Of a DNA stretch of 64,000 bases, positions 1 through 64,000 are shown one piece after another. This DNA is from Microthrixaceae bacterium (GTDB lineage: Bacteria; Actinomycetota; Acidimicrobiia; Acidimicrobiales; Acidimicrobilacustridaceae). A program made the translations under genes and the position numbers. The first letter of the stretch is position 1. The number at the start of each line of letters is the position of its first letter. The notes beneath the pieces are model-generated. The model searched no databases, was not told the DNA's origin, and saw only the letters and a list, made by a program, of their open reading frames with translations. The stretch is from positions 1-64,000 of the forward strand of contig CANFQA010000004.1 in the NCBI GenBank assembly GCA_947449015.1, in the 5' to 3' direction.

Positions 1-35
1 CTAAGGTTGAAAACGTCCACTGACGAGAAGGCACG

Positions 36-791
36 ATGTCGAAACCAGTTCCCTCAGAGATCGCCGACGACGACATTCACGAATGGATCTCATTCGAACA
101 TCGCGGCGAGACGTACACCTTCGATCTCACCTGGCTGCTCAGCAACTGGAACTGCATCTATGGAAACGGCTGCCTCGGAATCGGCGAAACTGCTGCCCCT
201 GAGGCACATCTGGGCTGCTGTTCGCATGGCGCCCATTTCGTTGACAAGAGTGACCGGGCACGAGTTCGAGACGCTGCCGCGCGTCTGCGAGCAGATGAGT
301 GGCAGTTCAAGGCAGTCGCCGAGGAGCTCGGAGGCCCTATCCAAAAAGTCGATGGTGACTGGATGACCCGTGTCCACGAGGGCGCATGCATCTTCCTGAA
401 TCGCCCAGATCATCCTGAAGGTCCCGGCTGTGCGTTCCACAACTCGGCAATTTCACGAGGCGAGAGCTACCTCGACTGGAAGCCTTCGGTGTGCTGGCAG
501 GTCCCGATCCGTCTCGACTTCCACACTGACGACAACGACTACACAACCAATATTCTGCGCGAATGGAAGCGCCGCGACTGGGGTGATGGCGGCGCTGATT
601 TCCACTGGTGGTGCACCGAGGATCCCCGGGCATTCACCGCGACGAAGCCGGTGTATGTCGGCTCCCGTGAAGAAATCGTCGCACTGGTCGGCGAGGAGGT
701 CTACGACCACCTTGTGGAGTTGATCGCGCAGCGACCAACCGAGGTGCTTGTCCCTCACCCGTCACTTCGACGACGCCTGGCGAGCGACTGA
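36..791 (+). CDS. Cysteine-rich protein, YkgJ-like metal-binding pattern
   Basis: 251 aa, ATG start with GAGAAGG just upstream. I do not recognise the exact family. Conserved-looking Cys/His residues are spread along it: C40 and C46, the pair C61-C62 in GCCSHGAHF, a CIFLNRP stretch near residue 120, GCAFH about a dozen residues later, and KPSVCWQ near residue 150. The order 'CC...D..R...CIFL...GC..H...P..C' resembles the YkgJ/zinc-or-iron-chelating domain proteins, so a bound metal or Fe-S cluster is a reasonable inference; no catalytic role can be assigned. It has no signal peptide or membrane segment and is probably cytosolic. It converges on typA, whose stop lies one base beyond its own stop. 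Confidence 0.75.
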   Translation: MSKPVPSEIADDDIHEWISFEHRGETYTFDLTWLLSNWNCIYGNGCLGIGETAAPEAHLGCCSHGAHFVDKSDRARVRDAAARLRADEWQFKAVAEELGGPIQKVDGDWMTRVHEGACIFLNRPDHPEGPGCAFHNSAISRGESYLDWKPSVCWQVPIRLDFHTDDNDYTTNILREWKRRDWGDGGADFHWWCTEDPRAFTATKPVYVGSREEIVALVGEEVYDHLVELIAQRPTEVLVPHPSLRRRLASD

Positions 792-792
792 C

Positions 793-2625
793 TCAGTTCT
801 TGTTCGCCCTGCGCCGATCTGATTCCTTGAGGATGCGCTTGCGCAGACGCAACGAGGTCGGCGTCACTTCCACCAGCTCATCGTCGGCGATGAACTCGAT
901 TGCCGTCTCGAGCGTGACATCTCGCGGTGGCACCAGTTTGATGGCTTCATCGGTGGAGTGCGTACGGATATTGGTCTTCTGCTTCTCGCGCACAGCGTTG
1001 ACGTGCATTTCGTCAGCTCGGGAGTTCTCGCCAACAACCATTCCCTCATAAACCTTCTCGCCGGGACCGACGAAGAGTTCGCCTCGCTGCTGCAAATTGT
1101 CGAGGGCGTAACCAGTTGTCACTCCGTCGCGATCGGAGATCATCGCTCCACCCTTGCGGGTCGGGAGATCGCCGACCCACGGGGTCCACCCGGCATGATG
1201 CTGATGCATAAGGGCTGTGCCTCGTGTGGCTGTGAGCAACTGCGACCGGAATCCAATGAGTCCACGTGCCGGAGCCTCAATGGTCACCACGGTGCGGCCA
1301 GTATCTCCGGGGCGTAGATCAGTGACCTTGCCCTTTCGAGGTGCAAGCGCCTGGGTGACAGTGCCCACATGCTCGTCAGGGACGTCAATGACTGCTCGTT
1401 CGAGGGGCTCGTGGCGCTTGCCGTCGATATCGCGAACGATGACCTCAGGCCGGCTGACCTGTAGCTCGTAACCCTCTCGGCGCATGGTCTCAATAAGCAC
1501 GGCGAGTTGGAGCTCTCCACGCCCTGCGACCTCAATGATGTCGGGTGAGGATGTCGGCTCAACTCGGATTGACACATTGCCAAGGATCTCTCGATCGAGG
1601 CGCTCGCGAAGATGGCGCGAGGTGAGGAACGATCCCTCTTTACCGGCCAACGGCGAAGTGTTGACGCCAAAAGTCATACGCAGTACCGGTTCGTCAACGG
1701 TAAGACGAGGAAGCGGATTCGGGTGGGCAGGATCGGCGAGAGTGTCACCGATCTCGACCTCCGGGAATCCGGCCACGATGAAAAGGTCGCCAGCTTCAAT
1801 GAAGTCAGCTTCGAGCCGAGTGATTCCCGAGAAGGTCATCAGCTGGCTGAGTTTCCGCTTGAGAGGAGCCTGCCCCTCGTCTTCCTCAAGGAGCGCGATC
1901 TGCTCGTTGCGACGCAGCGTGCCTTCCATGACCCGCCCGATAGCCAAACGGCCGAGATAGTCAGAAGCATCGAGGTTCGTAACGATGGCCTGAACCGGAG
2001 CCGCTGGGTCACCCTTCGGTGCTGGGACAGTGCTCACGATCGCTTCGAAAAGTGCAGTGAGATCATCAGACTCGCCTGGCATTCCAATGCCCGAGACAGC
2101 CTTCCCATCACGGGCAATGGCAGAAATCACCGGGAAGTCAATCTTGGACTCGTCGGCATCAAGGTCAAGGAACAGCTGATAGATCTCGTCGAGAACTTCT
2201 TCGGGGCGTGCATCGGCTCGATCAACCTTGTTCAGCACCACCACGGCAGGCAGGTCTGCAGCTAACGCCTTCGAGAGCACATAGCGGGTCTGCGGAAGCG
2301 GACCTTCGGCGGCGTCAACGAGCAAAATGACGCCGTCGACCATGGTGAGCGCACGCTCTACCTCGCCACCGAAATCGGAGTGGCCGGGAGTGTCGACAAG
2401 GTTGATACGGACACCGTTCCAGGTGACCGACGCAGCCTTGGCGAGGATGGTGATGCCCCGCTCGCGTTCCTGGTCGTTCGAGTCCATGACTCGGTCCACC
2501 ACTGCTTGATGCTCGCTAAATGTTCCGGTGGCACGAAGGAGGGCGTCAACCAACGTGGTCTTACCGTGATCGACGTGGGCCACTAGGGCCACACTGCGCA
2601 GTTTTTTTTCGTCGGCGGGGGGCAC
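793..2625 (-). CDS. typA: Translational GTPase TypA/BipA
   Basis: Ribosome-associated GTPase related to EF-G, involved in stress adaptation and ribosome assembly. The G domain is complete: [12 protein letters not shown] (G1), the switch region with [17 protein letters not shown] (G3) and NKVD (G4). Domain II and the EF-G-like and TypA-specific C-terminal domains follow, ending in a basic tail. I place the start at the GTG at 2625, preceded by AGAGGAA at good spacing. This gives 610 aa, the usual family length, with the G1 motif near residue 16. A longer reading upstream to 2757 would run through the neighbouring small zinc-ribbon gene in another frame and is rejected. Confidence 0.97.
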
Positions 2626-2675
2626 GATCGAGGTTCCTCTCGGTGGGTTTCCACCCGACCGAAGGATCGGGGGGC

Positions 2676-2864
2676 CTAGCTGGTCCAGGCGCTTTCGTCC
2701 TGTTCTTTGTCGTACATGCACCAAGTGGAGTGGTCGTGGCCGGGATCGGCGCCACACTCCGGACAGGGCTCAGCATCCTTCGCATCGAGGATGGCATCGA
2801 GATTGTCATTGGTGCGCTTGAGTGCTCGGGCTTCTTCGAAGCGCCGATGTCGCCCCTTTTTCAC
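2676..2864 (-). CDS. Small zinc-ribbon-like protein
   Basis: 62 aa, GTG start with GGGAG seven bases upstream, lying directly before typA on the same strand. The first half is charged and helical, rich in Lys/Arg/Asp. The second half carries CPECGADPGHDHSTWC, where two CxxC-spaced Cys plus later His and Cys could bind one zinc. Small proteins of this type are easily missed. I have no functional assignment; co-orientation with typA only suggests co-transcription. The coding call rests on the ribosome site, the cysteine motif and the good fit between rnd and typA. Confidence 0.6.
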   Translation of the reverse strand: MKKGRHRRFEEARALKRTNDNLDAILDAKDAEPCPECGADPGHDHSTWCMYDKEQDESAWTS

Positions 2865-2906
2865 GGGTTAGCTCCCGTCGGTGAGATTTTCGTCAGAGTG
2901 TACTGG

Positions 2907-2936
2907 GGGCCTAGGAGGTCAATAGCACCTAGGCCC
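2907..2936 (-). terminator. Perfect 9-bp stem-loop after rnd
   Basis: GGGCCTAGG (2907-2915) pairs with CCTAGGCCC (2928-2936) across a 12-nt loop. It lies just downstream of the RNase D gene and upstream of the small zinc-ribbon gene. There is no T-run on the minus-strand side, so it may be an RNA-stability hairpin, a factor-dependent terminator or an operator rather than a classic intrinsic terminator. Confidence 0.35.
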
Positions 2937-2978
2937 GAGGAGCGAACTTAGCAGCCGGAGCCACTCATACGGTGGTTC

Positions 2979-4166
2979 TCAGTCGGAAACTGCCGCACTG
3001 GCCGGCCGGTGGCTTCGCTCCTCAATCACGAGTTCACCGTTCCCGGCAAAGGCCACCGCTACCTGTCCGTCGACCAGACGCCGTATGGGGTCGCCGACCA
3101 GCTGTGCCCGCCAGCCCGAACCCAGCCGAGCGTCGGGGACGCCGCCAAGGAACTGTTCGAGATCGCCCCGGGTTGCCAGCAATGTTGTGTCGATCTCCAG
3201 ATCTCTGGCCATCTGACTGACCCATGCGGAGATCAGTGCCACTGCCGGGCGCAGGTCACGATCGAGCGGTGCGATGACGGCGGAGGCGCCTGAAGTTCTG
3301 GGTGGCGCATCCAAGGCTTGTCCCACCTCGGCCAGCAACTCTTTGACAACGTCCTCACGCAGACCCCGGTCGAACCCACGGATCTTCTCAAGATCAGCTC
3401 TGCTGCGAGGAGGGCGCTGGGCGATTCCCAGAATGGCAATATCGGAAATTACGTAACGAACAGGGATGTCGAGTGACGCCGCTCGGCGCTCGCGCCAGGC
3501 CGCCACTGCTTGCACAACCGCAAGGGATCGACCCTTGAGCTGGCGCGCTTCTTTGATCTTTCGAAAAGCCTCTTCAGGTTCACGTTGACCACGTGTGCGC
3601 ACCCGCTGGTTTTCGCATTCATCAAGAGCCCACTGAAGCCGCCCCCGCTTCTCAAGTTGGCTTGTCAGAAGTCGATGAATTTCCGGAAGATGGAGGACAT
3701 CTGTCGCGGCATAGGTGAGCTGCGCCTGGGTGAGCGGCCGCTGGAGCCAGTCGGTGAGACGGTCACCCTTGCCCACCTTGATCTTGAGGAAATGCTCATA
3801 CAGCGTGCTGAGCGACGGTGTGCTGAGCCCAAGAAACCCGGCGGCGATCTGCGTGTCGAAAAGTGTGCTCGGAAGAGCTCCGCAGACCAATTGCAGCACC
3901 TCGAGGTCCTGGTCAGCGGCATGAATCACCGCAACCGCGGGGCTCTCCAATACGGCGGCAAACGGACGCAAGTCCAACGCCAGCGGATCGAGAAGCACCA
4001 ATTGGTCGCCCCATGCCACCTGCACGAGTGCAAGCTTCGGGAAATACGTCTTCTCGCGATGGAACTCGGTATCAAGCGAGTACGAGGGTTGCGTCAGTAG
4101 TGCCTCGATGACCCGCTCAAGCTGTTCGGGCTGGTCCACGTAGTCGTACGACGGGGAAGACTCCAC
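2979..4166 (-). CDS. rnd: Ribonuclease D (DEDDy exonuclease with HRDC domain)
   Basis: 3'-5' exoribonuclease for tRNA and structured-RNA 3' maturation, 395 aa. The DEDDy residues are visible: D32 and E34 in SLDTEFHRE, the HAADQDLEVL motif near residue 90, and Y/D in YAATDVLHLPEI near residue 150. An HRDC-type helical domain follows at about 200-290, then a second helical C-terminal region as in full-length actinobacterial RNase D. Translation starts at a GTG that directly abuts the TGA of the upstream rhodanese gene, indicating translational coupling in the DUF3151-mobA-rhodanese-rnd chain. Confidence 0.95.
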   Translation of the reverse strand: MESSPSYDYVDQPEQLERVIEALLTQPSYSLDTEFHREKTYFPKLALVQVAWGDQLVLLDPLALDLRPFAAVLESPAVAVIHAADQDLEVLQLVCGALPSTLFDTQIAAGFLGLSTPSLSTLYEHFLKIKVGKGDRLTDWLQRPLTQAQLTYAATDVLHLPEIHRLLTSQLEKRGRLQWALDECENQRVRTRGQREPEEAFRKIKEARQLKGRSLAVVQAVAAWRERRAASLDIPVRYVISDIAILGIAQRPPRSRADLEKIRGFDRGLREDVVKELLAEVGQALDAPPRTSGASAVIAPLDRDLRPAVALISAWVSQMARDLEIDTTLLATRGDLEQFLGGVPDARLGSGWRAQLVGDPIRRLVDGQVAVAFAGNGELVIEERSHRPASAAVSD

Positions 4167-4490
4167 TCAGACCGGATCCGGCCCGGACACCGTCGATGCA
4201 CCACTTTGGATCCAAGCCCCGGTGCCGCCGGAAATGTTGATGGCATCGAAACCGTTTCCTCGGAGGAACTCAACCGCTCTGGCGCTACGGGCACCAGCTG
4301 CGCAGATGACGTGGATCACCCGATCGTTCGGAAGGTCTCCAAGAGCATCCGGCACTGTGGCGAGCGGGACGAGAATCGCTCCGGGCACGTGGGCCTCGGT
4401 GTACTCGTCGGGCTCGCGAACGTCGAGGAGATAGACCTCATCGAGGATCCCTGCGAGTGCTTCCACATCAATTTCAGGCACCTCTGCCAT
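4167..4490 (-). CDS. Rhodanese-domain sulfurtransferase
   Basis: Single-domain rhodanese of 107 aa. It has the LLDVREPDEY motif near residues 21-30, HVPGAILVPL, and an active-site loop CAAGARS with the persulfide-forming cysteine C63, ending in GG..AW. The start is the ATG at 4490 with AGGGGG upstream; a longer in-frame reading to 4646 has no family-like sequence and overlaps mobA. It sits one base after the stop of the MobA-like gene. The pairing suggests sulfur transfer related to molybdopterin or another sulfur-carrier pathway, but no other molybdenum-cofactor gene is near, so this is only contextual. Confidence 0.93.
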   Translation of the reverse strand: MAEVPEIDVEALAGILDEVYLLDVREPDEYTEAHVPGAILVPLATVPDALGDLPNDRVIHVICAAGARSARAVEFLRGNGFDAINISGGTGAWIQSGASTVSGPDPV

Positions 4491-4491
4491 G

Positions 4492-5109
4492 TCAATCCCC
4501 TGCTCGTCGTCGCTCAGCGATCGGAGCGTAGCGGTCGACATCGGCCTGACTGTCGATGTCGAGAATGAATGTGGGGTCGACAATCTCAAAAACCTGAGTG
4601 GACAGCTGGGGAAGGACACGTCGAGGTGCCCGTTCGCCGCGTTCAAACGCCTCCTCGAGCACCGGAAGTACGACCGAACAACGCCACAGCGCCGTTAGCG
4701 GCTGCTCTCGATCGTCAACCTTGGCCAGCACGACCCCACAGGAAGAATCTGATCGTGCCACCGAAACCATCTCGGTGATCACTGCAGCATCGAGAAACGG
4801 CATATCGCAGGCCAGTACAACCACAAGTTCGCACTGCGACCAGCGAAGTGCCGTGATGATTCCGCCGAGCGGCCCCTCGCCGGGGAACGCATCGGGGAGA
4901 TGCTCGAGACCAGTACCGGCGGATGGTCTCGGGTCCCCTCCAACGGTGGCGAGCCGACCTATACCGGCCCCTCGCAAAGCTTCAACGCCGACCTGCAACA
5001 TCGGGCCAAAACCGTACGGATCGAACATCGCCTTGTCCCGGCCAAGACGACTCGATCGCCCGCCGGTGAGGATGGCACCTGCGACCTCGGTCGGAGCCCC
5101 CCGCGTCAC
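4492..5109 (-). CDS. mobA: MobA-like nucleotidyltransferase
   Basis: Molybdenum cofactor guanylyltransferase-type protein: attaches GMP to molybdopterin to make the bis-MGD precursor. The N-terminal nucleotide-binding loop AILTGGRSSRLGRDKA is close to the family signature (L-A-G-G-x-S-x-R-M-G-x-D-K). GEGPLGGI and a metal-binding VVLACDMPFL follow. I choose the GTG at 5109 because it leaves only a few residues before the loop and avoids overlap. An ATG at 5151 inside the DUF3151 gene is the alternative (219 aa). Related NTP-transferases of other pathways share these motifs, so the exact substrate is inferred. Confidence 0.88.
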   Translation of the reverse strand: MTRGAPTEVAGAILTGGRSSRLGRDKAMFDPYGFGPMLQVGVEALRGAGIGRLATVGGDPRPSAGTGLEHLPDAFPGEGPLGGIITALRWSQCELVVVLACDMPFLDAAVITEMVSVARSDSSCGVVLAKVDDREQPLTALWRCSVVLPVLEEAFERGERAPRRVLPQLSTQVFEIVDPTFILDIDSQADVDRYAPIAERRRAGD

Positions 5110-5111
5110 CT

Positions 5112-5561
5112 CTACGCGTTGAGGTCGCTGGGCGGCCACGAGGGATCGCATTGCCGCAGGAAGAGCTCACACCGCTCGGCTTCGTCAACTTCGCCGATAG
5201 CCGCGGCCTGCTGAGCGAGCCCGGCAAGGCAAGAAAGGAAACCTCGGTTGGACGAGTGAGTCCACCGCACATAGCCAGAGCCGCGCCACCCATTGGCGCG
5301 CAGCGAATCAAGGCCGCGGTGGTAGCCAACCCGGTAATAGGCATAGGACTCCACGGTGTCGGCTGCGTCGTCGCCAAGCGCTGCCCAGATACCGCTCCAT
5401 CGGGGTCGCTGCGCGGCTATGAGTCGCAACGCCGCCCCGCGCTGAGGATTAGCAAGACCAAGTGCGGCGTCGAGCGCGCGCAGAACCTCAACTGGTTCAT
5501 CGGGGACGATGGTTTCGGGGGGACCGCTGGATGAAAGGTTCACTGGTCGGGAGTCGCTCAC
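5112..5561 (-). CDS. DUF3151 family protein
   Basis: 149 aa, a small soluble protein family restricted, as far as I know, to Actinobacteria. Visible hallmarks are an ESYAYYRVGYHRGLD stretch, a GSGYVRW segment, the SNRGFLSCL motif and an acidic/aromatic C-terminus. The fold is probably all-helical, TPR-like; no catalytic residues are apparent and the function is unknown. It is the first gene of a tight four-gene chain with mobA, rhodanese and rnd. The GTG start has no Shine-Dalgarno sequence, but TAGCCT ends seven bases upstream, suggesting a leaderless transcript. Confidence 0.9.
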   Translation of the reverse strand: MSDSRPVNLSSSGPPETIVPDEPVEVLRALDAALGLANPQRGAALRLIAAQRPRWSGIWAALGDDAADTVESYAYYRVGYHRGLDSLRANGWRGSGYVRWTHSSNRGFLSCLAGLAQQAAAIGEVDEAERCELFLRQCDPSWPPSDLNA

Positions 5562-5568
5562 GTCCCCG

Positions 5569-5574
5569 AGGCTA
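5569..5574 (-). promoter_or_regulatory. Putative leaderless -10 (TAGCCT) for DUF3151 gene
   Basis: On the minus strand TAGCCT fits TANNNT and is followed by 7 nt and then the GTG start at 5561, with no Shine-Dalgarno sequence between. Transcription would begin at or next to the start codon. Confidence 0.4.
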
Positions 5575-5583
5575 GAGGAGCGA

Positions 5584-6378
5584 TCAGGGTTCGCCCACCG
5601 TCAATGCATCGAGTTCGGCAATGAGTCCCGCAAACTCCTCCGGTCTACCGCTGTGGGCATTATGCGGAGCACCTGGGAGAAGGCGCATCTCGGCCCGCGG
5701 AATCGCTGCTACCAATGAATCGACTGCCCGTCGACGATGAGCAGCGACCCCGGCACCAGCCGCCACGATCACTGGCTTTTCGATCGAATCCAGTGCAGGT
5801 GGACGCAAGTTCCGGGCTGAGCGCAGCTCGGCATCAAGGATTGGACCCTCAGCGCGTCGAAGCTCCTTCGTTGCTGCTGGGAGCGATTCCCAGACATCGT
5901 CTCCGACGATGCGGCGCATAAATCGCTCTCCGAATTCAGGGTCCGCAGGAGCTTGGGACTGCTCGAGCGGAGCAGATGAACCGGGCCACCATGGTTCCCA
6001 CAGAAGCGGCGACTCGTACACGAGCAATCCCGCGATCGATGTTGGCTGCTGGGAGCCAGCCACCAGAGCGATCGAGCCACCGAGGCTGTGTCCAACCAGC
6101 AAGGGACGCTGAGTCGTCCATGTGCCGAGCCAGTCGAGGATCGAGTGAAGATCAGCGACATGGTTGCTGAAATCTGGGATGGACGATCCCGATCGAAGAT
6201 GTGATCGTCCGTATCCCCGTCGATCGATCAGGACAGCTGGGTGTTGGTGGAGATGTCGCGCCACTCGGAGAAAGGAGGACGAGCGATCCATGGCTCCATG
6301 CACAAACACGATCGGCCGTCGCGAACCATGGGATCTCACTTGGAGGACGAGTCCATCGTCGGTGATGTGGCGCTCCAA
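5584..6378 (-). CDS. Alpha/beta-fold hydrolase
   Basis: Serine hydrolase of the alpha/beta superfamily. The oxyanion region VFVHGAMDRSSSF, the nucleophile elbow GHSLGG and a C-terminal catalytic-His region APHNAHSG are visible, together with DRRGYGRSH typical of esterase/lipase/haloperoxidase-like members. The true start is uncertain. The TTG at 6378, just past the pyruvate kinase stop at 6384, gives 264 aa starting at the first family-like residues; the longer open frame upstream lies within pyk and has no domain character. Probably co-transcribed with pyk. The substrate is unknown. Confidence 0.85.
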   Translation of the reverse strand: MERHITDDGLVLQVRSHGSRRPIVFVHGAMDRSSSFLRVARHLHQHPAVLIDRRGYGRSHLRSGSSIPDFSNHVADLHSILDWLGTWTTQRPLLVGHSLGGSIALVAGSQQPTSIAGLLVYESPLLWEPWWPGSSAPLEQSQAPADPEFGERFMRRIVGDDVWESLPAATKELRRAEGPILDAELRSARNLRPPALDSIEKPVIVAAGAGVAAHRRRAVDSLVAAIPRAEMRLLPGAPHNAHSGRPEEFAGLIAELDALTVGEP

Positions 6379-6383
6379 CGTGG

Positions 6384-7850
6384 TCAGGGGACGCGGATGA
6401 TCCGAACGTTGTCGGTCACACGTCCGTCGTAGAGGCTGGAACCACCGGCAATGACCACAAGATCGCCAGTCTGAATCTCGCCGTTGGCAAGTGCACATTC
6501 GATTGCACGACGGGCGTTTTCGGTTTCGTCTCCACCTACATCGTCGAGCAGGTACGGCGTCGTGCCCCAACTCATGGTGAGTTGATTCACGGTGCGTTGA
6601 TTATGCGAGAAACCGACGATGCGCGCCCGAGGACGGAATCGGGCAATTGAGCGAACACTGAAGCCGCTTGAGGAGATGCACAGGATTGCCGCCGCTCCGA
6701 TTTCGTTGGCAGCTCGCTGCGCAGCCGATGTAATGGCATTGGTGATCGACGCTTCTTGAGTGATGTTCGGCTGCTGGTTCAGCGAGGACAGCCACTTGGG
6801 CCACGCCTCGTAGTCGAACGCGTCATCGGCGCGCTCGGCGATGTCAGACATCACCGACACGACTGCAGCAGGATCGCGCCCCACTGCAGTCTCTCCGGAG
6901 AGCATGACCGCAGAGGTGCCGTCGAACACAGCGTTGGCGACATCGGAGGCCTCTGCCCGAGTCGGCGAAGGTGCGTGGATCATCGACTCGAGCATCTGAG
7001 TTGCGGTGATGACGGGTCGACCAACAGCGATGCATCGCTTGATGATCTGCTTCTGGAGATGAGGAAGCTCGGAAATGGGGAACTCCGCACCAAGATCACC
7101 GCGGGCCACCATCACCGCACCCGACGCCTTCACGATGTCGTCAAGATTTTCGACCGCCGCACGAGTTTCAATCTTGGCCACAACAAGCGGGCCCGTCGGA
7201 TTCGGCTCAAGCCGAATGGCGCCTGCAAGTTCCGGCGCGGCCTCAAGCCGGCGCAGATCATCGGCAGAGCGCACGAACGAGAGCGCCACCATGTCGACCC
7301 CCACCGAAACAAACGCTGAGAGGATCTTGATGTCTTCGGTGGTCGGAGTAAGAAGCTGTGTGCGATCTGAGGGGATGTGAATACCCGGCCGGCCCGTCAG
7401 ACGACCCCCGTGGACAACCTCAACCTCGATGCGGTCGCCAACTCGCCCGACGGAGCGAACCTGAACGGCGCCATCGCCGAACGTCAGGAGGTCACCGTCG
7501 ACAACATCTTCGAGAAGTGAGCCATGGTCGACCTGAACGACCCCGGCGGTACTGGTTTCATTGCCCGGCACAAGGCTCAGACGCGTGCCCTCGACCAAAG
7601 CAATGCCACCTTCCTCGATCTGCCCAACGCGGATCTTGGGGCCGGGTAGGTCCACGAGGATTCCCACCGGGCGCTGCCGCAAAGAGGACATCTTTCGAAT
7701 CCGATGGAACCGCTCCAGGCCGTGCTCAATGGTTCCGTGGGAGAGGTTGATGCGGGCAATGTCCATTCCGGCATCAATGAGGGCAGAGAGCGCAGACTCA
7801 CTCTCAGAGGCCGGACCGATGGTTGCGATGATTTTAGTTCTGCGCGACAT
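6384..7850 (-). CDS. pyk: Pyruvate kinase
   Basis: Final ATP-forming step of glycolysis (phosphoenolpyruvate + ADP to pyruvate + ATP), 488 aa, full length. It starts MSRRTKIIATIGPAS. It carries ARINLSHG and VDLPGPKIRVG of the A domain, a B domain at about 70-165, the MVARGDLGAEFP and TATQMLESM active-site segments, and a C-terminal regulatory domain from about 350. The ATG at 7850 has no clear Shine-Dalgarno; TAGCGT lies eight bases upstream on the minus strand inside a 14-bp perfect palindrome, which may be an operator. An alpha/beta hydrolase follows after five bases. Confidence 0.97.
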   Translation of the reverse strand: MSRRTKIIATIGPASESESALSALIDAGMDIARINLSHGTIEHGLERFHRIRKMSSLRQRPVGILVDLPGPKIRVGQIEEGGIALVEGTRLSLVPGNETSTAGVVQVDHGSLLEDVVDGDLLTFGDGAVQVRSVGRVGDRIEVEVVHGGRLTGRPGIHIPSDRTQLLTPTTEDIKILSAFVSVGVDMVALSFVRSADDLRRLEAAPELAGAIRLEPNPTGPLVVAKIETRAAVENLDDIVKASGAVMVARGDLGAEFPISELPHLQKQIIKRCIAVGRPVITATQMLESMIHAPSPTRAEASDVANAVFDGTSAVMLSGETAVGRDPAAVVSVMSDIAERADDAFDYEAWPKWLSSLNQQPNITQEASITNAITSAAQRAANEIGAAAILCISSSGFSVRSIARFRPRARIVGFSHNQRTVNQLTMSWGTTPYLLDDVGGDETENARRAIECALANGEIQTGDLVVIAGGSSLYDGRVTDNVRIIRVP

Positions 7851-7859
7851 AGTGGCTAA

Positions 7860-7873
7860 CGCTACCGGTAGCG
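7860..7873. promoter_or_regulatory. 14-bp palindrome at the pyk promoter
   Basis: CGCTACCGGTAGCG is a perfect 14-bp palindrome in the 24-base gap between the SirB1-like gene and pyk. Its minus-strand TAGCGT overlaps the candidate -10 of pyk, so a dimeric repressor bound here would block initiation. Confidence 0.35.
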
Positions 7874-7874
7874 G

Positions 7875-8660
7875 TCAGTTCATCAGGGAGCGCATTCGAT
7901 CTCGGGCCGCTCTCAGCGTGTTTGCCGTGCTGGGATCCGCGCCTTGGGCAAGGTGTTCGAACAGTTCCGCCGAGGTATCGAAGTGCCCCCCATTGGCGAG
8001 AGCAATGGCAACATCGGCCCGCTGCAACACCGTGGCCTGCGGCAATTCCGCCCGCAACCGAGCCACCCACAGTTGCGAGCGGGTATCGGCACGTGAACGG
8101 TGGATGCTGAGCAGGTTGTTCAGCATGCGTTCAACGATTGCGAATGTTCCGACCGGAGCGAGATAGCCAGAGCCGAAGCGGGCGTCACTCCCCTGCGACT
8201 GATGAAAGAGGTGCTCGCATTCAGTTTCCCGAAGAACCAACCCACCACCGAAAGGGTCGAGGAAGACATCGAGATCGCTCGTCGAGCGCACCAGAAAATG
8301 CCCCGGCATACCAATCCCGACCAACCCGATACCGGCCCGCCGGGCTACGGCGATCGTCAGCACACTGAGCGTGATGGGAATACCGACTCGTCGGGTCAAC
8401 ACCGTGTCGAGCATTGAGTTGTCGGCGTCGTAGTAGTCGTTGGTGTTGCCTCGAAAGCCTTCCTCGGAAAACAGGACCTGGCGAAGGGACTCAAGATCCC
8501 CAGGGTTCACACGGGCAGCGATGCGATCAATCTCCCGCACGCACAGGTCGATCTCGAGCTGGGGCCGCGCATTGGCGGCGACAAGGAGCGCGAGTCGTTC
8601 GAGACTTACCTCATTCTCTGGACGTCGCACTGCCTCAATAAATTTGCTTGCCGCGTCCAC
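7875..8660 (-). CDS. SirB1-family transglutaminase-like/TPR protein
   Basis: 261 aa. The central region (about 70-165) has the features of the SirB1/'Transglut_core2' family: FRGNTNDYYDADNSMLDTVL, RRVGIPITLSVL, a GMPGHFLV stretch and FLDPFGGG. The C-terminus (about 185-261) looks like short helical TPR-type repeats. These proteins resemble transglutaminase folds but most lack demonstrated activity; some are linked to regulation of tetrapyrrole or protein turnover. No membrane segment. The GTG start at 8660 lacks a ribosome site and has TACGCT six bases upstream. It is upstream of pyk on the same strand. Confidence 0.85.
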   Translation of the reverse strand: MDAASKFIEAVRRPENEVSLERLALLVAANARPQLEIDLCVREIDRIAARVNPGDLESLRQVLFSEEGFRGNTNDYYDADNSMLDTVLTRRVGIPITLSVLTIAVARRAGIGLVGIGMPGHFLVRSTSDLDVFLDPFGGGLVLRETECEHLFHQSQGSDARFGSGYLAPVGTFAIVERMLNNLLSIHRSRADTRSQLWVARLRAELPQATVLQRADVAIALANGGHFDTSAELFEHLAQGADPSTANTLRAARDRMRSLMN

Positions 8661-8666
8661 GTTCCG

Positions 8667-8672
8667 AGCGTA
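8667..8672 (-). promoter_or_regulatory. Putative leaderless -10 (TACGCT) for SirB1-like gene
   Basis: TACGCT on the minus strand, 6 nt before the GTG at 8660, with no Shine-Dalgarno between. It pairs with an opposed candidate at 8714 that serves the divergent glycerophosphodiesterase gene. Confidence 0.4.
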
Positions 8673-8713
8673 TCGGCGCGTAGCGATGGACAGGAGAGGG
8701 CAGCTCCAGCATC

Positions 8714-8719
8714 TACGGT
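8714..8719 (+). promoter_or_regulatory. Putative leaderless -10 (TACGGT) for GDPD gene
   Basis: TACGGT followed by 6 nt and the GTG start at 8726; there is no ribosome site. No good -35 hexamer is seen at normal spacing. Confidence 0.4.
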
Positions 8720-8725
8720 TGTGGC

Positions 8726-9487
8726 GTGGCTAAAACTGCGCACCCGTTCCTCTCCCATGGCGGTCCGATTCCCTTCGCTCACCGCGGAGGGGCCGGCGAC
8801 TGGCCCGAGAACACCATGCCGGCCTTTGCGGGAGCCGTCGCTCTTGGCTACCGCTATGTCGAAACTGATGTGCATCTGACCGCAGACGGCGTTGTTCTCG
8901 CCTTCCACGATGACCGACTCGACCGGGTGACTGACAAGGTTGGGGTCATCGAGGAGCTCCCATGGAGTGAGATCCGGGAGGCACGCGTTGACGGGAAGGA
9001 GCCGATTCCCCTCCTCGAAGAGCTCCTAACCACATGGCCAGATCTCCGTATCAACATCGACCCCAAGCACGACGCCGTTGTTGAGCCCCTTGCGCAGGTC
9101 CTGCGCTCTTTCGATGCCATCGACAGGGTTTGCATTGGTTCGTTCTCCGACAAACGCATCCACCGCCTCGAAGAACTCCTCGGACCTGATCTGTGCACCT
9201 CCCTCGGGCCGAAAGGCGTCGCCCGCCTGCGGGCCTCAAGTTTTGGGCTGGGCCGTCGCCATCCCGGTGGTCGTTGCGTTCAGGTCCCACCGAGCGCGGG
9301 TGGCGTCACACTCGTCGACCGACGATTCATCGATCGGGCCCATGCCAGCAACCTCGACGTACACGTTTGGACGATCGACGACGCTGATGAGATGCACCGT
9401 CTTTTGGACCTCGGCGTTGACGGAATCATGACCGACATGCCCGGCGTACTGCGCGAGGTTCTTATGAAGCGAGGGACATGGCAATGA
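8726..9487 (+). CDS. Glycerophosphodiester phosphodiesterase
   Basis: Hydrolyses glycerophosphodiesters from phospholipid turnover to glycerol-3-phosphate plus an alcohol; UgpQ-like, 253 aa. Catalytic signatures are all present: AHRGGAGDWPENTMPAF near residue 18, ETDVHLTADGVVLAFHDD with metal-binding E/D and the second His, INIDPKHD, and a C-terminal VHVWTIDD..EM..LLDLGVDGIMTDMP typical of the family. No signal peptide, so cytosolic. It stands alone on the plus strand, divergent from the SirB1-like gene, and is followed by the promoter and leader of the peptide transporter operon. Confidence 0.93.
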   Translation: MAKTAHPFLSHGGPIPFAHRGGAGDWPENTMPAFAGAVALGYRYVETDVHLTADGVVLAFHDDRLDRVTDKVGVIEELPWSEIREARVDGKEPIPLLEELLTTWPDLRINIDPKHDAVVEPLAQVLRSFDAIDRVCIGSFSDKRIHRLEELLGPDLCTSLGPKGVARLRASSFGLGRRHPGGRCVQVPPSAGGVTLVDRRFIDRAHASNLDVHVWTIDDADEMHRLLDLGVDGIMTDMPGVLREVLMKRGTWQ

Positions 9488-9522
9488 ACCGAATCTCTCC
9501 CAATTTTTTGGGCGGTAGATGT

Positions 9523-9551
9523 TTGACAGCACGTGCTCTGCGCCCTAACTT
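9523..9551 (+). promoter_or_regulatory. Consensus sigma70-type promoter
   Basis: TTGACA (9523-9528), a 17-bp spacer and TAACTT (9546-9551): the best -35/-10 pair I see in the window. Initiation would fall near 9558, about 150 bases upstream of the first permease gene. Confidence 0.6.
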
Positions 9552-9557
9552 TCCCAG

Positions 9558-9660
9558 TGCTGTGGCGTCGGTCACACAGACCTTGGGGGGAGTGACCGAG
9601 CAACGCCAGCGCTGGAGTGGTGTCGTCCGTCGGGGGGCGGTCGACACCACTCCGGTCTTC
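9558..9660 (+). ncRNA. Structured leader or small RNA with two G6-loop hairpins
   Basis: Two perfect inverted repeats follow the promoter. TCGGTCAC/GTGACCGA (9568-9575 and 9592-9599) is an 8-bp stem with a 16-nt loop. GGAGTGGTGTCG/CGACACCACTCC (9614-9625 and 9642-9653) is a 12-bp stem, also with a 16-nt loop. Both loops carry GGGGGG. A pyrimidine-rich tract (TCTTCTT) follows. It could be a roughly 100-nt sRNA, an attenuator of the transporter operon, or a terminator left from a lost upstream gene. I do not recognise a known riboswitch. Confidence 0.35.
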
Positions 9661-9710
9661 TTCCAATCATCGGCTACGTACCACCAAGAGAAGCATCCAA
9701 GGGACCACGC

Positions 9711-10664
9711 ATGAGATTCGTACGCAAGAAACTTGTGCAGCTTGTGGTCGTGATGCTGTGCGTCACGTTCTTCTCATTCCTGCTGCTGGCACTTCTCCCT
9801 GGTGACACAGCCACAACCCTGTGCGCCGGAGCTGGCGGTCCGGAGTGCATCGCGCAGAAGCGTGCGGAGTTTCACCTCGACGATCCCATGCCGGTTCGGT
9901 ACGTCCAGTGGCTCAAGGGAGTCGCCACGGGAGATTTCGGCTCATCAGCACGAACCGCACAGCCGGTGTCGGAGGCCCTCAAACAGCGGCTGCCCGTCAC
10001 GCTGGAGCTTCTGCTTTACTCCCAGTTCATCGCGCTTATCATTGCCGTGCCAATCGGGCTCATTGCGGCGCAACGCTCTGGTGGGATCTTCGACAGAGGA
10101 TCAACGGGTGTTCTCTTCCTCTTCCTCGCCATTCCCAACTTCATGCTTGCGCTGGTGCTGATTCTGATCTTCCCGGTGAGACTCAAGCTCTTCCAAGCGG
10201 TGGGATACACGCCTTTCACTGAGAATCCGCTGACCAGTCTTGGGAGTCTTTTCCTCCCCGCTGTCACTTTGGCCATGGCCGAGATGGCGACGTACATGCG
10301 GCTGTTGCGCACCGATCTCATCGCAACAATGCAGGAGGACTACATCACGATGGCGAAAGCCAAGGGGATGTCGCCGCGCCACATCCTGCTTCGCCACGCA
10401 TTCAAGCCATCGAGCTTCTCGCTTATCACTGTCATCGGTCTGAACTTTGGCCGACTCATCGGAGGAACACTTCTTGTCGAGGTGATCTTCAGCATCAACG
10501 GTCTCGGCAAGTACACCGTCGATGGCATCCTCGGGCGCGACTACATCCCCGTTCAGGGAGCGATCTTGGTGATTGCTCTCGGTTATGTGCTCGTGAACTT
10601 CGCTGTCGACATGATTTACGCCGCTCTCGATCCAAGGATCCGCCATGCCCGCGCCCTCGTCTGA
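9711..10664 (+). CDS. Peptide/nickel-type ABC transporter permease (DppB-like)
   Basis: 317 aa inner-membrane permease of the dipeptide/oligopeptide/nickel family. It has a basic N-terminus followed by a transmembrane helix (about 9-30), an external loop with two cysteines, then five further hydrophobic segments. The conserved EAA loop is seen as MAKAKGMSPRHILLRHAFKPS near residues 217-237, and the C-terminus is DMIYAALDPRIR, typical of DppB. ATG with AAGGGA upstream. First of four overlapping genes. A substrate-binding protein gene, usually first in such operons, is absent; only the structured leader lies upstream. Confidence 0.93.
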   Translation: MRFVRKKLVQLVVVMLCVTFFSFLLLALLPGDTATTLCAGAGGPECIAQKRAEFHLDDPMPVRYVQWLKGVATGDFGSSARTAQPVSEALKQRLPVTLELLLYSQFIALIIAVPIGLIAAQRSGGIFDRGSTGVLFLFLAIPNFMLALVLILIFPVRLKLFQAVGYTPFTENPLTSLGSLFLPAVTLAMAEMATYMRLLRTDLIATMQEDYITMAKAKGMSPRHILLRHAFKPSSFSLITVIGLNFGRLIGGTLLVEVIFSINGLGKYTVDGILGRDYIPVQGAILVIALGYVLVNFAVDMIYAALDPRIRHARALV

Positions 10665-11625
10665 AACTCCTGGCGTGACGCCGTCACGAGGGTCAATCTT
10701 TGCTGGAAGTGGAGACCTCGCCACAGAGATGACCCGCGTCGCCGACGGCAACGCACACGAGCTCAATAACCTCGCCCATGTCGACAACGACGAAGACGGG
10801 CGTAGTGCCAAAAAGCGACTAGGACCTGTCTTCTGGGTTGCCGCTGGGTGGTTCCTTCTGGTGGCACTCGCCGCCTTGCTCGCCCCAATTCTGCCCCTGA
10901 AGTCCTACACCGCTCCCTCAGCGTTTATTCGCAGGCCGCCGAGCGCCCAGTTTTGGTTCGGGACCGACACAATCGGTCGAGATATTTTCAGCCGCACAGT
11001 GTGGGGTGGACGTGTCTCGCTCGCAGTGGCTTTCGCTTCCATCTCCTTCGGAGTGTTGGTCGGTGGCACGATCGGCATCGTTTCCGGATATTTCCGAGGC
11101 CGAATCGAGACTTTCCTGATGGGCTTCTGTGACGTCCTACTTTCGTTCCCCGCACTGCTCCTCGCGCTTTCGATCGTGGCGTTCCGCGGTGACCAGCGAG
11201 ACCTTCTGACCATCTCGCTGGCCATCGGTGTTGTTTCGATTGCTCCGGTGGCCCGACTCGTGCGGGCAAACACGCTCGTCTACGCACAACGCGAATTCGT
11301 GGTTGCTGCGCGGTCGCTTGGGGCTCGCAGCACGCGCATCATCGTCAGGGAGATCCTGCCGAACGTGATCTTCCCAGTCCTGTCGTTCTCGGTCATCGCA
11401 ATCGGCCTGGCGATCGTTGCTGAGGGCGGTCTCGCCTTCCTCGGCCAATCGGTCCAACCCCCTACCCCAACTTGGGGCGGCATGATCTCCGACGGGCGCA
11501 GCTATCTTGCTGAAGCCCCGTGGATCAGCCTTATGCCGTGTCTCATTCTCTTCCTCACGGTGCTCGCCCTGAACCTCGCGGGTGACCGGATTCGCGAGTA
11601 CTTCGACATCAAGGACAACAACTGA
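10645..11625 (+). CDS. Peptide/nickel-type ABC transporter permease (DppC-like)
   Basis: 326 aa second permease. A soluble N-terminal extension of about 60 residues precedes the first transmembrane segment (about 67-90); then comes FGTDTIGRDIFSRTVWGGR, the DppC/OppC hallmark, further membrane segments, and the EAA loop AARSLGARSTRIIVREILPN. The end is NLAGDRIREYFD, also typical. The start overlaps the upstream permease by 20 bases, and the stop overlaps the first ATPase start as ATGA, so the four genes are translationally coupled. Start choice within the N-terminal extension is not certain. Confidence 0.92.
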   Translation: MPAPSSETPGVTPSRGSIFAGSGDLATEMTRVADGNAHELNNLAHVDNDEDGRSAKKRLGPVFWVAAGWFLLVALAALLAPILPLKSYTAPSAFIRRPPSAQFWFGTDTIGRDIFSRTVWGGRVSLAVAFASISFGVLVGGTIGIVSGYFRGRIETFLMGFCDVLLSFPALLLALSIVAFRGDQRDLLTISLAIGVVSIAPVARLVRANTLVYAQREFVVAARSLGARSTRIIVREILPNVIFPVLSFSVIAIGLAIVAEGGLAFLGQSVQPPTPTWGGMISDGRSYLAEAPWISLMPCLILFLTVLALNLAGDRIREYFDIKDNN

Positions 11626-12734
11626 TGACCGCGCTCGACGCTGAAACCTCGGGCTCCGCGACACTCCGGCAGACCCTTCTCGAGGTCACCGACCTGTCCA
11701 CCTCATTTCGCACCGAGCGCGGTGTGGTTCACGCCGTTGATGGTGTGACCTTCACCCTTGATCGTGGCCGCACACTCGGCGTCGTCGGTGAGTCGGGTTC
11801 GGGCAAGACCGTGCTGTCACGTTCGATCATGGGCTTGCTCGGAGGCAAGAACGTCATCCGTAATGGCAGTGTCCGCTACGAGGGGACAGAGATCATTGGT
11901 TACTCAGCCAAGCAGATGAGCTCGGTCTGGGGCGCGGAGATGAGCATGATCTTCCAAGATCCCATGACCTCGCTCAACCCGGTCATGAAGATCGGAAAGC
12001 AGATCACCGAATCGCTGCACCGCCACCTCGATGTTGACAAAGACGAGGCCAAACAAACCGCGGTCGCGCTGTTGAAGTCGGTTGGCATTCCCGCTCCCGA
12101 ACAGCGGCTCGAGGAATACCCTCACCAACTCTCCGGTGGCATGCGCCAGCGAGTCACGATCGCCATCGCTCTGGCCTGTGGCCCCAAGATTCTCTTCGCT
12201 GATGAACCGACCACCGCGCTCGATGTCACGGTGCAGGCGCAGATTCTCGATCTCCTCGAGGATCAACAGCGCGAGCGCCATATGGCCATGATTCTTGTTA
12301 CGCACGACCTTGGCGTCGTACGCACACGCGCCGATGAAATCATTGTCATGTACGGCGGCAAGGTCGTCGAGCAGGCCCCAACACGCACGCTGTTCTCATC
12401 AAAGAAGATGCCTTACACCGAGGCGCTCCTGCGGTCGATCCCCCGTCTCGACATGCCGAGCCATACGCGTCTCGATGCAATTCCCGGGCGTCCTCCGAAC
12501 CTGATCAGTCCGCCAAAGGGATGCAACTTCGCGCCACGTTGCCGGTACGTCCAACAGCGTTGCCTTGAGGAACGTCCGCCGCTGGTGGAGGCCGAAACTC
12601 CTGGGCATTTCTATCGATGCTTCTTCCCGATCGGCACTCCCGAGAATGCTGACGCGCTTGAACGCAACCAGGCTGCCGGCACACCGGTCGGAGTTCCCGC
12701 ACCCCGCTCCGCTTCCACCCCCGAGGAGTCCTGA
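11625..12734 (+). CDS. Oligopeptide/dipeptide ABC transporter ATPase (DppD/OppD-like)
   Basis: 369 aa cytosolic ATPase. Walker [10 protein letters not shown]-loop [13 protein letters not shown], signature LSGGMRQRV, Walker [13 protein letters not shown] and the H-loop VTHDLGVV are all intact. The C-terminal oligopeptide/dipeptide extension carries [20 protein letters not shown] plus further cysteines, the site of the Fe-S cluster or metal site known in DppD-type subunits. Pairs with the next ATPase to energise the two permeases. Start and stop overlap the neighbours by ATGA. Confidence 0.95.
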
Positions 12735-13771
12735 TGGCCGGCAGCGGCACCGCGCATCTCCGCAATCCCGAGGACGCGCTTCTGCGCGCCGAGCACATTG
12801 TTGTTGAGTTCCCCGTCGGCAACACGGGTCTCAAGGTCAATGCGGTCTCGGATGTAAGCATCGACATTCTTCCTGGCGAGACGCTCGGACTTGTCGGTGA
12901 GTCTGGTTCGGGCAAATCCACGACCGGTCGGGCACTCATGCAGATGCCCCATCCCAAGTCCGGAAGTGTTGTGCTCGCAGGTCAGGAACTGACCGGCCTC
13001 AAGAACAACGAAATCCGCGAACTACGCCCCCAGATGCAAATGATCTTTCAGGATCCGATCTCGTCACTCAACCCGCGTCGCCGGGTGGGAGACATCGTCG
13101 GCGAGCCTCTGAAGATATGGAAACGCGGCTCAGCCGCCGAGCAGGATGCATTGATCGACCAGACGCTTGAGGCAGTGGGTATTGATCCTGCGGTTGCCCG
13201 GAGCCGACGCCCCCATGAGTTCTCCGGTGGCCAATGTCAACGTATCTGCGTGGCTCGAGCCCTTGTTCTCGATCCCAAACTCATCATCTGCGATGAACCA
13301 GTTTCAGCTCTCGATGTTTCCGTGCAGGCCCAAATCCTCAACCTGCTCCAGGACATGAAAGAGCGCTACGGCCTCACCATGTTGTTCATCGCCCACGACC
13401 TCGCTGTGGTCAAGAACGTCAGCGATCGGGTTGCGGTGATGTACCTCGGCAAGCTCTGTGAAGTCGGATCGCCAGATGACATCTACGCCCGACCAGCTCA
13501 TCCCTACACACAGGCGCTCATCGATTCCATTCCAACAGCGGACGCGGAAACCGATACTCACGAAGGCGTTCGCCTCCAGGGCGAGATCCCCTCGCCTGTC
13601 TCGCCGCCGAGTGGCTGTCGCTTCCGAACTCGTTGTCCTTCGGCGCAGGATCTTTGCGCTCAGGTCGAACCCGTCATGCGCCCCATCGGGCCAAACCAGT
13701 TCGTCGCCTGCCATTTCCCGCTCCACGATGACATCGGGACGCAGGTCGAGGCTCCAAGCTCCTCGAACTAG
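12734..13771 (+). CDS. Oligopeptide/dipeptide ABC transporter ATPase (DppF/OppF-like)
   Basis: 345 aa. Walker A GESGSGKST, Q-loop MIFQDPISSLNPR, signature FSGGQCQRICVARAL (LSGGQ with F and C variants), Walker B LIICDEPVSALD, H-loop IAHDLAVV. The C-terminal GEIPSPVSPPSGCRFRTRCP segment is the OppF-type cysteine-rich tail. Last gene of the transporter operon; it ends ten bases from the convergent AlkA-type gene. The specificity (peptide, nickel or another solute) cannot be told without the missing binding protein. Confidence 0.95.
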   Translation: MAGSGTAHLRNPEDALLRAEHIVVEFPVGNTGLKVNAVSDVSIDILPGETLGLVGESGSGKSTTGRALMQMPHPKSGSVVLAGQELTGLKNNEIRELRPQMQMIFQDPISSLNPRRRVGDIVGEPLKIWKRGSAAEQDALIDQTLEAVGIDPAVARSRRPHEFSGGQCQRICVARALVLDPKLIICDEPVSALDVSVQAQILNLLQDMKERYGLTMLFIAHDLAVVKNVSDRVAVMYLGKLCEVGSPDDIYARPAHPYTQALIDSIPTADAETDTHEGVRLQGEIPSPVSPPSGCRFRTRCPSAQDLCAQVEPVMRPIGPNQFVACHFPLHDDIGTQVEAPSSSN

Positions 13772-13781
13772 TTGCGTCCGA

Positions 13782-14411
13782 TCACGGCATCATCTCGCCG
13801 GGATCGTCGGCGCAGCGCCAGCAGTACCAAGCGGCAACAGTCCGGTACGGACTGAGCCGCTCCCCCAATGCTGCAAGTTCCTTTGGTGATGGGGTGACAT
13901 CGAGACCGTAGGCCCGCGCAAATCCCGTGCGCACGCCGAGGTCGCCGGTCGGCCAGATATCGAGCCGACCCAATTCGTGCATGAGGAACATCTGCGCGCT
14001 CCACGGACCGATGCCTCGCACACGGGTCAGCTGAGCAATGACCTCGTCGTCGGAGCATCTGCCGAGCCGATCAAGGCGGAGTCGACCGTCACCAGTGTGT
14101 GATGCGAGATCGAGCAATGACAACGCTTTCGACCCTGACAAACCAGCGTCCCGAAGTTCCTGTGGGTCGAGCCTGAGCACGGCCTGTGGGGTGAATTCCT
14201 CCGAGCAGAGCGCTCGCACCCGCGACCAGATTGTTGCCGCCGCTCGCCCCGCAAGTTGTTGATAGGCGATCGTGCGAGCAAGTTCTTCGAATCGGCGGGT
14301 CACCGGCGCCGGGCTACCTGTGCGCATTGGTCCGTGCCGCTCGTACAAACGCCTCATCACCGGGTCGAGTGCGGCGAGGTCCTGACTGGCCCGTACGTGC
14401 TTGATTCCCAT
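13782..14411 (-). CDS. DNA-3-methyladenine glycosylase (AlkA/HhH-GPD)
   Basis: Base-excision repair enzyme removing alkylated purines, 209 aa. Helix-hairpin-helix segment with LTRVRGIGPWSAQMFLMH, followed by the GPD region WPTGDLGVRTGFARAYG in which the Asp is the catalytic residue. The N-terminal part contains EELARTIAYQQLAGRAA, the family's first helix pair. The ATG at 14411 is chosen because TATTCT sits exactly six bases upstream and the longer frame runs antisense through the cyclophilin gene. Shorter than E. coli AlkA because it lacks the N-terminal beta domain, as in many bacterial homologues. Confidence 0.93.
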   Translation of the reverse strand: MGIKHVRASQDLAALDPVMRRLYERHGPMRTGSPAPVTRRFEELARTIAYQQLAGRAAATIWSRVRALCSEEFTPQAVLRLDPQELRDAGLSGSKALSLLDLASHTGDGRLRLDRLGRCSDDEVIAQLTRVRGIGPWSAQMFLMHELGRLDIWPTGDLGVRTGFARAYGLDVTPSPKELAALGERLSPYRTVAAWYCWRCADDPGEMMP

Positions 14412-14417
14412 TCGATG

Positions 14418-14423
14418 AGAATA
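14418..14423 (-). promoter_or_regulatory. Putative leaderless -10 (TATTCT) for AlkA-type gene
   Basis: TATTCT, a near-consensus TANNNT, six bases before the ATG at 14411 on the minus strand. The region is shared with the divergent cyclophilin gene, only 24 bases away. Confidence 0.5.
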
Positions 14424-14435
14424 GAGGTCTGTCGG

Positions 14436-14930
14436 ATGTGGCACGATTGGGCCATGGCTTCCCCACATGCAATGGAAATCGACCTTGGCACCATCTACAC
14501 CGTCACCATCAACACCGACAAGGGTGACATCGTGATGGACCTTGACCCTCGGCTGGCTCCCAACACGGTGAATAACTTTGTGGTGCTCGCTCGTCAGGGC
14601 TTTTACAACGGACTGACCTTCCATCGCGTGGTCCCCGGTTTCGTCATTCAGGGTGGCTGCCCCTCTGGCACCGGGACAGGTGGACCGGGCTACAAGTTCG
14701 CCGATGAACCGGTCCAGGGCAACTATCGCGACGGCGCCGTGGCCATGGCCAACTCCGGCCCCGATACCAACGGCTCTCAGTTCTTCATCTGCCTTGGCGA
14801 CCAGATGGGTCTGCCCAAGCAGTACAACCTCTTCGGGCACACCGTCGCCGGGCTCGATGTCGTCTCGAAGATCGGCGTTGGTGATGTGATGACTTCAGTG
14901 ACCGTCGCCGAGCGTCCAATCGACGCCTAA
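14436..14930 (+). CDS. Cyclophilin-type peptidyl-prolyl isomerase
   Basis: Catalyses cis-trans isomerisation at proline. Signature motifs: FHRVVPGFVIQGG with the catalytic Arg, GTGTGGPGYKFADE, and ANSGPDTNGSQFFI with the active-site Gln-Phe-Phe. No signal peptide is evident, so probably cytosolic. Two starts are possible: ATG 14436, with AGAGG eight bases upstream (164 aa), or ATG 14454 (158 aa); family alignment begins after both. Divergent from the AlkA-type gene and convergent, four bases apart, with a small zinc-ribbon gene. Confidence 0.93.
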   Translation: MWHDWAMASPHAMEIDLGTIYTVTINTDKGDIVMDLDPRLAPNTVNNFVVLARQGFYNGLTFHRVVPGFVIQGGCPSGTGTGGPGYKFADEPVQGNYRDGAVAMANSGPDTNGSQFFICLGDQMGLPKQYNLFGHTVAGLDVVSKIGVGDVMTSVTVAERPIDA

Positions 14931-14934
14931 GACT

Positions 14935-15123
14935 TCAGTCCTTCGTGGCGACGGCGTTGGGCGTCACGTTCATCTTTGGCTCGTAGGCAGCGACCTCGAG
15001 CTCGTGGGCCTCGGTGCCCATTGTGGCGCGCAATTGGTCGTAGCAGGTCTCGCAGGGACCATAGAAGCGCGCTGAAGTGGCCATTGCGCAGCGCGGGCAG
15101 ACGAAATCAAGCAGTTCGGTCAT
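14935..15123 (-). CDS. Small CxxC zinc-ribbon protein
   Basis: 62 aa, ATG with GGGGA upstream. Two CxxC knuckles, FVCPRC (about residues 8-13) and GPCETC (about 22-27), are spaced as in a compact zinc ribbon; the rest is an amphipathic helix and a polar tail. Function unknown; in other organisms such minimal zinc ribbons bind nucleic acid or partner proteins. It precedes no gene directly and converges with the cyclophilin. A longer frame upstream to 15351 overlaps the PIG-V gene and lacks coding character. Confidence 0.75.
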   Translation of the reverse strand: MTELLDFVCPRCAMATSARFYGPCETCYDQLRATMGTEAHELEVAAYEPKMNVTPNAVATKD

Positions 15124-15155
15124 GGTTTCCCCATTGATCATCGATGGCTGGCTCG

Positions 15156-16280
15156 CTACGGGACATACGCGCCCATCCAGGCCATTGTGGAGAGCGCAAC
15201 GAAGCCGCCAGCAAGAACCACTTTGGTGACGTTCTCTGCTTCGCGATGGCGACACACAAGGGCCAGGCCGATAACGAGCGGAAACGCGTTCAGTCCATAC
15301 CGTTCGAGGGAATTGAGGTTCTCGGTTGCAAGCGCAGCCATGAGCACACAACCCGAAAAGAGGCCGTAGGAAATCGGCAATCGCCGCAGGACGACCACCA
15401 GCAACGCAAGGAAGGCCAAGGCGAATGGGATGTGCAGACCGTCACCAAACCGTTGAGGTCCGACCATTTGGGAAAGTCCCTCCCACAGTCGGGAGAACGG
15501 ATCGACGCTGGTGCCGCGAAGATCGGACTGGACGCTGAACGGCAGCCATGAATCGCCAAACCTGTTGCCTACCCACAGCAGGTAGGCGCCGGTGCCCAGA
15601 AGCGGCGACACGGTGGCGATGAGACCAGAGGTTCGTTCCTTCGCCGTGGCATTTCGCCAGTTGCGTACGAGTTCAACGGCGATGGGTACGGCAAGCAAGA
15701 CGCCGAGGGGTCTACTCAGTCCAGCAAGGAAACCTGCAATCGCGGCCCAGAGCCACCGGCGGGTGCGTATCGCCAGGAACACCACGATCGCCGCAAGGAT
15801 CCACAACGCCTCGGCATAGGCCCACGCGAGCACGAAGGCCCCCGGAAACAAAATTATGAACCAGATCGCTCGCTGCGTCGTGGAGCGGTCGATCCCTTCG
15901 TGGCGCAGCAATCGCAGCAACACGAAAAGCAACGCGAGCGAGCACAGGTTGGCGATCACGACCAATGAGAGGCCGGTATCGCCGAGGAACACTGTGCCGA
16001 GCGCTCGCCCGAGTATGGGGAACAACGGAAAGAACCTCAGTCCCTCCCGTGGCAGCGACGCATACCCATGCGAGGCGATGTCGCGGTACCAAGTGCCATC
16101 CCAGGCCACCAGACCCTCACCGATGGCTGTCGGGCGAGCTCCGGGCACGACCCTGTCCGAGATGGCGAAAGCAGACACGTAGGCGACGGCGAGGATTGCA
16201 CGCGCAGTGAGCCACGGGACAAGCACGATCCGAAGATCCTCTGCAGAGACACTGCGCCGTACGGCGCGAACAGCGGTCAT
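15156..16280 (-). CDS. PIG-V/GT-C type mannosyltransferase-like membrane protein
   Basis: 374 aa integral membrane protein with about ten hydrophobic segments. Near the N-terminus WDGTWYRDIASHGYAS and FFPLFPILGRALG match the PIG-V family (GPI mannosyltransferase II and bacterial relatives), which use lipid-linked sugar donors; LSRPLGVLLA is a further family segment. Predicted role: extracytoplasmic sugar transfer to a lipid or glycan. The start ATG at 16280 lies ten bases downstream of the GT39-like gene stop, suggesting co-transcription; the longer frame upstream overlaps that gene. Confidence 0.85.
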   Translation of the reverse strand: MTAVRAVRRSVSAEDLRIVLVPWLTARAILAVAYVSAFAISDRVVPGARPTAIGEGLVAWDGTWYRDIASHGYASLPREGLRFFPLFPILGRALGTVFLGDTGLSLVVIANLCSLALLFVLLRLLRHEGIDRSTTQRAIWFIILFPGAFVLAWAYAEALWILAAIVVFLAIRTRRWLWAAIAGFLAGLSRPLGVLLAVPIAVELVRNWRNATAKERTSGLIATVSPLLGTGAYLLWVGNRFGDSWLPFSVQSDLRGTSVDPFSRLWEGLSQMVGPQRFGDGLHIPFALAFLALLVVVLRRLPISYGLFSGCVLMAALATENLNSLERYGLNAFPLVIGLALVCRHREAENVTKVVLAGGFVALSTMAWMGAYVP

Positions 16281-16290
16281 AGCGAGTCCA

Positions 16291-17886
16291 TCAGGGTGCG
16301 TACCTGATGAGCGTGGCATGCTCGAAATACGTTGCGCCGTCTCCTTCGACGAGAACTTCACCGGGTCTCGCAGCACCGAAGACAGCGGCAATTGCCTCAC
16401 AGTCGCCATCGAAGGTTCGGTACTCACCGTTCCACACAAAATAAATAGCTTGTGTCTCCGAAGTATGCGAGAGCAGGTCAAGGGCGAATGTGCGTGGATT
16501 TGCAGCATCGTTACGCGCTCGGTAATCAACCCAGTCGACGAATTCAGGACCACCGTCGGGATAGCTGAATTGCTTCAGATCAGCACTATGGATCTCGCGA
16601 TTCGTTGAGGGCCCCAGTTGATCAGGGCAGTAGAGAACCACATCACCAGAGTGGGCCGACTCGTCGATCGATGCTGCCACCACCGCCGATTGTGAACGTG
16701 TTTCATGCGCAGAAAGAACAGACCCCGCCAACATCGGCACAAGAACAACCAGAGCAGCCACTGCCCGTCCCGGTCGCGAAATGAACCTCGTGAGACCGGC
16801 AGCAGCGATGAGTGCAATAAGGGGGAAGTACACCGCGGCGTAGCGCGGCGCGTATGCAGCATTGGCAGCAATGGACGCCACCGTTGAGAGAGCCACAACA
16901 AGAAGCACGACCAGTGCCTCGAATCGAACCTGGCGACGTGCCGGTGAAACCAGTTCGATCGAGCGCGTCGATCGAGCCCGACCAAAGAGGGCGAGAACGA
17001 TGGCGAACATCAACACAGCAGCGAAAATTGCTGCGTCTGCATAATCGCCGAACGCAAAGACGCAGAGCGTCCAAGACACCGCTGCCGTCGGTCGCATCGC
17101 TGAAGCCCACGGCGTTGCCGTATGGGCCGACTGGTACAGCATGGTCGGGATCCATGGGGTGAACGCGACAAGCCCACCAAGAAGCGCAACAACAACGCGA
17201 ATCGCTGCCGTTCGGTCCACAGCTTCGAGCGGATGCCAAATACGCCAAAGCATGAGCAGACCTACTGCGGCGCAAATCCACAGAGCCCAGTACTGGGTGT
17301 AAAGCAATGCAGCAGTAGTCGCAGCGAGTCCAAGGCTGCGAGCGATGCCCATGCGGTGCAAGCGGAGCATGTCATCAAGCAGGATCATGCCGATGAGCAC
17401 CAGCAGCATCACCAGTGAATACATCCGAGCCTCATCGGAATACCGCACCGCGAATGGCGACAGTGCAACGATCGCGGTGGTCAACCAGGCCAATACAGGG
17501 CCACCACGACGCCGGCCCAGAACGAATGCCAATGGCAGCGCAAGCACACCGAACAATCCCGGAAGGGCTCGAACAGCGCTGGTGCCCTCACCAAAAATCT
17601 GCATCCAACCATGGAGCAGTACATAGAACAGCGGCGGATGTCCATCGTGGCGCAAGGCTTCATGAATCAAACCGACCGGAAGCCGCGCAATGTTGACTGT
17701 GAGCGCCTCATCGAGCCACATCGGCGAGCGTGAAGCGAACCGCAGGACCACACCGAAAACCGCCGCAGAGATTCCGATGATCGTGATCTCACGAGGTGCC
17801 TTCGAGGGCGCCTCAACCGCTGTGGACTCCGTTGAAACAGCCATAACCGGCACACTACTCACGGTTCCCATGCCGATCGTGTCCAT
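16291..17886 (-). CDS. GT39-like glycosyltransferase (GT-C membrane protein)
   Basis: 531 aa polytopic membrane protein. After a first transmembrane helix (about 35-50) comes [17 protein letters not shown] and [16 protein letters not shown], which carry the acidic and His residues of the first loop of dolichyl-phosphate-mannose transferases. [13 protein letters not shown] and about eight more membrane helices follow, then a soluble C-terminal part. It probably uses a polyprenyl-phosphate sugar for envelope glycans or glycoproteins. Start ATG 17886 preceded by GAGGTG. Divergent from the UGM-like flavoprotein, upstream of the PIG-V gene. Confidence 0.85.
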
Positions 17887-17946
17887 CGCCGAGCACCTCA
17901 GGAGACCTCACTAGACTTGTTTCGTTCTTCAGAAAGAAGTGGACCC

Positions 17947-19569
17947 ATGTCATCAACAGTCGAGCCATCGAGCGATTCAACAGAGCATGAAGGCACTGAC
18001 CCGCACCCAGCAGATGGAGGCGTTGTCATCATCGGCGCTGGACCTGCCGGACTGACAGCCGCCTACGAACTCGCCAAACTCGGGCGAAGCTCAACCGTTT
18101 TTGAAGCCACCGACATGGTGGGTGGCATCTCACGCACGGTTGAACGAGATGGTTGGCGCTTCGACCTCGGCGGCCATCGTTTCTTCACGAAGGTCCAACC
18201 CGTCACCGACCTTTGGCATGAGATCCTCCCCGAGGAGGATTTCTTGCTGCGACCGCGTATGAGCCGCATTTATTACGACGGCAAGTACTTCGACTACCCG
18301 CTCAAAGCATCGAACGCGCTGGGAAACCTTGGAATCGTTGAAGCTGTGCGGTGTGTCCTCTCCTATTTTTACGCACAGGCGGACGGTTCGGTTCGGCGAC
18401 TCCTCGGACGACCGAAGACCGACGACAGCCTCGAGGACTGGATCACTGCCCGTTTCGGCAGACGCCTCTACATGCACTTCTTCAAGACCTACAACGAGAA
18501 GGTCTGGGGCGTGCCGGCTAGCGAAATCCAGGCCGACTGGGCTGCACAGCGGATCAAGAACATGTCGCTGTGGAACGCAGGAATCAACGCTGTTCTTGAT
18601 TCACTCCCCAAGGGCCTCTCCTTCCTCAAGAAGGCCAAAGCCACCGACGTCACCTCACTTATTGAGGAATTCGAGTATCCGAAGTACGGCCCGGGAATGA
18701 TGTGGGAGGTCTGCACCGACAAGGTCCGCGCCAGCGGGTCCACCGTCGACCTTGAAACAAAGGTGACTCGGATCCATCACAGCGATGGCGCCGCAACCTC
18801 AGTGGTAGCCGAGCACAACGGAACCGAAGTCACCATTGCGTGCACCGACGTCATCTCATCGATGCCAATGTCACGACTGCTGCAAGCCATGGATCCTCCT
18901 CCTCCGGCCGACGTGCTGCACGCAGCCGCCGATCTGCGCTACCGCGACTTCCTCACGGTCGCACTCGTGGTGCCCGAACGCGATGGCTTCCCCGACAACT
19001 GGATTTACATTCACTCGCCAGAGGTCAAGGTTGGGCGTATCCAGAACTTCGGCTCATGGTCGCCGTTCATGGTCAAGCCCGGCCTCACCTGCCTTGGCCT
19101 TGAATACTTTGTCTTTGAGGGCGACGAACTTTGGAACTCTGCCGACGAGGACCTCGTGGAACTCGCCAAGCGCGAGCTCGTCAAGATCGGGCTCTCCAAG
19201 GTGAGCGAGATCGAAGCCGGCTATGTCGTGCGTGTGCCAAAGGCCTACCCGTTCTACGACGAGCGCTACAAGGCCAACGTGCAACGCATGCGTGAGTGGC
19301 TCGAAGACTGCACTCCCAACGTCCATCCAGTGGGGCGCAACGGTATGCACCGGTACAACAACCAGGACCACTCGATGTACACCGCAATGCTCACCGTCGA
19401 GAACATCGCCAAGGGCACCAGCTATGACGTCTGGGAGGTCAACGTCGAGGAGGAGTACCACGAGGAGACCGCTCCCGCCCGTTCCACCTCTGGAACCGGC
19501 CGCGACGCTCCGGTCATTCCTCGAGAGAGCTACGGAGCTGACCACCCGATCAACAGACAGCAGGGCTGA
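17947..19569 (+). CDS. UDP-galactopyranose mutase-like FAD oxidoreductase
   Basis: 540 aa flavoprotein. Rossmann motif [19 protein letters not shown] near residues 25-45, then the FAD-binding [12 protein letters not shown] and [11 protein letters not shown]. This is the organisation of UDP-galactopyranose mutase-like and related amine-oxidase family proteins found among actinobacterial envelope genes. Near the C-terminus [16 protein letters not shown] is the second FAD-contact region. ATG at 17947 chosen for the AGAAAGAAG upstream; another ATG at 17917 is weaker. A GT4 transferase follows after nine bases. True mutases are shorter (about 390 aa), so substrate and reaction are uncertain. Confidence 0.88.
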
Positions 19570-19578
19570 GAAACAGGC

Positions 19579-20742
19579 GTGAGCACTTCAGCGCCGGGAG
19601 TTTCCGATATCGCAGCACTGGCCTCCGAGGCTGGGCTACGTCGCATTCATGTCTTCGCGTGGAGAGATCTTGTCGACGTGGAGGCTGGCGGCTCCGAACT
19701 CCATGCCGATCGCATCCTGCAGCTGTGGGCCGAGGCTGGACTCGAAGTGACTCTGCGTACCTCGTATGCACAAGGGCATCCGGAGCGCGCAGTGCGGGGC
19801 GGCTACCGGGTCATTCGCTCAAGTGGCCGCTTCGGTGTGTTCCCCAACACCGTCCTCAGCGAGATTTTCGGGCGCCATGGACGTCGCGATGGGCTCGTTG
19901 AAATCTGGAATGGCGTCCCATTTCTTACGCCGCTGTGGGCTCGCGGTCCGAAGATCACGTGGATTCACCATGTTCATCGCGATATGTGGAAAATGGTGCT
20001 CACTCCCACGCTCGCCAGAGCTGGACGTGCATTTGAGCACCGTGTAGCCCCGCCGTTCTACCGCTCCACGCCAATCGTGACGCTCTCGAATTCGTCGCGA
20101 GATGAAATCACTGACTACCTCGGTCTGCCAACGGAGAACATTTCGGTCGTTCACCCCGGAATCGACGACTTCTTTACACAAGGTGGCGAGCGCTCCGGTC
20201 AGCCCATGATCCTTGCCGTCGGCAGGCTGATGCCGTCGAAGCGTTTCGATCAACTCATTCGTATCGCCTCAGACATTCGCGAGACGGTGCCGGATTTGCA
20301 GCTCGTCATCGCCGGCGATGGATACGAACGACCCGAACTCGAGTCGCAGATCGCTCAACTCGATGCAACCTCATGGATCCGGCTTTCTGGGCGTGTCTCC
20401 GATGAGGAACTACGCGGTCTCTACCAGCGTGCGTGGGTCGTCGCGAGTACGTCACTGGCAGAAGGTTGGGGCATGACCCTGACCGAGGCAGCCGCCTGCG
20501 GCACCCCTTCGGTGGCCACAGATATTGCCGGCCATAGGGACTCCGTTGACGCTGGTCGATCGGGCCTGCTGGGAACCGACCTGAGAGAGGTTCGCGAACA
20601 ACTCGAAGCGGTCCTCACAGACACAGAACTTCGCACACAACTCTCACGTGGTGCCCTTGAGCACGCTGCTCGACTGCGCTGGTCTTCGACGGCATACGGA
20701 ACGTTCCTTCCCCTCGCTCAAGATGCACTTCGACGCCTCTGA
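19579..20742 (+). CDS. GT4-family glycosyltransferase
   Basis: 387 aa cytosolic retaining glycosyltransferase with GT-B fold. The N-terminal half contains DVEAGGSELHADRI, the acceptor-side motif. The C-terminal half has VHPGIDDF, AVGRLMPSKRFDQLI, the donor-binding core, and SLAEGWGMTLTEAAACGTPSVAT with the E-x7-E motif that contacts the nucleotide sugar. GTG start. It overlaps the next gene by ATGA. With the adjacent UGM-like flavoprotein and the divergent GT-C enzymes it probably builds a polymer or glycolipid of the cell envelope. Confidence 0.92.
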   Translation: MSTSAPGVSDIAALASEAGLRRIHVFAWRDLVDVEAGGSELHADRILQLWAEAGLEVTLRTSYAQGHPERAVRGGYRVIRSSGRFGVFPNTVLSEIFGRHGRRDGLVEIWNGVPFLTPLWARGPKITWIHHVHRDMWKMVLTPTLARAGRAFEHRVAPPFYRSTPIVTLSNSSRDEITDYLGLPTENISVVHPGIDDFFTQGGERSGQPMILAVGRLMPSKRFDQLIRIASDIRETVPDLQLVIAGDGYERPELESQIAQLDATSWIRLSGRVSDEELRGLYQRAWVVASTSLAEGWGMTLTEAAACGTPSVATDIAGHRDSVDAGRSGLLGTDLREVREQLEAVLTDTELRTQLSRGALEHAARLRWSSTAYGTFLPLAQDALRRL

Positions 20743-21422
20743 TGGGTGAGTACATCCTCGGCGTCGACCTCGACGGCGTATGCGGCGACCATGCGACAGC
20801 GTTTCGAAATGCGGTGGCTGCAGACCGAGGAATCGACCCGGCGGAACTCCCCGCGCAGCAAACATGGAATTTCACAGAATGGGGCCTCGACCGTGCAGCG
20901 TTCGAAGTCCTCCATCGTCGAGCCGTGATGGAACATCGCATGTTCCGTTCCATGCCAGTCATTCCTGGTTGCGCGGATGCACTTTGGCGCCTGTCCGACG
21001 CCGGTATTTCTATTCGCATCATCACCCATCGGCTCTACACAAATTGGGGACACTCCGTCGCAGTCACCGATACGGTCGATTGGCTCGATGCCAATGCAAT
21101 CCCCTACCGAGATCTGTGCTTCATGGGAGATAAGACTGACGTCGCTGCAAATGCATACGTCGATGATGCTCCCCACAATATCGATGCACTGCGCGCCGCC
21201 GGAGCCGAAGTTCTGGTGTTTGATCAGCCCTACAACAGCGAGGTCACCGGACCTCGAGCGCTGAGTTGGTTCGAGGTGGAACACTGGGTTCTCGACCAGG
21301 TCACCCGCGACGGGAATGCCGTCCAAGCGCCAATCGGTTTTGCTGACTCCGCAATCGGCCGCCTGCCAAACCACCTCCCTCAAACAGGTGGACCTTCTCC
21401 AGAATCGATGGGAGAGCACTAG
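20742..21422 (+). CDS. NT5C-type 5'(3')-deoxyribonucleotidase-like HAD phosphatase
   Basis: 226 aa HAD-superfamily phosphatase. The nucleophile motif is GVDLDGVCGDH (D9 and D11), motif II is IRIITHR with the Thr, and motif III/IV is the acidic AYVDDAPHNIDALRAAGAEVLVFDQPYN-type region with two adjacent Asp. These match the pyrimidine 5' nucleotidase family (NT5C), which dephosphorylates nucleoside monophosphates. Translationally coupled (ATGA) to the GT4 gene, so a role in removing UMP/CMP or a sugar-phosphate in the same pathway is possible; this is inference. Confidence 0.87.
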   Translation: MGEYILGVDLDGVCGDHATAFRNAVAADRGIDPAELPAQQTWNFTEWGLDRAAFEVLHRRAVMEHRMFRSMPVIPGCADALWRLSDAGISIRIITHRLYTNWGHSVAVTDTVDWLDANAIPYRDLCFMGDKTDVAANAYVDDAPHNIDALRAAGAEVLVFDQPYNSEVTGPRALSWFEVEHWVLDQVTRDGNAVQAPIGFADSAIGRLPNHLPQTGGPSPESMGEH

Positions 21423-21472
21423 CGTTCCGCCGGTACACGCCGGTCAATCCGGCTACGACGAACGGAGGAACC

Positions 21473-22192
21473 ATGAGCGACACATCACAGGGTGAGGGCT
21501 GGTGGCAAGCCAGTGACGGCAAGTGGTACCCACCCCAGCAGCAACCCGGCAGCACGCCTCCCCCGCCCAGCGCACCGCATACCCACCTCGATGTTGGTCT
21601 CGCTCTGGGATACGGATGGGCGAAGTTCACGGAGAACCTCGGTTCCATGGTCGCCATCGTCGCGATCTATTTCGGTGTCACCATCGTGTTCAACCTCATC
21701 GCCAACTTCATTCGCATCGGCAACGGAATCTCGGCCATTTTCTTCTCGTTTGCGTTGCTCATCGTTGGCCTCTTTGTCGGCATGCTTGTCGAAGCGGGCC
21801 TCATACGTGCTGCGCTCACCGTAACCCGCGGTGGTCCCCCTGATCCGGCTCAGATGTTCTCCACAGAGCGCATTGCGCCCTACGTCGTTGCGTCAATCCT
21901 CGTGGCTCTCCTGAGCTTCGTCGGCCTTCTTGCCTGTTGTATCGGCCTGTTCGTAGTCCGCATCTTCCTGCTGTTCTACGGCTTCTACGTACTGGATCCT
22001 GAGCGCAAATCGGAACCGGCGGATTCGCTGAAGCGCTCGTATGACCTTGTGCGCGGCAATGCCGGCGATGTGTTGCTATTCGCGCTTGTCATTGTGGTGG
22101 TCAACCTGCTCACCTGCGGACTCGCCATTGGCGTCACCGAACTCGCCACTGGCTACGCCTATCGACAGCTCAATGGAGACCCGGTGCTCTAA
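21473..22192 (+). CDS. Membrane protein with N-terminal 'GWWQASDGKWYPP' motif
   Basis: 239 aa, ATG with GGAGGAA upstream. The first 35 residues are soluble: GEGWWQASDGKWYPPQQQ and a Pro-rich linker, a short motif (related to the DUF2510 type) that in my experience is abundant in Acidimicrobiia proteins. It is followed by about five to six transmembrane segments with Gly/Ile/Val-rich helices and short polar loops, including DPERKSEPADSLKRSYDLVRG near residue 180. This layout resembles bacterial DUF975/YciC-like membrane proteins. Function unknown. It ends just before a strong bidirectional terminator. Confidence 0.8.
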   Translation: MSDTSQGEGWWQASDGKWYPPQQQPGSTPPPPSAPHTHLDVGLALGYGWAKFTENLGSMVAIVAIYFGVTIVFNLIANFIRIGNGISAIFFSFALLIVGLFVGMLVEAGLIRAALTVTRGGPPDPAQMFSTERIAPYVVASILVALLSFVGLLACCIGLFVVRIFLLFYGFYVLDPERKSEPADSLKRSYDLVRGNAGDVLLFALVIVVVNLLTCGLAIGVTELATGYAYRQLNGDPVL

Positions 22193-22224
22193 ATCCGGTC
22201 CGCCGAAATGTTCTTGTGGAAAGA

Positions 22225-22252
22225 AAACGGCCCCGCAGTTGCGGGGCCGTTT
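22225..22252. terminator. Bidirectional intrinsic terminator
   Basis: AAACGGCCCCGC (22225-22236) pairs perfectly with GCGGGGCCGTTT (22241-22252) around an AGTT tetraloop; A-rich and T-rich flanks give the U-tract in both directions. It separates the plus-strand membrane-protein gene from the convergent gltBD operon. Confidence 0.9.
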
Positions 22253-22297
22253 CACGTCGAAACAGCGTGAGTCAACGCTGCATTGACCACAAACTCG

Positions 22298-23761
22298 TTA
22301 GCGAAGTGGGGCAGCGTCAACGGTGACCGGCGCCGGCAAAAGGGTCTCCCCCATGAGGTAGGTGTCTACCGCGGCGGCCGCGGCACGACCTTCGGCAATC
22401 GCCCAGACGATGAGGCTCTGTCCACGCCCCATATCTCCAGCAACGAAGACGCCGTCGACATTGGTGGACCATGAAGAATCTCGAGCAACGTTGCCTCGAG
22501 GATCGAGCTCAACGCCAAACTGCTCAATCATCGATCCGCGCTCGGGACCAACAAAACCCATCGACAGGAACACCAGCTCGCACTCAAGCTCGAACTCAGA
22601 TCCTTCGACCGGCACGAAGCTCGGGCGACCGTCAACGATCTCGGAACGAACCTCAACAGCGCGAAGCCCACGCAGATTGCCATCGGAGTCACCGAGGAAT
22701 TCGACCGTATTGACCGCATACACACGCTCCCCGCCTTCCTCGTGCGCAGAGGACGTGCGGAACATCATCGGCCAGGTGGGCCAAGGATTCTCGCTAGGAC
22801 GAGCGTCTGCAGGACGGGGCATGATCTCGAACTGATGGACCGAAATTGCTCCCTGTCGATGTGACGTTCCGAGGCAATCGGCGCCAGTGTCCCCTCCACC
22901 GATGATCACAACACGCTTTCCGCCCGCATGGATCGTGCTTCGCTCGAGATCGCCCTCAACCACCCGATTGGCGAGAGGTAGAAACTCCATGGCCTGATGG
23001 ACTCCCCGGAACTCGCGCCCTGGGATTGGAAGGTCTCGCCAAGCGGTTGCACCACCTGCAAGCACGACCGCATCGAACTCCTTGCGCAATTCAGAAGCGG
23101 AGATATCGACACCGACCTCGATATTGCAACGGAACTCGGTACCTTCAGCAGTCATCTGCTCAAGACGTCGTTCGAGGTGACGCTTCTCCATCTTGAACTC
23201 AGGAATGCCGTAGCGAAGCAGCCCACCGGGGCGGTCTGCACGCTCGAAAACCACGACGCTGTGACCGGCGCGAGTGAGCTGCTGAGCTGCTGCGAGCCCT
23301 GCAGGACCGGATCCAATCACCGCAACGCTTCGACCAGTTTTCACCGCCGGAGCCTCGGGAGTTACCCATCCTTCAGACCATGCGCGATCAATGATCTCGA
23401 CTTCGACCTGCTTAATGGTCACCGGATCGGCATTGATGCCCACGACACAGGCGGCCTCACAAGGCGCCGGACACAGGCGCCCTGTGAACTCGGGGAAATT
23501 ATTTGTGGCATGGAGACGATCAATGGCCTCGCGCCAGTGATCGCGGTAAACCAGATCATTCCAATCCGGAATGAGATTCCCGAGCGGGCAACCGTTGTTG
23601 CAGAACGGAATACCGCAGTCCATGCATCGACTCGCCTGCTCACGAACCTTTGCGATCGGAAAATCGTTGTATACCTCGCGCCAGTCAAGCAGGCGCACTG
23701 GAACCTCCCGACGGCTCGGAAGTTCTCGCTGGTGCTTGAGGAAACCGCTGCTATCACCCAT
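22298..23761 (-). CDS. gltD: Glutamate synthase small subunit
   Basis: NADPH-oxidising subunit of glutamate synthase (glutamine + 2-oxoglutarate + NADPH to 2 glutamate), 487 aa. N-terminal Cys cluster CMDCGIPFCNNGCPLGNLIPDW for [4Fe-4S] binding, with LCPAPCEAAC; FAD motif VAVIGSGPAGLAAAQQL; NADPH motif VVIIGGGDTGADCLG; C-terminal VFVAGDMGRGQSLIVWA. All features are intact. ATG start with GAGAGGGGAG upstream; twelve bases separate it from gltB. Confidence 0.97.
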   Translation of the reverse strand: MGDSSGFLKHQRELPSRREVPVRLLDWREVYNDFPIAKVREQASRCMDCGIPFCNNGCPLGNLIPDWNDLVYRDHWREAIDRLHATNNFPEFTGRLCPAPCEAACVVGINADPVTIKQVEVEIIDRAWSEGWVTPEAPAVKTGRSVAVIGSGPAGLAAAQQLTRAGHSVVVFERADRPGGLLRYGIPEFKMEKRHLERRLEQMTAEGTEFRCNIEVGVDISASELRKEFDAVVLAGGATAWRDLPIPGREFRGVHQAMEFLPLANRVVEGDLERSTIHAGGKRVVIIGGGDTGADCLGTSHRQGAISVHQFEIMPRPADARPSENPWPTWPMMFRTSSAHEEGGERVYAVNTVEFLGDSDGNLRGLRAVEVRSEIVDGRPSFVPVEGSEFELECELVFLSMGFVGPERGSMIEQFGVELDPRGNVARDSSWSTNVDGVFVAGDMGRGQSLIVWAIAEGRAAAAAVDTYLMGETLLPAPVTVDAAPLR

Positions 23762-23773
23762 GTTGCTCCCCTC

Positions 23774-26700
23774 TCAGGCCCGACTCGAAGCCATGACGGC
23801 TTCCACGGGATCAGTTCCGGCTGCACGAGCCTCTTTTTCTGCGGCGAGCACACGCTTGTACTCCCTGGGCATGACCTTCACGAACGAGGCCGCTGCCGAA
23901 GGCCACTCGGCGAGGATCGATGCAGCCACCGCGGACGTCGTTTCCTCAAAATGTGTGGTGAGGGTCGCGTGCAGCCATTCAATGTCGTCAGATTCAAGAG
24001 TCTCGAGATCAATCATGTCCGGATTCGCCCGCGACGGGAATGTCCCATCCCGATCGAGCACGAAAGCAATGCCACCGGACATGCCTGCACCGAAGTTCCG
24101 ACCGGTGCCGCCAAGAATGACAACCCTTCCACCAGTCATGTACTCACATGCGTGGTCACCAACGCCCTCAACCACAGCGGTCGCGCCGCTGTTCCGAACA
24201 CAGAAGCGCTCTCCGACCACACCGCGCACATACATTTCGCCAGCAGTTGCTCCATAGAGCAGGACGTTGCCAGCAATGATGTTGTTCTCCGCCACAAAGG
24301 TTGACTCGAGCGAGGGCCGAATAATGATCCGCCCACCCGAAAGGCCCTTGCCGGCGTAGTCGTTGGCGTCACCTTCAAGACGCAAGGTGACTCCACGAGG
24401 CACGAAAGCGCCGAAACTCTGTCCGGCCGAACCGGTGAACGTTGCCAGAATGGTGCTGTCAGCAAGGCCATCAGCGCCATAACGACGTGTGACCTCGGCT
24501 CCAAGCATTGTGCCGACGGTGCGATTGACGTTGCGGATCGGCGTGTCGATCCGGACAGCTTCGGCCCGCTCAAGAGCCGGTGCTGCGAGTCGGATCAGTT
24601 CGTTGTCAAGAGCTGCGGCGAGCCCATGATCCTGGGTGGTGATGCAGCGTCGGCTCGCACCCTCAGCAAGTTCCGGAACATGCAGGATTGGCGAGAGGTC
24701 GAGGCCAGCAGCCTTCCAATGGTCCACAGCGTCGCGGGTATCGAGAACCTCGGCGTGCCCGATGGCTTCATCAAGCGTGCGGAAACCAAGTTCCGCGAGA
24801 AGCTCACGGACCTCTTCGGCGATGAATTCGAAGAAGTTCACAACGAACTCGGGCTTGCCCGAGAACCGTTCGCGCAGGACAGGGTTCTGGGTGGCGACGC
24901 CAACCGGACAGGTGTCGAGATGGCAAACGCGCATCATGACGCAACCCGAAACGACGAGAGGCGCTGTGGCGAAGCCAAACTCCTCGGCTCCGAGAAGCGC
25001 TGCGATAACCACGTCTCGCCCAGTCTTCAGCTGCCCGTCCACCTGCACAACGATGCGGTCGCGCAGGTTGTTGAGAAGCAACGTTTGCTGTGTCTCTGCG
25101 AGGCCGAGTTCCCATGGCGCACCAGCATGCTTGAGCGACGTAAGCGGCGATGCTCCGGTGCCACCGTCATGCCCGGAGATGAGCACAACATCGGCATGTG
25201 CCTTCGAGACACCTGCAGCAACCGTGCCGACCCCAACTTCAGCAACAAGTTTGACGTGGACGCGGGCTTGATTGTTTGCGTTCTTCAAATCATGAATGAG
25301 CTGGGCGAGATCCTCAATGGAATAGATGTCGTGGTGCGGAGGCGGAGAAATGAGCCCGACGCCGGGAGTCGAGTGCCTGGTCTTGGCAATCCATGGATAC
25401 ACCTTGTGACCAGGAAGCTGTCCGCCCTCACCCGGCTTGGCACCCTGGGCCATCTTGATCTGGAGATCATCGGCATTGACCAGGTAGTGACTGGTGACGC
25501 CGAAGCGTCCAGATGCCACCTGCTTGATTGATGAACGCTTCGAATCGCCGTTCGGTAGAACTTCAAAACGTTCGGCATCCTCGCCGCCTTCGCCAGTGTT
25601 GGACTTGGCGCCAAGCCGATTCATGGCGATTGCGAGGGTCTCATGAGCCTCAGCCGAGATGGAGCCATAGGACATAGCGCCGGTTGAGAAACGTTTCACG
25701 ATCTGACTGACCGACTCAACCTCATCGATCGAAATTGGCGAGCGATCCTCGGACCGGAATCGAAACAATCCGCGAAGTGTGGCGAGATTGCGGGCTTGAT
25801 CATCAACCCGCGACGTGTACTCCTTGAAGATGTCGTAGCGGCCGGTTCGCGTCGAGTGCTGAAGCTTGTAGACCGTCTCCGGGTTGAATAGGTGGTACTC
25901 ACCTTCGCGACGCCATTGGTATTCGCCGCCAACCTCAAGTGTGCGGTGCGCACGTTCGGTGGGATTCTCGGGATAGGCGAGCCGGTGACGGCGGGCCACC
26001 TCCTCAGCGATCTCATCAAGACCGATTCCGCCGAGACGACTCACCGCTCCCACGAAGTACTCGTCGACTAATTCACGCGAGAGGCCCACGGCCTCGAAAA
26101 TCTGTGCACCGGTATAGGAAGCCACGGTGGAGATGCCCATTTTGGACATCACCTTCAGGACTCCCTTGCTCGAAGCTTTGATGTAGTTCGCAATTGCCTT
26201 CGTGGGATCGTGAATCTCCGAAAGTCCTTCAGCAATGCGGTCCTCGATGGTCTCGAAGGCGAGATACGGGTTGACTGCACGTGCTCCGAATCCAATGAGC
26301 AAGCACATGTGATGAACCTCACGAGCCTCACCGGTCTCAACAACCAGTCCGACGCGTGTGCGTGTTTGCTCACGGATGAGGTGATGATGAACCGCGGCGG
26401 TGAACAACAGCGACGGGATGGGAGCCATCTCTTGATCGGTGTCTCGGTCTGAGAGCACAAGGATCGTTGCACCTTCGGCGATCGCCACCGAAGCCAGATG
26501 GCAGACATGGTCCAGCGCCTTGCGGATCCCTGCGCCGCCCTGGGAGACGGGATACACGCATGGGATCACGACAGTTCGGTGATCTGAAAGACCTGCGTAG
26601 GTATCGATCTGGATGAGTTTCTGGAGCTCATCGTTGTCGAGGATGGGCTGGGGAATCGCGATCTGGCGACAGGAACGAGGTTCGGCCTCAAGAAGATTTC

Positions 26701-28336
26701 CCTCAGGTCCAAGCGAGCCGCCGATGGCCGTCACCAATTCCTCTCGGATGGCATCAAGCGGTGGGTTGGTCACCTGTGCGAACAGCTGTGAGAAATAGTC
26801 GAAGAGCAAACGAGGGCGCCTCGAAAGCACCGCTATCGGCGTATCGGTTCCCATAGAGCCGATGGGCTCAAGGCCGGTTCGCGCCTCCGGATCGAGGATG
26901 AGCTTCATCTCTTCGGTGGAGTATCCGAAAACCTGCTGACGATTCACGACCGATTGGTGCGGGCGCAGCGTGTGCCCAACGGAGGCAAGCGTTGATAGTT
27001 CGACCTGATTGCCGTTGAGCCACTCACCATAGGGATGCGCCTCGGCGAGCCGTGACTTGATTTCTTCGTCCTCGATGATGCGTCCCTGTCGGGTGTCGAC
27101 AAGGAACATGCGACCGGGCTGAAGCCGTCCCTTGCGGACGATCTTCGATGGATCAATCTCGATCACACCAACCTCGGAGGCCATGATGACGAGGTCATCG
27201 GTGGTCACCCAGTAGCGGGAGGGCCGAAGCCCATTGCGATCGAGTACGGCACCGATAACCGAACCATCAGTGAACGCGATTGATGCCGGACCGTCCCACG
27301 GCTCCATCATCGACGCATGGAATCGGTAGAAGTCCCGCTTGGCCGCAGGCATTGAGGGCTGATGCTCCCAAGCCTCGGGAATCATCATCAGCACCGCATG
27401 CGGAAGCTCGTAACCACCCATATGCAGCAGTTCGAGCACCTCATCGAATGAGGCTGAGTCGCTGGCAGCTGGCGAGCAGACCGGAAAGATGCGAGAGATG
27501 TCGCCTGGAAGGAGATCGCTACCAAGGAGCGCCTCACGAGCACGCATCCAGTTCCGATTGCCCTGCACCGTATTGATCTCTCCGTTGTGAGCCACATAGC
27601 GGAACGGGTGCGCCAGGGGCCATGACGGAAATGTGTTGGTGGAGAAACGAGAGTGCACCAACGCAAGTGCAGATTCCACACGCTGGTCCTGGAGGTCAAG
27701 GAAGAACGCGCCAAGTTGGGAGGTCGTCAGCATTCCCTTGTAGACAAACGTGCGGCAGGACAGAGACGGGAAGTACACGCCGCCATCGGAAAGTGTGCCG
27801 AGCCCGTTCTCGCTCCGCTTTCGAACGATATACGCGCGCCGTTCGAGAGTCTCATCGGCGAGACCATCTCCGGCGATGAACAACTGACGAAATTGCGGCT
27901 GGACCGAGCTGGCCATCGAACCAATCATCGAGTCGTCGATCGGGACGTCTCTCCACCCGAGAAGACGGAGACCCTCTTCATCAACGATGGACTCGATGGC
28001 ATTGATTGCGGCGCTCGCCGCCGCAGGATCTCGCGGAAGAAAGGCAATACCCGTGGCGTACTGGCCCTCGGGAGGGAGAGGGAAGTCGACGACGTCACGC
28101 AGGAAGCGATCGGGAACCTGCAGCAAAATGCCGGCGCCGTCGCCCGTGTTGATCTCAGCACCTGCAGCACCGCGATGGTCCATGTTGCACAGCGCCCCCA
28201 GACCATGTCCGACGATGTCATGGCTCCGAAGGCCCTTCATGTTCACCACGAAGTTGACGCCACACGCGTCGTGCTCGAAACGGGGGTCATAAAGACCCTG
28301 TGCAGCCGGAAGACCGGCGGAGTTCAACTGCGTCAT
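23774..28336 (-). CDS. gltB: Glutamate synthase large subunit
   Basis: 1520 aa. Class II glutaminase domain at the N-terminus with the nucleophile C25 in HDACGVNF. The 24 residues before it are probably removed as a propeptide, as in other GltB proteins. The FMN/synthase domain follows ([34 protein letters not shown]), then the [3Fe-4S] cysteines in [15 protein letters not shown] and a C-terminal GXGXG-type beta-helix domain ([14 protein letters not shown]). The ATG at 28336 is chosen; an in-frame TTG at 28348 is less likely. Co-transcribed with gltD for ammonium assimilation. Confidence 0.97.
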
Positions 28337-28418
28337 GGGACTTCCCAAGGAGATCAGGGGCAGAGAGCCCCAGTTGGAATTGGATACTTCGGGACGACGC
28401 TGGCCCGAAAACGAGTCC

Positions 28419-28451
28419 TCAGACTACAGGAAGGCCGTCTGAATCCACCAA
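28419..28451 (-). promoter_or_regulatory. Candidate gltB promoter with inverted repeat
   Basis: On the minus strand TTGGTG (28446-28451), a 17-bp spacer and TGTAGT (28423-28428) could be a weak sigma70-type promoter. TCAGAC/GTCTGA (28419-28424 and 28437-28442), an inverted repeat with 12-nt spacing, straddles the -10 and could be an operator. Confidence 0.3.
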
Positions 28452-28489
28452 GCGGGGACCATGACGGGGCTCTCGCCGGTGGCTGCCGG

Positions 28490-28495
28490 TAGGGT
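28490..28495 (+). promoter_or_regulatory. Putative leaderless -10 (TAGGGT) for M18 aminopeptidase
   Basis: TAGGGT followed by 6 nt and the GTG start at 28502; no Shine-Dalgarno sequence is present. Confidence 0.45.
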
Positions 28496-28501
28496 CTCGG
28501 C

Positions 28502-29842
28502 GTGGAACAGACCCACCCGCTTCCCGCTCCAATTGACCCCGTTCTCGCTGATCTTGGGGCCTTCATCAGCGCCTCTCCCTCGCCGTTCCATGCAGTTCAA
28601 TCTGCGGTTCGTCGGCTGAACGATGCCGGGTTCGTCCGAATCGACGAACAGGCGCCGTGGCCCACTGCTCCCGGCCGGTACCTGATTGTCCGAGATGGGT
28701 CCGTCATCGCCTATTCAACAGCGGTGTCGCATCCACAGGCAGGCTTCAGGATTATCGGGGCCCACACCGACTCCCCCAATCTCCGACTCCGTCCACAGCC
28801 GGACCGCACCTCGGCGGGCTTCTCGCAGCTTGCTGTTGAGGTGTACGGAGGCGCTCTGCTCAATTCGTGGCTCGACCGCGACCTCGGACTGTCGGGCCGC
28901 GTCACCGTGGAGACCGGGTCCGGGAAAACCGGGTCCGGAACTCTCGAGACCATTCTCATAGCCCTGGATGAACCGCTTCTGCGTGTGCCGCAACTGGCAA
29001 TCCATCTTGACCGCTCGATTGCCGCGGAGGGTCTGCGCTTGAACCCTCAGCAGCACATGACTCCTGTCTGGGGTCTCGATCCTGATCTCGATATTCGAAA
29101 CTTCCTCGGTAAACGGCTCAACGTGAACGCAGAGGCAATTCTTTCGTGGGAGCTCATGTGTCATGACCTCACCGAGCCCCGAGTACTTGGCGCCGATCAG
29201 TCACTGTTCGCCGCTCCCCGCCTCGACAACCAGCTCTCCTGCCACGCTGCAGTCACCGCACTCGTCGCCGCCACCGCCTCCGATTCCGATTCGACCAACA
29301 CAGTGCCGCTCATCTGCCTGTTCGATCACGAAGAGGTTGGCAGCGAGTCAGCGAGCGGCGCGGCGGGCTCCATGCTCGAAACCGTCCTTGAACGCATCGC
29401 GATCGCGGCTGGACTCACACGAGAGCAATATTTTTCGGCCCTTGCCTCCTCGGTGTGTTTCTCGGCCGATGGCGCACACGCCACGCATCCGAACTATGTC
29501 GAGCGCCACGAGCCCAGCCATCACATCGAACTCGGCGCTGGACCGGTCATCAAGCACAATGAGTCCCGGCGGTACGCCTCAGATGCACCCGGCGTAGCCC
29601 TCATCGTCGAAACTGCAAACGCCTGCTCGATCCCGCTCCAACATTTTTCAAGCCGCGGAGACATCCCCTGCGGATCAACCATCGGACCGGTCACTGCAGC
29701 CCGGCTCGGAATGCGCACCATCGACCTCGGTGTCGCACAGCTCTCCATGCATTCAGCCCGCGAACTCTGCGGTGCGACTGACCCAGCGCTCTTCACTGCA
29801 CTGCTCACGGCCCTGCTGCGCTCGTCGCTGCCCAACAGCTGA
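28502..29842 (+). CDS. M18 family metalloaminopeptidase
   Basis: 446 aa zinc aminopeptidase (aspartyl aminopeptidase/ApeB-like) that trims peptides in the cytosol. Metal and catalytic residues are visible: IGAHTDSPNLRLRP (His and Asp), the RLDNQLSCHAAV region (Asp), FDHEEVGSESASGAAGS (Glu-Glu), DGAHATHPNY, and the C-terminal HFSSRGDIPCGSTIGP. Length fits the family. The GTG start is probably leaderless. Divergent from gltB, followed after three bases by a putative lipoprotein gene, then J-domain and unknown genes on the same strand. Confidence 0.95.
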   Translation: MEQTHPLPAPIDPVLADLGAFISASPSPFHAVQSAVRRLNDAGFVRIDEQAPWPTAPGRYLIVRDGSVIAYSTAVSHPQAGFRIIGAHTDSPNLRLRPQPDRTSAGFSQLAVEVYGGALLNSWLDRDLGLSGRVTVETGSGKTGSGTLETILIALDEPLLRVPQLAIHLDRSIAAEGLRLNPQQHMTPVWGLDPDLDIRNFLGKRLNVNAEAILSWELMCHDLTEPRVLGADQSLFAAPRLDNQLSCHAAVTALVAATASDSDSTNTVPLICLFDHEEVGSESASGAAGSMLETVLERIAIAAGLTREQYFSALASSVCFSADGAHATHPNYVERHEPSHHIELGAGPVIKHNESRRYASDAPGVALIVETANACSIPLQHFSSRGDIPCGSTIGPVTAARLGMRTIDLGVAQLSMHSARELCGATDPALFTALLTALLRSSLPNS

Positions 29843-29845
29843 ATT

Positions 29846-30340
29846 ATGGAGATATCGAAATCTGTGGCTGCTGCATTTGGAGTTGGCGTACTTGTCCTGT
29901 GCGGCGCGTGCAGTTCACGCGGAACGTCCTCGGCAGGTTCACCGAGCACGCTTGCTCCGCTCAGCGTGCCCACCAGTTCAAGCTCGCAACCAACATCTCC
30001 GAACCCGTCAACGCAGTCACCGGTCACGCAGTCACCAATCATGCAAAGTGCTCAGATGATTCTGAGCACGGTCGCAGCACGCACCGCCAACTCTTGCGAT
30101 GCCACGAGCGGAACTGGCTCAATCCAATTTGAACACGATCCGGCGGCAGCAGATGTCCTCCGGCAGATGACGGTGATTGTCGACGGACGACAGGTCTCCC
30201 CACCACTTGTTTCGGGACAGACGATCACAAGCGTTGACGGCGTGATCTGCGATGGCGCAGTCCATACGGTGGTGGTTGTCGCTGTTGGTCGTGACGGTTC
30301 ATCGCCATCGCGAGCGTTCGCAGTTTTGATGCCACGATGA
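29846..30340 (+). CDS. Putative secreted lipoprotein
   Basis: 164 aa. N-terminal hydrophobic segment (about 7-20) ending VLCGAC; C22 would be the lipidated cysteine, though Cys instead of Leu at -3 makes the lipobox unusual (C19 is an alternative). A Ser/Thr/Pro-rich linker (about 24-65) follows, then a small domain with two further Cys (near 76 and 130), possibly a disulfide. I recognise no family. Stop overlaps the J-domain gene start as ATGA, implying coupled expression. Confidence 0.7.
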   Translation: MEISKSVAAAFGVGVLVLCGACSSRGTSSAGSPSTLAPLSVPTSSSSQPTSPNPSTQSPVTQSPIMQSAQMILSTVAARTANSCDATSGTGSIQFEHDPAAADVLRQMTVIVDGRQVSPPLVSGQTITSVDGVICDGAVHTVVVVAVGRDGSSPSRAFAVLMPR

Positions 30341-30945
30341 CGAGCGATCGCCTCGTCTGGGCCCTTGAGATTCTGGGTCTTTCCCCCGGAGACTCCGCAG
30401 AGGTTGTTCGCACGCGTTATCGCGAACTGTTGCGCACGACACATCCCGATGTCAGTAGCGCGGGCACATCAGAGGCAACCGATGCCACTGTCCAACTCAC
30501 CGAGGCTCACCGCATCGTTCTGAGCGCAATCGACGAGCACGGTCAAGGATCAGTGCCACGAACGCCTGCTCCGAGTACGGCAGCAGAGCATCAAGACATC
30601 TGCCACCATCGCAGAACAACATCGGCACCCGACCTCATTGAAATCCGATCTGACGGGGACACGATCTCCATGACTGTGCCCCCAACGGAGGCCTTTGCCA
30701 TTCTTCTTGACGCAGGTGCCCGGATTGGTGGAATCGGCTATGTGGATCGTGCGCTTGGTCTTCTCGAGATCATCGTGAGATTTGAAGGCGGGCCGTCCTG
30801 CTCGGTGCTGATCACGCTCCAGGGTCGAGCATTCGGGACGGACGCGTTCATCACCATGGAATCGATCGAGGCGGCCCCCACTCCACCATTCGGGCCCGTC
30901 ATCGAGGCCTTGCTCGAGGAGATCGAGGCGCTGCACCTGACCTGA
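30337..30945 (+). CDS. J-domain protein
   Basis: 202 aa. The N-terminal 60 residues form a J domain: WALEILGLSPGDSAEVVRTRYRELL.. then the invariant HPD at 36-38. It lacks the Gly/Phe region and zinc centre of DnaJ, so it is a class III-type co-chaperone recruiting Hsp70/DnaK to a specific client. The C-terminal domain (about 95-202) has no recognised motif but begins with a predicted beta-rich region. Translationally coupled to the lipoprotein gene, 3' of the M18 aminopeptidase. Confidence 0.85.
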   Translation: MTSDRLVWALEILGLSPGDSAEVVRTRYRELLRTTHPDVSSAGTSEATDATVQLTEAHRIVLSAIDEHGQGSVPRTPAPSTAAEHQDICHHRRTTSAPDLIEIRSDGDTISMTVPPTEAFAILLDAGARIGGIGYVDRALGLLEIIVRFEGGPSCSVLITLQGRAFGTDAFITMESIEAAPTPPFGPVIEALLEEIEALHLT

Positions 30946-31024
30946 GGTATCCGCGACCTGAGGCCACCCAGCGATGAAAATAGCGGCCACGGAGTCGGGA
31001 GCTAATCGGGAACTGGAGGGAACC

Positions 31025-31624
31025 GTGAGTCGTCAGGGCCGAGCGTGGATGCTTGACGTCATCGCCTTCCATCACGAGTTTGAGGTGTTCCTGTCAACCT
31101 CCAGAGGCCTGATTGATCTGCGTGACCGAGCGGTGCGCATCTGGGATTCTCAGGAGGGAACCGTCCGTGACTACCTCTCCCTGCTCACAGTAAGCGGGCC
31201 TGAGACTTGGTCCGTCTCCTGCGACGACGACAACCTCGTCGATTGGTACAGGGTTCTCATGGCCACGCACCTCACTCCGACTCGCGCACTGCAGTCCCCG
31301 GCGACACTGCGGCGCGGCCTGCCTGCCCTCGGATGGCATGCAACCGAAGCGCGCCGAGTCTCACGTGGCCGAGAATTGCTCACACTCGCGGAACGGCATC
31401 TGAGTAGCTCGGCCATTGAACGACTACTCCCCCGGTTTGGTTGGGGGCATAAGGGCTGGCTGGACCAGGACGATCTTGAGGGTGCTCTGGTCAAGATGCG
31501 CTCTCTCGACCGGCGCGCGTTCCGAGACTGTCAGGATTTGGTACCCGTCGTCGAGGATGCGTTTGAGGTGTTCGAAGCCGCTACCCGCAAACCCGACCAC
31601 GTTCTGCTCACACTTGCGTCGTAA
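31025..31624 (+). CDS. Conserved-looking hypothetical protein
   Basis: 199 aa, no recognised family. The GTG at 31025 is selected because GGAGGGAA lies four bases upstream; an ATG at 30974 in the same frame is preceded by weaker sequence. The protein is soluble and mixed alpha/beta: an N-terminal region with FHHEFEVFLS, a central segment with DDDNLVDWYRVLMATHLTPTR-like residues, a helical half with AERHLSSSAIERLL, and a C-terminal EDAFEVFEAATRKPDH. No catalytic motif stands out. It shares strand with the J-domain gene 80 bases upstream and converges with the LCP gene. Confidence 0.7.
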   Translation: MSRQGRAWMLDVIAFHHEFEVFLSTSRGLIDLRDRAVRIWDSQEGTVRDYLSLLTVSGPETWSVSCDDDNLVDWYRVLMATHLTPTRALQSPATLRRGLPALGWHATEARRVSRGRELLTLAERHLSSSAIERLLPRFGWGHKGWLDQDDLEGALVKMRSLDRRAFRDCQDLVPVVEDAFEVFEAATRKPDHVLLTLAS

Positions 31625-31627
31625 TCC

Positions 31628-32590
31628 TCATCGGGCCAAATGCTCAATCGTTGTCTTGGCGGAGGCCTGAAGTTCGAGCACGTCGGCGCCGCCGCTCGTC
31701 ACCCTGGGCGTGGTCGGCAAGAGATCGGTGGAGAGCTTCCCACCGTCAACACTTCGGGCGATCTGCACCAGGTCGACCGCCCCCATCCGACTGTCCAGAC
31801 AGAGCCCATCGCGCACAGCTGCCGGCAGCCGGGCCAACGCAATTGGCGAGCGGGTCGTACTCACTGCGCGCAGCAGTGAACTCAGAAAGGCGCGTTGACG
31901 CTCCGTTCGTCCCAAATCAGCCGTGCCGTCGACTTTCCAGATGCCGCCTATCTGCTGTTCGTAGTAACGGCTGCGGACGTACGCGAGCGCCATGGTGCCA
32001 TCAAGGTGGGTGCGGCCGGCTCTAGGAATAGAAAGTCCGGAGTGGTTGTCCCGAGCCGGAGCAGGAACCTCAACGGTGATCCCACCGATCGCATCGACAA
32101 TGGCTCCGAATCCAACAAAGTCAATCTCCATGTACTGGTCGACGGGAATACCGAGCGCAGTGACTGCTCTGATCAGATTCGGCGCCCCGTCGCTATAGGT
32201 GGCGTTGATTCTGGTTTTCTGCCGAGTATTCGGGTCGGTAACCCACAGATCGCGCGGGATTGATACCAGCGAGGTCGCCGATCCCTCAGCATGCAAGACC
32301 ATGATCGTGTCGGTTCGTACGCCAGTAACTGCTTCGCCGAGAAAGGCCGAAGCATTCGGATCAGAGGCCGAGATTCGGTTCCGGGAGTCGGTACCAACAA
32401 TGAGCGTGTTCGTGCCTTGGCGCGAACCTTGCGGACTCAGTACCGAGGTGACATCAACTCTCCGGAGACCGCTGTATCCCCACCACAGAAGCCCAACGGT
32501 GAAGATCGGCACCACAACCACAACGATCACGCAGGCGAGCGCAACGATCCGCCACCGGCGGCGTCGACCACCGGCCGCAGACAATCCCAT
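31628..32590 (-). CDS. LytR-CpsA-Psr (LCP) family protein
   Basis: 320 aa membrane-anchored phosphotransferase-type enzyme that attaches glycopolymers to peptidoglycan outside the cell. Basic cytoplasmic N-terminus, one transmembrane helix (about 14-37), then the LCP domain: TLIVGTDSRN, GVRTDTIMVLH, LVSIPRDLWV with the conserved Arg-Asp, RINATYS, VDAIGGITVEV, LDGTMALAYVRSRY. ATG at 32590 is favoured since TACGCT lies seven bases upstream. It matches the envelope-glycan theme of the 15-21 kb block, though not linked to it as an operon. Confidence 0.94.
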   Translation of the reverse strand: MGLSAAGGRRRRWRIVALACVIVVVVVPIFTVGLLWWGYSGLRRVDVTSVLSPQGSRQGTNTLIVGTDSRNRISASDPNASAFLGEAVTGVRTDTIMVLHAEGSATSLVSIPRDLWVTDPNTRQKTRINATYSDGAPNLIRAVTALGIPVDQYMEIDFVGFGAIVDAIGGITVEVPAPARDNHSGLSIPRAGRTHLDGTMALAYVRSRYYEQQIGGIWKVDGTADLGRTERQRAFLSSLLRAVSTTRSPIALARLPAAVRDGLCLDSRMGAVDLVQIARSVDGGKLSTDLLPTTPRVTSGGADVLELQASAKTTIEHLAR

Positions 32591-32597
32591 GATCAAG

Positions 32598-32603
32598 AGC
32601 GTA
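32598..32603 (-). promoter_or_regulatory. Putative leaderless -10 (TACGCT) for LCP gene
   Basis: TACGCT seven bases before the ATG at 32590 on the minus strand, no ribosome site. It faces an opposed candidate at 32640. Confidence 0.4.
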
Positions 32604-32639
32604 CGGGTGCCAACTCGGGGATCGGGTGCACCCGCTCAC

Positions 32640-32645
32640 TAGATT
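32640..32645 (+). promoter_or_regulatory. Putative -10 (TAGATT) for FAD oxidoreductase gene
   Basis: TAGATT, eight bases before the ATG at 32654. No clear Shine-Dalgarno sequence; leaderless or near-leaderless transcript expected. Confidence 0.4.
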
Positions 32646-32653
32646 GAGTCCCA

Positions 32654-33904
32654 ATGGATCACGAGGTTGTCATTGTGGGAGCCGGACTCGCCGGCTTGGC
32701 CTGCGCCCGAACGCTGCACGCATCCGGAATTGATGCGGTAGTGGTTGAGGCCAGCGACGGCGTCGGAGGCCGGGTGCGCACTGACATCGTCGACGGATTC
32801 CGTCTCGATCGTGGTTTTCAGATTCTGCTCACTGCATATCCCGAGCTTTCCCGCTGGTTCGACCTCAATGCTCTCGACATGAAACTCTTCGCTCCCGGAG
32901 CGAAGGTTCGTCTCAACGGGAAGTTCCGCACTGTTGGTGACCCCCTGCGGCGCCCCGCCGATCTTGCGGCGACTATCACCGCTCCCATCGGATCTGTCGC
33001 CGACAAACTTCGCCTGCTCAAACTCATCGCATCAGTTCGTCGTGGACAGGCAAAAAACCTTTTACGGCGCCCCGACATGTCGACGCTTCAACGGCTGCAC
33101 AAGGCTGGGTTCTCGGATCGATTCATCGAACGCTTCATGGAACCACTCTTCGCTGGAATCCAACTCGACCCCTTTCTCGAGGTTTCCTCGCGTCGATTCG
33201 AAATGATCCTGCGCATGCTCGCAAAGGGTGACTCTGGAGTTCCGGCGCACGGCATGGGGGCTCTTTCCGAGATGCTTGCCGCTCCGCTCCCCCACAGCTC
33301 AGTTCGACTGAACTCGAATGTCACAGCGCTCGCCAACAACCGGATTGACCTCAGAGACGGCTGCTCGATCCAGGCTCGCCATGTGGTGGTGGCTACCGAT
33401 GGTCCAAACGCTGCACGCCTTCTCGATCGGGTTCCCGATCCCGGATCACGCTCGGCAAGCGCCGTGTGGTTCGCCATGGACGAGCCCGCCACTGGCGGGA
33501 AGGCCATCCTCCTCGACGGTGAGCGTTCCGGCCCCGCCCGTAATGTCGCAATTCTCAGCAACGTGGCAGCTACCTACGCTCCCGAAGGGCGTTCGCTCCT
33601 TGTCGCTGCTGTTCCCGGACCCGACGCATTGGGCGCGAATCTTGAAACTGCCGTGCGCTCACAGATGTCTCGCTGGTTCGGATCCGTTGTCGATACATGG
33701 CAGACGCTGCGGGTGGACGTCATTCGCCATGGGCAGCCGCTTCAGACGCCTCCACTGAATCCCAAGCAATCGGTGCGAGTCGACGATGGGCTCTGGGTCT
33801 GCGGCGATCACCGGGATACCGCATCGATTCAAGGAGCCCTGTTCTCGGGCCGGCGCACCGCTGAGTGCATCCTCGCCGAGCTACGCCCCAATTCGCAGCC
33901 CTAG
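32654..33904 (+). CDS. FAD-dependent amine oxidase/desaturase-like protein
   Basis: 416 aa. N-terminal dinucleotide-binding VVIVGAGLAGLACARTL (about 5-21), then EASDGVGGRVRTD and FRLDRGFQIL, the FAD-binding pattern of amine-oxidase/phytoene-desaturase-like flavoproteins. C-terminal segment VWVCGD-like (LWVCGDHRDTASIQGALFSG) is the second FAD contact. The substrate cannot be deduced; no carotenoid genes are near. Convergent with the DUF2252 gene, four bases from its stop. Confidence 0.88.
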   Translation: MDHEVVIVGAGLAGLACARTLHASGIDAVVVEASDGVGGRVRTDIVDGFRLDRGFQILLTAYPELSRWFDLNALDMKLFAPGAKVRLNGKFRTVGDPLRRPADLAATITAPIGSVADKLRLLKLIASVRRGQAKNLLRRPDMSTLQRLHKAGFSDRFIERFMEPLFAGIQLDPFLEVSSRRFEMILRMLAKGDSGVPAHGMGALSEMLAAPLPHSSVRLNSNVTALANNRIDLRDGCSIQARHVVVATDGPNAARLLDRVPDPGSRSASAVWFAMDEPATGGKAILLDGERSGPARNVAILSNVAATYAPEGRSLLVAAVPGPDALGANLETAVRSQMSRWFGSVVDTWQTLRVDVIRHGQPLQTPPLNPKQSVRVDDGLWVCGDHRDTASIQGALFSGRRTAECILAELRPNSQP

Positions 33905-33917
33905 CGCCCTAGCGCCC
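33899..33917. repeat. CCCTAGCG direct repeat holding two stop codons
   Basis: CCCTAGCG occurs twice in tandem (33899-33906, 33907-33914) plus a partial third. The plus-strand stop of the flavoprotein gene is in the first copy and the minus-strand stop of the DUF2252 gene in the second. Confidence 0.8.
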
Positions 33918-35351
33918 TTCGATTGCTTCGAGAGCGCCAGAGTCGACCGCAGCGCGCAGCAGTGCGTGGTCTCGCTCGCTCTGATCGGCGTACGCCTGGC
34001 TGAAGGCCACGATCGCTCGGTCGAAGGCGTCGCCCGCTCCGAGGTACGCGCTCAGTGCCACCGGATCACCGCTGCGAGCATGGGCCCGCGACAAGGTCCA
34101 GCCGCACAGCGCCGCATAGGCGTTCAATCCCGCCGGACGAACTCCGGACAGATCAATCGAGCTCTTCATGTCTCGTAACTGCCGAACATAGAAGTCTCGA
34201 TTTCGATATCGGGTCCAACCCAGAAAGAGATCACTTGCCGCCTGCATATAGCGCTGGCCGACAACCACGCGCTGCCCCTGATTGGCGAAGAGACTCGGCG
34301 CAACATAGGGCTCGAGAACTGACGGATTCGCCTCTTTGATCTGAAGGAACAGCGGATCGTCATCCTCGGCATCAGCGGTGCAAAGCGCGATATGGCAGTG
34401 AGTCCCGACGCTGCCCACTCCAACCGCCTTTCGAGCAACATCAACTAACTCGAACCGTTCGAACAATAAGCGGCGCTCATCAGTGAGCGTCTCGCGATAG
34501 CGATCGACGATGACCTGCACGGTGTTACCGGCGGTTGACTCCGCGACATGTTCAACGAGCGGTGGATTGTCAAGAATCCTTCGCCGCCCATCAACCACCT
34601 CAGTCATGCGGGCGATTGCATGACTCGTGTCACGTCGACGGGCCTTCTCGGCAATCTTGACGCCGGCGGCTGTGATCTCTGGAGGCAGAAGCGTCAGGAT
34701 CGTGTCGACATCGACTCGTGAGTACCAGACATCGAGCTGCGACATCTGCGCAAAGCGACCCATCATCATTCTGTAGACACCGACCGACTGCATGACAGCG
34801 TCAGCGCAAGCCGCTTCGGACAAACCTGCGTCACGACCTGCGAGCACAATGCTCGCTCCCAATCGCTTCACATCCCACTCCCAGGGGCCGGGAATGGTTT
34901 CGTCGAAATCGTTGACATCGAACAGAAGATGCCGCTCAGGCGATGCAAACAGGCCGAAGTTCTGTAGGTGGGCGTCTCCGCAGGCCTGCACATTGAGACC
35001 CGACACCGGCGTTCCGGAAAGGTCGGCTGCCATCACCGCAGCCGCCCCTCGGAAGAACGTGAACGGAGACGCAACCATCCGACCCCAGCGCAGCGGGATC
35101 AGATCTGGATACCGATTTCGATTCTGGGCCTTCAGGATCTTGAGCGGATCAGGTCGATCCGAAGCGGGACTCCACGCTCCATGCGAGGACCGGCGAGCGT
35201 CTTTGCGCTTGGCCCGACCCAGCTCCGCACGCTCCGCCCGACTCAGGAGAATTCCTCCTCGGTGGATGGCCGGACGCAGCGGATTTCGCTGCTCGGGATC
35301 GCTCCCGTCAATTGTCAGGTTGTTGACGCTGGGGATTCGCTTCGTAGCCAC
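33909..35351 (-). CDS. DUF2252 family protein
   Basis: 480 aa soluble protein. Visible family features: PLRWGRMVASPFTFFRGAA, VQACGDAHLQNFG, FDVNDFDETIPGPWEWDVKRL, QVKEANPSVLEPY-like segment and VVGQRYMQAASD. The GDxHxxN-...-D-x-N-D-F-D arrangement resembles the catalytic loop and metal-binding Asp of aminoglycoside-phosphotransferase/kinase-like folds, which fits the idea of DUF2252 as a kinase-like enzyme, but its substrate is unknown. GTG start, no ribosome site; TACGGT lies six bases upstream. Confidence 0.93.
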   Translation of the reverse strand: MATKRIPSVNNLTIDGSDPEQRNPLRPAIHRGGILLSRAERAELGRAKRKDARRSSHGAWSPASDRPDPLKILKAQNRNRYPDLIPLRWGRMVASPFTFFRGAAAVMAADLSGTPVSGLNVQACGDAHLQNFGLFASPERHLLFDVNDFDETIPGPWEWDVKRLGASIVLAGRDAGLSEAACADAVMQSVGVYRMMMGRFAQMSQLDVWYSRVDVDTILTLLPPEITAAGVKIAEKARRRDTSHAIARMTEVVDGRRRILDNPPLVEHVAESTAGNTVQVIVDRYRETLTDERRLLFERFELVDVARKAVGVGSVGTHCHIALCTADAEDDDPLFLQIKEANPSVLEPYVAPSLFANQGQRVVVGQRYMQAASDLFLGWTRYRNRDFYVRQLRDMKSSIDLSGVRPAGLNAYAALCGWTLSRAHARSGDPVALSAYLGAGDAFDRAIVAFSQAYADQSERDHALLRAAVDSGALEAIEGR

Positions 35352-35357
35352 GCTCAG

Positions 35358-35363
35358 ACCGTA
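35358..35363 (-). promoter_or_regulatory. Putative leaderless -10 (TACGGT) for DUF2252 gene
   Basis: TACGGT six bases before the GTG at 35351 on the minus strand; part of a 57-bp bidirectional promoter region shared with the phosphoribosyltransferase gene. Confidence 0.45.
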
Positions 35364-35395
35364 CTCAGGCGGACGGGCGACGTGTCGTGATTGTG

Positions 35396-35401
35396 TAGGT
35401 T
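35396..35401 (+). promoter_or_regulatory. Putative leaderless -10 (TAGGTT) for phosphoribosyltransferase
   Basis: TAGGTT seven bases before the ATG at 35409 on the plus strand; no Shine-Dalgarno. Confidence 0.45.
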
Positions 35402-35408
35402 CAGATCC

Positions 35409-35903
35409 ATGTCCGAGCTCGAAGTTCTCACCTGGCCACTCTACGGAGAGGCCTGCAAAACACTCGCCGATCAGATCAACGCCGATGGCTATCGGCCCGA
35501 CCTCATTCTTTCGATTGCCCGTGGCGGTCTGCTGATCGCCGGTTCACTTGCCTACGCATTAGGAGTGAAGAACCTCCACGTGATGAACGTTGAGTACTAC
35601 ACCGGTCAGGGTGAGCGCCTCGAGTTCCCCGTCATCCTGCCGCCCCCTTTGACACTCGTGAATCTGGAACAGGCAAAGGTTCTGATCGCCGATGACGTGG
35701 CTGACACTGGGGCAACTCTCGAGATGGTTCGCGAGTACGTCACCCCTCAGGTGGGCGAGGTCCGCTCAGCAGTTTTGTACCAAAAGACCATCTCCACGAT
35801 GAACTGCGATTACGTGTGGCGCCACACAGACCTGTGGATTGATTTCCCGTGGTCGACCGGTGCAGCGCTGGTGACTCCTCACGAGTCCGACCAACGTTCC
35901 TGA
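35409..35903 (+). CDS. Purine-type phosphoribosyltransferase
   Basis: 164 aa type I PRTase. The PRPP-binding loop is LIADDVADTGATLEMV; an N-terminal ILSIARGGLLIAG supplies the PPi loop, and DLWIDFPWS near the C-terminus provides base-contact residues of xanthine/hypoxanthine/guanine-type members. Expected to salvage purine bases to nucleotides with PRPP. ATG at 35409 is chosen (an ATG 18 bases upstream is weaker). It lies tail-to-tail with a BMP-type nucleoside ABC importer, consistent with uptake followed by salvage, though the two are not co-transcribed. Confidence 0.9.
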   Translation: MSELEVLTWPLYGEACKTLADQINADGYRPDLILSIARGGLLIAGSLAYALGVKNLHVMNVEYYTGQGERLEFPVILPPPLTLVNLEQAKVLIADDVADTGATLEMVREYVTPQVGEVRSAVLYQKTISTMNCDYVWRHTDLWIDFPWSTGAALVTPHESDQRS

Positions 35904-35913
35904 CCCGCAACGA

Positions 35914-36879
35914 TCAGCGTTCCTCACGTTCGTAGGCTCGACCCAATGCCGCCGGCGAACCGAGTTTTCGACTGATCCTCGAGTTCGACACGAGAACAAG
36001 CACGATGATGGTGGCCAGATATGGCAGAGCGTTGAGAAGCGCTGAGGGGATGTCGATTCCTCGAGCCTGCAACGTGAACCGCAGACTCGAAAGCGCTCCG
36101 AACAGATAGGCACCGACGAGCGTGAGATCAGGGCGCCAGAAGCCGAAGATCACGAGAGCAAGGGCGATCCAGCCCTGACCAGAGGTGAGACCATTCGCCC
36201 ATGTGGGAACGATGGTGAGTGAGAAGCAAGCTCCGGCAATACCAGCGAACATCCCGCCCACGATCACGTGCCCATAGCGATACCGAACCACCGAAATGCC
36301 GACCGAATCGGCGGTCTGCGGAGACTCGCCCACGGCTCGCAGATGCATGCCCATGCGTGTGCGGAACAGATAGACCGATGCGAGTACAACCATCAGCCAG
36401 GACAGATACGTCAGCATGGTTTGGTCGAACACGATTGGTCCGAGCACCGGCACACCCTTCAGGCCGAACAGGTTCATGCGACCGAACTGGTTGATGGCCG
36501 GGTTCTTGCCCAAGCCCCACACATTGGCCAAGTACGAGGACAATCCCGCCGCACCGGCGAAGATTGTGAGCGCAAGACCAGAGATGATTTGGTTGACACG
36601 CAGCGTGATGACAAGGAACGCATGGATGGCTGCCCCGAGGCCCGCAGCGGCCATCGCGGCGACAAGCGCCAGCGGGAGGATCAGCGCTGCAGGTCCATCG
36701 ATGTTGGAAGCCACCAGAGCAGCGCAGACTGCACCCAGCAACATCATCCCCTCTACGCCGAGGTTGATAACGCCGGAACGCTCCGCCAGGAGTTCACCAA
36801 GCGAGGCGAAGACCAGCGGGGTGCCGTAGAAGATGGCGGAGGCCAAAATGATGACGAAGAGGTTGTCGTTCACGCTCAT
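35914..36879 (-). CDS. BMP-type nucleoside ABC transporter permease 2
   Basis: 321 aa polytopic permease of the branched-chain/monosaccharide-like (BPD_transp_2) fold, about eight to nine helices. SLGELLAERSGVINLGVEGMMLLG near residues 26-50 is the hallmark of the NupQ/YufQ-type subunit of BMP nucleoside importers, as are LRVNQIISGLAL and GWIALALVIFG. Last gene of the operon bmpA-like, ATPase, permease, permease; overlaps the preceding permease by four bases (ATGA). Confidence 0.93.
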   Translation of the reverse strand: MSVNDNLFVIILASAIFYGTPLVFASLGELLAERSGVINLGVEGMMLLGAVCAALVASNIDGPAALILPLALVAAMAAAGLGAAIHAFLVITLRVNQIISGLALTIFAGAAGLSSYLANVWGLGKNPAINQFGRMNLFGLKGVPVLGPIVFDQTMLTYLSWLMVVLASVYLFRTRMGMHLRAVGESPQTADSVGISVVRYRYGHVIVGGMFAGIAGACFSLTIVPTWANGLTSGQGWIALALVIFGFWRPDLTLVGAYLFGALSSLRFTLQARGIDIPSALLNALPYLATIIVLVLVSNSRISRKLGSPAALGRAYEREER

Positions 36880-38003
36880 GATGCGGCCACCGCTCGGACT
36901 TGTCGACGGGTGTTGATGATGCGGTAGCGAACCAGTACCTCGCCACCGAGGGTGCAGAAAAGAATCAGCCCCTGCAGCGTGCCCACTAGTCCAGCGGGGA
37001 AGTCAGGTCCTTGGAGTGCGTAACCGGCGTTGGTGATGCCACCGAGAATGATGGCCACAAAGACCACCGCAAGTGGATTCAGCCGTGCCAGAGCAGCAAC
37101 GACGATTCCGGCGTAACCGAACCCCGACTGCTGGAGACCTTTGGGGTCGAGGACATGTCGGAAGTTGCCCACGTCAGCGGCTCCACCCAAGCCGGCCAAA
37201 GCACCGGAGATCATGGCAACCGAGACGATGACACGAGAGGGTCGCATGCCGGCGTAACGAGCGGTGCTCGGAGCTCCCCCAACTACGCGCATCTCGTAAC
37301 CGAAGCGCGTGCGCTTTTGCAGTACGTGCAGCCACACTGCGATCAAGGCCCCAAGGACAAGCCCGAATGGGACCACAAGCGAACCCAGGTTGAACGACGG
37401 CCATTGTGCGGTCAGCGGAATGATCTTGCCCTTCGGGAAGACTGCACCCGTGCCGCCGAGCTCACGCCAGAACGAATCACTTTCGAAAATCAGATAGGTC
37501 GCGCCGATACCAGCCACGTAGTTGAGCATGAGCGAGGTGATGATCTCGTTGGTGCGGAAACGGGCGCGCAGAATGCCCGGAATGAATGCCCAGAATGCAC
37601 CACCAACAGCTCCTGCGAGCACCATGGCACCTACAGCGATCCAACTCTGCGCATCGGCACCGAGAGCGAGCGCAATACCGGACGCGAACACCGCACCGAC
37701 ATAGAACTGCCCTTCACCACCAATGTTGAAGAAACCAACCCTGAAGGCGACAGCAGCGCACAGACCGGTGAACAGTAGAGGCGTGGCCGAAATGAATGTG
37801 CCGCTCAGCGAGCCGGAATCGAGGAATCCGCGCTCGAGGATGCGCTGGTACACCGAGATTGGATTCTGACTGGTGATGAGCAGAAGAACCGCTCCGACGA
37901 GCAGGGCGGTCAGGAATGATCCGATCGGGACAACCCAATTCATCCAGCGAGGATTCTCAACTCTGGGCTCGAGACGCAGGCCGACTCGCGACGCAATGCT
38001 CAT
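36876..38003 (-). CDS. BMP-type nucleoside ABC transporter permease 1
   Basis: 375 aa NupP/YufP-type permease. The N-terminal cytosolic stretch is followed by about nine hydrophobic helices; GFFNIGGEGQFYVGA and RTNEIITSLMLNYVA are the conserved segments of the family, and GYGGIVVAALARLNPLAV-like residues (here FGYAGIVVAALARLNPLAV) follow. Pairs with the second permease to form the channel. Its start overlaps the ATPase stop and its stop overlaps the next start by ATGA, so the operon is tightly coupled. Confidence 0.93.
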   Translation of the reverse strand: MSIASRVGLRLEPRVENPRWMNWVVPIGSFLTALLVGAVLLLITSQNPISVYQRILERGFLDSGSLSGTFISATPLLFTGLCAAVAFRVGFFNIGGEGQFYVGAVFASGIALALGADAQSWIAVGAMVLAGAVGGAFWAFIPGILRARFRTNEIITSLMLNYVAGIGATYLIFESDSFWRELGGTGAVFPKGKIIPLTAQWPSFNLGSLVVPFGLVLGALIAVWLHVLQKRTRFGYEMRVVGGAPSTARYAGMRPSRVIVSVAMISGALAGLGGAADVGNFRHVLDPKGLQQSGFGYAGIVVAALARLNPLAVVFVAIILGGITNAGYALQGPDFPAGLVGTLQGLILFCTLGGEVLVRYRIINTRRQVRAVAAS

Positions 38004-39562
38004 GCGACCTCCTCCGACGACTGACCGCCGCCCATGAGCATTCCAATGGACGCAACAGTGGCGTCCTGGGCGTCGACAACGCCAGTAATGCCACCCTCGT
38101 ACATAACGATGATCCGGTCGGCGAGAGCGAGCACTTCATCAAGATCCTCACTCACAAGGAGGACCCCGACACCACTGGCAGCAGCGTCAAGCAGTAGTTG
38201 GTGGACCGTGGCAACAGCACCAATATCGAGGCCTTGAGTTGGCGTCGAGACGACAAGGACTTTCGGATTTCCCGACATCTCGCGAGCGAGCAGCACCTTC
38301 TGCACGTTGCCGCCTGACAACCGCCGTGTGGGCGTCTGGCTTGATGGGGCACGTACGTCGAATCGCTCCATGAGCTCGTCAGCTTCGGCGTTGATGACCG
38401 ATGAACGAAGAAACGGAGGCCGAGCCACAGGGGGACGGCGGTAACGCTTCAGAACAAGATTCTCCGCGATCGAGAGATCAGGTGCGAGTCCGGTGCCAAG
38501 GCGATCCTGGGGCACATAGGCGACGCCCATCCGTATTGGGTGGCGAGCGTCAGCACGGTCCATGACTTCGCCATCGACATCAATTTGGCCGGAGGTGCGG
38601 GGTCGAAGCCCAGCCAGAACCTCGACCAGTTCGCGTTGACCATTGCCCGCAACACCAGCGACAGCGACGACCTCTCCGCCGCGCACACTGAATGAGACTG
38701 ATCGGAGCGCGGCCAGACCGCGATCTCCGTCGGAACTGAGATCATGCACATCGAGCACCACCGGAGCCCCCGGAAGCGCTCCGGTGCCGCGACGTTGCAC
38801 TCGCTCGACCTCGCGTCCAACCATGACATTGGCGAGCGATTCGCGAGTCGAACCTGCTGCATCCATGGTGGCGACGGATCGCCCCTGGCGAAGAACTGTG
38901 ATGCGATCAGCGACGGAAAGCACCTCGCCAAGTTTGTGCGAGATGAAAATAACCGAGCGTCCCTGCCGAGTGAGCGAACGCATCGTGGCCGTCAGGGCGT
39001 CAGCCTCAAGAGGGGTGAGCACAGCTGTGGGCTCATCCATGATGAGCGTGGTGGCGTTGCGGTAGAGCACTTTGAGGATCTCAACTCGCTGCTGCTCGCC
39101 AACCGACAGTTGCCAAATGCGAGCGGTGGGATCGACCCGGAGTTCGAATTGCTCACCGAGTTCCGCGATGCGTTCCTCGATGTTGCTCATCCGCATCAGC
39201 CGACCTTCTCCGACCATGGGCGCACCAAGCGCGATGTTCTCCGCAACAGTGAAGGTTGGGATGAGGCGGAAGTGCTGATGCACCATGCCGATACCGGCAT
39301 CGATCGCGGCGCGCGGAGAGTCGAAGGAAACCCGCTGACCGGCCATTTCGAGATGGCCGGCATCGGGGCGATAAAGCCCGGTGAGGACGTTGGAAAGCGT
39401 GGTCTTCCCGGCGCCGTTCTCCCCCAGCAGCGCATGCACCTCTCCGACACGGACGTCGAAGTTCACGTCATCGTTGGCGATGACACCAGGGAAGCGTTTG
39501 GAGATGCCGAAAGCGGCCACCGCCGGAGCGATGGCCGCCTTCGAATCGACGTCAGTCGTCAT
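38000..39562 (-). CDS. BMP-type nucleoside ABC transporter ATPase (tandem domains)
   Basis: 520 aa with two ABC domains in one chain, as in NupO/YufO and sugar importers. Domain 1: Walker A GENGAGKTTLS, signature LSVGEQQRVEIL, Walker B LIMDEPTAVL. Domain 2: degenerate Walker A GVAGNGQREL, signature LSGGNVQKVLLAREM, Walker B VLVVSTPTQGLD in which the catalytic Glu is replaced. Degeneracy in the second half is normal for this subfamily. It follows the binding-protein gene by 21 bases. Confidence 0.95.
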   Translation of the reverse strand: MTTDVDSKAAIAPAVAAFGISKRFPGVIANDDVNFDVRVGEVHALLGENGAGKTTLSNVLTGLYRPDAGHLEMAGQRVSFDSPRAAIDAGIGMVHQHFRLIPTFTVAENIALGAPMVGEGRLMRMSNIEERIAELGEQFELRVDPTARIWQLSVGEQQRVEILKVLYRNATTLIMDEPTAVLTPLEADALTATMRSLTRQGRSVIFISHKLGEVLSVADRITVLRQGRSVATMDAAGSTRESLANVMVGREVERVQRRGTGALPGAPVVLDVHDLSSDGDRGLAALRSVSFSVRGGEVVAVAGVAGNGQRELVEVLAGLRPRTSGQIDVDGEVMDRADARHPIRMGVAYVPQDRLGTGLAPDLSIAENLVLKRYRRPPVARPPFLRSSVINAEADELMERFDVRAPSSQTPTRRLSGGNVQKVLLAREMSGNPKVLVVSTPTQGLDIGAVATVHQLLLDAAASGVGVLLVSEDLDEVLALADRIIVMYEGGITGVVDAQDATVASIGMLMGGGQSSEEVA

Positions 39563-39583
39563 GAGTCAGTGACTGGTGATCGA

Positions 39584-40756
39584 TCAACCCTTCGGGCTGC
39601 CGTCAATACCCTTCACGAAATAACTCATGGTGTAGAGGTCCTTCTGGGTGAGCTTCTGACCCTTGGTGATCTGGACCTTTCCGTCCTGATCCTGACGGTC
39701 CGCAAGACCCCAGTACCAACCGAAGGAGTTGGTCGCTGCAGCCTTGGCCTGCTCTGCCTGGATGGCCGAGGAAGTCTCGGAGCTCACGATCGAACCGAAC
39801 GGAGCGATGCTGGTGAACTTGTCACCAATCGTGCCGTAGTAATTCTGCTGGCTCCACTTGCCGTCGCGGATCGAGTTGATCTTTGAGGTGTAGTAGGGGC
39901 CCCAGTCGTAGGTGGCTGCGGTGAGCCACACGGTCGGGTAGGCACTGGCCTGATCGGAGTCGTATCCAAGCCAGGGCAGATCGTTGGCCTTGGCGACCTC
40001 ACCAGCGGTCGGGCTGTCCTGATGCGAGAAGATCACGTCGGCACCACTGGCCACCAATGACTCGGCAGCCTGACGCTCAACAGCCGGATCAAACCAGCTC
40101 TTGGTCCAGACAACCTTCACAGTGGCGTCAGGGTTCACCGACTGAGCGCCGAGAGCGAAGCCATTGATCTGGCGAATGACCTCGGGGATCGGGAACGGAG
40201 CTTCAACGCCGATGACGTTGTTCTTCGTGGCCTTACCAGCAGCGATACCCGTGAGATACAGCGTGTCCTCACCAGCACCCCAGTATTCGTCGTAGTTCGA
40301 CGACACGGAGCTTGCGCCATTGACAGTGATGTCGTCACCGGTGGCCTGAACGAACTTCACGTCTGGGTACTTCTTGGCCGCTGCCTGCATGGCGTCCTTG
40401 AAGCCATACGAGGTTGCGAAGATGACCGTGTTTCCATCCTTCACGAGATCATCGATGACCTGTGCAGTCTCGGGACCCTCGGGAACGTTTTCCTTGTAGG
40501 TGGAGACCAAGTTGTCGCCGAGCGCCTTGGCAGCAGCTTCGCGGCCATCGTTATGCGCCTGGGTCCAACCACCATCGTTGATCGGACCGACGTAGATCCA
40601 CGCTGCCTTCGTCGGACCCGACGGCTTCGCGCTGTCAGACGACTTGCTGCTGCTGCACGCAGCGGTGAAAAGACCGAGCACTGCAACCAGTGCAACGGTG
40701 GCGATACCGGCCTTGCGGACCGAACGCCGGCTGGAGCTGCTTCCTCGTGAAACCAT
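39584..40756 (-). CDS. BMP family substrate-binding lipoprotein
   Basis: 390 aa periplasmic-type binding protein of the basic membrane protein (BMP/PnrA) family that captures nucleosides. Signal peptide with basic N-terminus and hydrophobic core ending LGLFTAAC; C34 is the lipidated residue. The mature part shows WIYVGPINDGGWTQAHNDG (ligand pocket), ATSYGFKDAM, FGSIVSSE and the C-terminal WGLADRQDQDG. The ATG at 40756 is chosen because GAGGAG precedes it; earlier in-frame ATGs lack such a site. First gene of the importer operon. Confidence 0.94.
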   Translation of the reverse strand: MVSRGSSSSRRSVRKAGIATVALVAVLGLFTAACSSSKSSDSAKPSGPTKAAWIYVGPINDGGWTQAHNDGREAAAKALGDNLVSTYKENVPEGPETAQVIDDLVKDGNTVIFATSYGFKDAMQAAAKKYPDVKFVQATGDDITVNGASSVSSNYDEYWGAGEDTLYLTGIAAGKATKNNVIGVEAPFPIPEVIRQINGFALGAQSVNPDATVKVVWTKSWFDPAVERQAAESLVASGADVIFSHQDSPTAGEVAKANDLPWLGYDSDQASAYPTVWLTAATYDWGPYYTSKINSIRDGKWSQQNYYGTIGDKFTSIAPFGSIVSSETSSAIQAEQAKAAATNSFGWYWGLADRQDQDGKVQITKGQKLTQKDLYTMSYFVKGIDGSPKG

Positions 40757-40892
40757 GATCTCCTCATTGGCTGTGACCATCCCTCGCGGATGGACTCGAC
40801 TTGGTGAACTTACCCCACACGGGGTGGCCACCATGCGATCGGAATGTGAACTCCGTGTTGCGAGATTTGGGTCTCAGGACGAGGCCCACCGC

Positions 40893-40898
40893 TAAGGT
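40893..40898 (+). promoter_or_regulatory. Putative leaderless -10 (TAAGGT) for GT87 gene
   Basis: TAAGGT six bases before the GTG start at 40905, no Shine-Dalgarno. Confidence 0.45.
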
Positions 40899-40904
40899 CG
40901 GATC

Positions 40905-42206
40905 GTGGTCGATCGACTCTCCCCTTTCATCGATCCTTGGACAACTCCGGCAACGATTTGGACCCTTGTTGTGGGGCTCGCAGCCCTGCTCCGACTCCGC
41001 GGTCGACCCCTGGCAATCCTCGCCGCAGCCACGGCAGTGGGGCTCGCCATTTGGAAAGCGTGGGCAATCGGACCACCGACAGGCCTGCTCGATCTGCAGA
41101 TTTACACCGGGTCTGCGCGTGCGTGGCTCGACGGCGGCTCACTGTTTTCCTACCACTCGCCAGTCTTCAATCTCTCCGCCACCTATCCCCCGATCGGCAT
41201 TCTCCCGTTTGCTCTTCTCACGCCATTCACCGCTGATGGAAGAGAGGTCATCTTCACCTGCGTGAGTCTCCTCGCCATCGGCGTTGCCGCTCGCTGCACC
41301 GCCGTGCTTGCCGGGATCGCCCAACAGCGTCGACTGGAGTGGAGCCTGTGGGCCATGTCGTTGGCGATTGTCACCGTGCCTGTCTGGCTGACGCTGCGAC
41401 AGGGTCAGATCAACGCACTCCTTTGGGTCCTTGTGCTCGGTGACATCGTGCTTATCCGACGCCGTTCGCGATTCGCTGGGATCAGCATCGGTATCGCTGC
41501 ATCAATCAAGCTCGTACCTGCGTTGTTCATCGTCTGGTTGCTCATCGCCGGCTGGAGACGGCCAGCGCTTCGGGCAGTCATCAGTGGCGCTGCGATGACG
41601 GCACTTGGTTGGATTCTTGCCCCATCGGACTCGCGGGCCTACTGGACCGAACAACTCTGGCACTCCGACCGAGTCGGCCGGCTCGATGACGCTCGCAATA
41701 ACTCAATCCTCGGCGGCCTTGCGCATGTCACGTCCGCCGGAACCCTGCGCACTGCGTTGTGGTTCGCATTCGCGGGCTCACTCGTCGCCATCGGGTTGTG
41801 GCGAGCCCGCTCAGCGGCCCACCGCGGCGATCTGCTTGCCGGTGTTGTCATCGTCGGGTGTACCTCGGCACTCATCAGTCCCATCTCGTGGACCCACCAC
41901 CTGGGCTACTTGGTAGTGGCGCTCGCAGCAATGCTCCCGTTCGCCACGACGAACTGGCGACGAGTGTTGTTCGCACTGGCCGTTGTCCTGGTCATCGACC
42001 CTGGCCACCTCGGCGATGACGTCTGGATGTCGCTGGTGCGGATGGTGACGATGGTCGCGATCGTGGTCTGGCTTCCTATCGTCGATGGCCGAAGTAACTC
42101 GAATCCTTCGGGCTCGACGACGCCCGAGGGAACCACCGACACGAAAGAGTCGGTCTCAGAAGATCAGGCAGCGAGTACGCCGAGCAACCTATCGACGAAT
42201 TCCTGA
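40905..42206 (+). CDS. GT87-family mannosyltransferase-like membrane protein
   Basis: 433 aa with about ten to eleven hydrophobic helices. LLDLQIYTGSARAWLDGGSLF near residues 61-80 contains the conserved Asp of the first extracytoplasmic loop of the GT87 (DUF2029) alpha-mannosyltransferases that use polyprenyl-phosphomannose. TYPPIGILPFALL, RQGQINALLWVL, ASIKLVPALFIVWLL and RNNSILGGLAHV are the other recurring segments. C-terminal tail is polar and Ser/Thr/Glu-rich. Predicted part of envelope glycan (lipomannan-like) synthesis. Its last 43 bases overlap the 3' end of a convergent flavodoxin gene. Confidence 0.88.
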   Translation: MVDRLSPFIDPWTTPATIWTLVVGLAALLRLRGRPLAILAAATAVGLAIWKAWAIGPPTGLLDLQIYTGSARAWLDGGSLFSYHSPVFNLSATYPPIGILPFALLTPFTADGREVIFTCVSLLAIGVAARCTAVLAGIAQQRRLEWSLWAMSLAIVTVPVWLTLRQGQINALLWVLVLGDIVLIRRRSRFAGISIGIAASIKLVPALFIVWLLIAGWRRPALRAVISGAAMTALGWILAPSDSRAYWTEQLWHSDRVGRLDDARNNSILGGLAHVTSAGTLRTALWFAFAGSLVAIGLWRARSAAHRGDLLAGVVIVGCTSALISPISWTHHLGYLVVALAAMLPFATTNWRRVLFALAVVLVIDPGHLGDDVWMSLVRMVTMVAIVVWLPIVDGRSNSNPSGSTTPEGTTDTKESVSEDQAASTPSNLSTNS

Positions 42207-42586
42207 GCACCGGCCTCGATGGCAGAGCGCTTGATGGCATACCCGCCGATGACCTCTGCGCCTCGAGACTCCATGATGCTCGTGAGTTTCTCGAGTGTCT
42301 TGCCTGTCTCAATGGCGTAGGTGCAGAACACAGCGCAGCGCTTGCCGGTCATGAAAGGCAACTTGGCGAGCCGACCGCTCCGGGCTGGCTTCTGTCCGAA
42401 CAAGAAGAGCCCGTCGGTCCAGGAACCAACCACCACAAGATCAGCATCAGCGAGGGCCTGGAAATCGACCTTGGCAGTGGAACAGGCCGCAGCCTCGTAA
42501 CCGGCATCAACAAGAGCGGCTGCGATAAGGATCGCTGCCTTCTCGGTGTTGCCCGTAAGGCTCTCGTGGATGACCACAGCTTTCAT
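42164..42586 (-). CDS. Flavodoxin-like protein
   Basis: 140 aa. N-terminal FMN phosphate-binding VVIHESLTGNTEKAAILI (about 4-21) matches the T/S-x-T-G-x-T flavodoxin loop; ADLVVVGSWTDGLFLFGQ near 50-67 supplies the isoalloxazine loop. Short-chain flavodoxin length, probably an electron carrier. ATG with GAAGGAG upstream. Its 3' end overlaps antisense the GT87 gene end by 43 bases, so the two mRNAs are complementary there. Confidence 0.9.
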   Translation of the reverse strand: MKAVVIHESLTGNTEKAAILIAAALVDAGYEAAACSTAKVDFQALADADLVVVGSWTDGLFLFGQKPARSGRLAKLPFMTGKRCAVFCTYAIETGKTLEKLTSIMESRGAEVIGGYAIKRSAIEAGAQEFVDRLLGVLAA

Positions 42587-42677
42587 CGCTGATTCTCCTT
42601 CGATCTTGAACTCACCAATCGTACCTCGGCATGCACAACCAACTGCGCGTGCTCGTCAGCACTTGCTCGAGCCGTGG

Positions 42678-42683
42678 TAGACC
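42678..42683 (+). promoter_or_regulatory. Putative leaderless -10 (TAGACC) for DUF4239-like gene
   Basis: TAGACC six bases before the GTG at 42690. A weaker match than others (sixth base C), but the spacing and absence of a ribosome site fit the same pattern. Confidence 0.25.
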
Positions 42684-42689
42684 GCTTTG

Positions 42690-43481
42690 GTGAACACGCT
42701 GTCAGCGCTGCACTGGTGGGTCCTTGTCCCGGCCAGCATTCTTTTTGTCTCATCGGTGACTCTGATGTTCCGAGCGATCACGCTCCGACTGCTCGGCGGT
42801 CATCGGACGAACCAAGCATCAGCCTTCGCAGGTCCGCTCATGCCCGCCCTCGGCGTGCTGTTCGCATTCCTGTCTGGATTCGCCATCACCGCAATGTGGA
42901 CGGCGCATTCGGCGGCTGACACTTCGGTGGGCCAGGAAGCGTCTGCAGCCTCAACATTGGCGTGGTCCGCCACGTCACCCGGGGCGGATACTGCAGCGAT
43001 CCAGCGAGCGCTGAACGACTACCTCAAAGCCGCCACCACCGACGAGTGGAACGCGCTCAGTACTGCTGAGCCGAAGATCGATTCGGTGACCGGCGAGATG
43101 GGAGCCCTTGAGCGCACCGTGCGAGCTTCGGCATCGAATCCGCTGGTCTCTTCGGCGAATGCTTCCGAGATGCTGGGCGCCCTTAATCAACTCTCGGCTC
43201 ATCGTTCCGAGCGCATCAGCGCCGCCGTTCGGACAATGCCATTGGCACTGTTTTTGGCGATCGTGTTGACGGGACTCGCGGTGTGCCTCAACGCCCAGAT
43301 CATTTCCTCACCCGGCGACCGCCGCTCGGCGGTGGTCACGTCGACAATTGTTCTTGTCGTTGCCATTGACCTCGCCGTACTGCTGATCCTGTCGGGACCA
43401 TTCCTCGGTTCGCAGCGAGTGTCGCCTGCCCCATTACAGGCCGTACAGGCACAGATCGAGTCTGGGTCCATCTCGCGCTGA
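42690..43481 (+). CDS. DUF4239-like membrane protein
   Basis: 263 aa. Two hydrophobic helices at the N-terminus (about 8-30 and 45-70), a long central soluble/helical region rich in Ala and Thr (about 75-180), and two helices near the C-terminus (about 185-205 and 215-237). This two-plus-two membrane layout with a coiled middle is that of DUF4239/bestrophin-like bacterial proteins, whose function is unclear. GTG at 42690; a TTG one codon upstream is possible. Stands alone between flavodoxin and fumarase. Confidence 0.65.
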   Translation: MNTLSALHWWVLVPASILFVSSVTLMFRAITLRLLGGHRTNQASAFAGPLMPALGVLFAFLSGFAITAMWTAHSAADTSVGQEASAASTLAWSATSPGADTAAIQRALNDYLKAATTDEWNALSTAEPKIDSVTGEMGALERTVRASASNPLVSSANASEMLGALNQLSAHRSERISAAVRTMPLALFLAIVLTGLAVCLNAQIISSPGDRRSAVVTSTIVLVVAIDLAVLLILSGPFLGSQRVSPAPLQAVQAQIESGSISR

Positions 43482-43513
43482 GCCCATGTTGGTCTGATTC
43501 GGCGTGACGGCGG

Positions 43514-43519
43514 TACGGT
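43514..43519 (+). promoter_or_regulatory. Putative leaderless -10 (TACGGT) for fumarase
   Basis: TACGGT six bases before the ATG at 43526; no Shine-Dalgarno. Same hexamer and spacing as at 8714 and 35358. Confidence 0.5.
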
Positions 43520-43525
43520 TCGAGC

Positions 43526-45169
43526 ATGCCCGAATTCCACCATCAGGACCTCCTCCCGCTTGGACCCGACGAGACGACCTATCGCCTCGTCACCACCGAG
43601 GGTGTCAGCACTGTTGAAACCCCTCTCGGTGAATTCCTCAAGGTCGAACCCGAGGCGATTCGTCTGCTGACCGCAGAAGCGATGTTCGACATCAACCATT
43701 TTCTGCGCACCAGCCACCTTGCTCAATTGCGCGCAATCCTCGATGACCCTGAGGCATCGGGCAACGACCGCTTCGTCGCCTTTGATCTTCTCCAGAACGC
43801 AAACATCGCCGCCGGAGGCATTCTTCCGTCCTGCCAAGACACCGGCACTGCGATCATCAAAGCTAAGCGTGGCCAGTTCGTCGTCACCGAGGGCAACGAT
43901 GAGGCTCATATCTCACGCGGCGTCTACGACACCTACCTGCATGACAACCTGCGCTACTCGCAGATGGCGCCACTCGACATGTACCGGGAGGTCAATACCG
44001 GCACCAACCTTCCCGCCGAGATTGATATCTCTGCAGTCGACGGCTCTGCCTACAAGTTCTTCTTCATGGCCAAGGGTGGCGGTTCGGCCAACAAGAGTTA
44101 TCTCTTCCAAGAAACCAAGGCGCTGCTGAATCCCGCATCGCTGCTCGAGTTCATTGCCCAGAAGATGGATCTCCTCGGCACATCGGCCTGCCCGCCGTAT
44201 CACCTTGCAGTGGTCATCGGCGGCACATCGGCCGAGTTCGCCCTCAAGACCGCCAAGATGGCATCAGCTCGCTATCTCGATGCTCTCCCCTTTCTCGGCA
44301 ATGAGCATGGGCAAGGGTTCCGCGATCTTGAGATGGAAGCGAAATTCCTTGAGGTCTCGCAGCAGTCCGGCATCGGAGCGCAATTCGGCGGGAAGTACTT
44401 CTGCCACGACGTGCGTGTGATCCGTCTCCCCCGCCACGGAGCCTCCTGCCCCGTCGCGATTGCAGTGTCATGCAGCGCGGATCGTCAGGCACTCGGAAAA
44501 ATCACCGCAGACGGTGTGTTCCTCGAAGAACTCGAGCGTGATCCGGCACAGTTCCTGCCTGAGGTCACCGACTCACATCTCGACGATTCGGTCGTGCACA
44601 TTGACCTAACGCAGCCGATGAGCGAGATCCGGGCGACGCTCGCCACGCTGCCCATTAAGACCCGACTCTCCCTCACCGGACCCGTCGTGGTCGCTCGCGA
44701 TATTGCGCATGCCAAACTCAAGGAGCGCATCGACGCTGGAGAGGGACTGCCCCAGTACATGAAGGATCACTGCGTGTACTACGCAGGTCCGGCCAAGACA
44801 CCGCAGGGCTATGCCTCGGGATCATTCGGCCCCACGACCGCGGGGCGCATGGATTCCTACGTGGATCTGTTCCAAGAGCACGGTGGCAGCTTTGTCATGC
44901 TCGCCAAAGGCAATCGCTCAAAAGCGGTCACCGACGCATGCCAGCGCCATGGCGGCTTCTACCTCGGCTCCATCGGTGGACCCGCAGCCCGTCTCGCGCA
45001 GGACTGCATCCGTTCGGTCGAGGTGCTCGAATACGCGGAACTCGGCATGGAAGCCGTCTGGAAGATCGAGGTTGAGAACTTCCCCGCATTCGTGGTCGTC
45101 GATGACAAGGGCAATGACTTCTTTCAAGAAGTCATTGCCAGTCGCCCGGTGACACTGCGATCCAACTGA
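43526..45169 (+). CDS. Class I fumarate hydratase (4Fe-4S)
   Basis: Interconverts fumarate and malate in the TCA cycle; 547 aa single-chain class I enzyme. Likely cluster cysteines are C103 (LPSCQDTGT), C222 (TSACPPYH) and C308 (GASCPV), which line up with the three ligands of E. coli Fum[32 protein letters not shown] and the C-terminal [18 protein letters not shown] with a [12 protein letters not shown] tail match the alpha and beta parts. Oxygen-labile cluster enzyme, so the cell probably protects or repairs it or lives at low oxygen part of the time. Monocistronic. Confidence 0.96.
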
Positions 45170-45261
45170 TCTCCAACTGGGCTCCACCTGAGTTCCAGCC
45201 GAGTTTCTCGTCGCAGGCCAAAGTTGGACGCCGCTCGGAAATCGGTGTCCTTCCGCAGCAA

Positions 45262-46836
45262 TTAGCGACGCGGAGCGGGCTCCCATGGCTTGTCTCGGAA
45301 CATGTCTCGAATGTCCTGCTTGAGAACCTTGCGCAGCGTCTGGTTCCGTGGGAGCTCGTCAAGGATTTCGAGCTGCTCCGGGATCTTCTGAACCATCAGG
45401 TCAGCGGTCTTCAGATAGTCGACCATGTCAGCAAACTCCAGATCAGCAGCGCCCGGCACACGCTCAACAACCGCGCAGACGCGCTCCCCGCGCTCACGAT
45501 CCGGCAGCCCGACAACAGCCACGTCATTGACCAGCGGATGCTGATAGAGCAGATCTTCGATCTCCTTGGCGGAGATGTTCTCGCCCTTACGGATGATCAC
45601 GTCTTTCAGGCGACCTGTGAGCACAACATGGCCACCCTCATCGAAATGACCGAGATCACCAGTGCGGAACCATCCTTCAGCGTCGAAGGCATCAGCGTCG
45701 AGCGAGGAATCGGTGTAACCCTTGAACACCATCGGACCCTTGAGCCGAACCTCGCCGTCTTCACCGGGACTGCACACGTGCCCCTCGGCGGTGACCATGC
45801 GAATCTCGATACCGGTGACCGGCGCGCCGTCGGTGTACATCAACTGGTCGTGGGTGTCGTTGGGTCCGCCCTGGGCGATCATCGGACATTCGGTCATGCC
45901 GTAGCCATGGCATACGGGAATGCCCATCTCGGTAAGGACTTCGGTGAACATCTCGGGGGGCTTCGGCGCGCCGCCGCCCGACAGCAGCCGCAACGAAGGA
46001 ATGATCGCAGTATCCGGCTGCGTGCGTTGCTTAGCGAGATACATCTGGTAAAACGCCGGACCTCCTCCAGCCATGGTTGCACCCTTGCGACTGAACAAAT
46101 CAACTGCGGCATCGAGCTGAAACGCCTCAACAATCACTGCACCGCAGCCGCGATAGAGCAGCATCATCAGATAATCCGGTCCGGCGATATGCGCGTACGG
46201 GAACGCGATCGACCCGATGTCATCGGTGGTGAGCTCGAGCGCGTCGGCCAAACCCAAACCGCCGGCCATGAGCGTGCGGTCAGTGTGGCGGACACCCTTC
46301 GGCGCTGAGGTAGTCCCGGAGGTGTAATAGATCCAACGCACCTCGTCACCATCAGTAGGCGCCGGCGGAAGTGAGGTCGGGTCCCCCTCCGGCAGGGAGT
46401 CAAACGTGACCAGCACCGTGGGGCGAATTCCACGTTCATCTGCGATGCGCTCGGCCATGGCTTCGAAATCGAAACCGTTCCAGTTACCGGGGATGCACAG
46501 AAACTCGGCGCCGGTCTGTTCAACAACGAAGCCGACTTCGCGATCGCGGTAGATCGGGATGATTGGGTTCTGCACGGCACCCAAACGGGCAAGCGCCAGT
46601 GACAGCGCCACGGTTTCAATCCGCGTTGGCAACTGCCAGGTCACCCGGCTGCCAGAACGCACTCCAAGGGCAAGAAGACCGGCGGCAGTGCGCTCGGCGA
46701 GATCTCGCAACTGCCCGAAGGTGATTTCACGATCGTTCTGATCGAACAGCACGACGTCATCGGGTGATGCCGCTGCCCGGGCCTCGAGCAGCTCCCACAT
46801 GGTTCCGGCCTGCTGAATGCTCTGCTGTGGACTCAC
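45262..46836 (-). CDS. Acyl-CoA synthetase (AMP-binding ligase)
   Basis: 524 aa ANL-superfamily ligase converting a carboxylic acid to its CoA thioester with ATP. Core motifs: IYYTSGTTSAPKG (A3), GYGMTECP (A5), GWFRTGDLGHFDEGG (A7) and GRLKDVIIRKGENISAKEIED (A8). The start is the GTG at 46836, with AGGAGG four bases upstream. At the A10 position the usual P-R-T-x-x-G-K is replaced by LPRNQTLRKVLK, so the adenylation lysine appears shifted or replaced. Substrate unknown; likely the entry step for the catabolic cluster. Divergent from a Zn-alcohol dehydrogenase. Confidence 0.93.
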   Translation of the reverse strand: MSPQQSIQQAGTMWELLEARAAASPDDVVLFDQNDREITFGQLRDLAERTAAGLLALGVRSGSRVTWQLPTRIETVALSLALARLGAVQNPIIPIYRDREVGFVVEQTGAEFLCIPGNWNGFDFEAMAERIADERGIRPTVLVTFDSLPEGDPTSLPPAPTDGDEVRWIYYTSGTTSAPKGVRHTDRTLMAGGLGLADALELTTDDIGSIAFPYAHIAGPDYLMMLLYRGCGAVIVEAFQLDAAVDLFSRKGATMAGGGPAFYQMYLAKQRTQPDTAIIPSLRLLSGGGAPKPPEMFTEVLTEMGIPVCHGYGMTECPMIAQGGPNDTHDQLMYTDGAPVTGIEIRMVTAEGHVCSPGEDGEVRLKGPMVFKGYTDSSLDADAFDAEGWFRTGDLGHFDEGGHVVLTGRLKDVIIRKGENISAKEIEDLLYQHPLVNDVAVVGLPDRERGERVCAVVERVPGAADLEFADMVDYLKTADLMVQKIPEQLEILDELPRNQTLRKVLKQDIRDMFRDKPWEPAPRR

Positions 46837-46918
46837 GGTTCCTCCTGGTATCGAACCTCTCCATCTTGGCGCGTCGACGCTGCCCCGTCGCACCCGAACC
46901 CCATGAAAGGATGAAGGC

Positions 46919-47971
46919 ATGCCCGAAATGATGAAGGCCTACCGGCTTGTGGAATGGGAACACGCACCTGAACTGACCGAGGCACCTGTGCCTGAGCCCG
47001 GTCCCGGACAGGTCGTGGTGCGCGTCGCTGGCAACGGCCTGTGTCATTCCGATGTGGGAATGACACAGATGCCCGGCTCCATCGGCGAGTTGATCGGATG
47101 GAAGGTCCCGTTCACCCTCGGCCACGAAGTTGGAGGCCACGTCGCCATGCTCGGCGCCGGCGTGACCGATTTTGCCGAGGGCGATCCCGTTGCCGTGATC
47201 TCCCCTCATTCCTGTGGCAACTGTCGATGGTGCGTGCGCGGAAAAGACTCTCTGTGCGACGACTCAATGGTGGGTCGTGGGTACGGCATCGACGGTGGCT
47301 TAGCCCAGTACGTCTTGGTGTCATCGACTCGCGAACTCATCAGACTCGACGGACTCGACCCACTGCACGCCGGCCCGCTCACCGACGCGGGTTCCACATC
47401 AATGCACGCGGTCAAGCGCGCATTGCACCGGATCACCCCCGGCGGTTACGCCGTAGTCATTGGTGCCGGTGGCCTCGGTGCCTATGCCATCCAGTTCCTT
47501 CGAGAACTCACCAGTGCTCACATCATCGCTGTCGATCAATCGACCAATCGTCTCTCCTATGCGGCGGAATTGGGCGCGGCAACCGTCATGGAGGGTGTCA
47601 CCGCCGATACCGCAGGCGATATCGCTCGACTCACCGGGGGTGGAGCCGATGCCGTATTCGACTTTGTGGGGATTGACGAAACAATCGCACAGGGGCTTCG
47701 AAGCACTGGCCGCGGTGGCGCCTACGCGCTGGTTGGAGCGGCGAACGGCCGACTCCGAGGATCGGACTGGTTCAGCGCGCTGCCGAAGGATGGCGAAGTG
47801 TTTTCTTTTCAAGCCTCAAACATCGCCGATGCGCTCGATGTCTTCGCACTGGCCAATGCTGGGCGTCTTCAGATCGACATCGATGTCTTCCCCCTTGACC
47901 GAGTCGCTGAGGCATACGAACGCATGGAGGCCGGCGAGTTGCGCGGCCGTGCTGTCGTCGTTCCCGACTGA
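46919..47971 (+). CDS. Zinc-dependent alcohol dehydrogenase
   Basis: 350 aa medium-chain dehydrogenase. Catalytic zinc ligands C42 and H69 with E70 (GLCHSD, LGHEVGG); structural zinc cysteines C99, C102, C105 and C113 (CGNCRWC...SLC); NAD-binding VVIGAGGLGAYAIQFL near 180-195 with an Asp at the end of beta2 (IAVDQ), favouring NAD. GRAVVVPD ends the protein. Oxidises an alcohol of unknown structure. ATG with AGGATGAAGG upstream. It converges with the MarR gene, 15 bases apart, and is divergent from the acyl-CoA ligase. Confidence 0.94.
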   Translation: MPEMMKAYRLVEWEHAPELTEAPVPEPGPGQVVVRVAGNGLCHSDVGMTQMPGSIGELIGWKVPFTLGHEVGGHVAMLGAGVTDFAEGDPVAVISPHSCGNCRWCVRGKDSLCDDSMVGRGYGIDGGLAQYVLVSSTRELIRLDGLDPLHAGPLTDAGSTSMHAVKRALHRITPGGYAVVIGAGGLGAYAIQFLRELTSAHIIAVDQSTNRLSYAAELGAATVMEGVTADTAGDIARLTGGGADAVFDFVGIDETIAQGLRSTGRGGAYALVGAANGRLRGSDWFSALPKDGEVFSFQASNIADALDVFALANAGRLQIDIDVFPLDRVAEAYERMEAGELRGRAVVVPD

Positions 47972-47986
47972 TCTGTCAGGAAATAC

Positions 47987-48475
47987 TTACTGCCCACTAT
48001 CGGAACGCAAATAGGGCGTGGTTTGAAGGTCGTCAACGAGACGAACAAGCAACCTTCCAAGCTGTTCGCGCTCCTCATCGCTCCACTCGGCGAGCGCGCG
48101 GCTGAGTTGCGCGTTCCGGACCCGCTCGAAGCGCTGCGCGATTTTTCTGCCCGCAGCTGTTGCCTCCACCAAAACGATGCTGCGGTGCTGAGGGCTGGGT
48201 CGTCGATCGACCAAGCCCTCAGCTTCCAGAATTCGAACCTGTCGGCTGACCGCTCCGGTATCCATGCGGGCGGCACGGGCGAGGTCACCAACCGGAATGG
48301 GCTCCCGATCGCCAAGCGCGCGCAGCACGTTCATGGCCTGTTCGGAAAGTTCGACTCCCGCAGCACCCGCCATCCCCACATGGACCCGCCGACTCGACAG
48401 CAGCCGACCCAAACGAGTCAGACCGAGTCGGACCGTGACAAGTTGGTCCTCGAGTGATGGGGATTGACGGGGCAT
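47987..48475 (-). CDS. MarR-family transcriptional regulator
   Basis: 162 aa winged-helix regulator. HTH region with VGDLARAARMDTGAVSRQVRILEAEGLV (about 68-95), wing DRRPSPQHRSIVLVEATAAG, and terminal helices for dimerisation. These proteins bind palindromic operators and are released by aromatic or other small acids. It starts 13 bases after the amidohydrolase stop on the same strand, so it is expected to control its own operon; candidate operators lie at 49720-49785. The start ATG at 48475 lacks a good ribosome site; the long upstream frame overlaps the amidohydrolase and is not coding. Confidence 0.9.
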   Translation of the reverse strand: MPRQSPSLEDQLVTVRLGLTRLGRLLSSRRVHVGMAGAAGVELSEQAMNVLRALGDREPIPVGDLARAARMDTGAVSRQVRILEAEGLVDRRPSPQHRSIVLVEATAAGRKIAQRFERVRNAQLSRALAEWSDEEREQLGRLLVRLVDDLQTTPYLRSDSGQ

Positions 48476-48488
48476 TTGCGGTCGTGAG

Positions 48489-49685
48489 TCAGGCGCGCTG
48501 GAACGCGGGGCTTTGGTGGTCCGGAACCTCGGTAAGTGGCTCGGCGATTTCGGCGACCGTGGGGCCGATCTTGGCAGCGATCGGCGCGAGTGCGTCGAGA
48601 TCGAAGCCGTAGACAGCCGCGGCATTCTCCGAAAGGACCTTGCGCAGGTCAGCTTCGCTCCAGCCTTTGAAGCTGTGACGCAGCGATTCGCGCGACAGCG
48701 GCGAACAGGCCTCGTTATGCGGGTAATCACTGCCCCACATGATCTTGTCCAGACCAATGTCGTGGAAGGTTGCGGCTTCGCCGGGAGACGGGAAACTGGC
48801 GCCGAGGAAGCAATTGCGGCGGAAGTAATCACTGGGCTTGTGCGGAAGCGGACCCGACTTCGGCATACCGATTTCACCAATGCGACCGTTGACCATGGAG
48901 TTGTGAATGTCGTCCATGCGAGTCAGCGCGGGTGGGAGCCATGACGTGCCCTGTTCGGTCATGATGAACTTCAGACCCGGGAAGCGCTCGAACACGCCCG
49001 CCATGATGAGGTGCCAAACAGCACGGTTGGCGAAAAAGCCCGACTCCAGCACGAACATCGTGATCGCCGCGTCATGCTTGCCGTAGTTGGGGATGCCGCT
49101 ACCACCTGCATGATGGGTGATCGACATATCGAGGTCCTGGCACACCGCCCACAACGGGTCGTAGATGGCCGAGAACAACGGATCGATCCAGGGGGTGTCA
49201 GGTGAGACGCCAGGCAGCAGGATCCCGCGAAGTCCTTGCTCGCGGGCCCACTTCACATCTGCAATGGCTTCGTCGACATCGTTGAGCGCGATCTGGGCGA
49301 GTCCGGCTCGGCGCTCGGGAGACTCGGCGACGAAATCCACGAGCCAGCGGTTGTGGGCGCGCAGACCGGCAAGACGCCTCGGGAACTCCTCGGGTGATGG
49401 AGCCGGAGCAATAACCACACCGGTCGGGAAGAACGGCGGGACCGTATTGGGAAAGAGAACCTCGGCAGCGACGCCCTCAGCATCAAGATCGCCGTTGCGA
49501 CGCTCGGTGTCCCAGTTACGGGTGCGACCGTCGTCCTGGAGATCACGGAACGGGTTCTTATAGCCACCGCGCCAAGCGTCGAACTCTTCCTGCATCGGCG
49601 TGGTGAGGTACTCCCGATACTGGGCGTGACTTCCACCGGCGTGACCGTCGGCAGAAATGATGGTGTAGCGGTCCTCAGCAGCCAT
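48489..49685 (-). CDS. Amidohydrolase-2 family hydrolase/decarboxylase
   Basis: 398 aa TIM-barrel metalloenzyme of the ACMSD/2,3-dihydroxybenzoate-decarboxylase-like group. ISADGHAGG at the N-terminus replaces the canonical HxH, ITHHAGGSG holds a central metal His, and IMWGSDYPHNEA the catalytic Asp near residue 320. Such actinobacterial enzymes are typical of aromatic or terpenoid degradation; hydrolysis or decarboxylation cannot be told apart here. ATG with GAGGAG upstream. First gene of an operon with MarR; its upstream region carries a dense array of palindromes. Confidence 0.9.
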   Translation of the reverse strand: MAAEDRYTIISADGHAGGSHAQYREYLTTPMQEEFDAWRGGYKNPFRDLQDDGRTRNWDTERRNGDLDAEGVAAEVLFPNTVPPFFPTGVVIAPAPSPEEFPRRLAGLRAHNRWLVDFVAESPERRAGLAQIALNDVDEAIADVKWAREQGLRGILLPGVSPDTPWIDPLFSAIYDPLWAVCQDLDMSITHHAGGSGIPNYGKHDAAITMFVLESGFFANRAVWHLIMAGVFERFPGLKFIMTEQGTSWLPPALTRMDDIHNSMVNGRIGEIGMPKSGPLPHKPSDYFRRNCFLGASFPSPGEAATFHDIGLDKIMWGSDYPHNEACSPLSRESLRHSFKGWSEADLRKVLSENAAAVYGFDLDALAPIAAKIGPTVAEIAEPLTEVPDHQSPAFQRA

Positions 49686-49719
49686 GAGTTCTCCTCAATC
49701 GTTGGTACGTGTTCGAATC

Positions 49720-49735
49720 GGAACCGATCGGTTCC
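49720..49735. promoter_or_regulatory. Operator-like palindrome GGAACCGATCGGTTCC
   Basis: Perfect 16-bp palindrome 35 bases upstream of the amidohydrolase start, placed at the predicted transcription start. Size and symmetry suit a TetR- or MarR-type repressor dimer; the MarR protein of the same operon is the obvious candidate. Confidence 0.55.
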
Positions 49736-49742
49736 TTTGGCC

Positions 49743-49773
49743 AGATTAGGACACCCAGTCTTGACTGAGTCAA
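49743..49773 (-). promoter_or_regulatory. Candidate promoter with -35 inside a palindrome
   Basis: On the minus strand TTGACT (49768-49773) and TAATCT (49743-49748) with a 19-bp spacer, longer than ideal. The -35 is half of the perfect palindrome TTGACT-G-AGTCAA (49761-49773), itself similar to MarR-type operators. Confidence 0.45.
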
Positions 49774-49785
49774 CACAGCCTGTGT
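49773..49785. promoter_or_regulatory. Palindrome ACACAG-C-CTGTGT
   Basis: 13-bp perfect palindrome directly adjoining the -35 palindrome and overlapping the Crp-type site by three bases; possibly a second operator or part of a composite site. Confidence 0.3.
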
Positions 49786-49798
49786 GATTCCAGTCACA
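49783..49798. promoter_or_regulatory. Crp/GlxR-type binding site
   Basis: TGTGATTCCAGTCACA: perfect TGTGA-N6-TCACA, the textbook consensus for Crp and for actinobacterial GlxR. Its centre is about 54 bases upstream of the predicted start of the amidohydrolase-MarR transcript, a position compatible with activation. Confidence 0.55.
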
Positions 49799-49805
49799 GC
49801 GCACC

Positions 49806-49843
49806 GGGCCAGCGGGCCAGCGGGCCAGCGGGCCAGCGGGCCA
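49806..49843. repeat. 8-bp tandem repeat (GGGCCAGC x 4.75)
   Basis: Four full copies of GGGCCAGC (from 49806, 49814, 49822 and 49830) and a partial GGGCCA. Intergenic, between the Crp-type site and the 3' end of the DUF35 gene. Copy number could vary by slippage and change promoter context. Confidence 0.9.
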
Positions 49844-49898
49844 ATCTTGAGAAATCGGCCGAAACCGGACGAGTCTGGGCGAGCCCGTTGGCCTCAGT

Positions 49899-50318
49899 TC
49901 AGCGAACTGGGCGCACGTAGGGAACCAGCCTGCCATCGGCGATCGGATGGAACTCCACCGTCACCTCAACACCCACCGAGAGTTCAGTGTGCTCGCAGCC
50001 GATCATGGCACTCAGCAAGAACCACCCCTCGCTCATCGCCACGATCACCGGTGCATAGGGCGCGTCGAAATCCGGGCCCACGGGGCGCATCACCACAGTC
50101 CAACTGTGGATCACGCCGCGCCCGTCACTGCGTCGCCATTGCAGATCAGCGCCGTCACAGGCCGCGCAAACAGCCGCCGGTGTGTGATTCGCCGCTCCGC
50201 AGGCGATGCACACCTGATAGCGCAGCTCTCGTTCGGCACAGCCTTCCCAGTACGGCGCGGAGAACATCGTTGGCACCGGCGAGACACCGGCGCGGTCCTG
50301 AGGTCGCAGCATGGTCAT
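49899..50318 (-). CDS. DUF35 (zinc-ribbon/OB-fold) acyl-CoA-binding protein
   Basis: 139 aa. N-terminal helix with YWEGCAERELRYQVC, a rubredoxin-like zinc ribbon CIACG..(H)..VCAAC near residues 35-52, then a C-terminal OB-fold (GVIHSWTVV, PYAPVIVAM, VTVEFHPI). These proteins work in complex with thiolase-like partners, for instance the DUF35 part of ChsH2 with the Ltp2 aldolase in steroid side-chain breakdown. ATG at 50318 overlaps the stop of the upstream thiolase-like gene (ATGA), strongly supporting a two-protein complex. Confidence 0.92.
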   Translation of the reverse strand: MTMLRPQDRAGVSPVPTMFSAPYWEGCAERELRYQVCIACGAANHTPAAVCAACDGADLQWRRSDGRGVIHSWTVVMRPVGPDFDAPYAPVIVAMSEGWFLLSAMIGCEHTELSVGVEVTVEFHPIADGRLVPYVRPVR

Positions 50319-51484
50319 GGAAGCTCCGATCCGAGCAGCAGCACATCGGTGAATAAGGCTCCCGAGCCCCCACCGGTGCACAGAGCAACATGCGCATCGG
50401 GGACCTGCATTGACAGGCATTCACCACGCAGTTGCTGCACTCCACGGATAACTCGTTGGAACAGTTGCACTGCTGCTCCCCCATGGCTGAAAGACATCGT
50501 GCCTCCGTCGGTGGTAACCGGAAAGCGACCGCCTGGCTCGATCACGCCGGAAAGCACGAAATCGCCGCCCTCTCCGGTCCCGCAGAACCCGAACGCTTCG
50601 AACTGGCGGATGATCTCGAAGGAGAACGGGTCGTAGAACTCACAGACATCCACGTCACTCGGACCAAGCCCCGCCATTGCAAATGCATTTTCCGCCGCTC
50701 GGCGCCCAACGGTTCCGGCAATGAGGTCGGGACGCTTTCTGCCTCCCATTTCCCAGACTGGCGGATGTTGATAGGCAGGCCCGAAGTGGTCAGTTCCGCC
50801 ACCAAGGATCCGCACCGGTGCCTTCGCGCAGTCCGACGCCCGTTCCATATTGGTGAGCACGATCGCTGCGCCGCCCTCGGAAGTCATGGCGCAGTCAAGC
50901 AAATGGAATGGATCCGCAATCATGCGACTGGCCAGCACATCAGCCGCCGTAAACGGCCCACGACCACTGAACACCGCCTGCGGATTGGCATGACCGTTAT
51001 TGCGGATCACTGCCGCAACATGCGCCATCGATTCCGGAGTGGTTCCATAGAGATGCATATGGCGTCGAGCCATCAGCGCGAACTCCGCAGCAGTGAACAT
51101 TCCGTACGGGGCGACAAACTCGTTGGTGGGTCTGGTCCACGGCGCGGTTGCGGTGTGCTCACGATACGAACCGGCCTCACCAGTGGTGATCAACACAGTG
51201 GTGGCGAGCCCACAGGCAATAGCCATAGCCCCCTCGAGTACCGCCGGGATTCCGAGCGCGGAAAGCGAGCGCCACACCGGGCCAATCCGATGCTGGTAGA
51301 GAAAGTCGTTTCCGAGGTTTCCCACCACCCCATCAATGTCCATTGGTGTCAGACCGGCATCGCCAATGGCACCATGGGCTGCCTCGAGCGCGATGCTCCG
51401 AGAATCATGGTCTGCGAGGACCTTGGCTTGAGCGGTGTTGTGGACGCCAACGATCGCCACATCATGAAATGGATGTCGAATCAC
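50315..51484 (-). CDS. Thiolase-like (SCP2/Ltp type) protein
   Basis: 389 aa, SCP2-thiolase fold. The GTG at 51484 has GGAGGA just upstream; an in-frame GTG at 51508 is the alternative. At the place where thiolases carry the nucleophile in a C-x-S-G loop, this protein reads LGIPAVLEGAMAIACG and lacks that loop. The C-terminal half keeps CEFYDPFSFEIIRQFEAFGFCGTGEGG and CTGGGSG. Loss of the nucleophile plus a coupled DUF35 gene suggests an aldolase (Ltp2-like) rather than a thiolase reaction. Substrate unknown. Confidence 0.9.
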   Translation of the reverse strand: MIRHPFHDVAIVGVHNTAQAKVLADHDSRSIALEAAHGAIGDAGLTPMDIDGVVGNLGNDFLYQHRIGPVWRSLSALGIPAVLEGAMAIACGLATTVLITTGEAGSYREHTATAPWTRPTNEFVAPYGMFTAAEFALMARRHMHLYGTTPESMAHVAAVIRNNGHANPQAVFSGRGPFTAADVLASRMIADPFHLLDCAMTSEGGAAIVLTNMERASDCAKAPVRILGGGTDHFGPAYQHPPVWEMGGRKRPDLIAGTVGRRAAENAFAMAGLGPSDVDVCEFYDPFSFEIIRQFEAFGFCGTGEGGDFVLSGVIEPGGRFPVTTDGGTMSFSHGGAAVQLFQRVIRGVQQLRGECLSMQVPDAHVALCTGGGSGALFTDVLLLGSELP

Positions 51485-51527
51485 ACTTCCTCCCCCACAG
51501 GTGCGCACCTACGAGCGCAGTTCTTCC

Positions 51528-51533
51528 TAGCAT
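51528..51533 (+). promoter_or_regulatory. Putative leaderless -10 (TAGCAT) for alpha/beta hydrolase
   Basis: TAGCAT six bases before the ATG at 51540 on the plus strand. CTGGAG in between could be a very close ribosome site, but the spacing favours a leaderless start. Confidence 0.4.
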
Positions 51534-51539
51534 CTGGAG

Positions 51540-52439
51540 ATGGACTTCTCCGTCTCCTCCTTCACCATCGGCGTCGACGACTTCGAACTCGTCGGCGATC
51601 TCCACCTACCAAACACAGCGACTGCTGAGTCGCCGGTACCGGGCATCGTGATGAGCCACGGTTTCTCGGCGACCAGAAAGATGGGGTTACCTGCATTCGC
51701 GCAAGCCTTTGCTGCCGCGGGATTTGCCGTCGCGCTCTATGACCACCGATGCCTGGGACAGTCGGGTGGAGAACCACGGTTCAACATCAACCCGTGGCTC
51801 CAGACGCTCGATATGCGATCGGTACTCGACTGGGTTGCCGAGCGTGCCGAGATTGATGCCAACCGTCTGGCCCTTTGGGGGTCAAGCTTCAGTGGTGGCG
51901 AATCAATCGTTCTCGGATCTGTGGACCAACGGGTCAAAGCCGTGATCGCCAACGCTCCGTTTGCGGGCACAGGCGGACTCGATGCCAGCACTACTGATGC
52001 AAAATTCGCTGAGATCGTTGAAGTCATCAACGGAGCAACTCCCCCGCCATCGGGAACCCGAATCGGGCCGATGGCAGTTGTTCGCCCCGAGGGTTCGCAG
52101 GAGCCGGCGTTCCTCGATCAACCAGAATCAGCTGACTGGTTTCTCAGTCGCGGCCCGGGAACAGGATGGGAGAACACCTTCACCGTCGAATTCAGTGCGG
52201 AACCAAGCTTCGACCCGATGGTGTGTGTCTCCAAGATTGCTCCGCGAGCGTTACTTATGAACGTGGCCACCGAAGACCGCGTGGCACCCACGGCGACTGC
52301 GCTGGAGGCGTTCGAGCACGCTGGTGAGCCGAAGCAACTCGCAATGTTCGAAGGTCACCACTTCTCCGACTACGACGGCGAGATCCGCGACCATTCGATC
52401 GCAACAATGCTCGCCTTCCTGCGCGAGCATCTGGCGTAG
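51540..52439 (+). CDS. Alpha/beta hydrolase (DLH/XynC-like)
   Basis: 299 aa. Oxyanion region GIVMSHGFSATRKMGL, DHRCLGQSGGEPR, nucleophile elbow GSSFSGGES near residue 117, a catalytic Asp in VATEDRVAP and a catalytic His in EGHHFSDY. Similar to acetylxylan-esterase/dienelactone-hydrolase-like esterases. Soluble. Divergent from the thiolase-like gene and possibly hydrolysing an ester or lactone intermediate of the same pathway; that link is inferred from position only. Confidence 0.88.
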   Translation: MDFSVSSFTIGVDDFELVGDLHLPNTATAESPVPGIVMSHGFSATRKMGLPAFAQAFAAAGFAVALYDHRCLGQSGGEPRFNINPWLQTLDMRSVLDWVAERAEIDANRLALWGSSFSGGESIVLGSVDQRVKAVIANAPFAGTGGLDASTTDAKFAEIVEVINGATPPPSGTRIGPMAVVRPEGSQEPAFLDQPESADWFLSRGPGTGWENTFTVEFSAEPSFDPMVCVSKIAPRALLMNVATEDRVAPTATALEAFEHAGEPKQLAMFEGHHFSDYDGEIRDHSIATMLAFLREHLA

Positions 52440-52520
52440 TCAACGCAACTGAGAGCGTTTCGTTCGGTCGCGTTCAGTCGCGTTCGGGTTCGTCGAGCGG
52501 GATCTGGCAGACCGGAGCTC

Positions 52521-52982
52521 TCAGCTGGTGAGCACTGGCGGACGACCGAAGCCCTGCGCCTCCGCCATGGCGAAGTAGCCCATGAGCGTGAGGGCACCAT
52601 CGGTCACCGACTCAACATTGCCATCGGCATCGAGATTGAGATTGCACCCGGTCATATGGAACCAGACGCGGGTGTCATCCTCGACGCATTGGAGTGTGTG
52701 CACAGATCCTGCTGGCTCGTAGAGGAACGAACCGGCACGATTGACGTACTCGTACTCCTTGTACTTCCACGCGCCGCTGGTGGTGTAACCCCACACCGGG
52801 CCGGTGTGGCGATGCGCCTGCACTTCGAAGCCGGCCTGGAAGATGTTCTCGATGATCCAGAGACCCTCCTGCTCCTTCACCTGGAGCACTCGAAGCTTGT
52901 TGCCTCCGCCCAGTTCAACGAACGGGATCTGTTCGGCGGAGAGATGAGTTGCTTCCTGCATCTGGGGATCAATGGCGGTCAT
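52521..52982 (-). CDS. Cupin-domain protein (2,4'-dihydroxyacetophenone dioxygenase-like)
   Basis: 153 aa beta-barrel cupin. Metal-binding motif 1 is VQAHRHTGPVWGY (two His) with a Glu-rich strand KYKEYEY; motif 2 is AGSVHTL with the third His. The length and single cupin recall the iron-dependent 2,4'-dihydroxyacetophenone dioxygenase and ChrR-type cupins. The exact reaction is a guess, but an oxygenase or isomerase in the catabolic block fits. ATG with GGAGGAA upstream. Confidence 0.82.
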   Translation of the reverse strand: MTAIDPQMQEATHLSAEQIPFVELGGGNKLRVLQVKEQEGLWIIENIFQAGFEVQAHRHTGPVWGYTTSGAWKYKEYEYVNRAGSFLYEPAGSVHTLQCVEDDTRVWFHMTGCNLNLDADGNVESVTDGALTLMGYFAMAEAQGFGRPPVLTS

Positions 52983-53065
52983 GGGATTCCTCCGAGTGGT
53001 GTGAACTGCGGTTCGTGTGGTGGGTGGTCGACTGAAGTTCTGCGTTGGCGCGATCTTCGCTGAAA

Positions 53066-54811
53066 TCAGCGTGCTCCGCGGAGAAGACGGCCGGGGCGGG
53101 CACCGGTGTCGGTGTCGTGTTCGCGGGTGACGATACCCGCCACGATCGTGGCTCGGTAGCCCTCGGCCTCCTGCACGAGACGACGTGAACCGGCTGGGAG
53201 GTCGTAGCGGACTTCGGGGGGCAAAAGCCGGAGCCGATCCATGTCGATGATGTTGATGTCAGCTCGGTAACCGGCAATGAGTCGACCCCGATCGCCAAGG
53301 CCGTAGAGATCGGCAGTTTCGGAGGTCTGCATCCGCACGGCTGCCTCCAGAGTGATGCGTGGGCCCCGCGTGCGGTCACGGACCCAGTGCGTCAGCAGCA
53401 TGGTGGGCATCGAGGCGTCGACCAAAAGCCCGCAATGGGCGCCAGCATCAGAAAGGCCGATAACTGAGGCCGGATGCGTCAGCATGTCGTGGACACCATC
53501 GAGCGAGCAGTCGGCGTAGTTGTTGATTGCGGCCATCAGAAGTGCGCGACCATCCTGTTCGAGCATGAGGTCGTACATCACCTCGAGCGGTGACACCCCT
53601 CGCAGCGCAGCGATCCCAGCCACGCTGTGTTCTGGCAGCGGCTCTGCCTCGACCTGGTTGGTGATGGGAAAAATGATGGCTGCAGCATTTTGGGCAAACG
53701 CCGCGATGCCCTCGAATAATTCACCGGAAAGCGGAAGATCCTCTTCGGCAAGGATCGCTGCGCGCACCTCGGGTCGCCGCAACTCGGTGACGAGCGCTTC
53801 GAGGTCTCCTGCGTGCGTGGTGGCAAGCGCCACATAGCTGGGACGACGCATGAAGGCATGCGAGGTGGTGAGCCCGAGCAGGAGCCCCTGCGACTTTGCC
53901 GAAACCTGGGGAATGACCACAGCACCATCGGCCCGCGCTGCCAGTGCGCCATCAAGCACCTCGCGGTAAAGACCGGGATTCGTCGGGATCTGTGCCAGCA
54001 CCGGCGAGACAGTGATGCCGAACTCGAGCGAGAGTCGACGCATCCAGTCGAGCTCCTTCAACACCTCCTCAGGGTCCTGACTGGTAGTTCCGAGCGGCGC
54101 GAGTTGGAACACCACACGACCAGCACCCGAAGCTGCTGCAGCAATCGGCCAAAGCTCGTCAGCGGTGGCAAATGTGCCCGGAACGAAATTGCCGTCTGGT
54201 GCGCGATGGCTGAACGTACGAGAGGTGGAGAATCCGAGTGCACCGGCGTGCACTGCTTCGGCAACCAGTGCCGCCATGGCGTCGACCTCTTCGGCGGTTG
54301 CTGTGGTGTCGCCGATAGCTCGATCGCCCATAACCCAAACACGAAGTGCTCCGTGGGTGATCTGGGTACCCACATCCATCGACCACGAGCGCTTTTCAAG
54401 TGCGTCGAGATACTCGGGGAAGGTGACCCAGTCCCAGGTCATTCCCTCGGTCATTGCCACACCCGGAATGTCTTCGACGCCCTCCATTAACTGCACGAGC
54501 TGCTCACGCCGCTCCGGAAGCACTGGCGCGAATCCGACGCCGCAATTTCCCGCCACGATGGTGGTGACACCATGTGATGCGGAAGGCTCAAGCAGGTCAT
54601 CCCATGTGATCTGGCCATCGAAGTGTGTGTGGGTGTCAACGAATCCGGGAGTGACCACCAGCCCAGTGGCGTCGATTTCTCGAACGGCCGACTCATGCAC
54701 CGTTCCTCCCACCTGCATGAGCAGGCCATCGAGCACCGCAACATCGCCAATGAATCGGGCGCGGCCGGTACCGTCCAAAATTGTTCCGTTACGAATGATG
54801 AGATCGAACAT
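53066..54811 (-). CDS. D-aminoacylase-like amidohydrolase
   Basis: 581 aa metal-dependent amidohydrolase of the N-acyl-D-amino-acid deacylase group. FDLIIRNGTILDG start, metal-binding GFVDTHTHFDGQITWDD (HxH near residue 60), the VAGNCGVGFAP segment with the Cys ligand, ALGFSTSR, SDAGAHCG with the catalytic Asp and RGRLIAGYRADI near the end. Many actinobacterial members act on ring amides or are of unknown substrate. ATG at 54811 with a G-rich ribosome site; a longer frame adds 15 poorly typical residues. Divergent from the luciferase-like gene. Confidence 0.93.
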   Translation of the reverse strand: MFDLIIRNGTILDGTGRARFIGDVAVLDGLLMQVGGTVHESAVREIDATGLVVTPGFVDTHTHFDGQITWDDLLEPSASHGVTTIVAGNCGVGFAPVLPERREQLVQLMEGVEDIPGVAMTEGMTWDWVTFPEYLDALEKRSWSMDVGTQITHGALRVWVMGDRAIGDTTATAEEVDAMAALVAEAVHAGALGFSTSRTFSHRAPDGNFVPGTFATADELWPIAAAASGAGRVVFQLAPLGTTSQDPEEVLKELDWMRRLSLEFGITVSPVLAQIPTNPGLYREVLDGALAARADGAVVIPQVSAKSQGLLLGLTTSHAFMRRPSYVALATTHAGDLEALVTELRRPEVRAAILAEEDLPLSGELFEGIAAFAQNAAAIIFPITNQVEAEPLPEHSVAGIAALRGVSPLEVMYDLMLEQDGRALLMAAINNYADCSLDGVHDMLTHPASVIGLSDAGAHCGLLVDASMPTMLLTHWVRDRTRGPRITLEAAVRMQTSETADLYGLGDRGRLIAGYRADINIIDMDRLRLLPPEVRYDLPAGSRRLVQEAEGYRATIVAGIVTREHDTDTGARPGRLLRGAR

Positions 54812-54899
54812 GGCTCCCCCCGGAGATCGAGACCTCAGTCTCCCACAAAGCTTCATCGCCCCCGAAGCGAACAGGGGAAGCCGTCAGCGAAATATGGGC

Positions 54900-54905
54900 C
54901 ATGAT
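54900..54905 (+). promoter_or_regulatory. Putative leaderless -10 (CATGAT) for luciferase-like gene
   Basis: CATGAT, one base from TATGAT, six bases before the ATG at 54912. Supports that ATG over the upstream ATG at 54894. Confidence 0.35.
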
Positions 54906-54911
54906 CTGGGT

Positions 54912-55793
54912 ATGGATATCTCAATGACGATGCCCACCATGGTCCCCCACGGCCGTCAGGAGACGCTTCAGTGGTGTCGAGCGGTGGACGAAGGCCCATG
55001 GGCCAGCTTGGCCATCCCCGAGCGAGTCACCTACCCAAGCCACGCGTGGACCGTTGAACTTTCCGCAGCCGCAGCGCTCACCGAGCGGGTTCGGCTCTGG
55101 ACCACGATCATTGTTCTCCCGGCCCACGATGCCGTCGACGTTGCCAAGCAACTGGCCTCAGTCGATCAATTGAGTGCCGGACGCCTCACCGTGGGCGTGG
55201 GGGTCGGCGGACGAGAGCATGACTACCGCGCCATCAATGGTTCCTTCGACCGCAGATGGGCCCGCATGGATGAACAGGTTTCGACCATACGCCGGATATG
55301 GAACGGAGAACCGCCGTTTGAGGGCGCGGATCCCGTCGGCCCCCCGCCAGTGCAGCCTGGTGGACCGCCCTTTGTCGCAGGTGTCATGGGACCCAAGGCG
55401 CTCGCAAGGTCGGCGAAGTGGGCAATCGGCGTCGACGACGGCTCCACAGTTTTTGGCATCGATCCGGCAGCCACCGCTGAGGCGTTCGACCGGATCCGTT
55501 CTGCGTGGGCTGAAGCGGGCCGAACTGACGCACCGCATATCTCCGCAAGCCTTTGGTATGCACTGGGCGACGGAGCAGAGACCCGGCTCTATGACTATGG
55601 CTACTCGTACATGAAGATTTTCGGCGATGAACTCGCCGAAGTAATGGCTGGAATGCTGGCCACCACCACTCCCGCTGCGCTTGCCTCGGCAGTGGCAACA
55701 CTCGACGAACTTGGTTGTGACGAACTGTTCTTGGTTCCGACCACCGCAGACGTCACCGAACTCGACCGCACTCGCGACGCACTGGGGATCTGA
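54912..55793 (+). CDS. Luciferase-like (F420/FMN) oxidoreductase 1
   Basis: 293 aa bacterial-luciferase-like TIM barrel. WASLAIPERVTYPSHAW, LTERVRLWTTIIVLPAHDAVDVAKQLASVDQLSAGR and GVGVGGREHDY are the classic core; C-terminal barrel follows. Length fits the F420-dependent class; FMN-dependent use cannot be excluded. ATG 54912. The aldo/keto reductase gene starts one base after its stop, so the two form an operon that probably carries out successive oxidations or reductions on one substrate. Divergent from the D-aminoacylase-like gene. Confidence 0.92.
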   Translation: MDISMTMPTMVPHGRQETLQWCRAVDEGPWASLAIPERVTYPSHAWTVELSAAAALTERVRLWTTIIVLPAHDAVDVAKQLASVDQLSAGRLTVGVGVGGREHDYRAINGSFDRRWARMDEQVSTIRRIWNGEPPFEGADPVGPPPVQPGGPPFVAGVMGPKALARSAKWAIGVDDGSTVFGIDPAATAEAFDRIRSAWAEAGRTDAPHISASLWYALGDGAETRLYDYGYSYMKIFGDELAEVMAGMLATTTPAALASAVATLDELGCDELFLVPTTADVTELDRTRDALGI

Positions 55794-55794
55794 C

Positions 55795-56736
55795 ATGACT
55801 GATATGACCTACCGCACACTCGGCACCTCTGGCCTCATGGTCTCGACCGTGGGCCTTGGCTGCAACAACTTCGGGATGCGCATCGATGCTGATGCAACAC
55901 AGCATGTCGTCGATGCAGCCATTGAGGCCGGCATCACCCTGTTCGACACAAGCGACAGTTACGGCGACTCCGAACTGTTCCTCGCCAAGGCACTCGGCTC
56001 TCGGCGCGATCAGGTCGTCATCGCAACCAAGTTCGGCAGCGACCTGCGCGGCGCCAATGGCCCCGACTGGGATGCGCGCGGATCACGTCGCTACATCCGG
56101 CGAGCAGTTGAGCGATCACTGAAACGTCTCGGCACTGACCACATCGATCTGTACCAACTCCACAAACCCGATCCCAACACGCCGATCGAAGAGACTCTCG
56201 CCGCACTGAGTGAACTCGTGCGAGACGGACTTATCCGCTACATCGGTTCCTCCAATCTGAAGGGCTGGCAGATCGCGGACGCGGAATGGAAGTCCCGTGC
56301 GAACGGCACCGAACGTTTCATCAGCGCCCAGAACCTCTACAGCTTCATAGAGCGCGGTATCGAAGATGAAGTCATCCCTGCATGCGAGGCCTACGGGGTG
56401 GGCATGCTTCCCTACTTCCCTCTTGCCAGCGGACTACTCACCGGTAAGTACCAGCGCGGCCAGGAACCCCCTGCCGACGGACGCATCACGGCCTGGGGCA
56501 TGAACGCCATGCTCAGCGATCGCAACTTCGACATTGTCGAGGCACTGACAACCTTCGCCACCGAACGCGACATCACCCTGCTCGACGTGGCCATGGGTGG
56601 CCTTGCGGCACAGTCAACTGTCTCATCAGTGATCGCCGGGGCCACCACTGCCGAACAGGTACGGGCTAATGCCGCCGCCGGCCTCTGGGTCCCGAGCGCT
56701 GAGGATCACAAGGCGCTGCGCGCTCTAGTGGCCTGA
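55795..56736 (+). CDS. Aldo/keto reductase
   Basis: 313 aa NADPH-dependent (beta/alpha)8 reductase. Catalytic tetrad elements: FDTSDSYGDSE (Asp and Tyr), IATKFGSDLRG (Lys) and LYQLHKPDPN (His). C-terminal VIAGATTAEQV is the cofactor-binding loop. Similar to YajO/IolS/Tas-type reductases. ATG at 55795 is chosen; the open frame begins earlier but within the luciferase-like gene. One base from the upstream stop. Confidence 0.94.
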   Translation: MTDMTYRTLGTSGLMVSTVGLGCNNFGMRIDADATQHVVDAAIEAGITLFDTSDSYGDSELFLAKALGSRRDQVVIATKFGSDLRGANGPDWDARGSRRYIRRAVERSLKRLGTDHIDLYQLHKPDPNTPIEETLAALSELVRDGLIRYIGSSNLKGWQIADAEWKSRANGTERFISAQNLYSFIERGIEDEVIPACEAYGVGMLPYFPLASGLLTGKYQRGQEPPADGRITAWGMNAMLSDRNFDIVEALTTFATERDITLLDVAMGGLAAQSTVSSVIAGATTAEQVRANAAAGLWVPSAEDHKALRALVA

Positions 56737-56798
56737 AGAACCCAAGCAAAGCCACCAAAGGCGGCGCCTGATGGCGCATGGCCGAGGCGGCCCATCGC

Positions 56799-57221
56799 TC
56801 AGTTGGTCAGCGGTCCGACGTCGGTGAGTTCTACCGTGTTACCTGCGGGGTCCATCACAAACGCGGCGCGCACTGGAATTCCAAAATCCAAACGGGTCGA
56901 TGGTTCCCCGGGGAACACGACCCCACGTTCCCGAAGCGCTGTAATTGTGTCCTCCCAGCGCTCGGCGGGGATGTGCAGAGCCAGATGCGGAAAACCGGGA
57001 CCGGGGACCGGCATGGTGTCGCTCTCGATGAAGTGAAGTTGCAACGAACCAACGCGCAGCCACATACCGGGTATCCCGAGGTCAGGACGAGGCAACTCGG
57101 TCAGCCCTAAGACCCCGCAGTAGAACGATCGGGCCTCATCAAGATTGGTGGCCACAATTGCCACATGCGAGAAACCCTCGATGATCGCCGAATTTTCCAC
57201 ACCACTCTCAGCACCACTCAT
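56799..57221 (-). CDS. VOC (glyoxalase/dioxygenase-fold) protein
   Basis: 140 aa, paired beta-alpha-beta-beta-beta modules. SHVAIVATNLDEARSFYCGVLGL begins the first module (metal His at about 19), LQLHFIE and GFPHLALHI carry further candidate ligands, and FVMDPAGNTVELTDV the closing Glu. Could act as a dioxygenase, isomerase or epimerase (methylmalonyl-CoA-epimerase-like). Its start overlaps the upstream CoA-transferase stop by ATGA, so it probably acts on a related acyl-CoA. Confidence 0.9.
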   Translation of the reverse strand: MSGAESGVENSAIIEGFSHVAIVATNLDEARSFYCGVLGLTELPRPDLGIPGMWLRVGSLQLHFIESDTMPVPGPGFPHLALHIPAERWEDTITALRERGVVFPGEPSTRLDFGIPVRAAFVMDPAGNTVELTDVGPLTN

Positions 57222-58405
57222 TGCACAACTCCTTTCGCCCGAAGCTCTTCAATGCGATCAGCGTGTCCCAGCTCCGAAAGGATTTCATCGGTGTGCTGCC
57301 CCAATGTTGGCGATGGCCCACCAAGCGCAGCCGGCGTGCCGCTGAACTGCGCGGGGTGACGGGGCTGCCGCAGTCGTCCACCAATCGGATGTATGGATTC
57401 CTCGAACAGACCCATAGCGATGGCGTGCTCGTCCTCGTGCATTTCGGCAGGAGACACCACTAACGCGAACGGTACGTTCAATTGGTCCATACGCTGGAGT
57501 GCCTCGGCGCAGGTCATATCGCGGGTGGCTGCGTGGCAACCCCGCAGGATCTCTGCGGTGAGCTGTGGGTTTTTGCGTCGTTCGCCGATTGTGGCGACCC
57601 GGGGATCGTCATGTCCTTCAACACCAAGCGCTGTGCACATGCCATGGAAGTCGGCATCAGAGGTCGGGGTGGCAATGCCCCAACCATCGATGAATCGGAA
57701 CGGTCGTGAACCCTGGGTGAAACTGGAGTTCATCGAGCGATCGCTGTCGAGCATGACTTCGTTTCCAGCGGAATCAGCCCATAGGAACGAAACAACAGCG
57801 TCGGTCATGGAGAGTTTCACGTGCTGTCCGCCCGCTCCCCGCTCGCGGGCGAGCAGCGCGGCGGTGATGGCCTGCACGGCGTACATAGCCGTGATCTTGT
57901 CGGCTGCGGTCTGGCGCAGGAAGACGGGATCACCGACCTCAGGGTCAGATTGATTGGTCCCAAGGCCGGCGTAGGCCTGGATGACGGTGTCATAGGCACC
58001 CTTATGGGCATAGGGGCCAACGTCGCCGAAACCAGAAAGCGAAACGTAAATCAGCTCGGGATGATCGGCAGACAACGCCTCGTAGCCCAGACCGGCACGA
58101 TCAAGCGCGCCGGGTCGAAAGTTCTGGATGAAGACATCGGCGCCCGCAACCAGTTCACGAACAATGGCAGCACCCTGCGGAGTTGTGAGATCGAGAGCGA
58201 TTGAGCGTTTCCCGCGGTTGCATGCTTGAAACAACGCAGAAACGCCGTTGACTGCGACGCCGACCCATCGCGCAAGGTCGCCGAGGCCGAGACGTTCGAT
58301 CTTGATGACCTCCGCCCCCTGGTCGCCAAGCAGCGCTGCCGGATATGGGCCGGTCAGTGCAGTGGAACAGTCAATGATGCGGATGCCGTCAAGTGCGCCG
58401 GGCAT
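57218..58405 (-). CDS. CaiB/BaiF-type (class III) CoA transferase
   Basis: 395 aa. Begins MPGALDGIRIIDCSTALTGPYP and continues LLGDQGAEVIKIERLGLGDLAR, both hallmark segments; NRGKRSIALDLTTPQG and VFIQNFRPGALDRAGLGYE follow. The Asp in GAYDTVIQAYAG is probably the nucleophile that forms the mixed anhydride. Transfers CoA between carboxylic acids, an alternative to ATP-dependent activation. ATG at 58405 with GAGGGGGG upstream; co-directional with the ABC exporter genes and coupled to the VOC gene. Confidence 0.94.
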   Translation of the reverse strand: MPGALDGIRIIDCSTALTGPYPAALLGDQGAEVIKIERLGLGDLARWVGVAVNGVSALFQACNRGKRSIALDLTTPQGAAIVRELVAGADVFIQNFRPGALDRAGLGYEALSADHPELIYVSLSGFGDVGPYAHKGAYDTVIQAYAGLGTNQSDPEVGDPVFLRQTAADKITAMYAVQAITAALLARERGAGGQHVKLSMTDAVVSFLWADSAGNEVMLDSDRSMNSSFTQGSRPFRFIDGWGIATPTSDADFHGMCTALGVEGHDDPRVATIGERRKNPQLTAEILRGCHAATRDMTCAEALQRMDQLNVPFALVVSPAEMHEDEHAIAMGLFEESIHPIGGRLRQPRHPAQFSGTPAALGGPSPTLGQHTDEILSELGHADRIEELRAKGVVQ

Positions 58406-58425
58406 GGGACCCCCCTCGGTCATGC

Positions 58426-59235
58426 TCAGGTGCTGCGACGGTACCGCCATACGGCAAGCGGCACGAACAGCACCAGAAGAACCACGCACCAGATGAGAGC
58501 CGGGATCACCCATCGAGCAGTCGGTCCGCCCTCGGTGAGCGCTCGCACCGAATTGATCACGAGGCTCACCGGCTGATGTTCTGCGAAGGCTCGAAGCCAA
58601 CCCGGCATTGTTGATGCCGGCACAAAGGCCGTTGAAGCGAACGTCAATGGGAACAGAATCGGAAACGCCATCAACTGAGCAACTTCGCTATTCGGAGCCG
58701 ACAATCCGATGCAGGCGAATCCCCAGGAGATCGCGTAGGCGAAGAACAGCATGAGAAGTACCGCCCCGCCGAAGGCCAAGGCGTTCGTATGGATCCGGAA
58801 CCCCACGGCGAAACCGACAAGCGTGATGATCACGATGACGACAATGTTGCGGAGCAGATCTGAGGTCGTTCGGCCAGCAAGTACCGCAGAGCGCGCCATC
58901 GGGAGGGATCGGAAGCGCTCAATGAGACCCTTCTGAAGATCCTCGGCAAGACCGATACTGGTGTTGATCGAACCGAACATCACGGTCTGAACGAAGATGC
59001 CCGCCATGAGGTAGTCGACATAGTTCATACCCGGCGTGGCGATGGCGCCGCCGAATACGTACCGAAACAGCAATACGAACATGATCGGCTGCACACTGGA
59101 GAAGAACAACGACTCTGGGATGCGGACGTAGCCGATGAGATTTCGTTCAGTCACCACCATGGCATCGCCCACCGTCCGGCGAATGCGCGAGCGCTTCATT
59201 GGCATTGCTGCCTCGGGAAGTACCGATGCGGTCAT
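58426..59235 (-). CDS. ABC-2 type transporter permease (DrrB-like)
   Basis: 269 aa with six hydrophobic helices. VTERNLIGYVRIPESLFFSSVQPIMFVLLF and YLMAGIFVQTVMF near the N-terminus, GLIERFRSLPMARSAVLAGR as the cytosolic coupling region and a VIPALIWCVVLLVLFVPLAVWRYRR end match daunorubicin-resistance type (DrrB) exporters. Start overlaps the ATPase stop (ATGA). Predicted to export a hydrophobic compound, perhaps a toxic pathway intermediate; substrate unknown. Confidence 0.93.
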   Translation of the reverse strand: MTASVLPEAAMPMKRSRIRRTVGDAMVVTERNLIGYVRIPESLFFSSVQPIMFVLLFRYVFGGAIATPGMNYVDYLMAGIFVQTVMFGSINTSIGLAEDLQKGLIERFRSLPMARSAVLAGRTTSDLLRNIVVIVIITLVGFAVGFRIHTNALAFGGAVLLMLFFAYAISWGFACIGLSAPNSEVAQLMAFPILFPLTFASTAFVPASTMPGWLRAFAEHQPVSLVINSVRALTEGGPTARWVIPALIWCVVLLVLFVPLAVWRYRRST

Positions 59236-60194
59236 GACTCCTCCTCAACGTCGGTGGTTTCTGCCTTGCGGCCAGTGAGGCTAAGAAACACATCATCCAG
59301 ACTCGGCTCACGCAGGGCCATGCGATTGGCGACCAATCCACCTGTCTCCAACTCACGAAGGGCAAGCATTACCTGCGAGGGTCCCGCATCAACACTGAGT
59401 TCGAGTAGTGAGCCATCCACCACAACACCACCGTTCCAAGAGCCACGGAAGAGTGCAGCGGCTCGCTCAGCAGTCTCAGGGTCAACAAATCCGAGATCGA
59501 GAACCGTTTCCCCCAGATCGGCCTTGAGTTCGGCTGCAGTTCCCTCTGCGATCACAGCACCGCGGTCAATCACAACGATCTGATCGGCAAGCCTGTCTGC
59601 CTCCTCGAGATACTGCGTGGTGAGCAACACAGTGGTGCCGGCGGCAACCAACTCTTCAACAACTGCCCACACCGCGTTGCGGCTCTTCGGGTCAAGTCCC
59701 GTCGTGGGTTCATCAAGGAACAACACCGGTGGCCGATGCACCAGCGCCGCAGCGATGTCGAGTCGTCGGCGCATACCGCCGGAATAGGTTTTCGAGGTGC
59801 GGTTCGCCGCGCCTGTGAGATCGAATCGCTCGAGAAGTTCATCAGCGATGCGGGATGCGTCGCGTCGCGAAAGTTGGAGCAGCTGCCCGACCATGCGCAG
59901 ATTCTCACGTCCGGTCAGGTTCTCATCGACCGCCGCGTACTGTCCGGCCAGCCCGATACTGGATCGAACCTGGTTGGCCTGCTTCAGGACATCGAACCCG
60001 TTGACCGTGGCACGTCCACTGTCGGGTGTCAGCGTGGTTGTGAGCACTCTCACCGTTGTGGTCTTACCCGAACCGTTGGGCCCGAGAAGTCCGAGCACCG
60101 TCCCCTGCTCAACGCGCAGATTCACGCCATTAAGGGCGCGGACATCCGCTCCGAAAGTTTTTACAAGGCCTTCAGCCTCGATTGCGTAGTTCAT
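59232..60194 (-). CDS. ABC-2 type transporter ATPase (DrrA-like)
   Basis: 320 aa. Walker A GPNGSGKTTT, signature YSGGMRRRLDIA, Walker B VLFLDEPTTGLD, H-loop LLTTQYLEEA; the C-terminal 70 residues form the DrrA-type regulatory tail. Works with the adjacent DrrB-like permease. ATG with GAGGATAA upstream. It lies upstream of the CoA-transferase gene on the same strand, 25 bases after the SnoaL-like gene. Confidence 0.95.
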   Translation of the reverse strand: MNYAIEAEGLVKTFGADVRALNGVNLRVEQGTVLGLLGPNGSGKTTTVRVLTTTLTPDSGRATVNGFDVLKQANQVRSSIGLAGQYAAVDENLTGRENLRMVGQLLQLSRRDASRIADELLERFDLTGAANRTSKTYSGGMRRRLDIAAALVHRPPVLFLDEPTTGLDPKSRNAVWAVVEELVAAGTTVLLTTQYLEEADRLADQIVVIDRGAVIAEGTAAELKADLGETVLDLGFVDPETAERAAALFRGSWNGGVVVDGSLLELSVDAGPSQVMLALRELETGGLVANRMALREPSLDDVFLSLTGRKAETTDVEEES

Positions 60195-60219
60195 TTATCC
60201 TCGTTCAGGGGAAACGCCG

Positions 60220-60648
60220 TCAACCGAACGTTATCTCTCGACGCGCGACGCGCCATCCGGCATCGGTGCGTACCGCCGTATCGCGGTAATGCCCGACGAG
60301 TTTGAGTTCAGCTTGGGTGTCGGTATTCACGAAGTACATCCAGTAGGAATCGGCGATGGCCTCGTCTGGACTCGCGAATTCCATTGCCGTGCCCGCGATC
60401 ATGTGGCGAGAATTACTTCCCGGACCGACACCGCCTTCAGCCCGGCGTTCGGCGCTTCCACGGCGAATGTCCTCGCGACCATGTCTCGGAGCCCCCGGCA
60501 TCAACCACTCGGCGTCTTCGGTAAAGAGTTCTGCGTACTGATCAACCGAGCCCAGCCCATCGGCATACTGCGCCAAGCGCACGATGAGAGATCGCACGGC
60601 AAGCTCGTCAGCTGCTGACTGACCAGGATCAGAATGGCGGTTGGGCAC
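60220..60648 (-). CDS. SnoaL-like/NTF2-fold protein
   Basis: 142 aa, alpha+beta cone of the NTF2-like superfamily. ELAVRSLIVRLAQYADGLGSVDQYAELFTEDAEWLM is the helical N-half with a conserved Asp, followed by a HGREDI segment and strands ending GWRVARREITFG. Members include small subunits of ring-hydroxylating dioxygenases, ketosteroid isomerases and polyketide cyclases; here the cofactor-free isomerase/dehydratase type is likely. GTG start with an excellent AAGGAG site. Heads the exporter-CoA transferase-VOC transcription unit. Confidence 0.88.
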   Translation of the reverse strand: MPNRHSDPGQSAADELAVRSLIVRLAQYADGLGSVDQYAELFTEDAEWLMPGAPRHGREDIRRGSAERRAEGGVGPGSNSRHMIAGTAMEFASPDEAIADSYWMYFVNTDTQAELKLVGHYRDTAVRTDAGWRVARREITFG

Positions 60649-60728
60649 AAGAACTCCTTGAGTGGTGGTGCGCCATTGTCGCAGGAGAAGCGAGCGATTT
60701 GGGGGAGGAACCGTGGCAGGATTCCCCT

Positions 60729-61721
60729 ATGGAGATCTCAATCGGTGTCGTTCCTGGTCCAGATGCTGTTCGACGGGCCCAGCTTGCAGAGGAACTCGGC
60801 TTTTCGCGTGTCTGGCTCTACGACTCCGCTGCGATCTACGAGGACATCTGGATGAACCTCACTGAGATCGTGGCGAACACCTCGATCGACGTCGGCACGG
60901 CAGTTCTCGTCCCAAACCTTCGTCACGTAATGACCACTGCTTCGGCCATTGCCACTCTCGAGCGAATGGCTCCGGGACGTCTCACGGCTGCGTTCGGGAC
61001 CGGCCTCACGGCGCGATGGGTTCTTGGGAAGTCCGCTCTCTCCTGGGCAACGCTGCGCACCTATGTCGAACAGCTACGCGGACTTCTGCATGGCGAGACA
61101 GTCACCGTCGCCGGAGCTCGTGCTCAGATGATTCACCTTCCGCACCTGGCTGCCCAGCGCCCGATCAACACTCCCCTTCTCATGTCAGCGCTCGGCCCGA
61201 AGGGGTTGGCCATCACCGCCGAGATGGTGGCTGCCGGAACTATCGATGGACTTATTGACACTGAGGGCGCGGACGGACCATTCGGTCGCCGCGTACAAAT
61301 GGTTTCCGGCACCGTTCTGGACTCCGGAGAGGATGGTTCGACTGCGCGAGTGCGCGATGCCGTTGGTCCGTGGTTGGTGGTCGGACATCACTATGTCTGG
61401 CAGCAGTACCCCGAGGTTCTCCCCGCAATGCCCGCCGGCACTGAATGGCTCGCAGGCGTAGAGGCCGACCGACCAGAAGGGGAACGACACTTAATCGTCC
61501 ACGAAGGTCATGTCACCGACGTCAGCGATCGGGACCGTCAGATTCTTGACGCCACCGACGATGCATCGATCCTCGCTGCTGGTTGGGTGGGCGATCGAGA
61601 TGCCATCGCAGAGCGCGCAGCACTGAGCGCGCAACGAGGCGTCACCGAACTGCTCTACACACCGGCCGGTTCCGATGTGGAACGCGAAATGCGGGCATTC
61701 GCAGCCGCCACGATCCGCTGA
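60729..61721 (+). CDS. Luciferase-like (F420/FMN) oxidoreductase 2
   Basis: 330 aa. ISIGVVPGPDAVRRAQLAEELGFSRVWLYDSAAIYED at the N-terminus, a T-T-A-S-A-I-A-T-L-E-R segment and AFGTGLTARW near the middle fit the F420-dependent luciferase-like family (methylenetetrahydromethanopterin-reductase-like). Long insertion and C-terminal part are less typical. ATG at 60729 with a CAGGAT hexamer six bases upstream; an earlier in-frame ATG is less likely. A large membrane protein gene follows after six bases on the same strand. Confidence 0.9.
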   Translation: MEISIGVVPGPDAVRRAQLAEELGFSRVWLYDSAAIYEDIWMNLTEIVANTSIDVGTAVLVPNLRHVMTTASAIATLERMAPGRLTAAFGTGLTARWVLGKSALSWATLRTYVEQLRGLLHGETVTVAGARAQMIHLPHLAAQRPINTPLLMSALGPKGLAITAEMVAAGTIDGLIDTEGADGPFGRRVQMVSGTVLDSGEDGSTARVRDAVGPWLVVGHHYVWQQYPEVLPAMPAGTEWLAGVEADRPEGERHLIVHEGHVTDVSDRDRQILDATDDASILAAGWVGDRDAIAERAALSAQRGVTELLYTPAGSDVEREMRAFAAATIR

Positions 61722-61727
61722 CGATCG

Positions 61728-64000
61728 ATGACCACTCTCACGACGCGGCGGGAACGAGTGCGCTCTTCTTGGCGAGCAATGTTCGGAGTTGTTCCTGACA
61801 GAGGGCTCCACCGTCGCCCGACAGAGATCCTCCGAATCTTCATCGGCCTACTCCTGCTCGGCGTCGGTGTGATGAGCGCAGGAAACATCAACCCCATCGA
61901 GCAGTCCGTGCACGATGTCGTTACCAGCTTGCCCAGCGCCATGGTCACCTTGCTGCGATGGATCAATACCACTGGCGCGCTTGTTGCCATCACCGTGGTG
62001 GCCATCGCGGCACTGATCTCGCGCCGAGCGCGCTTCATCGGTGTGGTTGTTCTCTCAGCAGGCCTGACATTCGCCCTCGGTCGCCTCCTCGGATCAGTCG
62101 TCCGGTTGCCCCATGACGCCTCCGGCACCGTCGCCGGTTATCCCCAATTCCCCAACCTGCGCCTCGCTGTTGTGGCCGCCGTTTTCTATGCCGCGGGACC
62201 CGAACTCACCCGACCGGCCCGACGGCTCATGCTCGCCCTGCTCAGCATCATCGCTGTAAGCCTCGCTTCGGTGACCGGTGGCTACCCCACTGGAATCGTC
62301 GGAGCCCTCGGTTTGGCCTGGATGGTGGCAGCGCTCGCACATCTCGCCTTGGGATCCCCCGATGGCGCACCAGCCATCGAAACCGTCACGGCAGACCTTG
62401 CATCAATGGGAATCGCAGTGACCGATCTTGCGCTCGCTCACCAACAGCACTGGGGCGAAACCGCGTTTCTCGGACATGACACCAACGGGCCACTTCGGGT
62501 CTCGGTTATTGGTCGCGATGCCACCAACGGCCAGTTCCTCACCAAACTGCTCCGGTTCATCTGGATGAAGGACTCGGGTCCAGGCCTGGCCACAACGCGT
62601 GAACAACAGATCGAGCACCGCGCCTATCTCCTCATGCTCGCCGAGCGCGGGTCTGTCCCGGCTCCCCGAGTTATCGACAGCGGGCCTGTGGGCACCCGGG
62701 GAGATGTCGTGCTCGTCTCGCGAGACACCGAAGGAGATTGCTTCGACTCTCTTGGGTCACAGGATGCCTCTGGAATCACCGACGCAACGCTTGATGCTGC
62801 ATGGCACTCGCTCACCGCGCTTCACCGAGTGGGAATCTCGCACGGTGCAATCTGTCCATCGGCGTTGCGCCTTGAATCCGATGGAACTGTCTCCTTTGTC
62901 GATCTTGCCGATGCCGACGGTCGTCCCTCCGCCGATGCACTCGTCGTCGATCAGATCGCGCTCCTCATCACGCTTGCAGCCATGAGTTCACCTGAGCGTT
63001 CCCTTGCTGCGGCACGACGAGTACTCGATGAGGATGGGCTCCGCGCCATGCAGCCCCTGCTTGAGGCCACAGCGCTACCCCGCACAACTCGTCGCGAACT
63101 ACGCGAGGCCAAAAAGCTGACAGCCACTCTCTCACCACAGGTTGCCGAGGTCACCGGCTTTACTCCCGAGAAGCTCACCGAACTGCGACGCGTCACCCCA
63201 GCAAACATCCTGCTTGCGGCAGCGACGGTTCTCGGCTTCTACCTGCTCATCGGGCAACTGACGAAGATTGACTTCGCCACCACGTTCAACGATGCCCGAT
63301 GGTCATGGGTCGTTCTCGTTGTCCTCATCGCCCAGCTTCCACTGTTCGGCACAGCCATGGCATTGCTGGGTGCGGTGGGCCAGTCGCTCCCGTTGAGGCC
63401 GGTGTTCATCCTTCAGTTTGCCAACAAGTTCACCGGCTTGGTCGGTGGTGGCGTTGCCACAATGGCCATGACGGTGCGTTTCTTCCAGAAACAGGGCCTC
63501 TCACCAGCAGTCGCCGTGAGTTCAAGTCTGATGACTTCGTTCTCCTCGGGCATCGTGCAGGTGGTCCTGGTGAGCCTTGGACTTTTGGTCGGTGACACCA
63601 CCCTTCGGTTCACCCACTCGGGAGGGGGGGCCAGCAGCCTTGCTGAAAAGTTGGCAATTGGTTTGGCGATCCTCGTCCTCCTCGGAATCGTGCTGGCCCT
63701 GATCCCACGATTCAGACACCGACTCACCGCGTTGATCGGACCGCATCTCCGAGCTGCACGCACCAACTTCACAACGGTGATTTCCGAACCACGCAAGGCC
63801 GTACAACTCTTCGGTGGGAACTTCATCTCGCAGTTCTGTTACGCACTTGTGCTTTGGGCCGCACTGCACGCCTATGGACAGTCGTTGGGCATTCTGCAGT
63901 TGATCGTGATCAACTCCATCGCCTCCATAATCGGCGGCATCGCCCCCGTCCCCGGAGGAATGGGAGTCATCGAAGCCGGCCTTATTGCTGGATTCACTGC
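61728..64000 (+). CDS. Fusion: degenerate PAP2-like + pseudokinase-like + LPG-synthase-type membrane protein (3' end cut by window)
   Basis: At least 757 aa, still open at the window edge. Residues about 35-215 are membrane-rich and arranged like PAP2 phosphatases, but PSGH is replaced by FPNLRLA (near 142) and the last His motif by GGYPTGIVG. Residues about 225-440 resemble a small-molecule/protein-kinase fold: LRVSVIGRDATNGQFLTKLLR, then HGAICPSALRL where H-x-D-x5-N would be expected, and FVDLADA instead of DFG. From about 495, a series of helices with NKFTGLVGGGVATMAM and APVPGGMGVIEAG matches the LPG_synthase_TM (flippase-like, UPF0104) family. Probable role: lipid or lipid-linked substrate handling at the membrane. 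Start ATG at 61728 shares a transcript with the luciferase-like gene. Confidence 0.85.
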   Translation, partial: MTTLTTRRERVRSSWRAMFGVVPDRGLHRRPTEILRIFIGLLLLGVGVMSAGNINPIEQSVHDVVTSLPSAMVTLLRWINTTGALVAITVVAIAALISRRARFIGVVVLSAGLTFALGRLLGSVVRLPHDASGTVAGYPQFPNLRLAVVAAVFYAAGPELTRPARRLMLALLSIIAVSLASVTGGYPTGIVGALGLAWMVAALAHLALGSPDGAPAIETVTADLASMGIAVTDLALAHQQHWGETAFLGHDTNGPLRVSVIGRDATNGQFLTKLLRFIWMKDSGPGLATTREQQIEHRAYLLMLAERGSVPAPRVIDSGPVGTRGDVVLVSRDTEGDCFDSLGSQDASGITDATLDAAWHSLTALHRVGISHGAICPSALRLESDGTVSFVDLADADGRPSADALVVDQIALLITLAAMSSPERSLAAARRVLDEDGLRAMQPLLEATALPRTTRRELREAKKLTATLSPQVAEVTGFTPEKLTELRRVTPANILLAAATVLGFYLLIGQLTKIDFATTFNDARWSWVVLVVLIAQLPLFGTAMALLGAVGQSLPLRPVFILQFANKFTGLVGGGVATMAMTVRFFQKQGLSPAVAVSSSLMTSFSSGIVQVVLVSLGLLVGDTTLRFTHSGGGASSLAEKLAIGLAILVLLGIVLALIPRFRHRLTALIGPHLRAARTNFTTVISEPRKAVQLFGGNFISQFCYALVLWAALHAYGQSLGILQLIVINSIASIIGGIAPVPGGMGVIEAGLIAGFT

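Follow-up and report, generated by a model that had tools for sequence, protein, structure and literature searches.

The nearest described operator that we found for the promoter analysed here is that of MexR, a MarR-family regulator of Pseudomonas aeruginosa, which consists of inverted GTTGA repeats; the PII site, which overlaps a promoter, holds TTGACCTTATCAA, its palindromes lying 5 bp apart (PMC9892617). The operator described below has the same TTGA-N5-TCAA geometry (TTGACTCAGTCAA here versus TTGACCTTATCAA in PII), but it also fixes the inner bases (TTGACT-N-AGTCAA) and one of its halves is the -35 hexamer, whereas MexR targets an efflux operon and has two sites. No chain named MexR is present among the 25 PDB matches of the MarR protein up to E=0.001. 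PcaV of Streptomyces coelicolor, a MarR repressor acting locally on a catabolic operon, is released by a pathway ligand (PMC6882365). Our locus resembles PcaV and the HpaR-type repressors of aromatic catabolism in placing a local MarR on a catabolic operon, with ligand release proposed here as well, but its palindrome is different, and the HpaR model scores the MarR protein at 32.7 bits, far below the cut-off of 121.2 bits. A literature search found no described MarR site matching a TTGACT/AGTCAA or TTGAC/GTCAA palindrome. As to global control, the consensus of GlxR is TGTGANNTANNTCACA (PMC4254451); GlxR of Corynebacterium and the Crp protein Rv3676 of Mycobacterium tuberculosis have an orthologous Crp in this genome, although the central TA is missing from the box found here, which only this genome has in perfect form.

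The window, which is the whole stretch of 64,000 nucleotides that was analysed, belongs to a 2.38-Mb draft genome. Of its named relatives, metagenome-assembled actinobacteria come nearest, the closest of them carrying the label Microthrixaceae; the comparison genomes are also drafts. A first-pass annotation had described an amidohydrolase-MarR operon preceded by a stack of four palindromes, through which a promoter was threaded. The operon is borne out by the Pfam domains of both products and by a gap of only 13 bp between the amidohydrolase stop codon and marR. The MarR protein scores above the cut-off for both PF12802 (46.9 bits, cut-off 27) and PF01047 (45.3 bits, cut-off 24.6), and its recognition region, MDTGAVSRQVRILEAEGLV, is common to the homologues that carry the operator. 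An OB-fold/zinc-ribbon gene and a thiolase-like gene, both on the strand of the operon, are found upstream of it. The features of the locus are as follows.

47987 to 48475, minus strand: marR, second gene of the operon (Pfam MarR_2/MarR, E=3e-12)
48489 to 49685, minus strand: amidohydrolase gene (Amidohydro_2, ACMSD-like superfamily; Pfam PF04909, E=8e-31), first gene of the operon
49691 to 49696, minus strand: Shine-Dalgarno-like GAGGAG preceding the ATG at 49685, aligned across the four closest leaders
49720 to 49735, no strand assigned: palindrome 1, GGAACCGATCGGTTCC, spanning roughly +2 to +17, a function for which is unsupported
49743 to 49748, minus strand: predicted -10 hexamer TAATCT, with a 19-bp spacer; its register is taken from homology to L007 and L008
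49745 to 49750, minus strand: alternative -10 CCTAAT, with a 17-bp spacer
49761 to 49773, minus strand: palindrome 2, TTGACTGAGTCAA, predicted MarR operator TTGACT-C-AGTCAA, kept in marR-linked orthologues
49768 to 49773, minus strand: predicted -35 hexamer TTGACT, left half of the operator
49773 to 49785, no strand assigned: palindrome 3, ACACAGCCTGTGT, sharing 3 bp with the Crp box and 1 bp with the operator
49783 to 49798, minus strand: fourth palindrome, TGTGATTCCAGTCACA, a probable Crp/GlxR box (TGTGACTGGAATCACA) centred at about -54.5, with the exact consensus

All four palindromes lie where they were first placed, and on re-reading of the sequence every one is perfect; palindrome 3 uses bases of both its neighbours, at 49773 and at 49783-49785. 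Of the perfect palindromes in the window, 42 have arms that are 6 bp or longer. Three perfect palindromes fall inside 66 bp, and three centres within 60 bp of one another arise in 2.7% of random placements, counted window-wide. The stack is odd, but by itself not decisive; since it has a chance of about 3% of occurring somewhere in the window, the decision was left to comparison with relatives, which can split a striking palindrome cluster into its supported and unsupported members. Here two sites emerge, a supported MarR operator and a probable Crp box, while palindromes 1 and 3 find no support.

Palindrome 2 occurs exactly once in the genome versus 0.04 expected, and we take it, from its conservation, to be the predicted operator of the neighbouring MarR: it is a promoter-overlapping palindrome of a marR operon and is conserved with marR, so that the local MarR operator proposed at first reading is upheld within the family and beyond. 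There are 12 family-level orthologues of the amidohydrolase, including that of the window, the other eleven having 82-96% identity. All 12 have a linked marR and a palindrome within three mismatches of TTGACT-N-AGTCAA, placed 55-102 bp before the start codon, and the operator is also present at the more distant marR-linked loci L019, L026 and L050. Among homologous loci with a linked marR, 14 of the 15 have the operator before the amidohydrolase with no more than two mismatches (the fifteenth, L012, has three), versus one of the 88 amidohydrolase homologues that have no linked marR (87 of 88 are without it); at the cut of two mismatches the Fisher test of 14/1 against 1/87 gives p=3e-15, a value that ignores shared ancestry. 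L047 is an exception in having the operator, yet no marR in the stretch examined; its neighbour is a DegT aminotransferase gene, as in L050. In 37 family genomes there are five exact copies of palindrome 2, and four of these are amidohydrolase promoters. The fifth exact TTGACTGAGTCAA copy (L144:1501-1513, genome G032) precedes an APH-type phosphotransferase gene and has no marR match nearby. About 50 bp upstream of the L050 operator there are several extra tandem GTCAAC half-sites (TTGGTCAACACTTCCTCAACACTTGGTCAACAC), possibly a multi-site MarR array.

The relation of the operator to the promoter is equally constant. A TANNNT hexamer follows a TTGAYY hexamer at 16-19 bp in 16/16 operator-bearing loci, L047 included, and these leaders contain almost no other TANNNT. 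The element is thus of the sigma-70 type, with TTGA and TANNNT in all 16 homologous promoters, although a stricter promoter consensus scan reported no promoter at this site. The 19-bp spacer in the window depends on the -10 that is chosen; those of L007 and L008 (TACCTT and TACCGT) both lie at 19 bp. Transcription is predicted to start near 49736. The earlier reading was right to see the -35 in one half of the second palindrome and to thread the promoter through the palindromes. By comparison, the predicted operator, its link to marR and its fusion to the -35 and -10 are well established, and the fusion appears to be an old feature of the system. A MerR-like reading of the 19-bp spacer was rejected because the operator lies over the -35 and the spacer is only 16-18 bp long in most homologous promoters. 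The same two observations bear on whether this MarR activates its promoter and does not repress it. Activation by some MarR proteins is on record, and the 19-bp spacer of this genome is a poor one; but in each homologue the operator overlies the -35, where a bound protein stands in the way of polymerase, and spacers of 16-18 bp prevail in relatives, and we regard activation as quite unlikely.

Distant homologues, gathered by searching with the MarR protein itself, extend the association. At 36-58% identity the operator lies beside marR or before a neighbour gene (L166, L168, L169, L171, L172, L174 and L188-L191), the neighbour being an aminotransferase gene in L168, L171 and L174 and an amidohydrolase gene in L166 and L169. 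L188-L191 are from actinobacteria outside the host's order, with a sulfotransferase gene as neighbour (Pfam-tested in L188 only). A variant of the operator, TTGACATAGTC(C/A)(A/G), is present in L182-L185. In L175-L181 and L192, where the recognition region is different, the best operator match has 3-5 mismatches. Genus members G002, G018 and G019 have a marR without an adjoining amidohydrolase gene, in the order thiolase-OB-marR-ADH (as read in L161), and that stretch contains no operator. Across these loci the operator follows the regulator alongside varied neighbour genes. Taken together, the loci suggest that an actinobacterial MarR subfamily, marked by MDxxAxxRQ and close variants, uses a single promoter-operator module, in which TTGACT-N-AGTCAA is followed by TANNNT at 16-19 bp, before amidohydrolase, DegT-type aminotransferase and sulfotransferase genes, and that in one freshwater subclade this module acquired a Crp box in phase with the -10; we consider the case for this joint reading to be evenly balanced. 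The analysis provides an uncharacterised MarR subfamily of uncultured actinobacteria with an operator that is specific and can be tested, and from which the regulon, and perhaps the ligand, may be predictable.

Palindromes 1 and 3 fare differently, and as regulatory sites they are unsupported, being absent from every orthologous promoter compared. Palindrome 1 is missing from all orthologous leaders compared, and palindrome 3 is palindromic in no relative compared and exists only in this genome, such that we consider it probably incidental. The notion that four sites are integrated here, palindrome 1 acting as the start-site operator of a repressor, whether of the TetR type or another, and palindrome 3 as a further site, draws on the perfection of palindrome 1, which spans 16 bp at about +2 to +17, and on the 2.7% chance of the three-palindrome clustering. 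Neither palindrome is kept by any orthologue, however, and the 13 GAACCGRYCGGTTC places in the family are mostly inside called genes (eight) or in the trmD-rplS leader (three, in the window's own genome, G010 and G011); one of the remaining two lies between two abutting genes and the other is the palindrome 1 site itself. In its own genome palindrome 1 has one exact copy and one that differs at a single position. We could link no TetR gene to palindrome 1, and a TetR operator was rejected, as the palindrome is neither conserved nor repeated before co-regulated genes or tetR. We regard the four-site arrangement as very unlikely. In the trmD-rplS intergenic leader, GAACCG(A/G)(T/C)CGGTTC is conserved in at least three genomes (the window's own, G011 and G010; loci L003/L156 on contig C38 of the own genome, L148 and L150), where it is possibly a ribosomal-protein leader or terminator.

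Palindrome 1 might alternatively act as RNA and influence stability or translation, since GGAACC-GAUC-GGUUCC would fold into a 6-bp stem where the transcript is predicted to begin, and a nearby stem is also present in several relatives. A conserved leader hairpin is suggestive by eye, but the leaders of 16 loci fold no better than their dinucleotide shuffles (mean z -0.17) and the leader has no match in Rfam, on which grounds it was rejected; a role as RNA seems to us highly improbable. Palindrome 1 as a terminator was also rejected, the scan having revealed no terminator-like site there.

The Crp box calls for closer examination. The genome encodes, at L038:1369-2067, a Crp/GlxR orthologue with PF00027 and HTH_Crp_2 domains, which matches at E=2e-41 structure entries that we take to be Rv3676 and has the recognition stretch GASRERVNKA, versus GASRETVNKA in the Rv3676 type. 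Here TGTGA-N6-TCACA occupies a regulatory region in a genome that encodes such an orthologue, and the comparison points to 49783-49798 as a probable Crp box. The exact motif occurs twice in the genome versus about 0.8 expected, a single-genome count that we rejected as uninformative. Across the family genomes 15 of 20 exact boxes are intergenic, against a background of 14.5% (p=2e-9, with genes called by a simple codon-score model whose training set was nine genes from the window); as they are so strongly intergenic, the motif is evidently used in the family. Among the orthologous promoters, that of this genome alone has a perfect box. In the three nearest relatives, L007, L008 and L009, which retain GAC-N5-TCACA, the box is half-degenerate, with two mismatches; a box within two mismatches is absent from eight of the other 11 family orthologues. 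In the four genomes that have it, the box and the -10 lie 34, 33, 34 and 34 bp apart, while the gap from box to -35 is 9, 8, 9 and 10 bp and the spacer 19, 19, 19 and 18 bp; this constancy, despite the varying gap and spacer, fits a box placed relative to the start site. A centre near -54.5 is not the best-known position for Crp activation in Escherichia coli.

These data also bear on the strongest alternative, namely that the promoter has a MarR operator and nothing more, the perfect box being a chance or decayed match with no role here. About 0.8 exact boxes are to be expected in a genome of such size, and the absence of the box from most of the family orthologues is in keeping with this; the strongly intergenic position of the family's exact boxes, and the fact that L007-L009 retain both GAC-N5-TCACA and the spacing between box and -10, argue against it. 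We consider this simpler promoter a real possibility, if a somewhat doubtful one. This genome and L007-L009 as a group have the longest spacers, a few other loci also reaching 18 bp, which suggests that in this one clade Crp may compensate for a weak promoter.

Our preferred reading, which we consider likely, is of an ancestral, autorepressed MarR promoter to which Crp input was added in one subclade. The two-gene operon, amidohydrolase and then marR, would be autoregulated from this promoter. A MarR dimer is expected to bind TTGACT-N-AGTCAA and, because this operator includes the -35 hexamer, ligand-free MarR would block RNA polymerase; the ligand that releases it probably comes from the linked CoA-dependent breakdown pathway, as a substrate or an intermediate. 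The Crp/GlxR box near -54.5 would have been gained in the subclade of this genome, where cAMP-Crp probably aids a weak promoter with a spacer of 18-19 bp. Palindromes 1 and 3 would be incidental. Of the compact integration point of global Crp/GlxR activation and local MarR or TetR repression envisaged in the first-pass annotation, the MarR operator stands, with repression from it predicted, and the Crp component is plausible, given the orthologue and the box, with activation likewise predicted, while TetR and palindromes 1 and 3 are unsupported. So understood, the promoter is a neat bacterial switch of an ordinary kind.

Immediately upstream of the Crp box, at 49805-49843, is a perfect tandem repeat of CGGGCCAG in 4.9 copies, which occurs nowhere else in the window. 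The other exact Crp box of the genome (L004:1501-1516, contig C2) lies between WhiB-like and GDPD genes; links between WhiB and Crp are known in mycobacteria. Some exact boxes are seemingly common to several genomes, preceding genes for an ABC-transporter permease (L127, L131 and L132), an MFS transporter (L129 and L133) and an Mrp/NBP35-type P-loop protein (L126 and L134), as assigned by Pfam on L131, L129 and L126 only. The L134 box sits within a called ORF. These boxes are candidates for a Crp regulon of the family.
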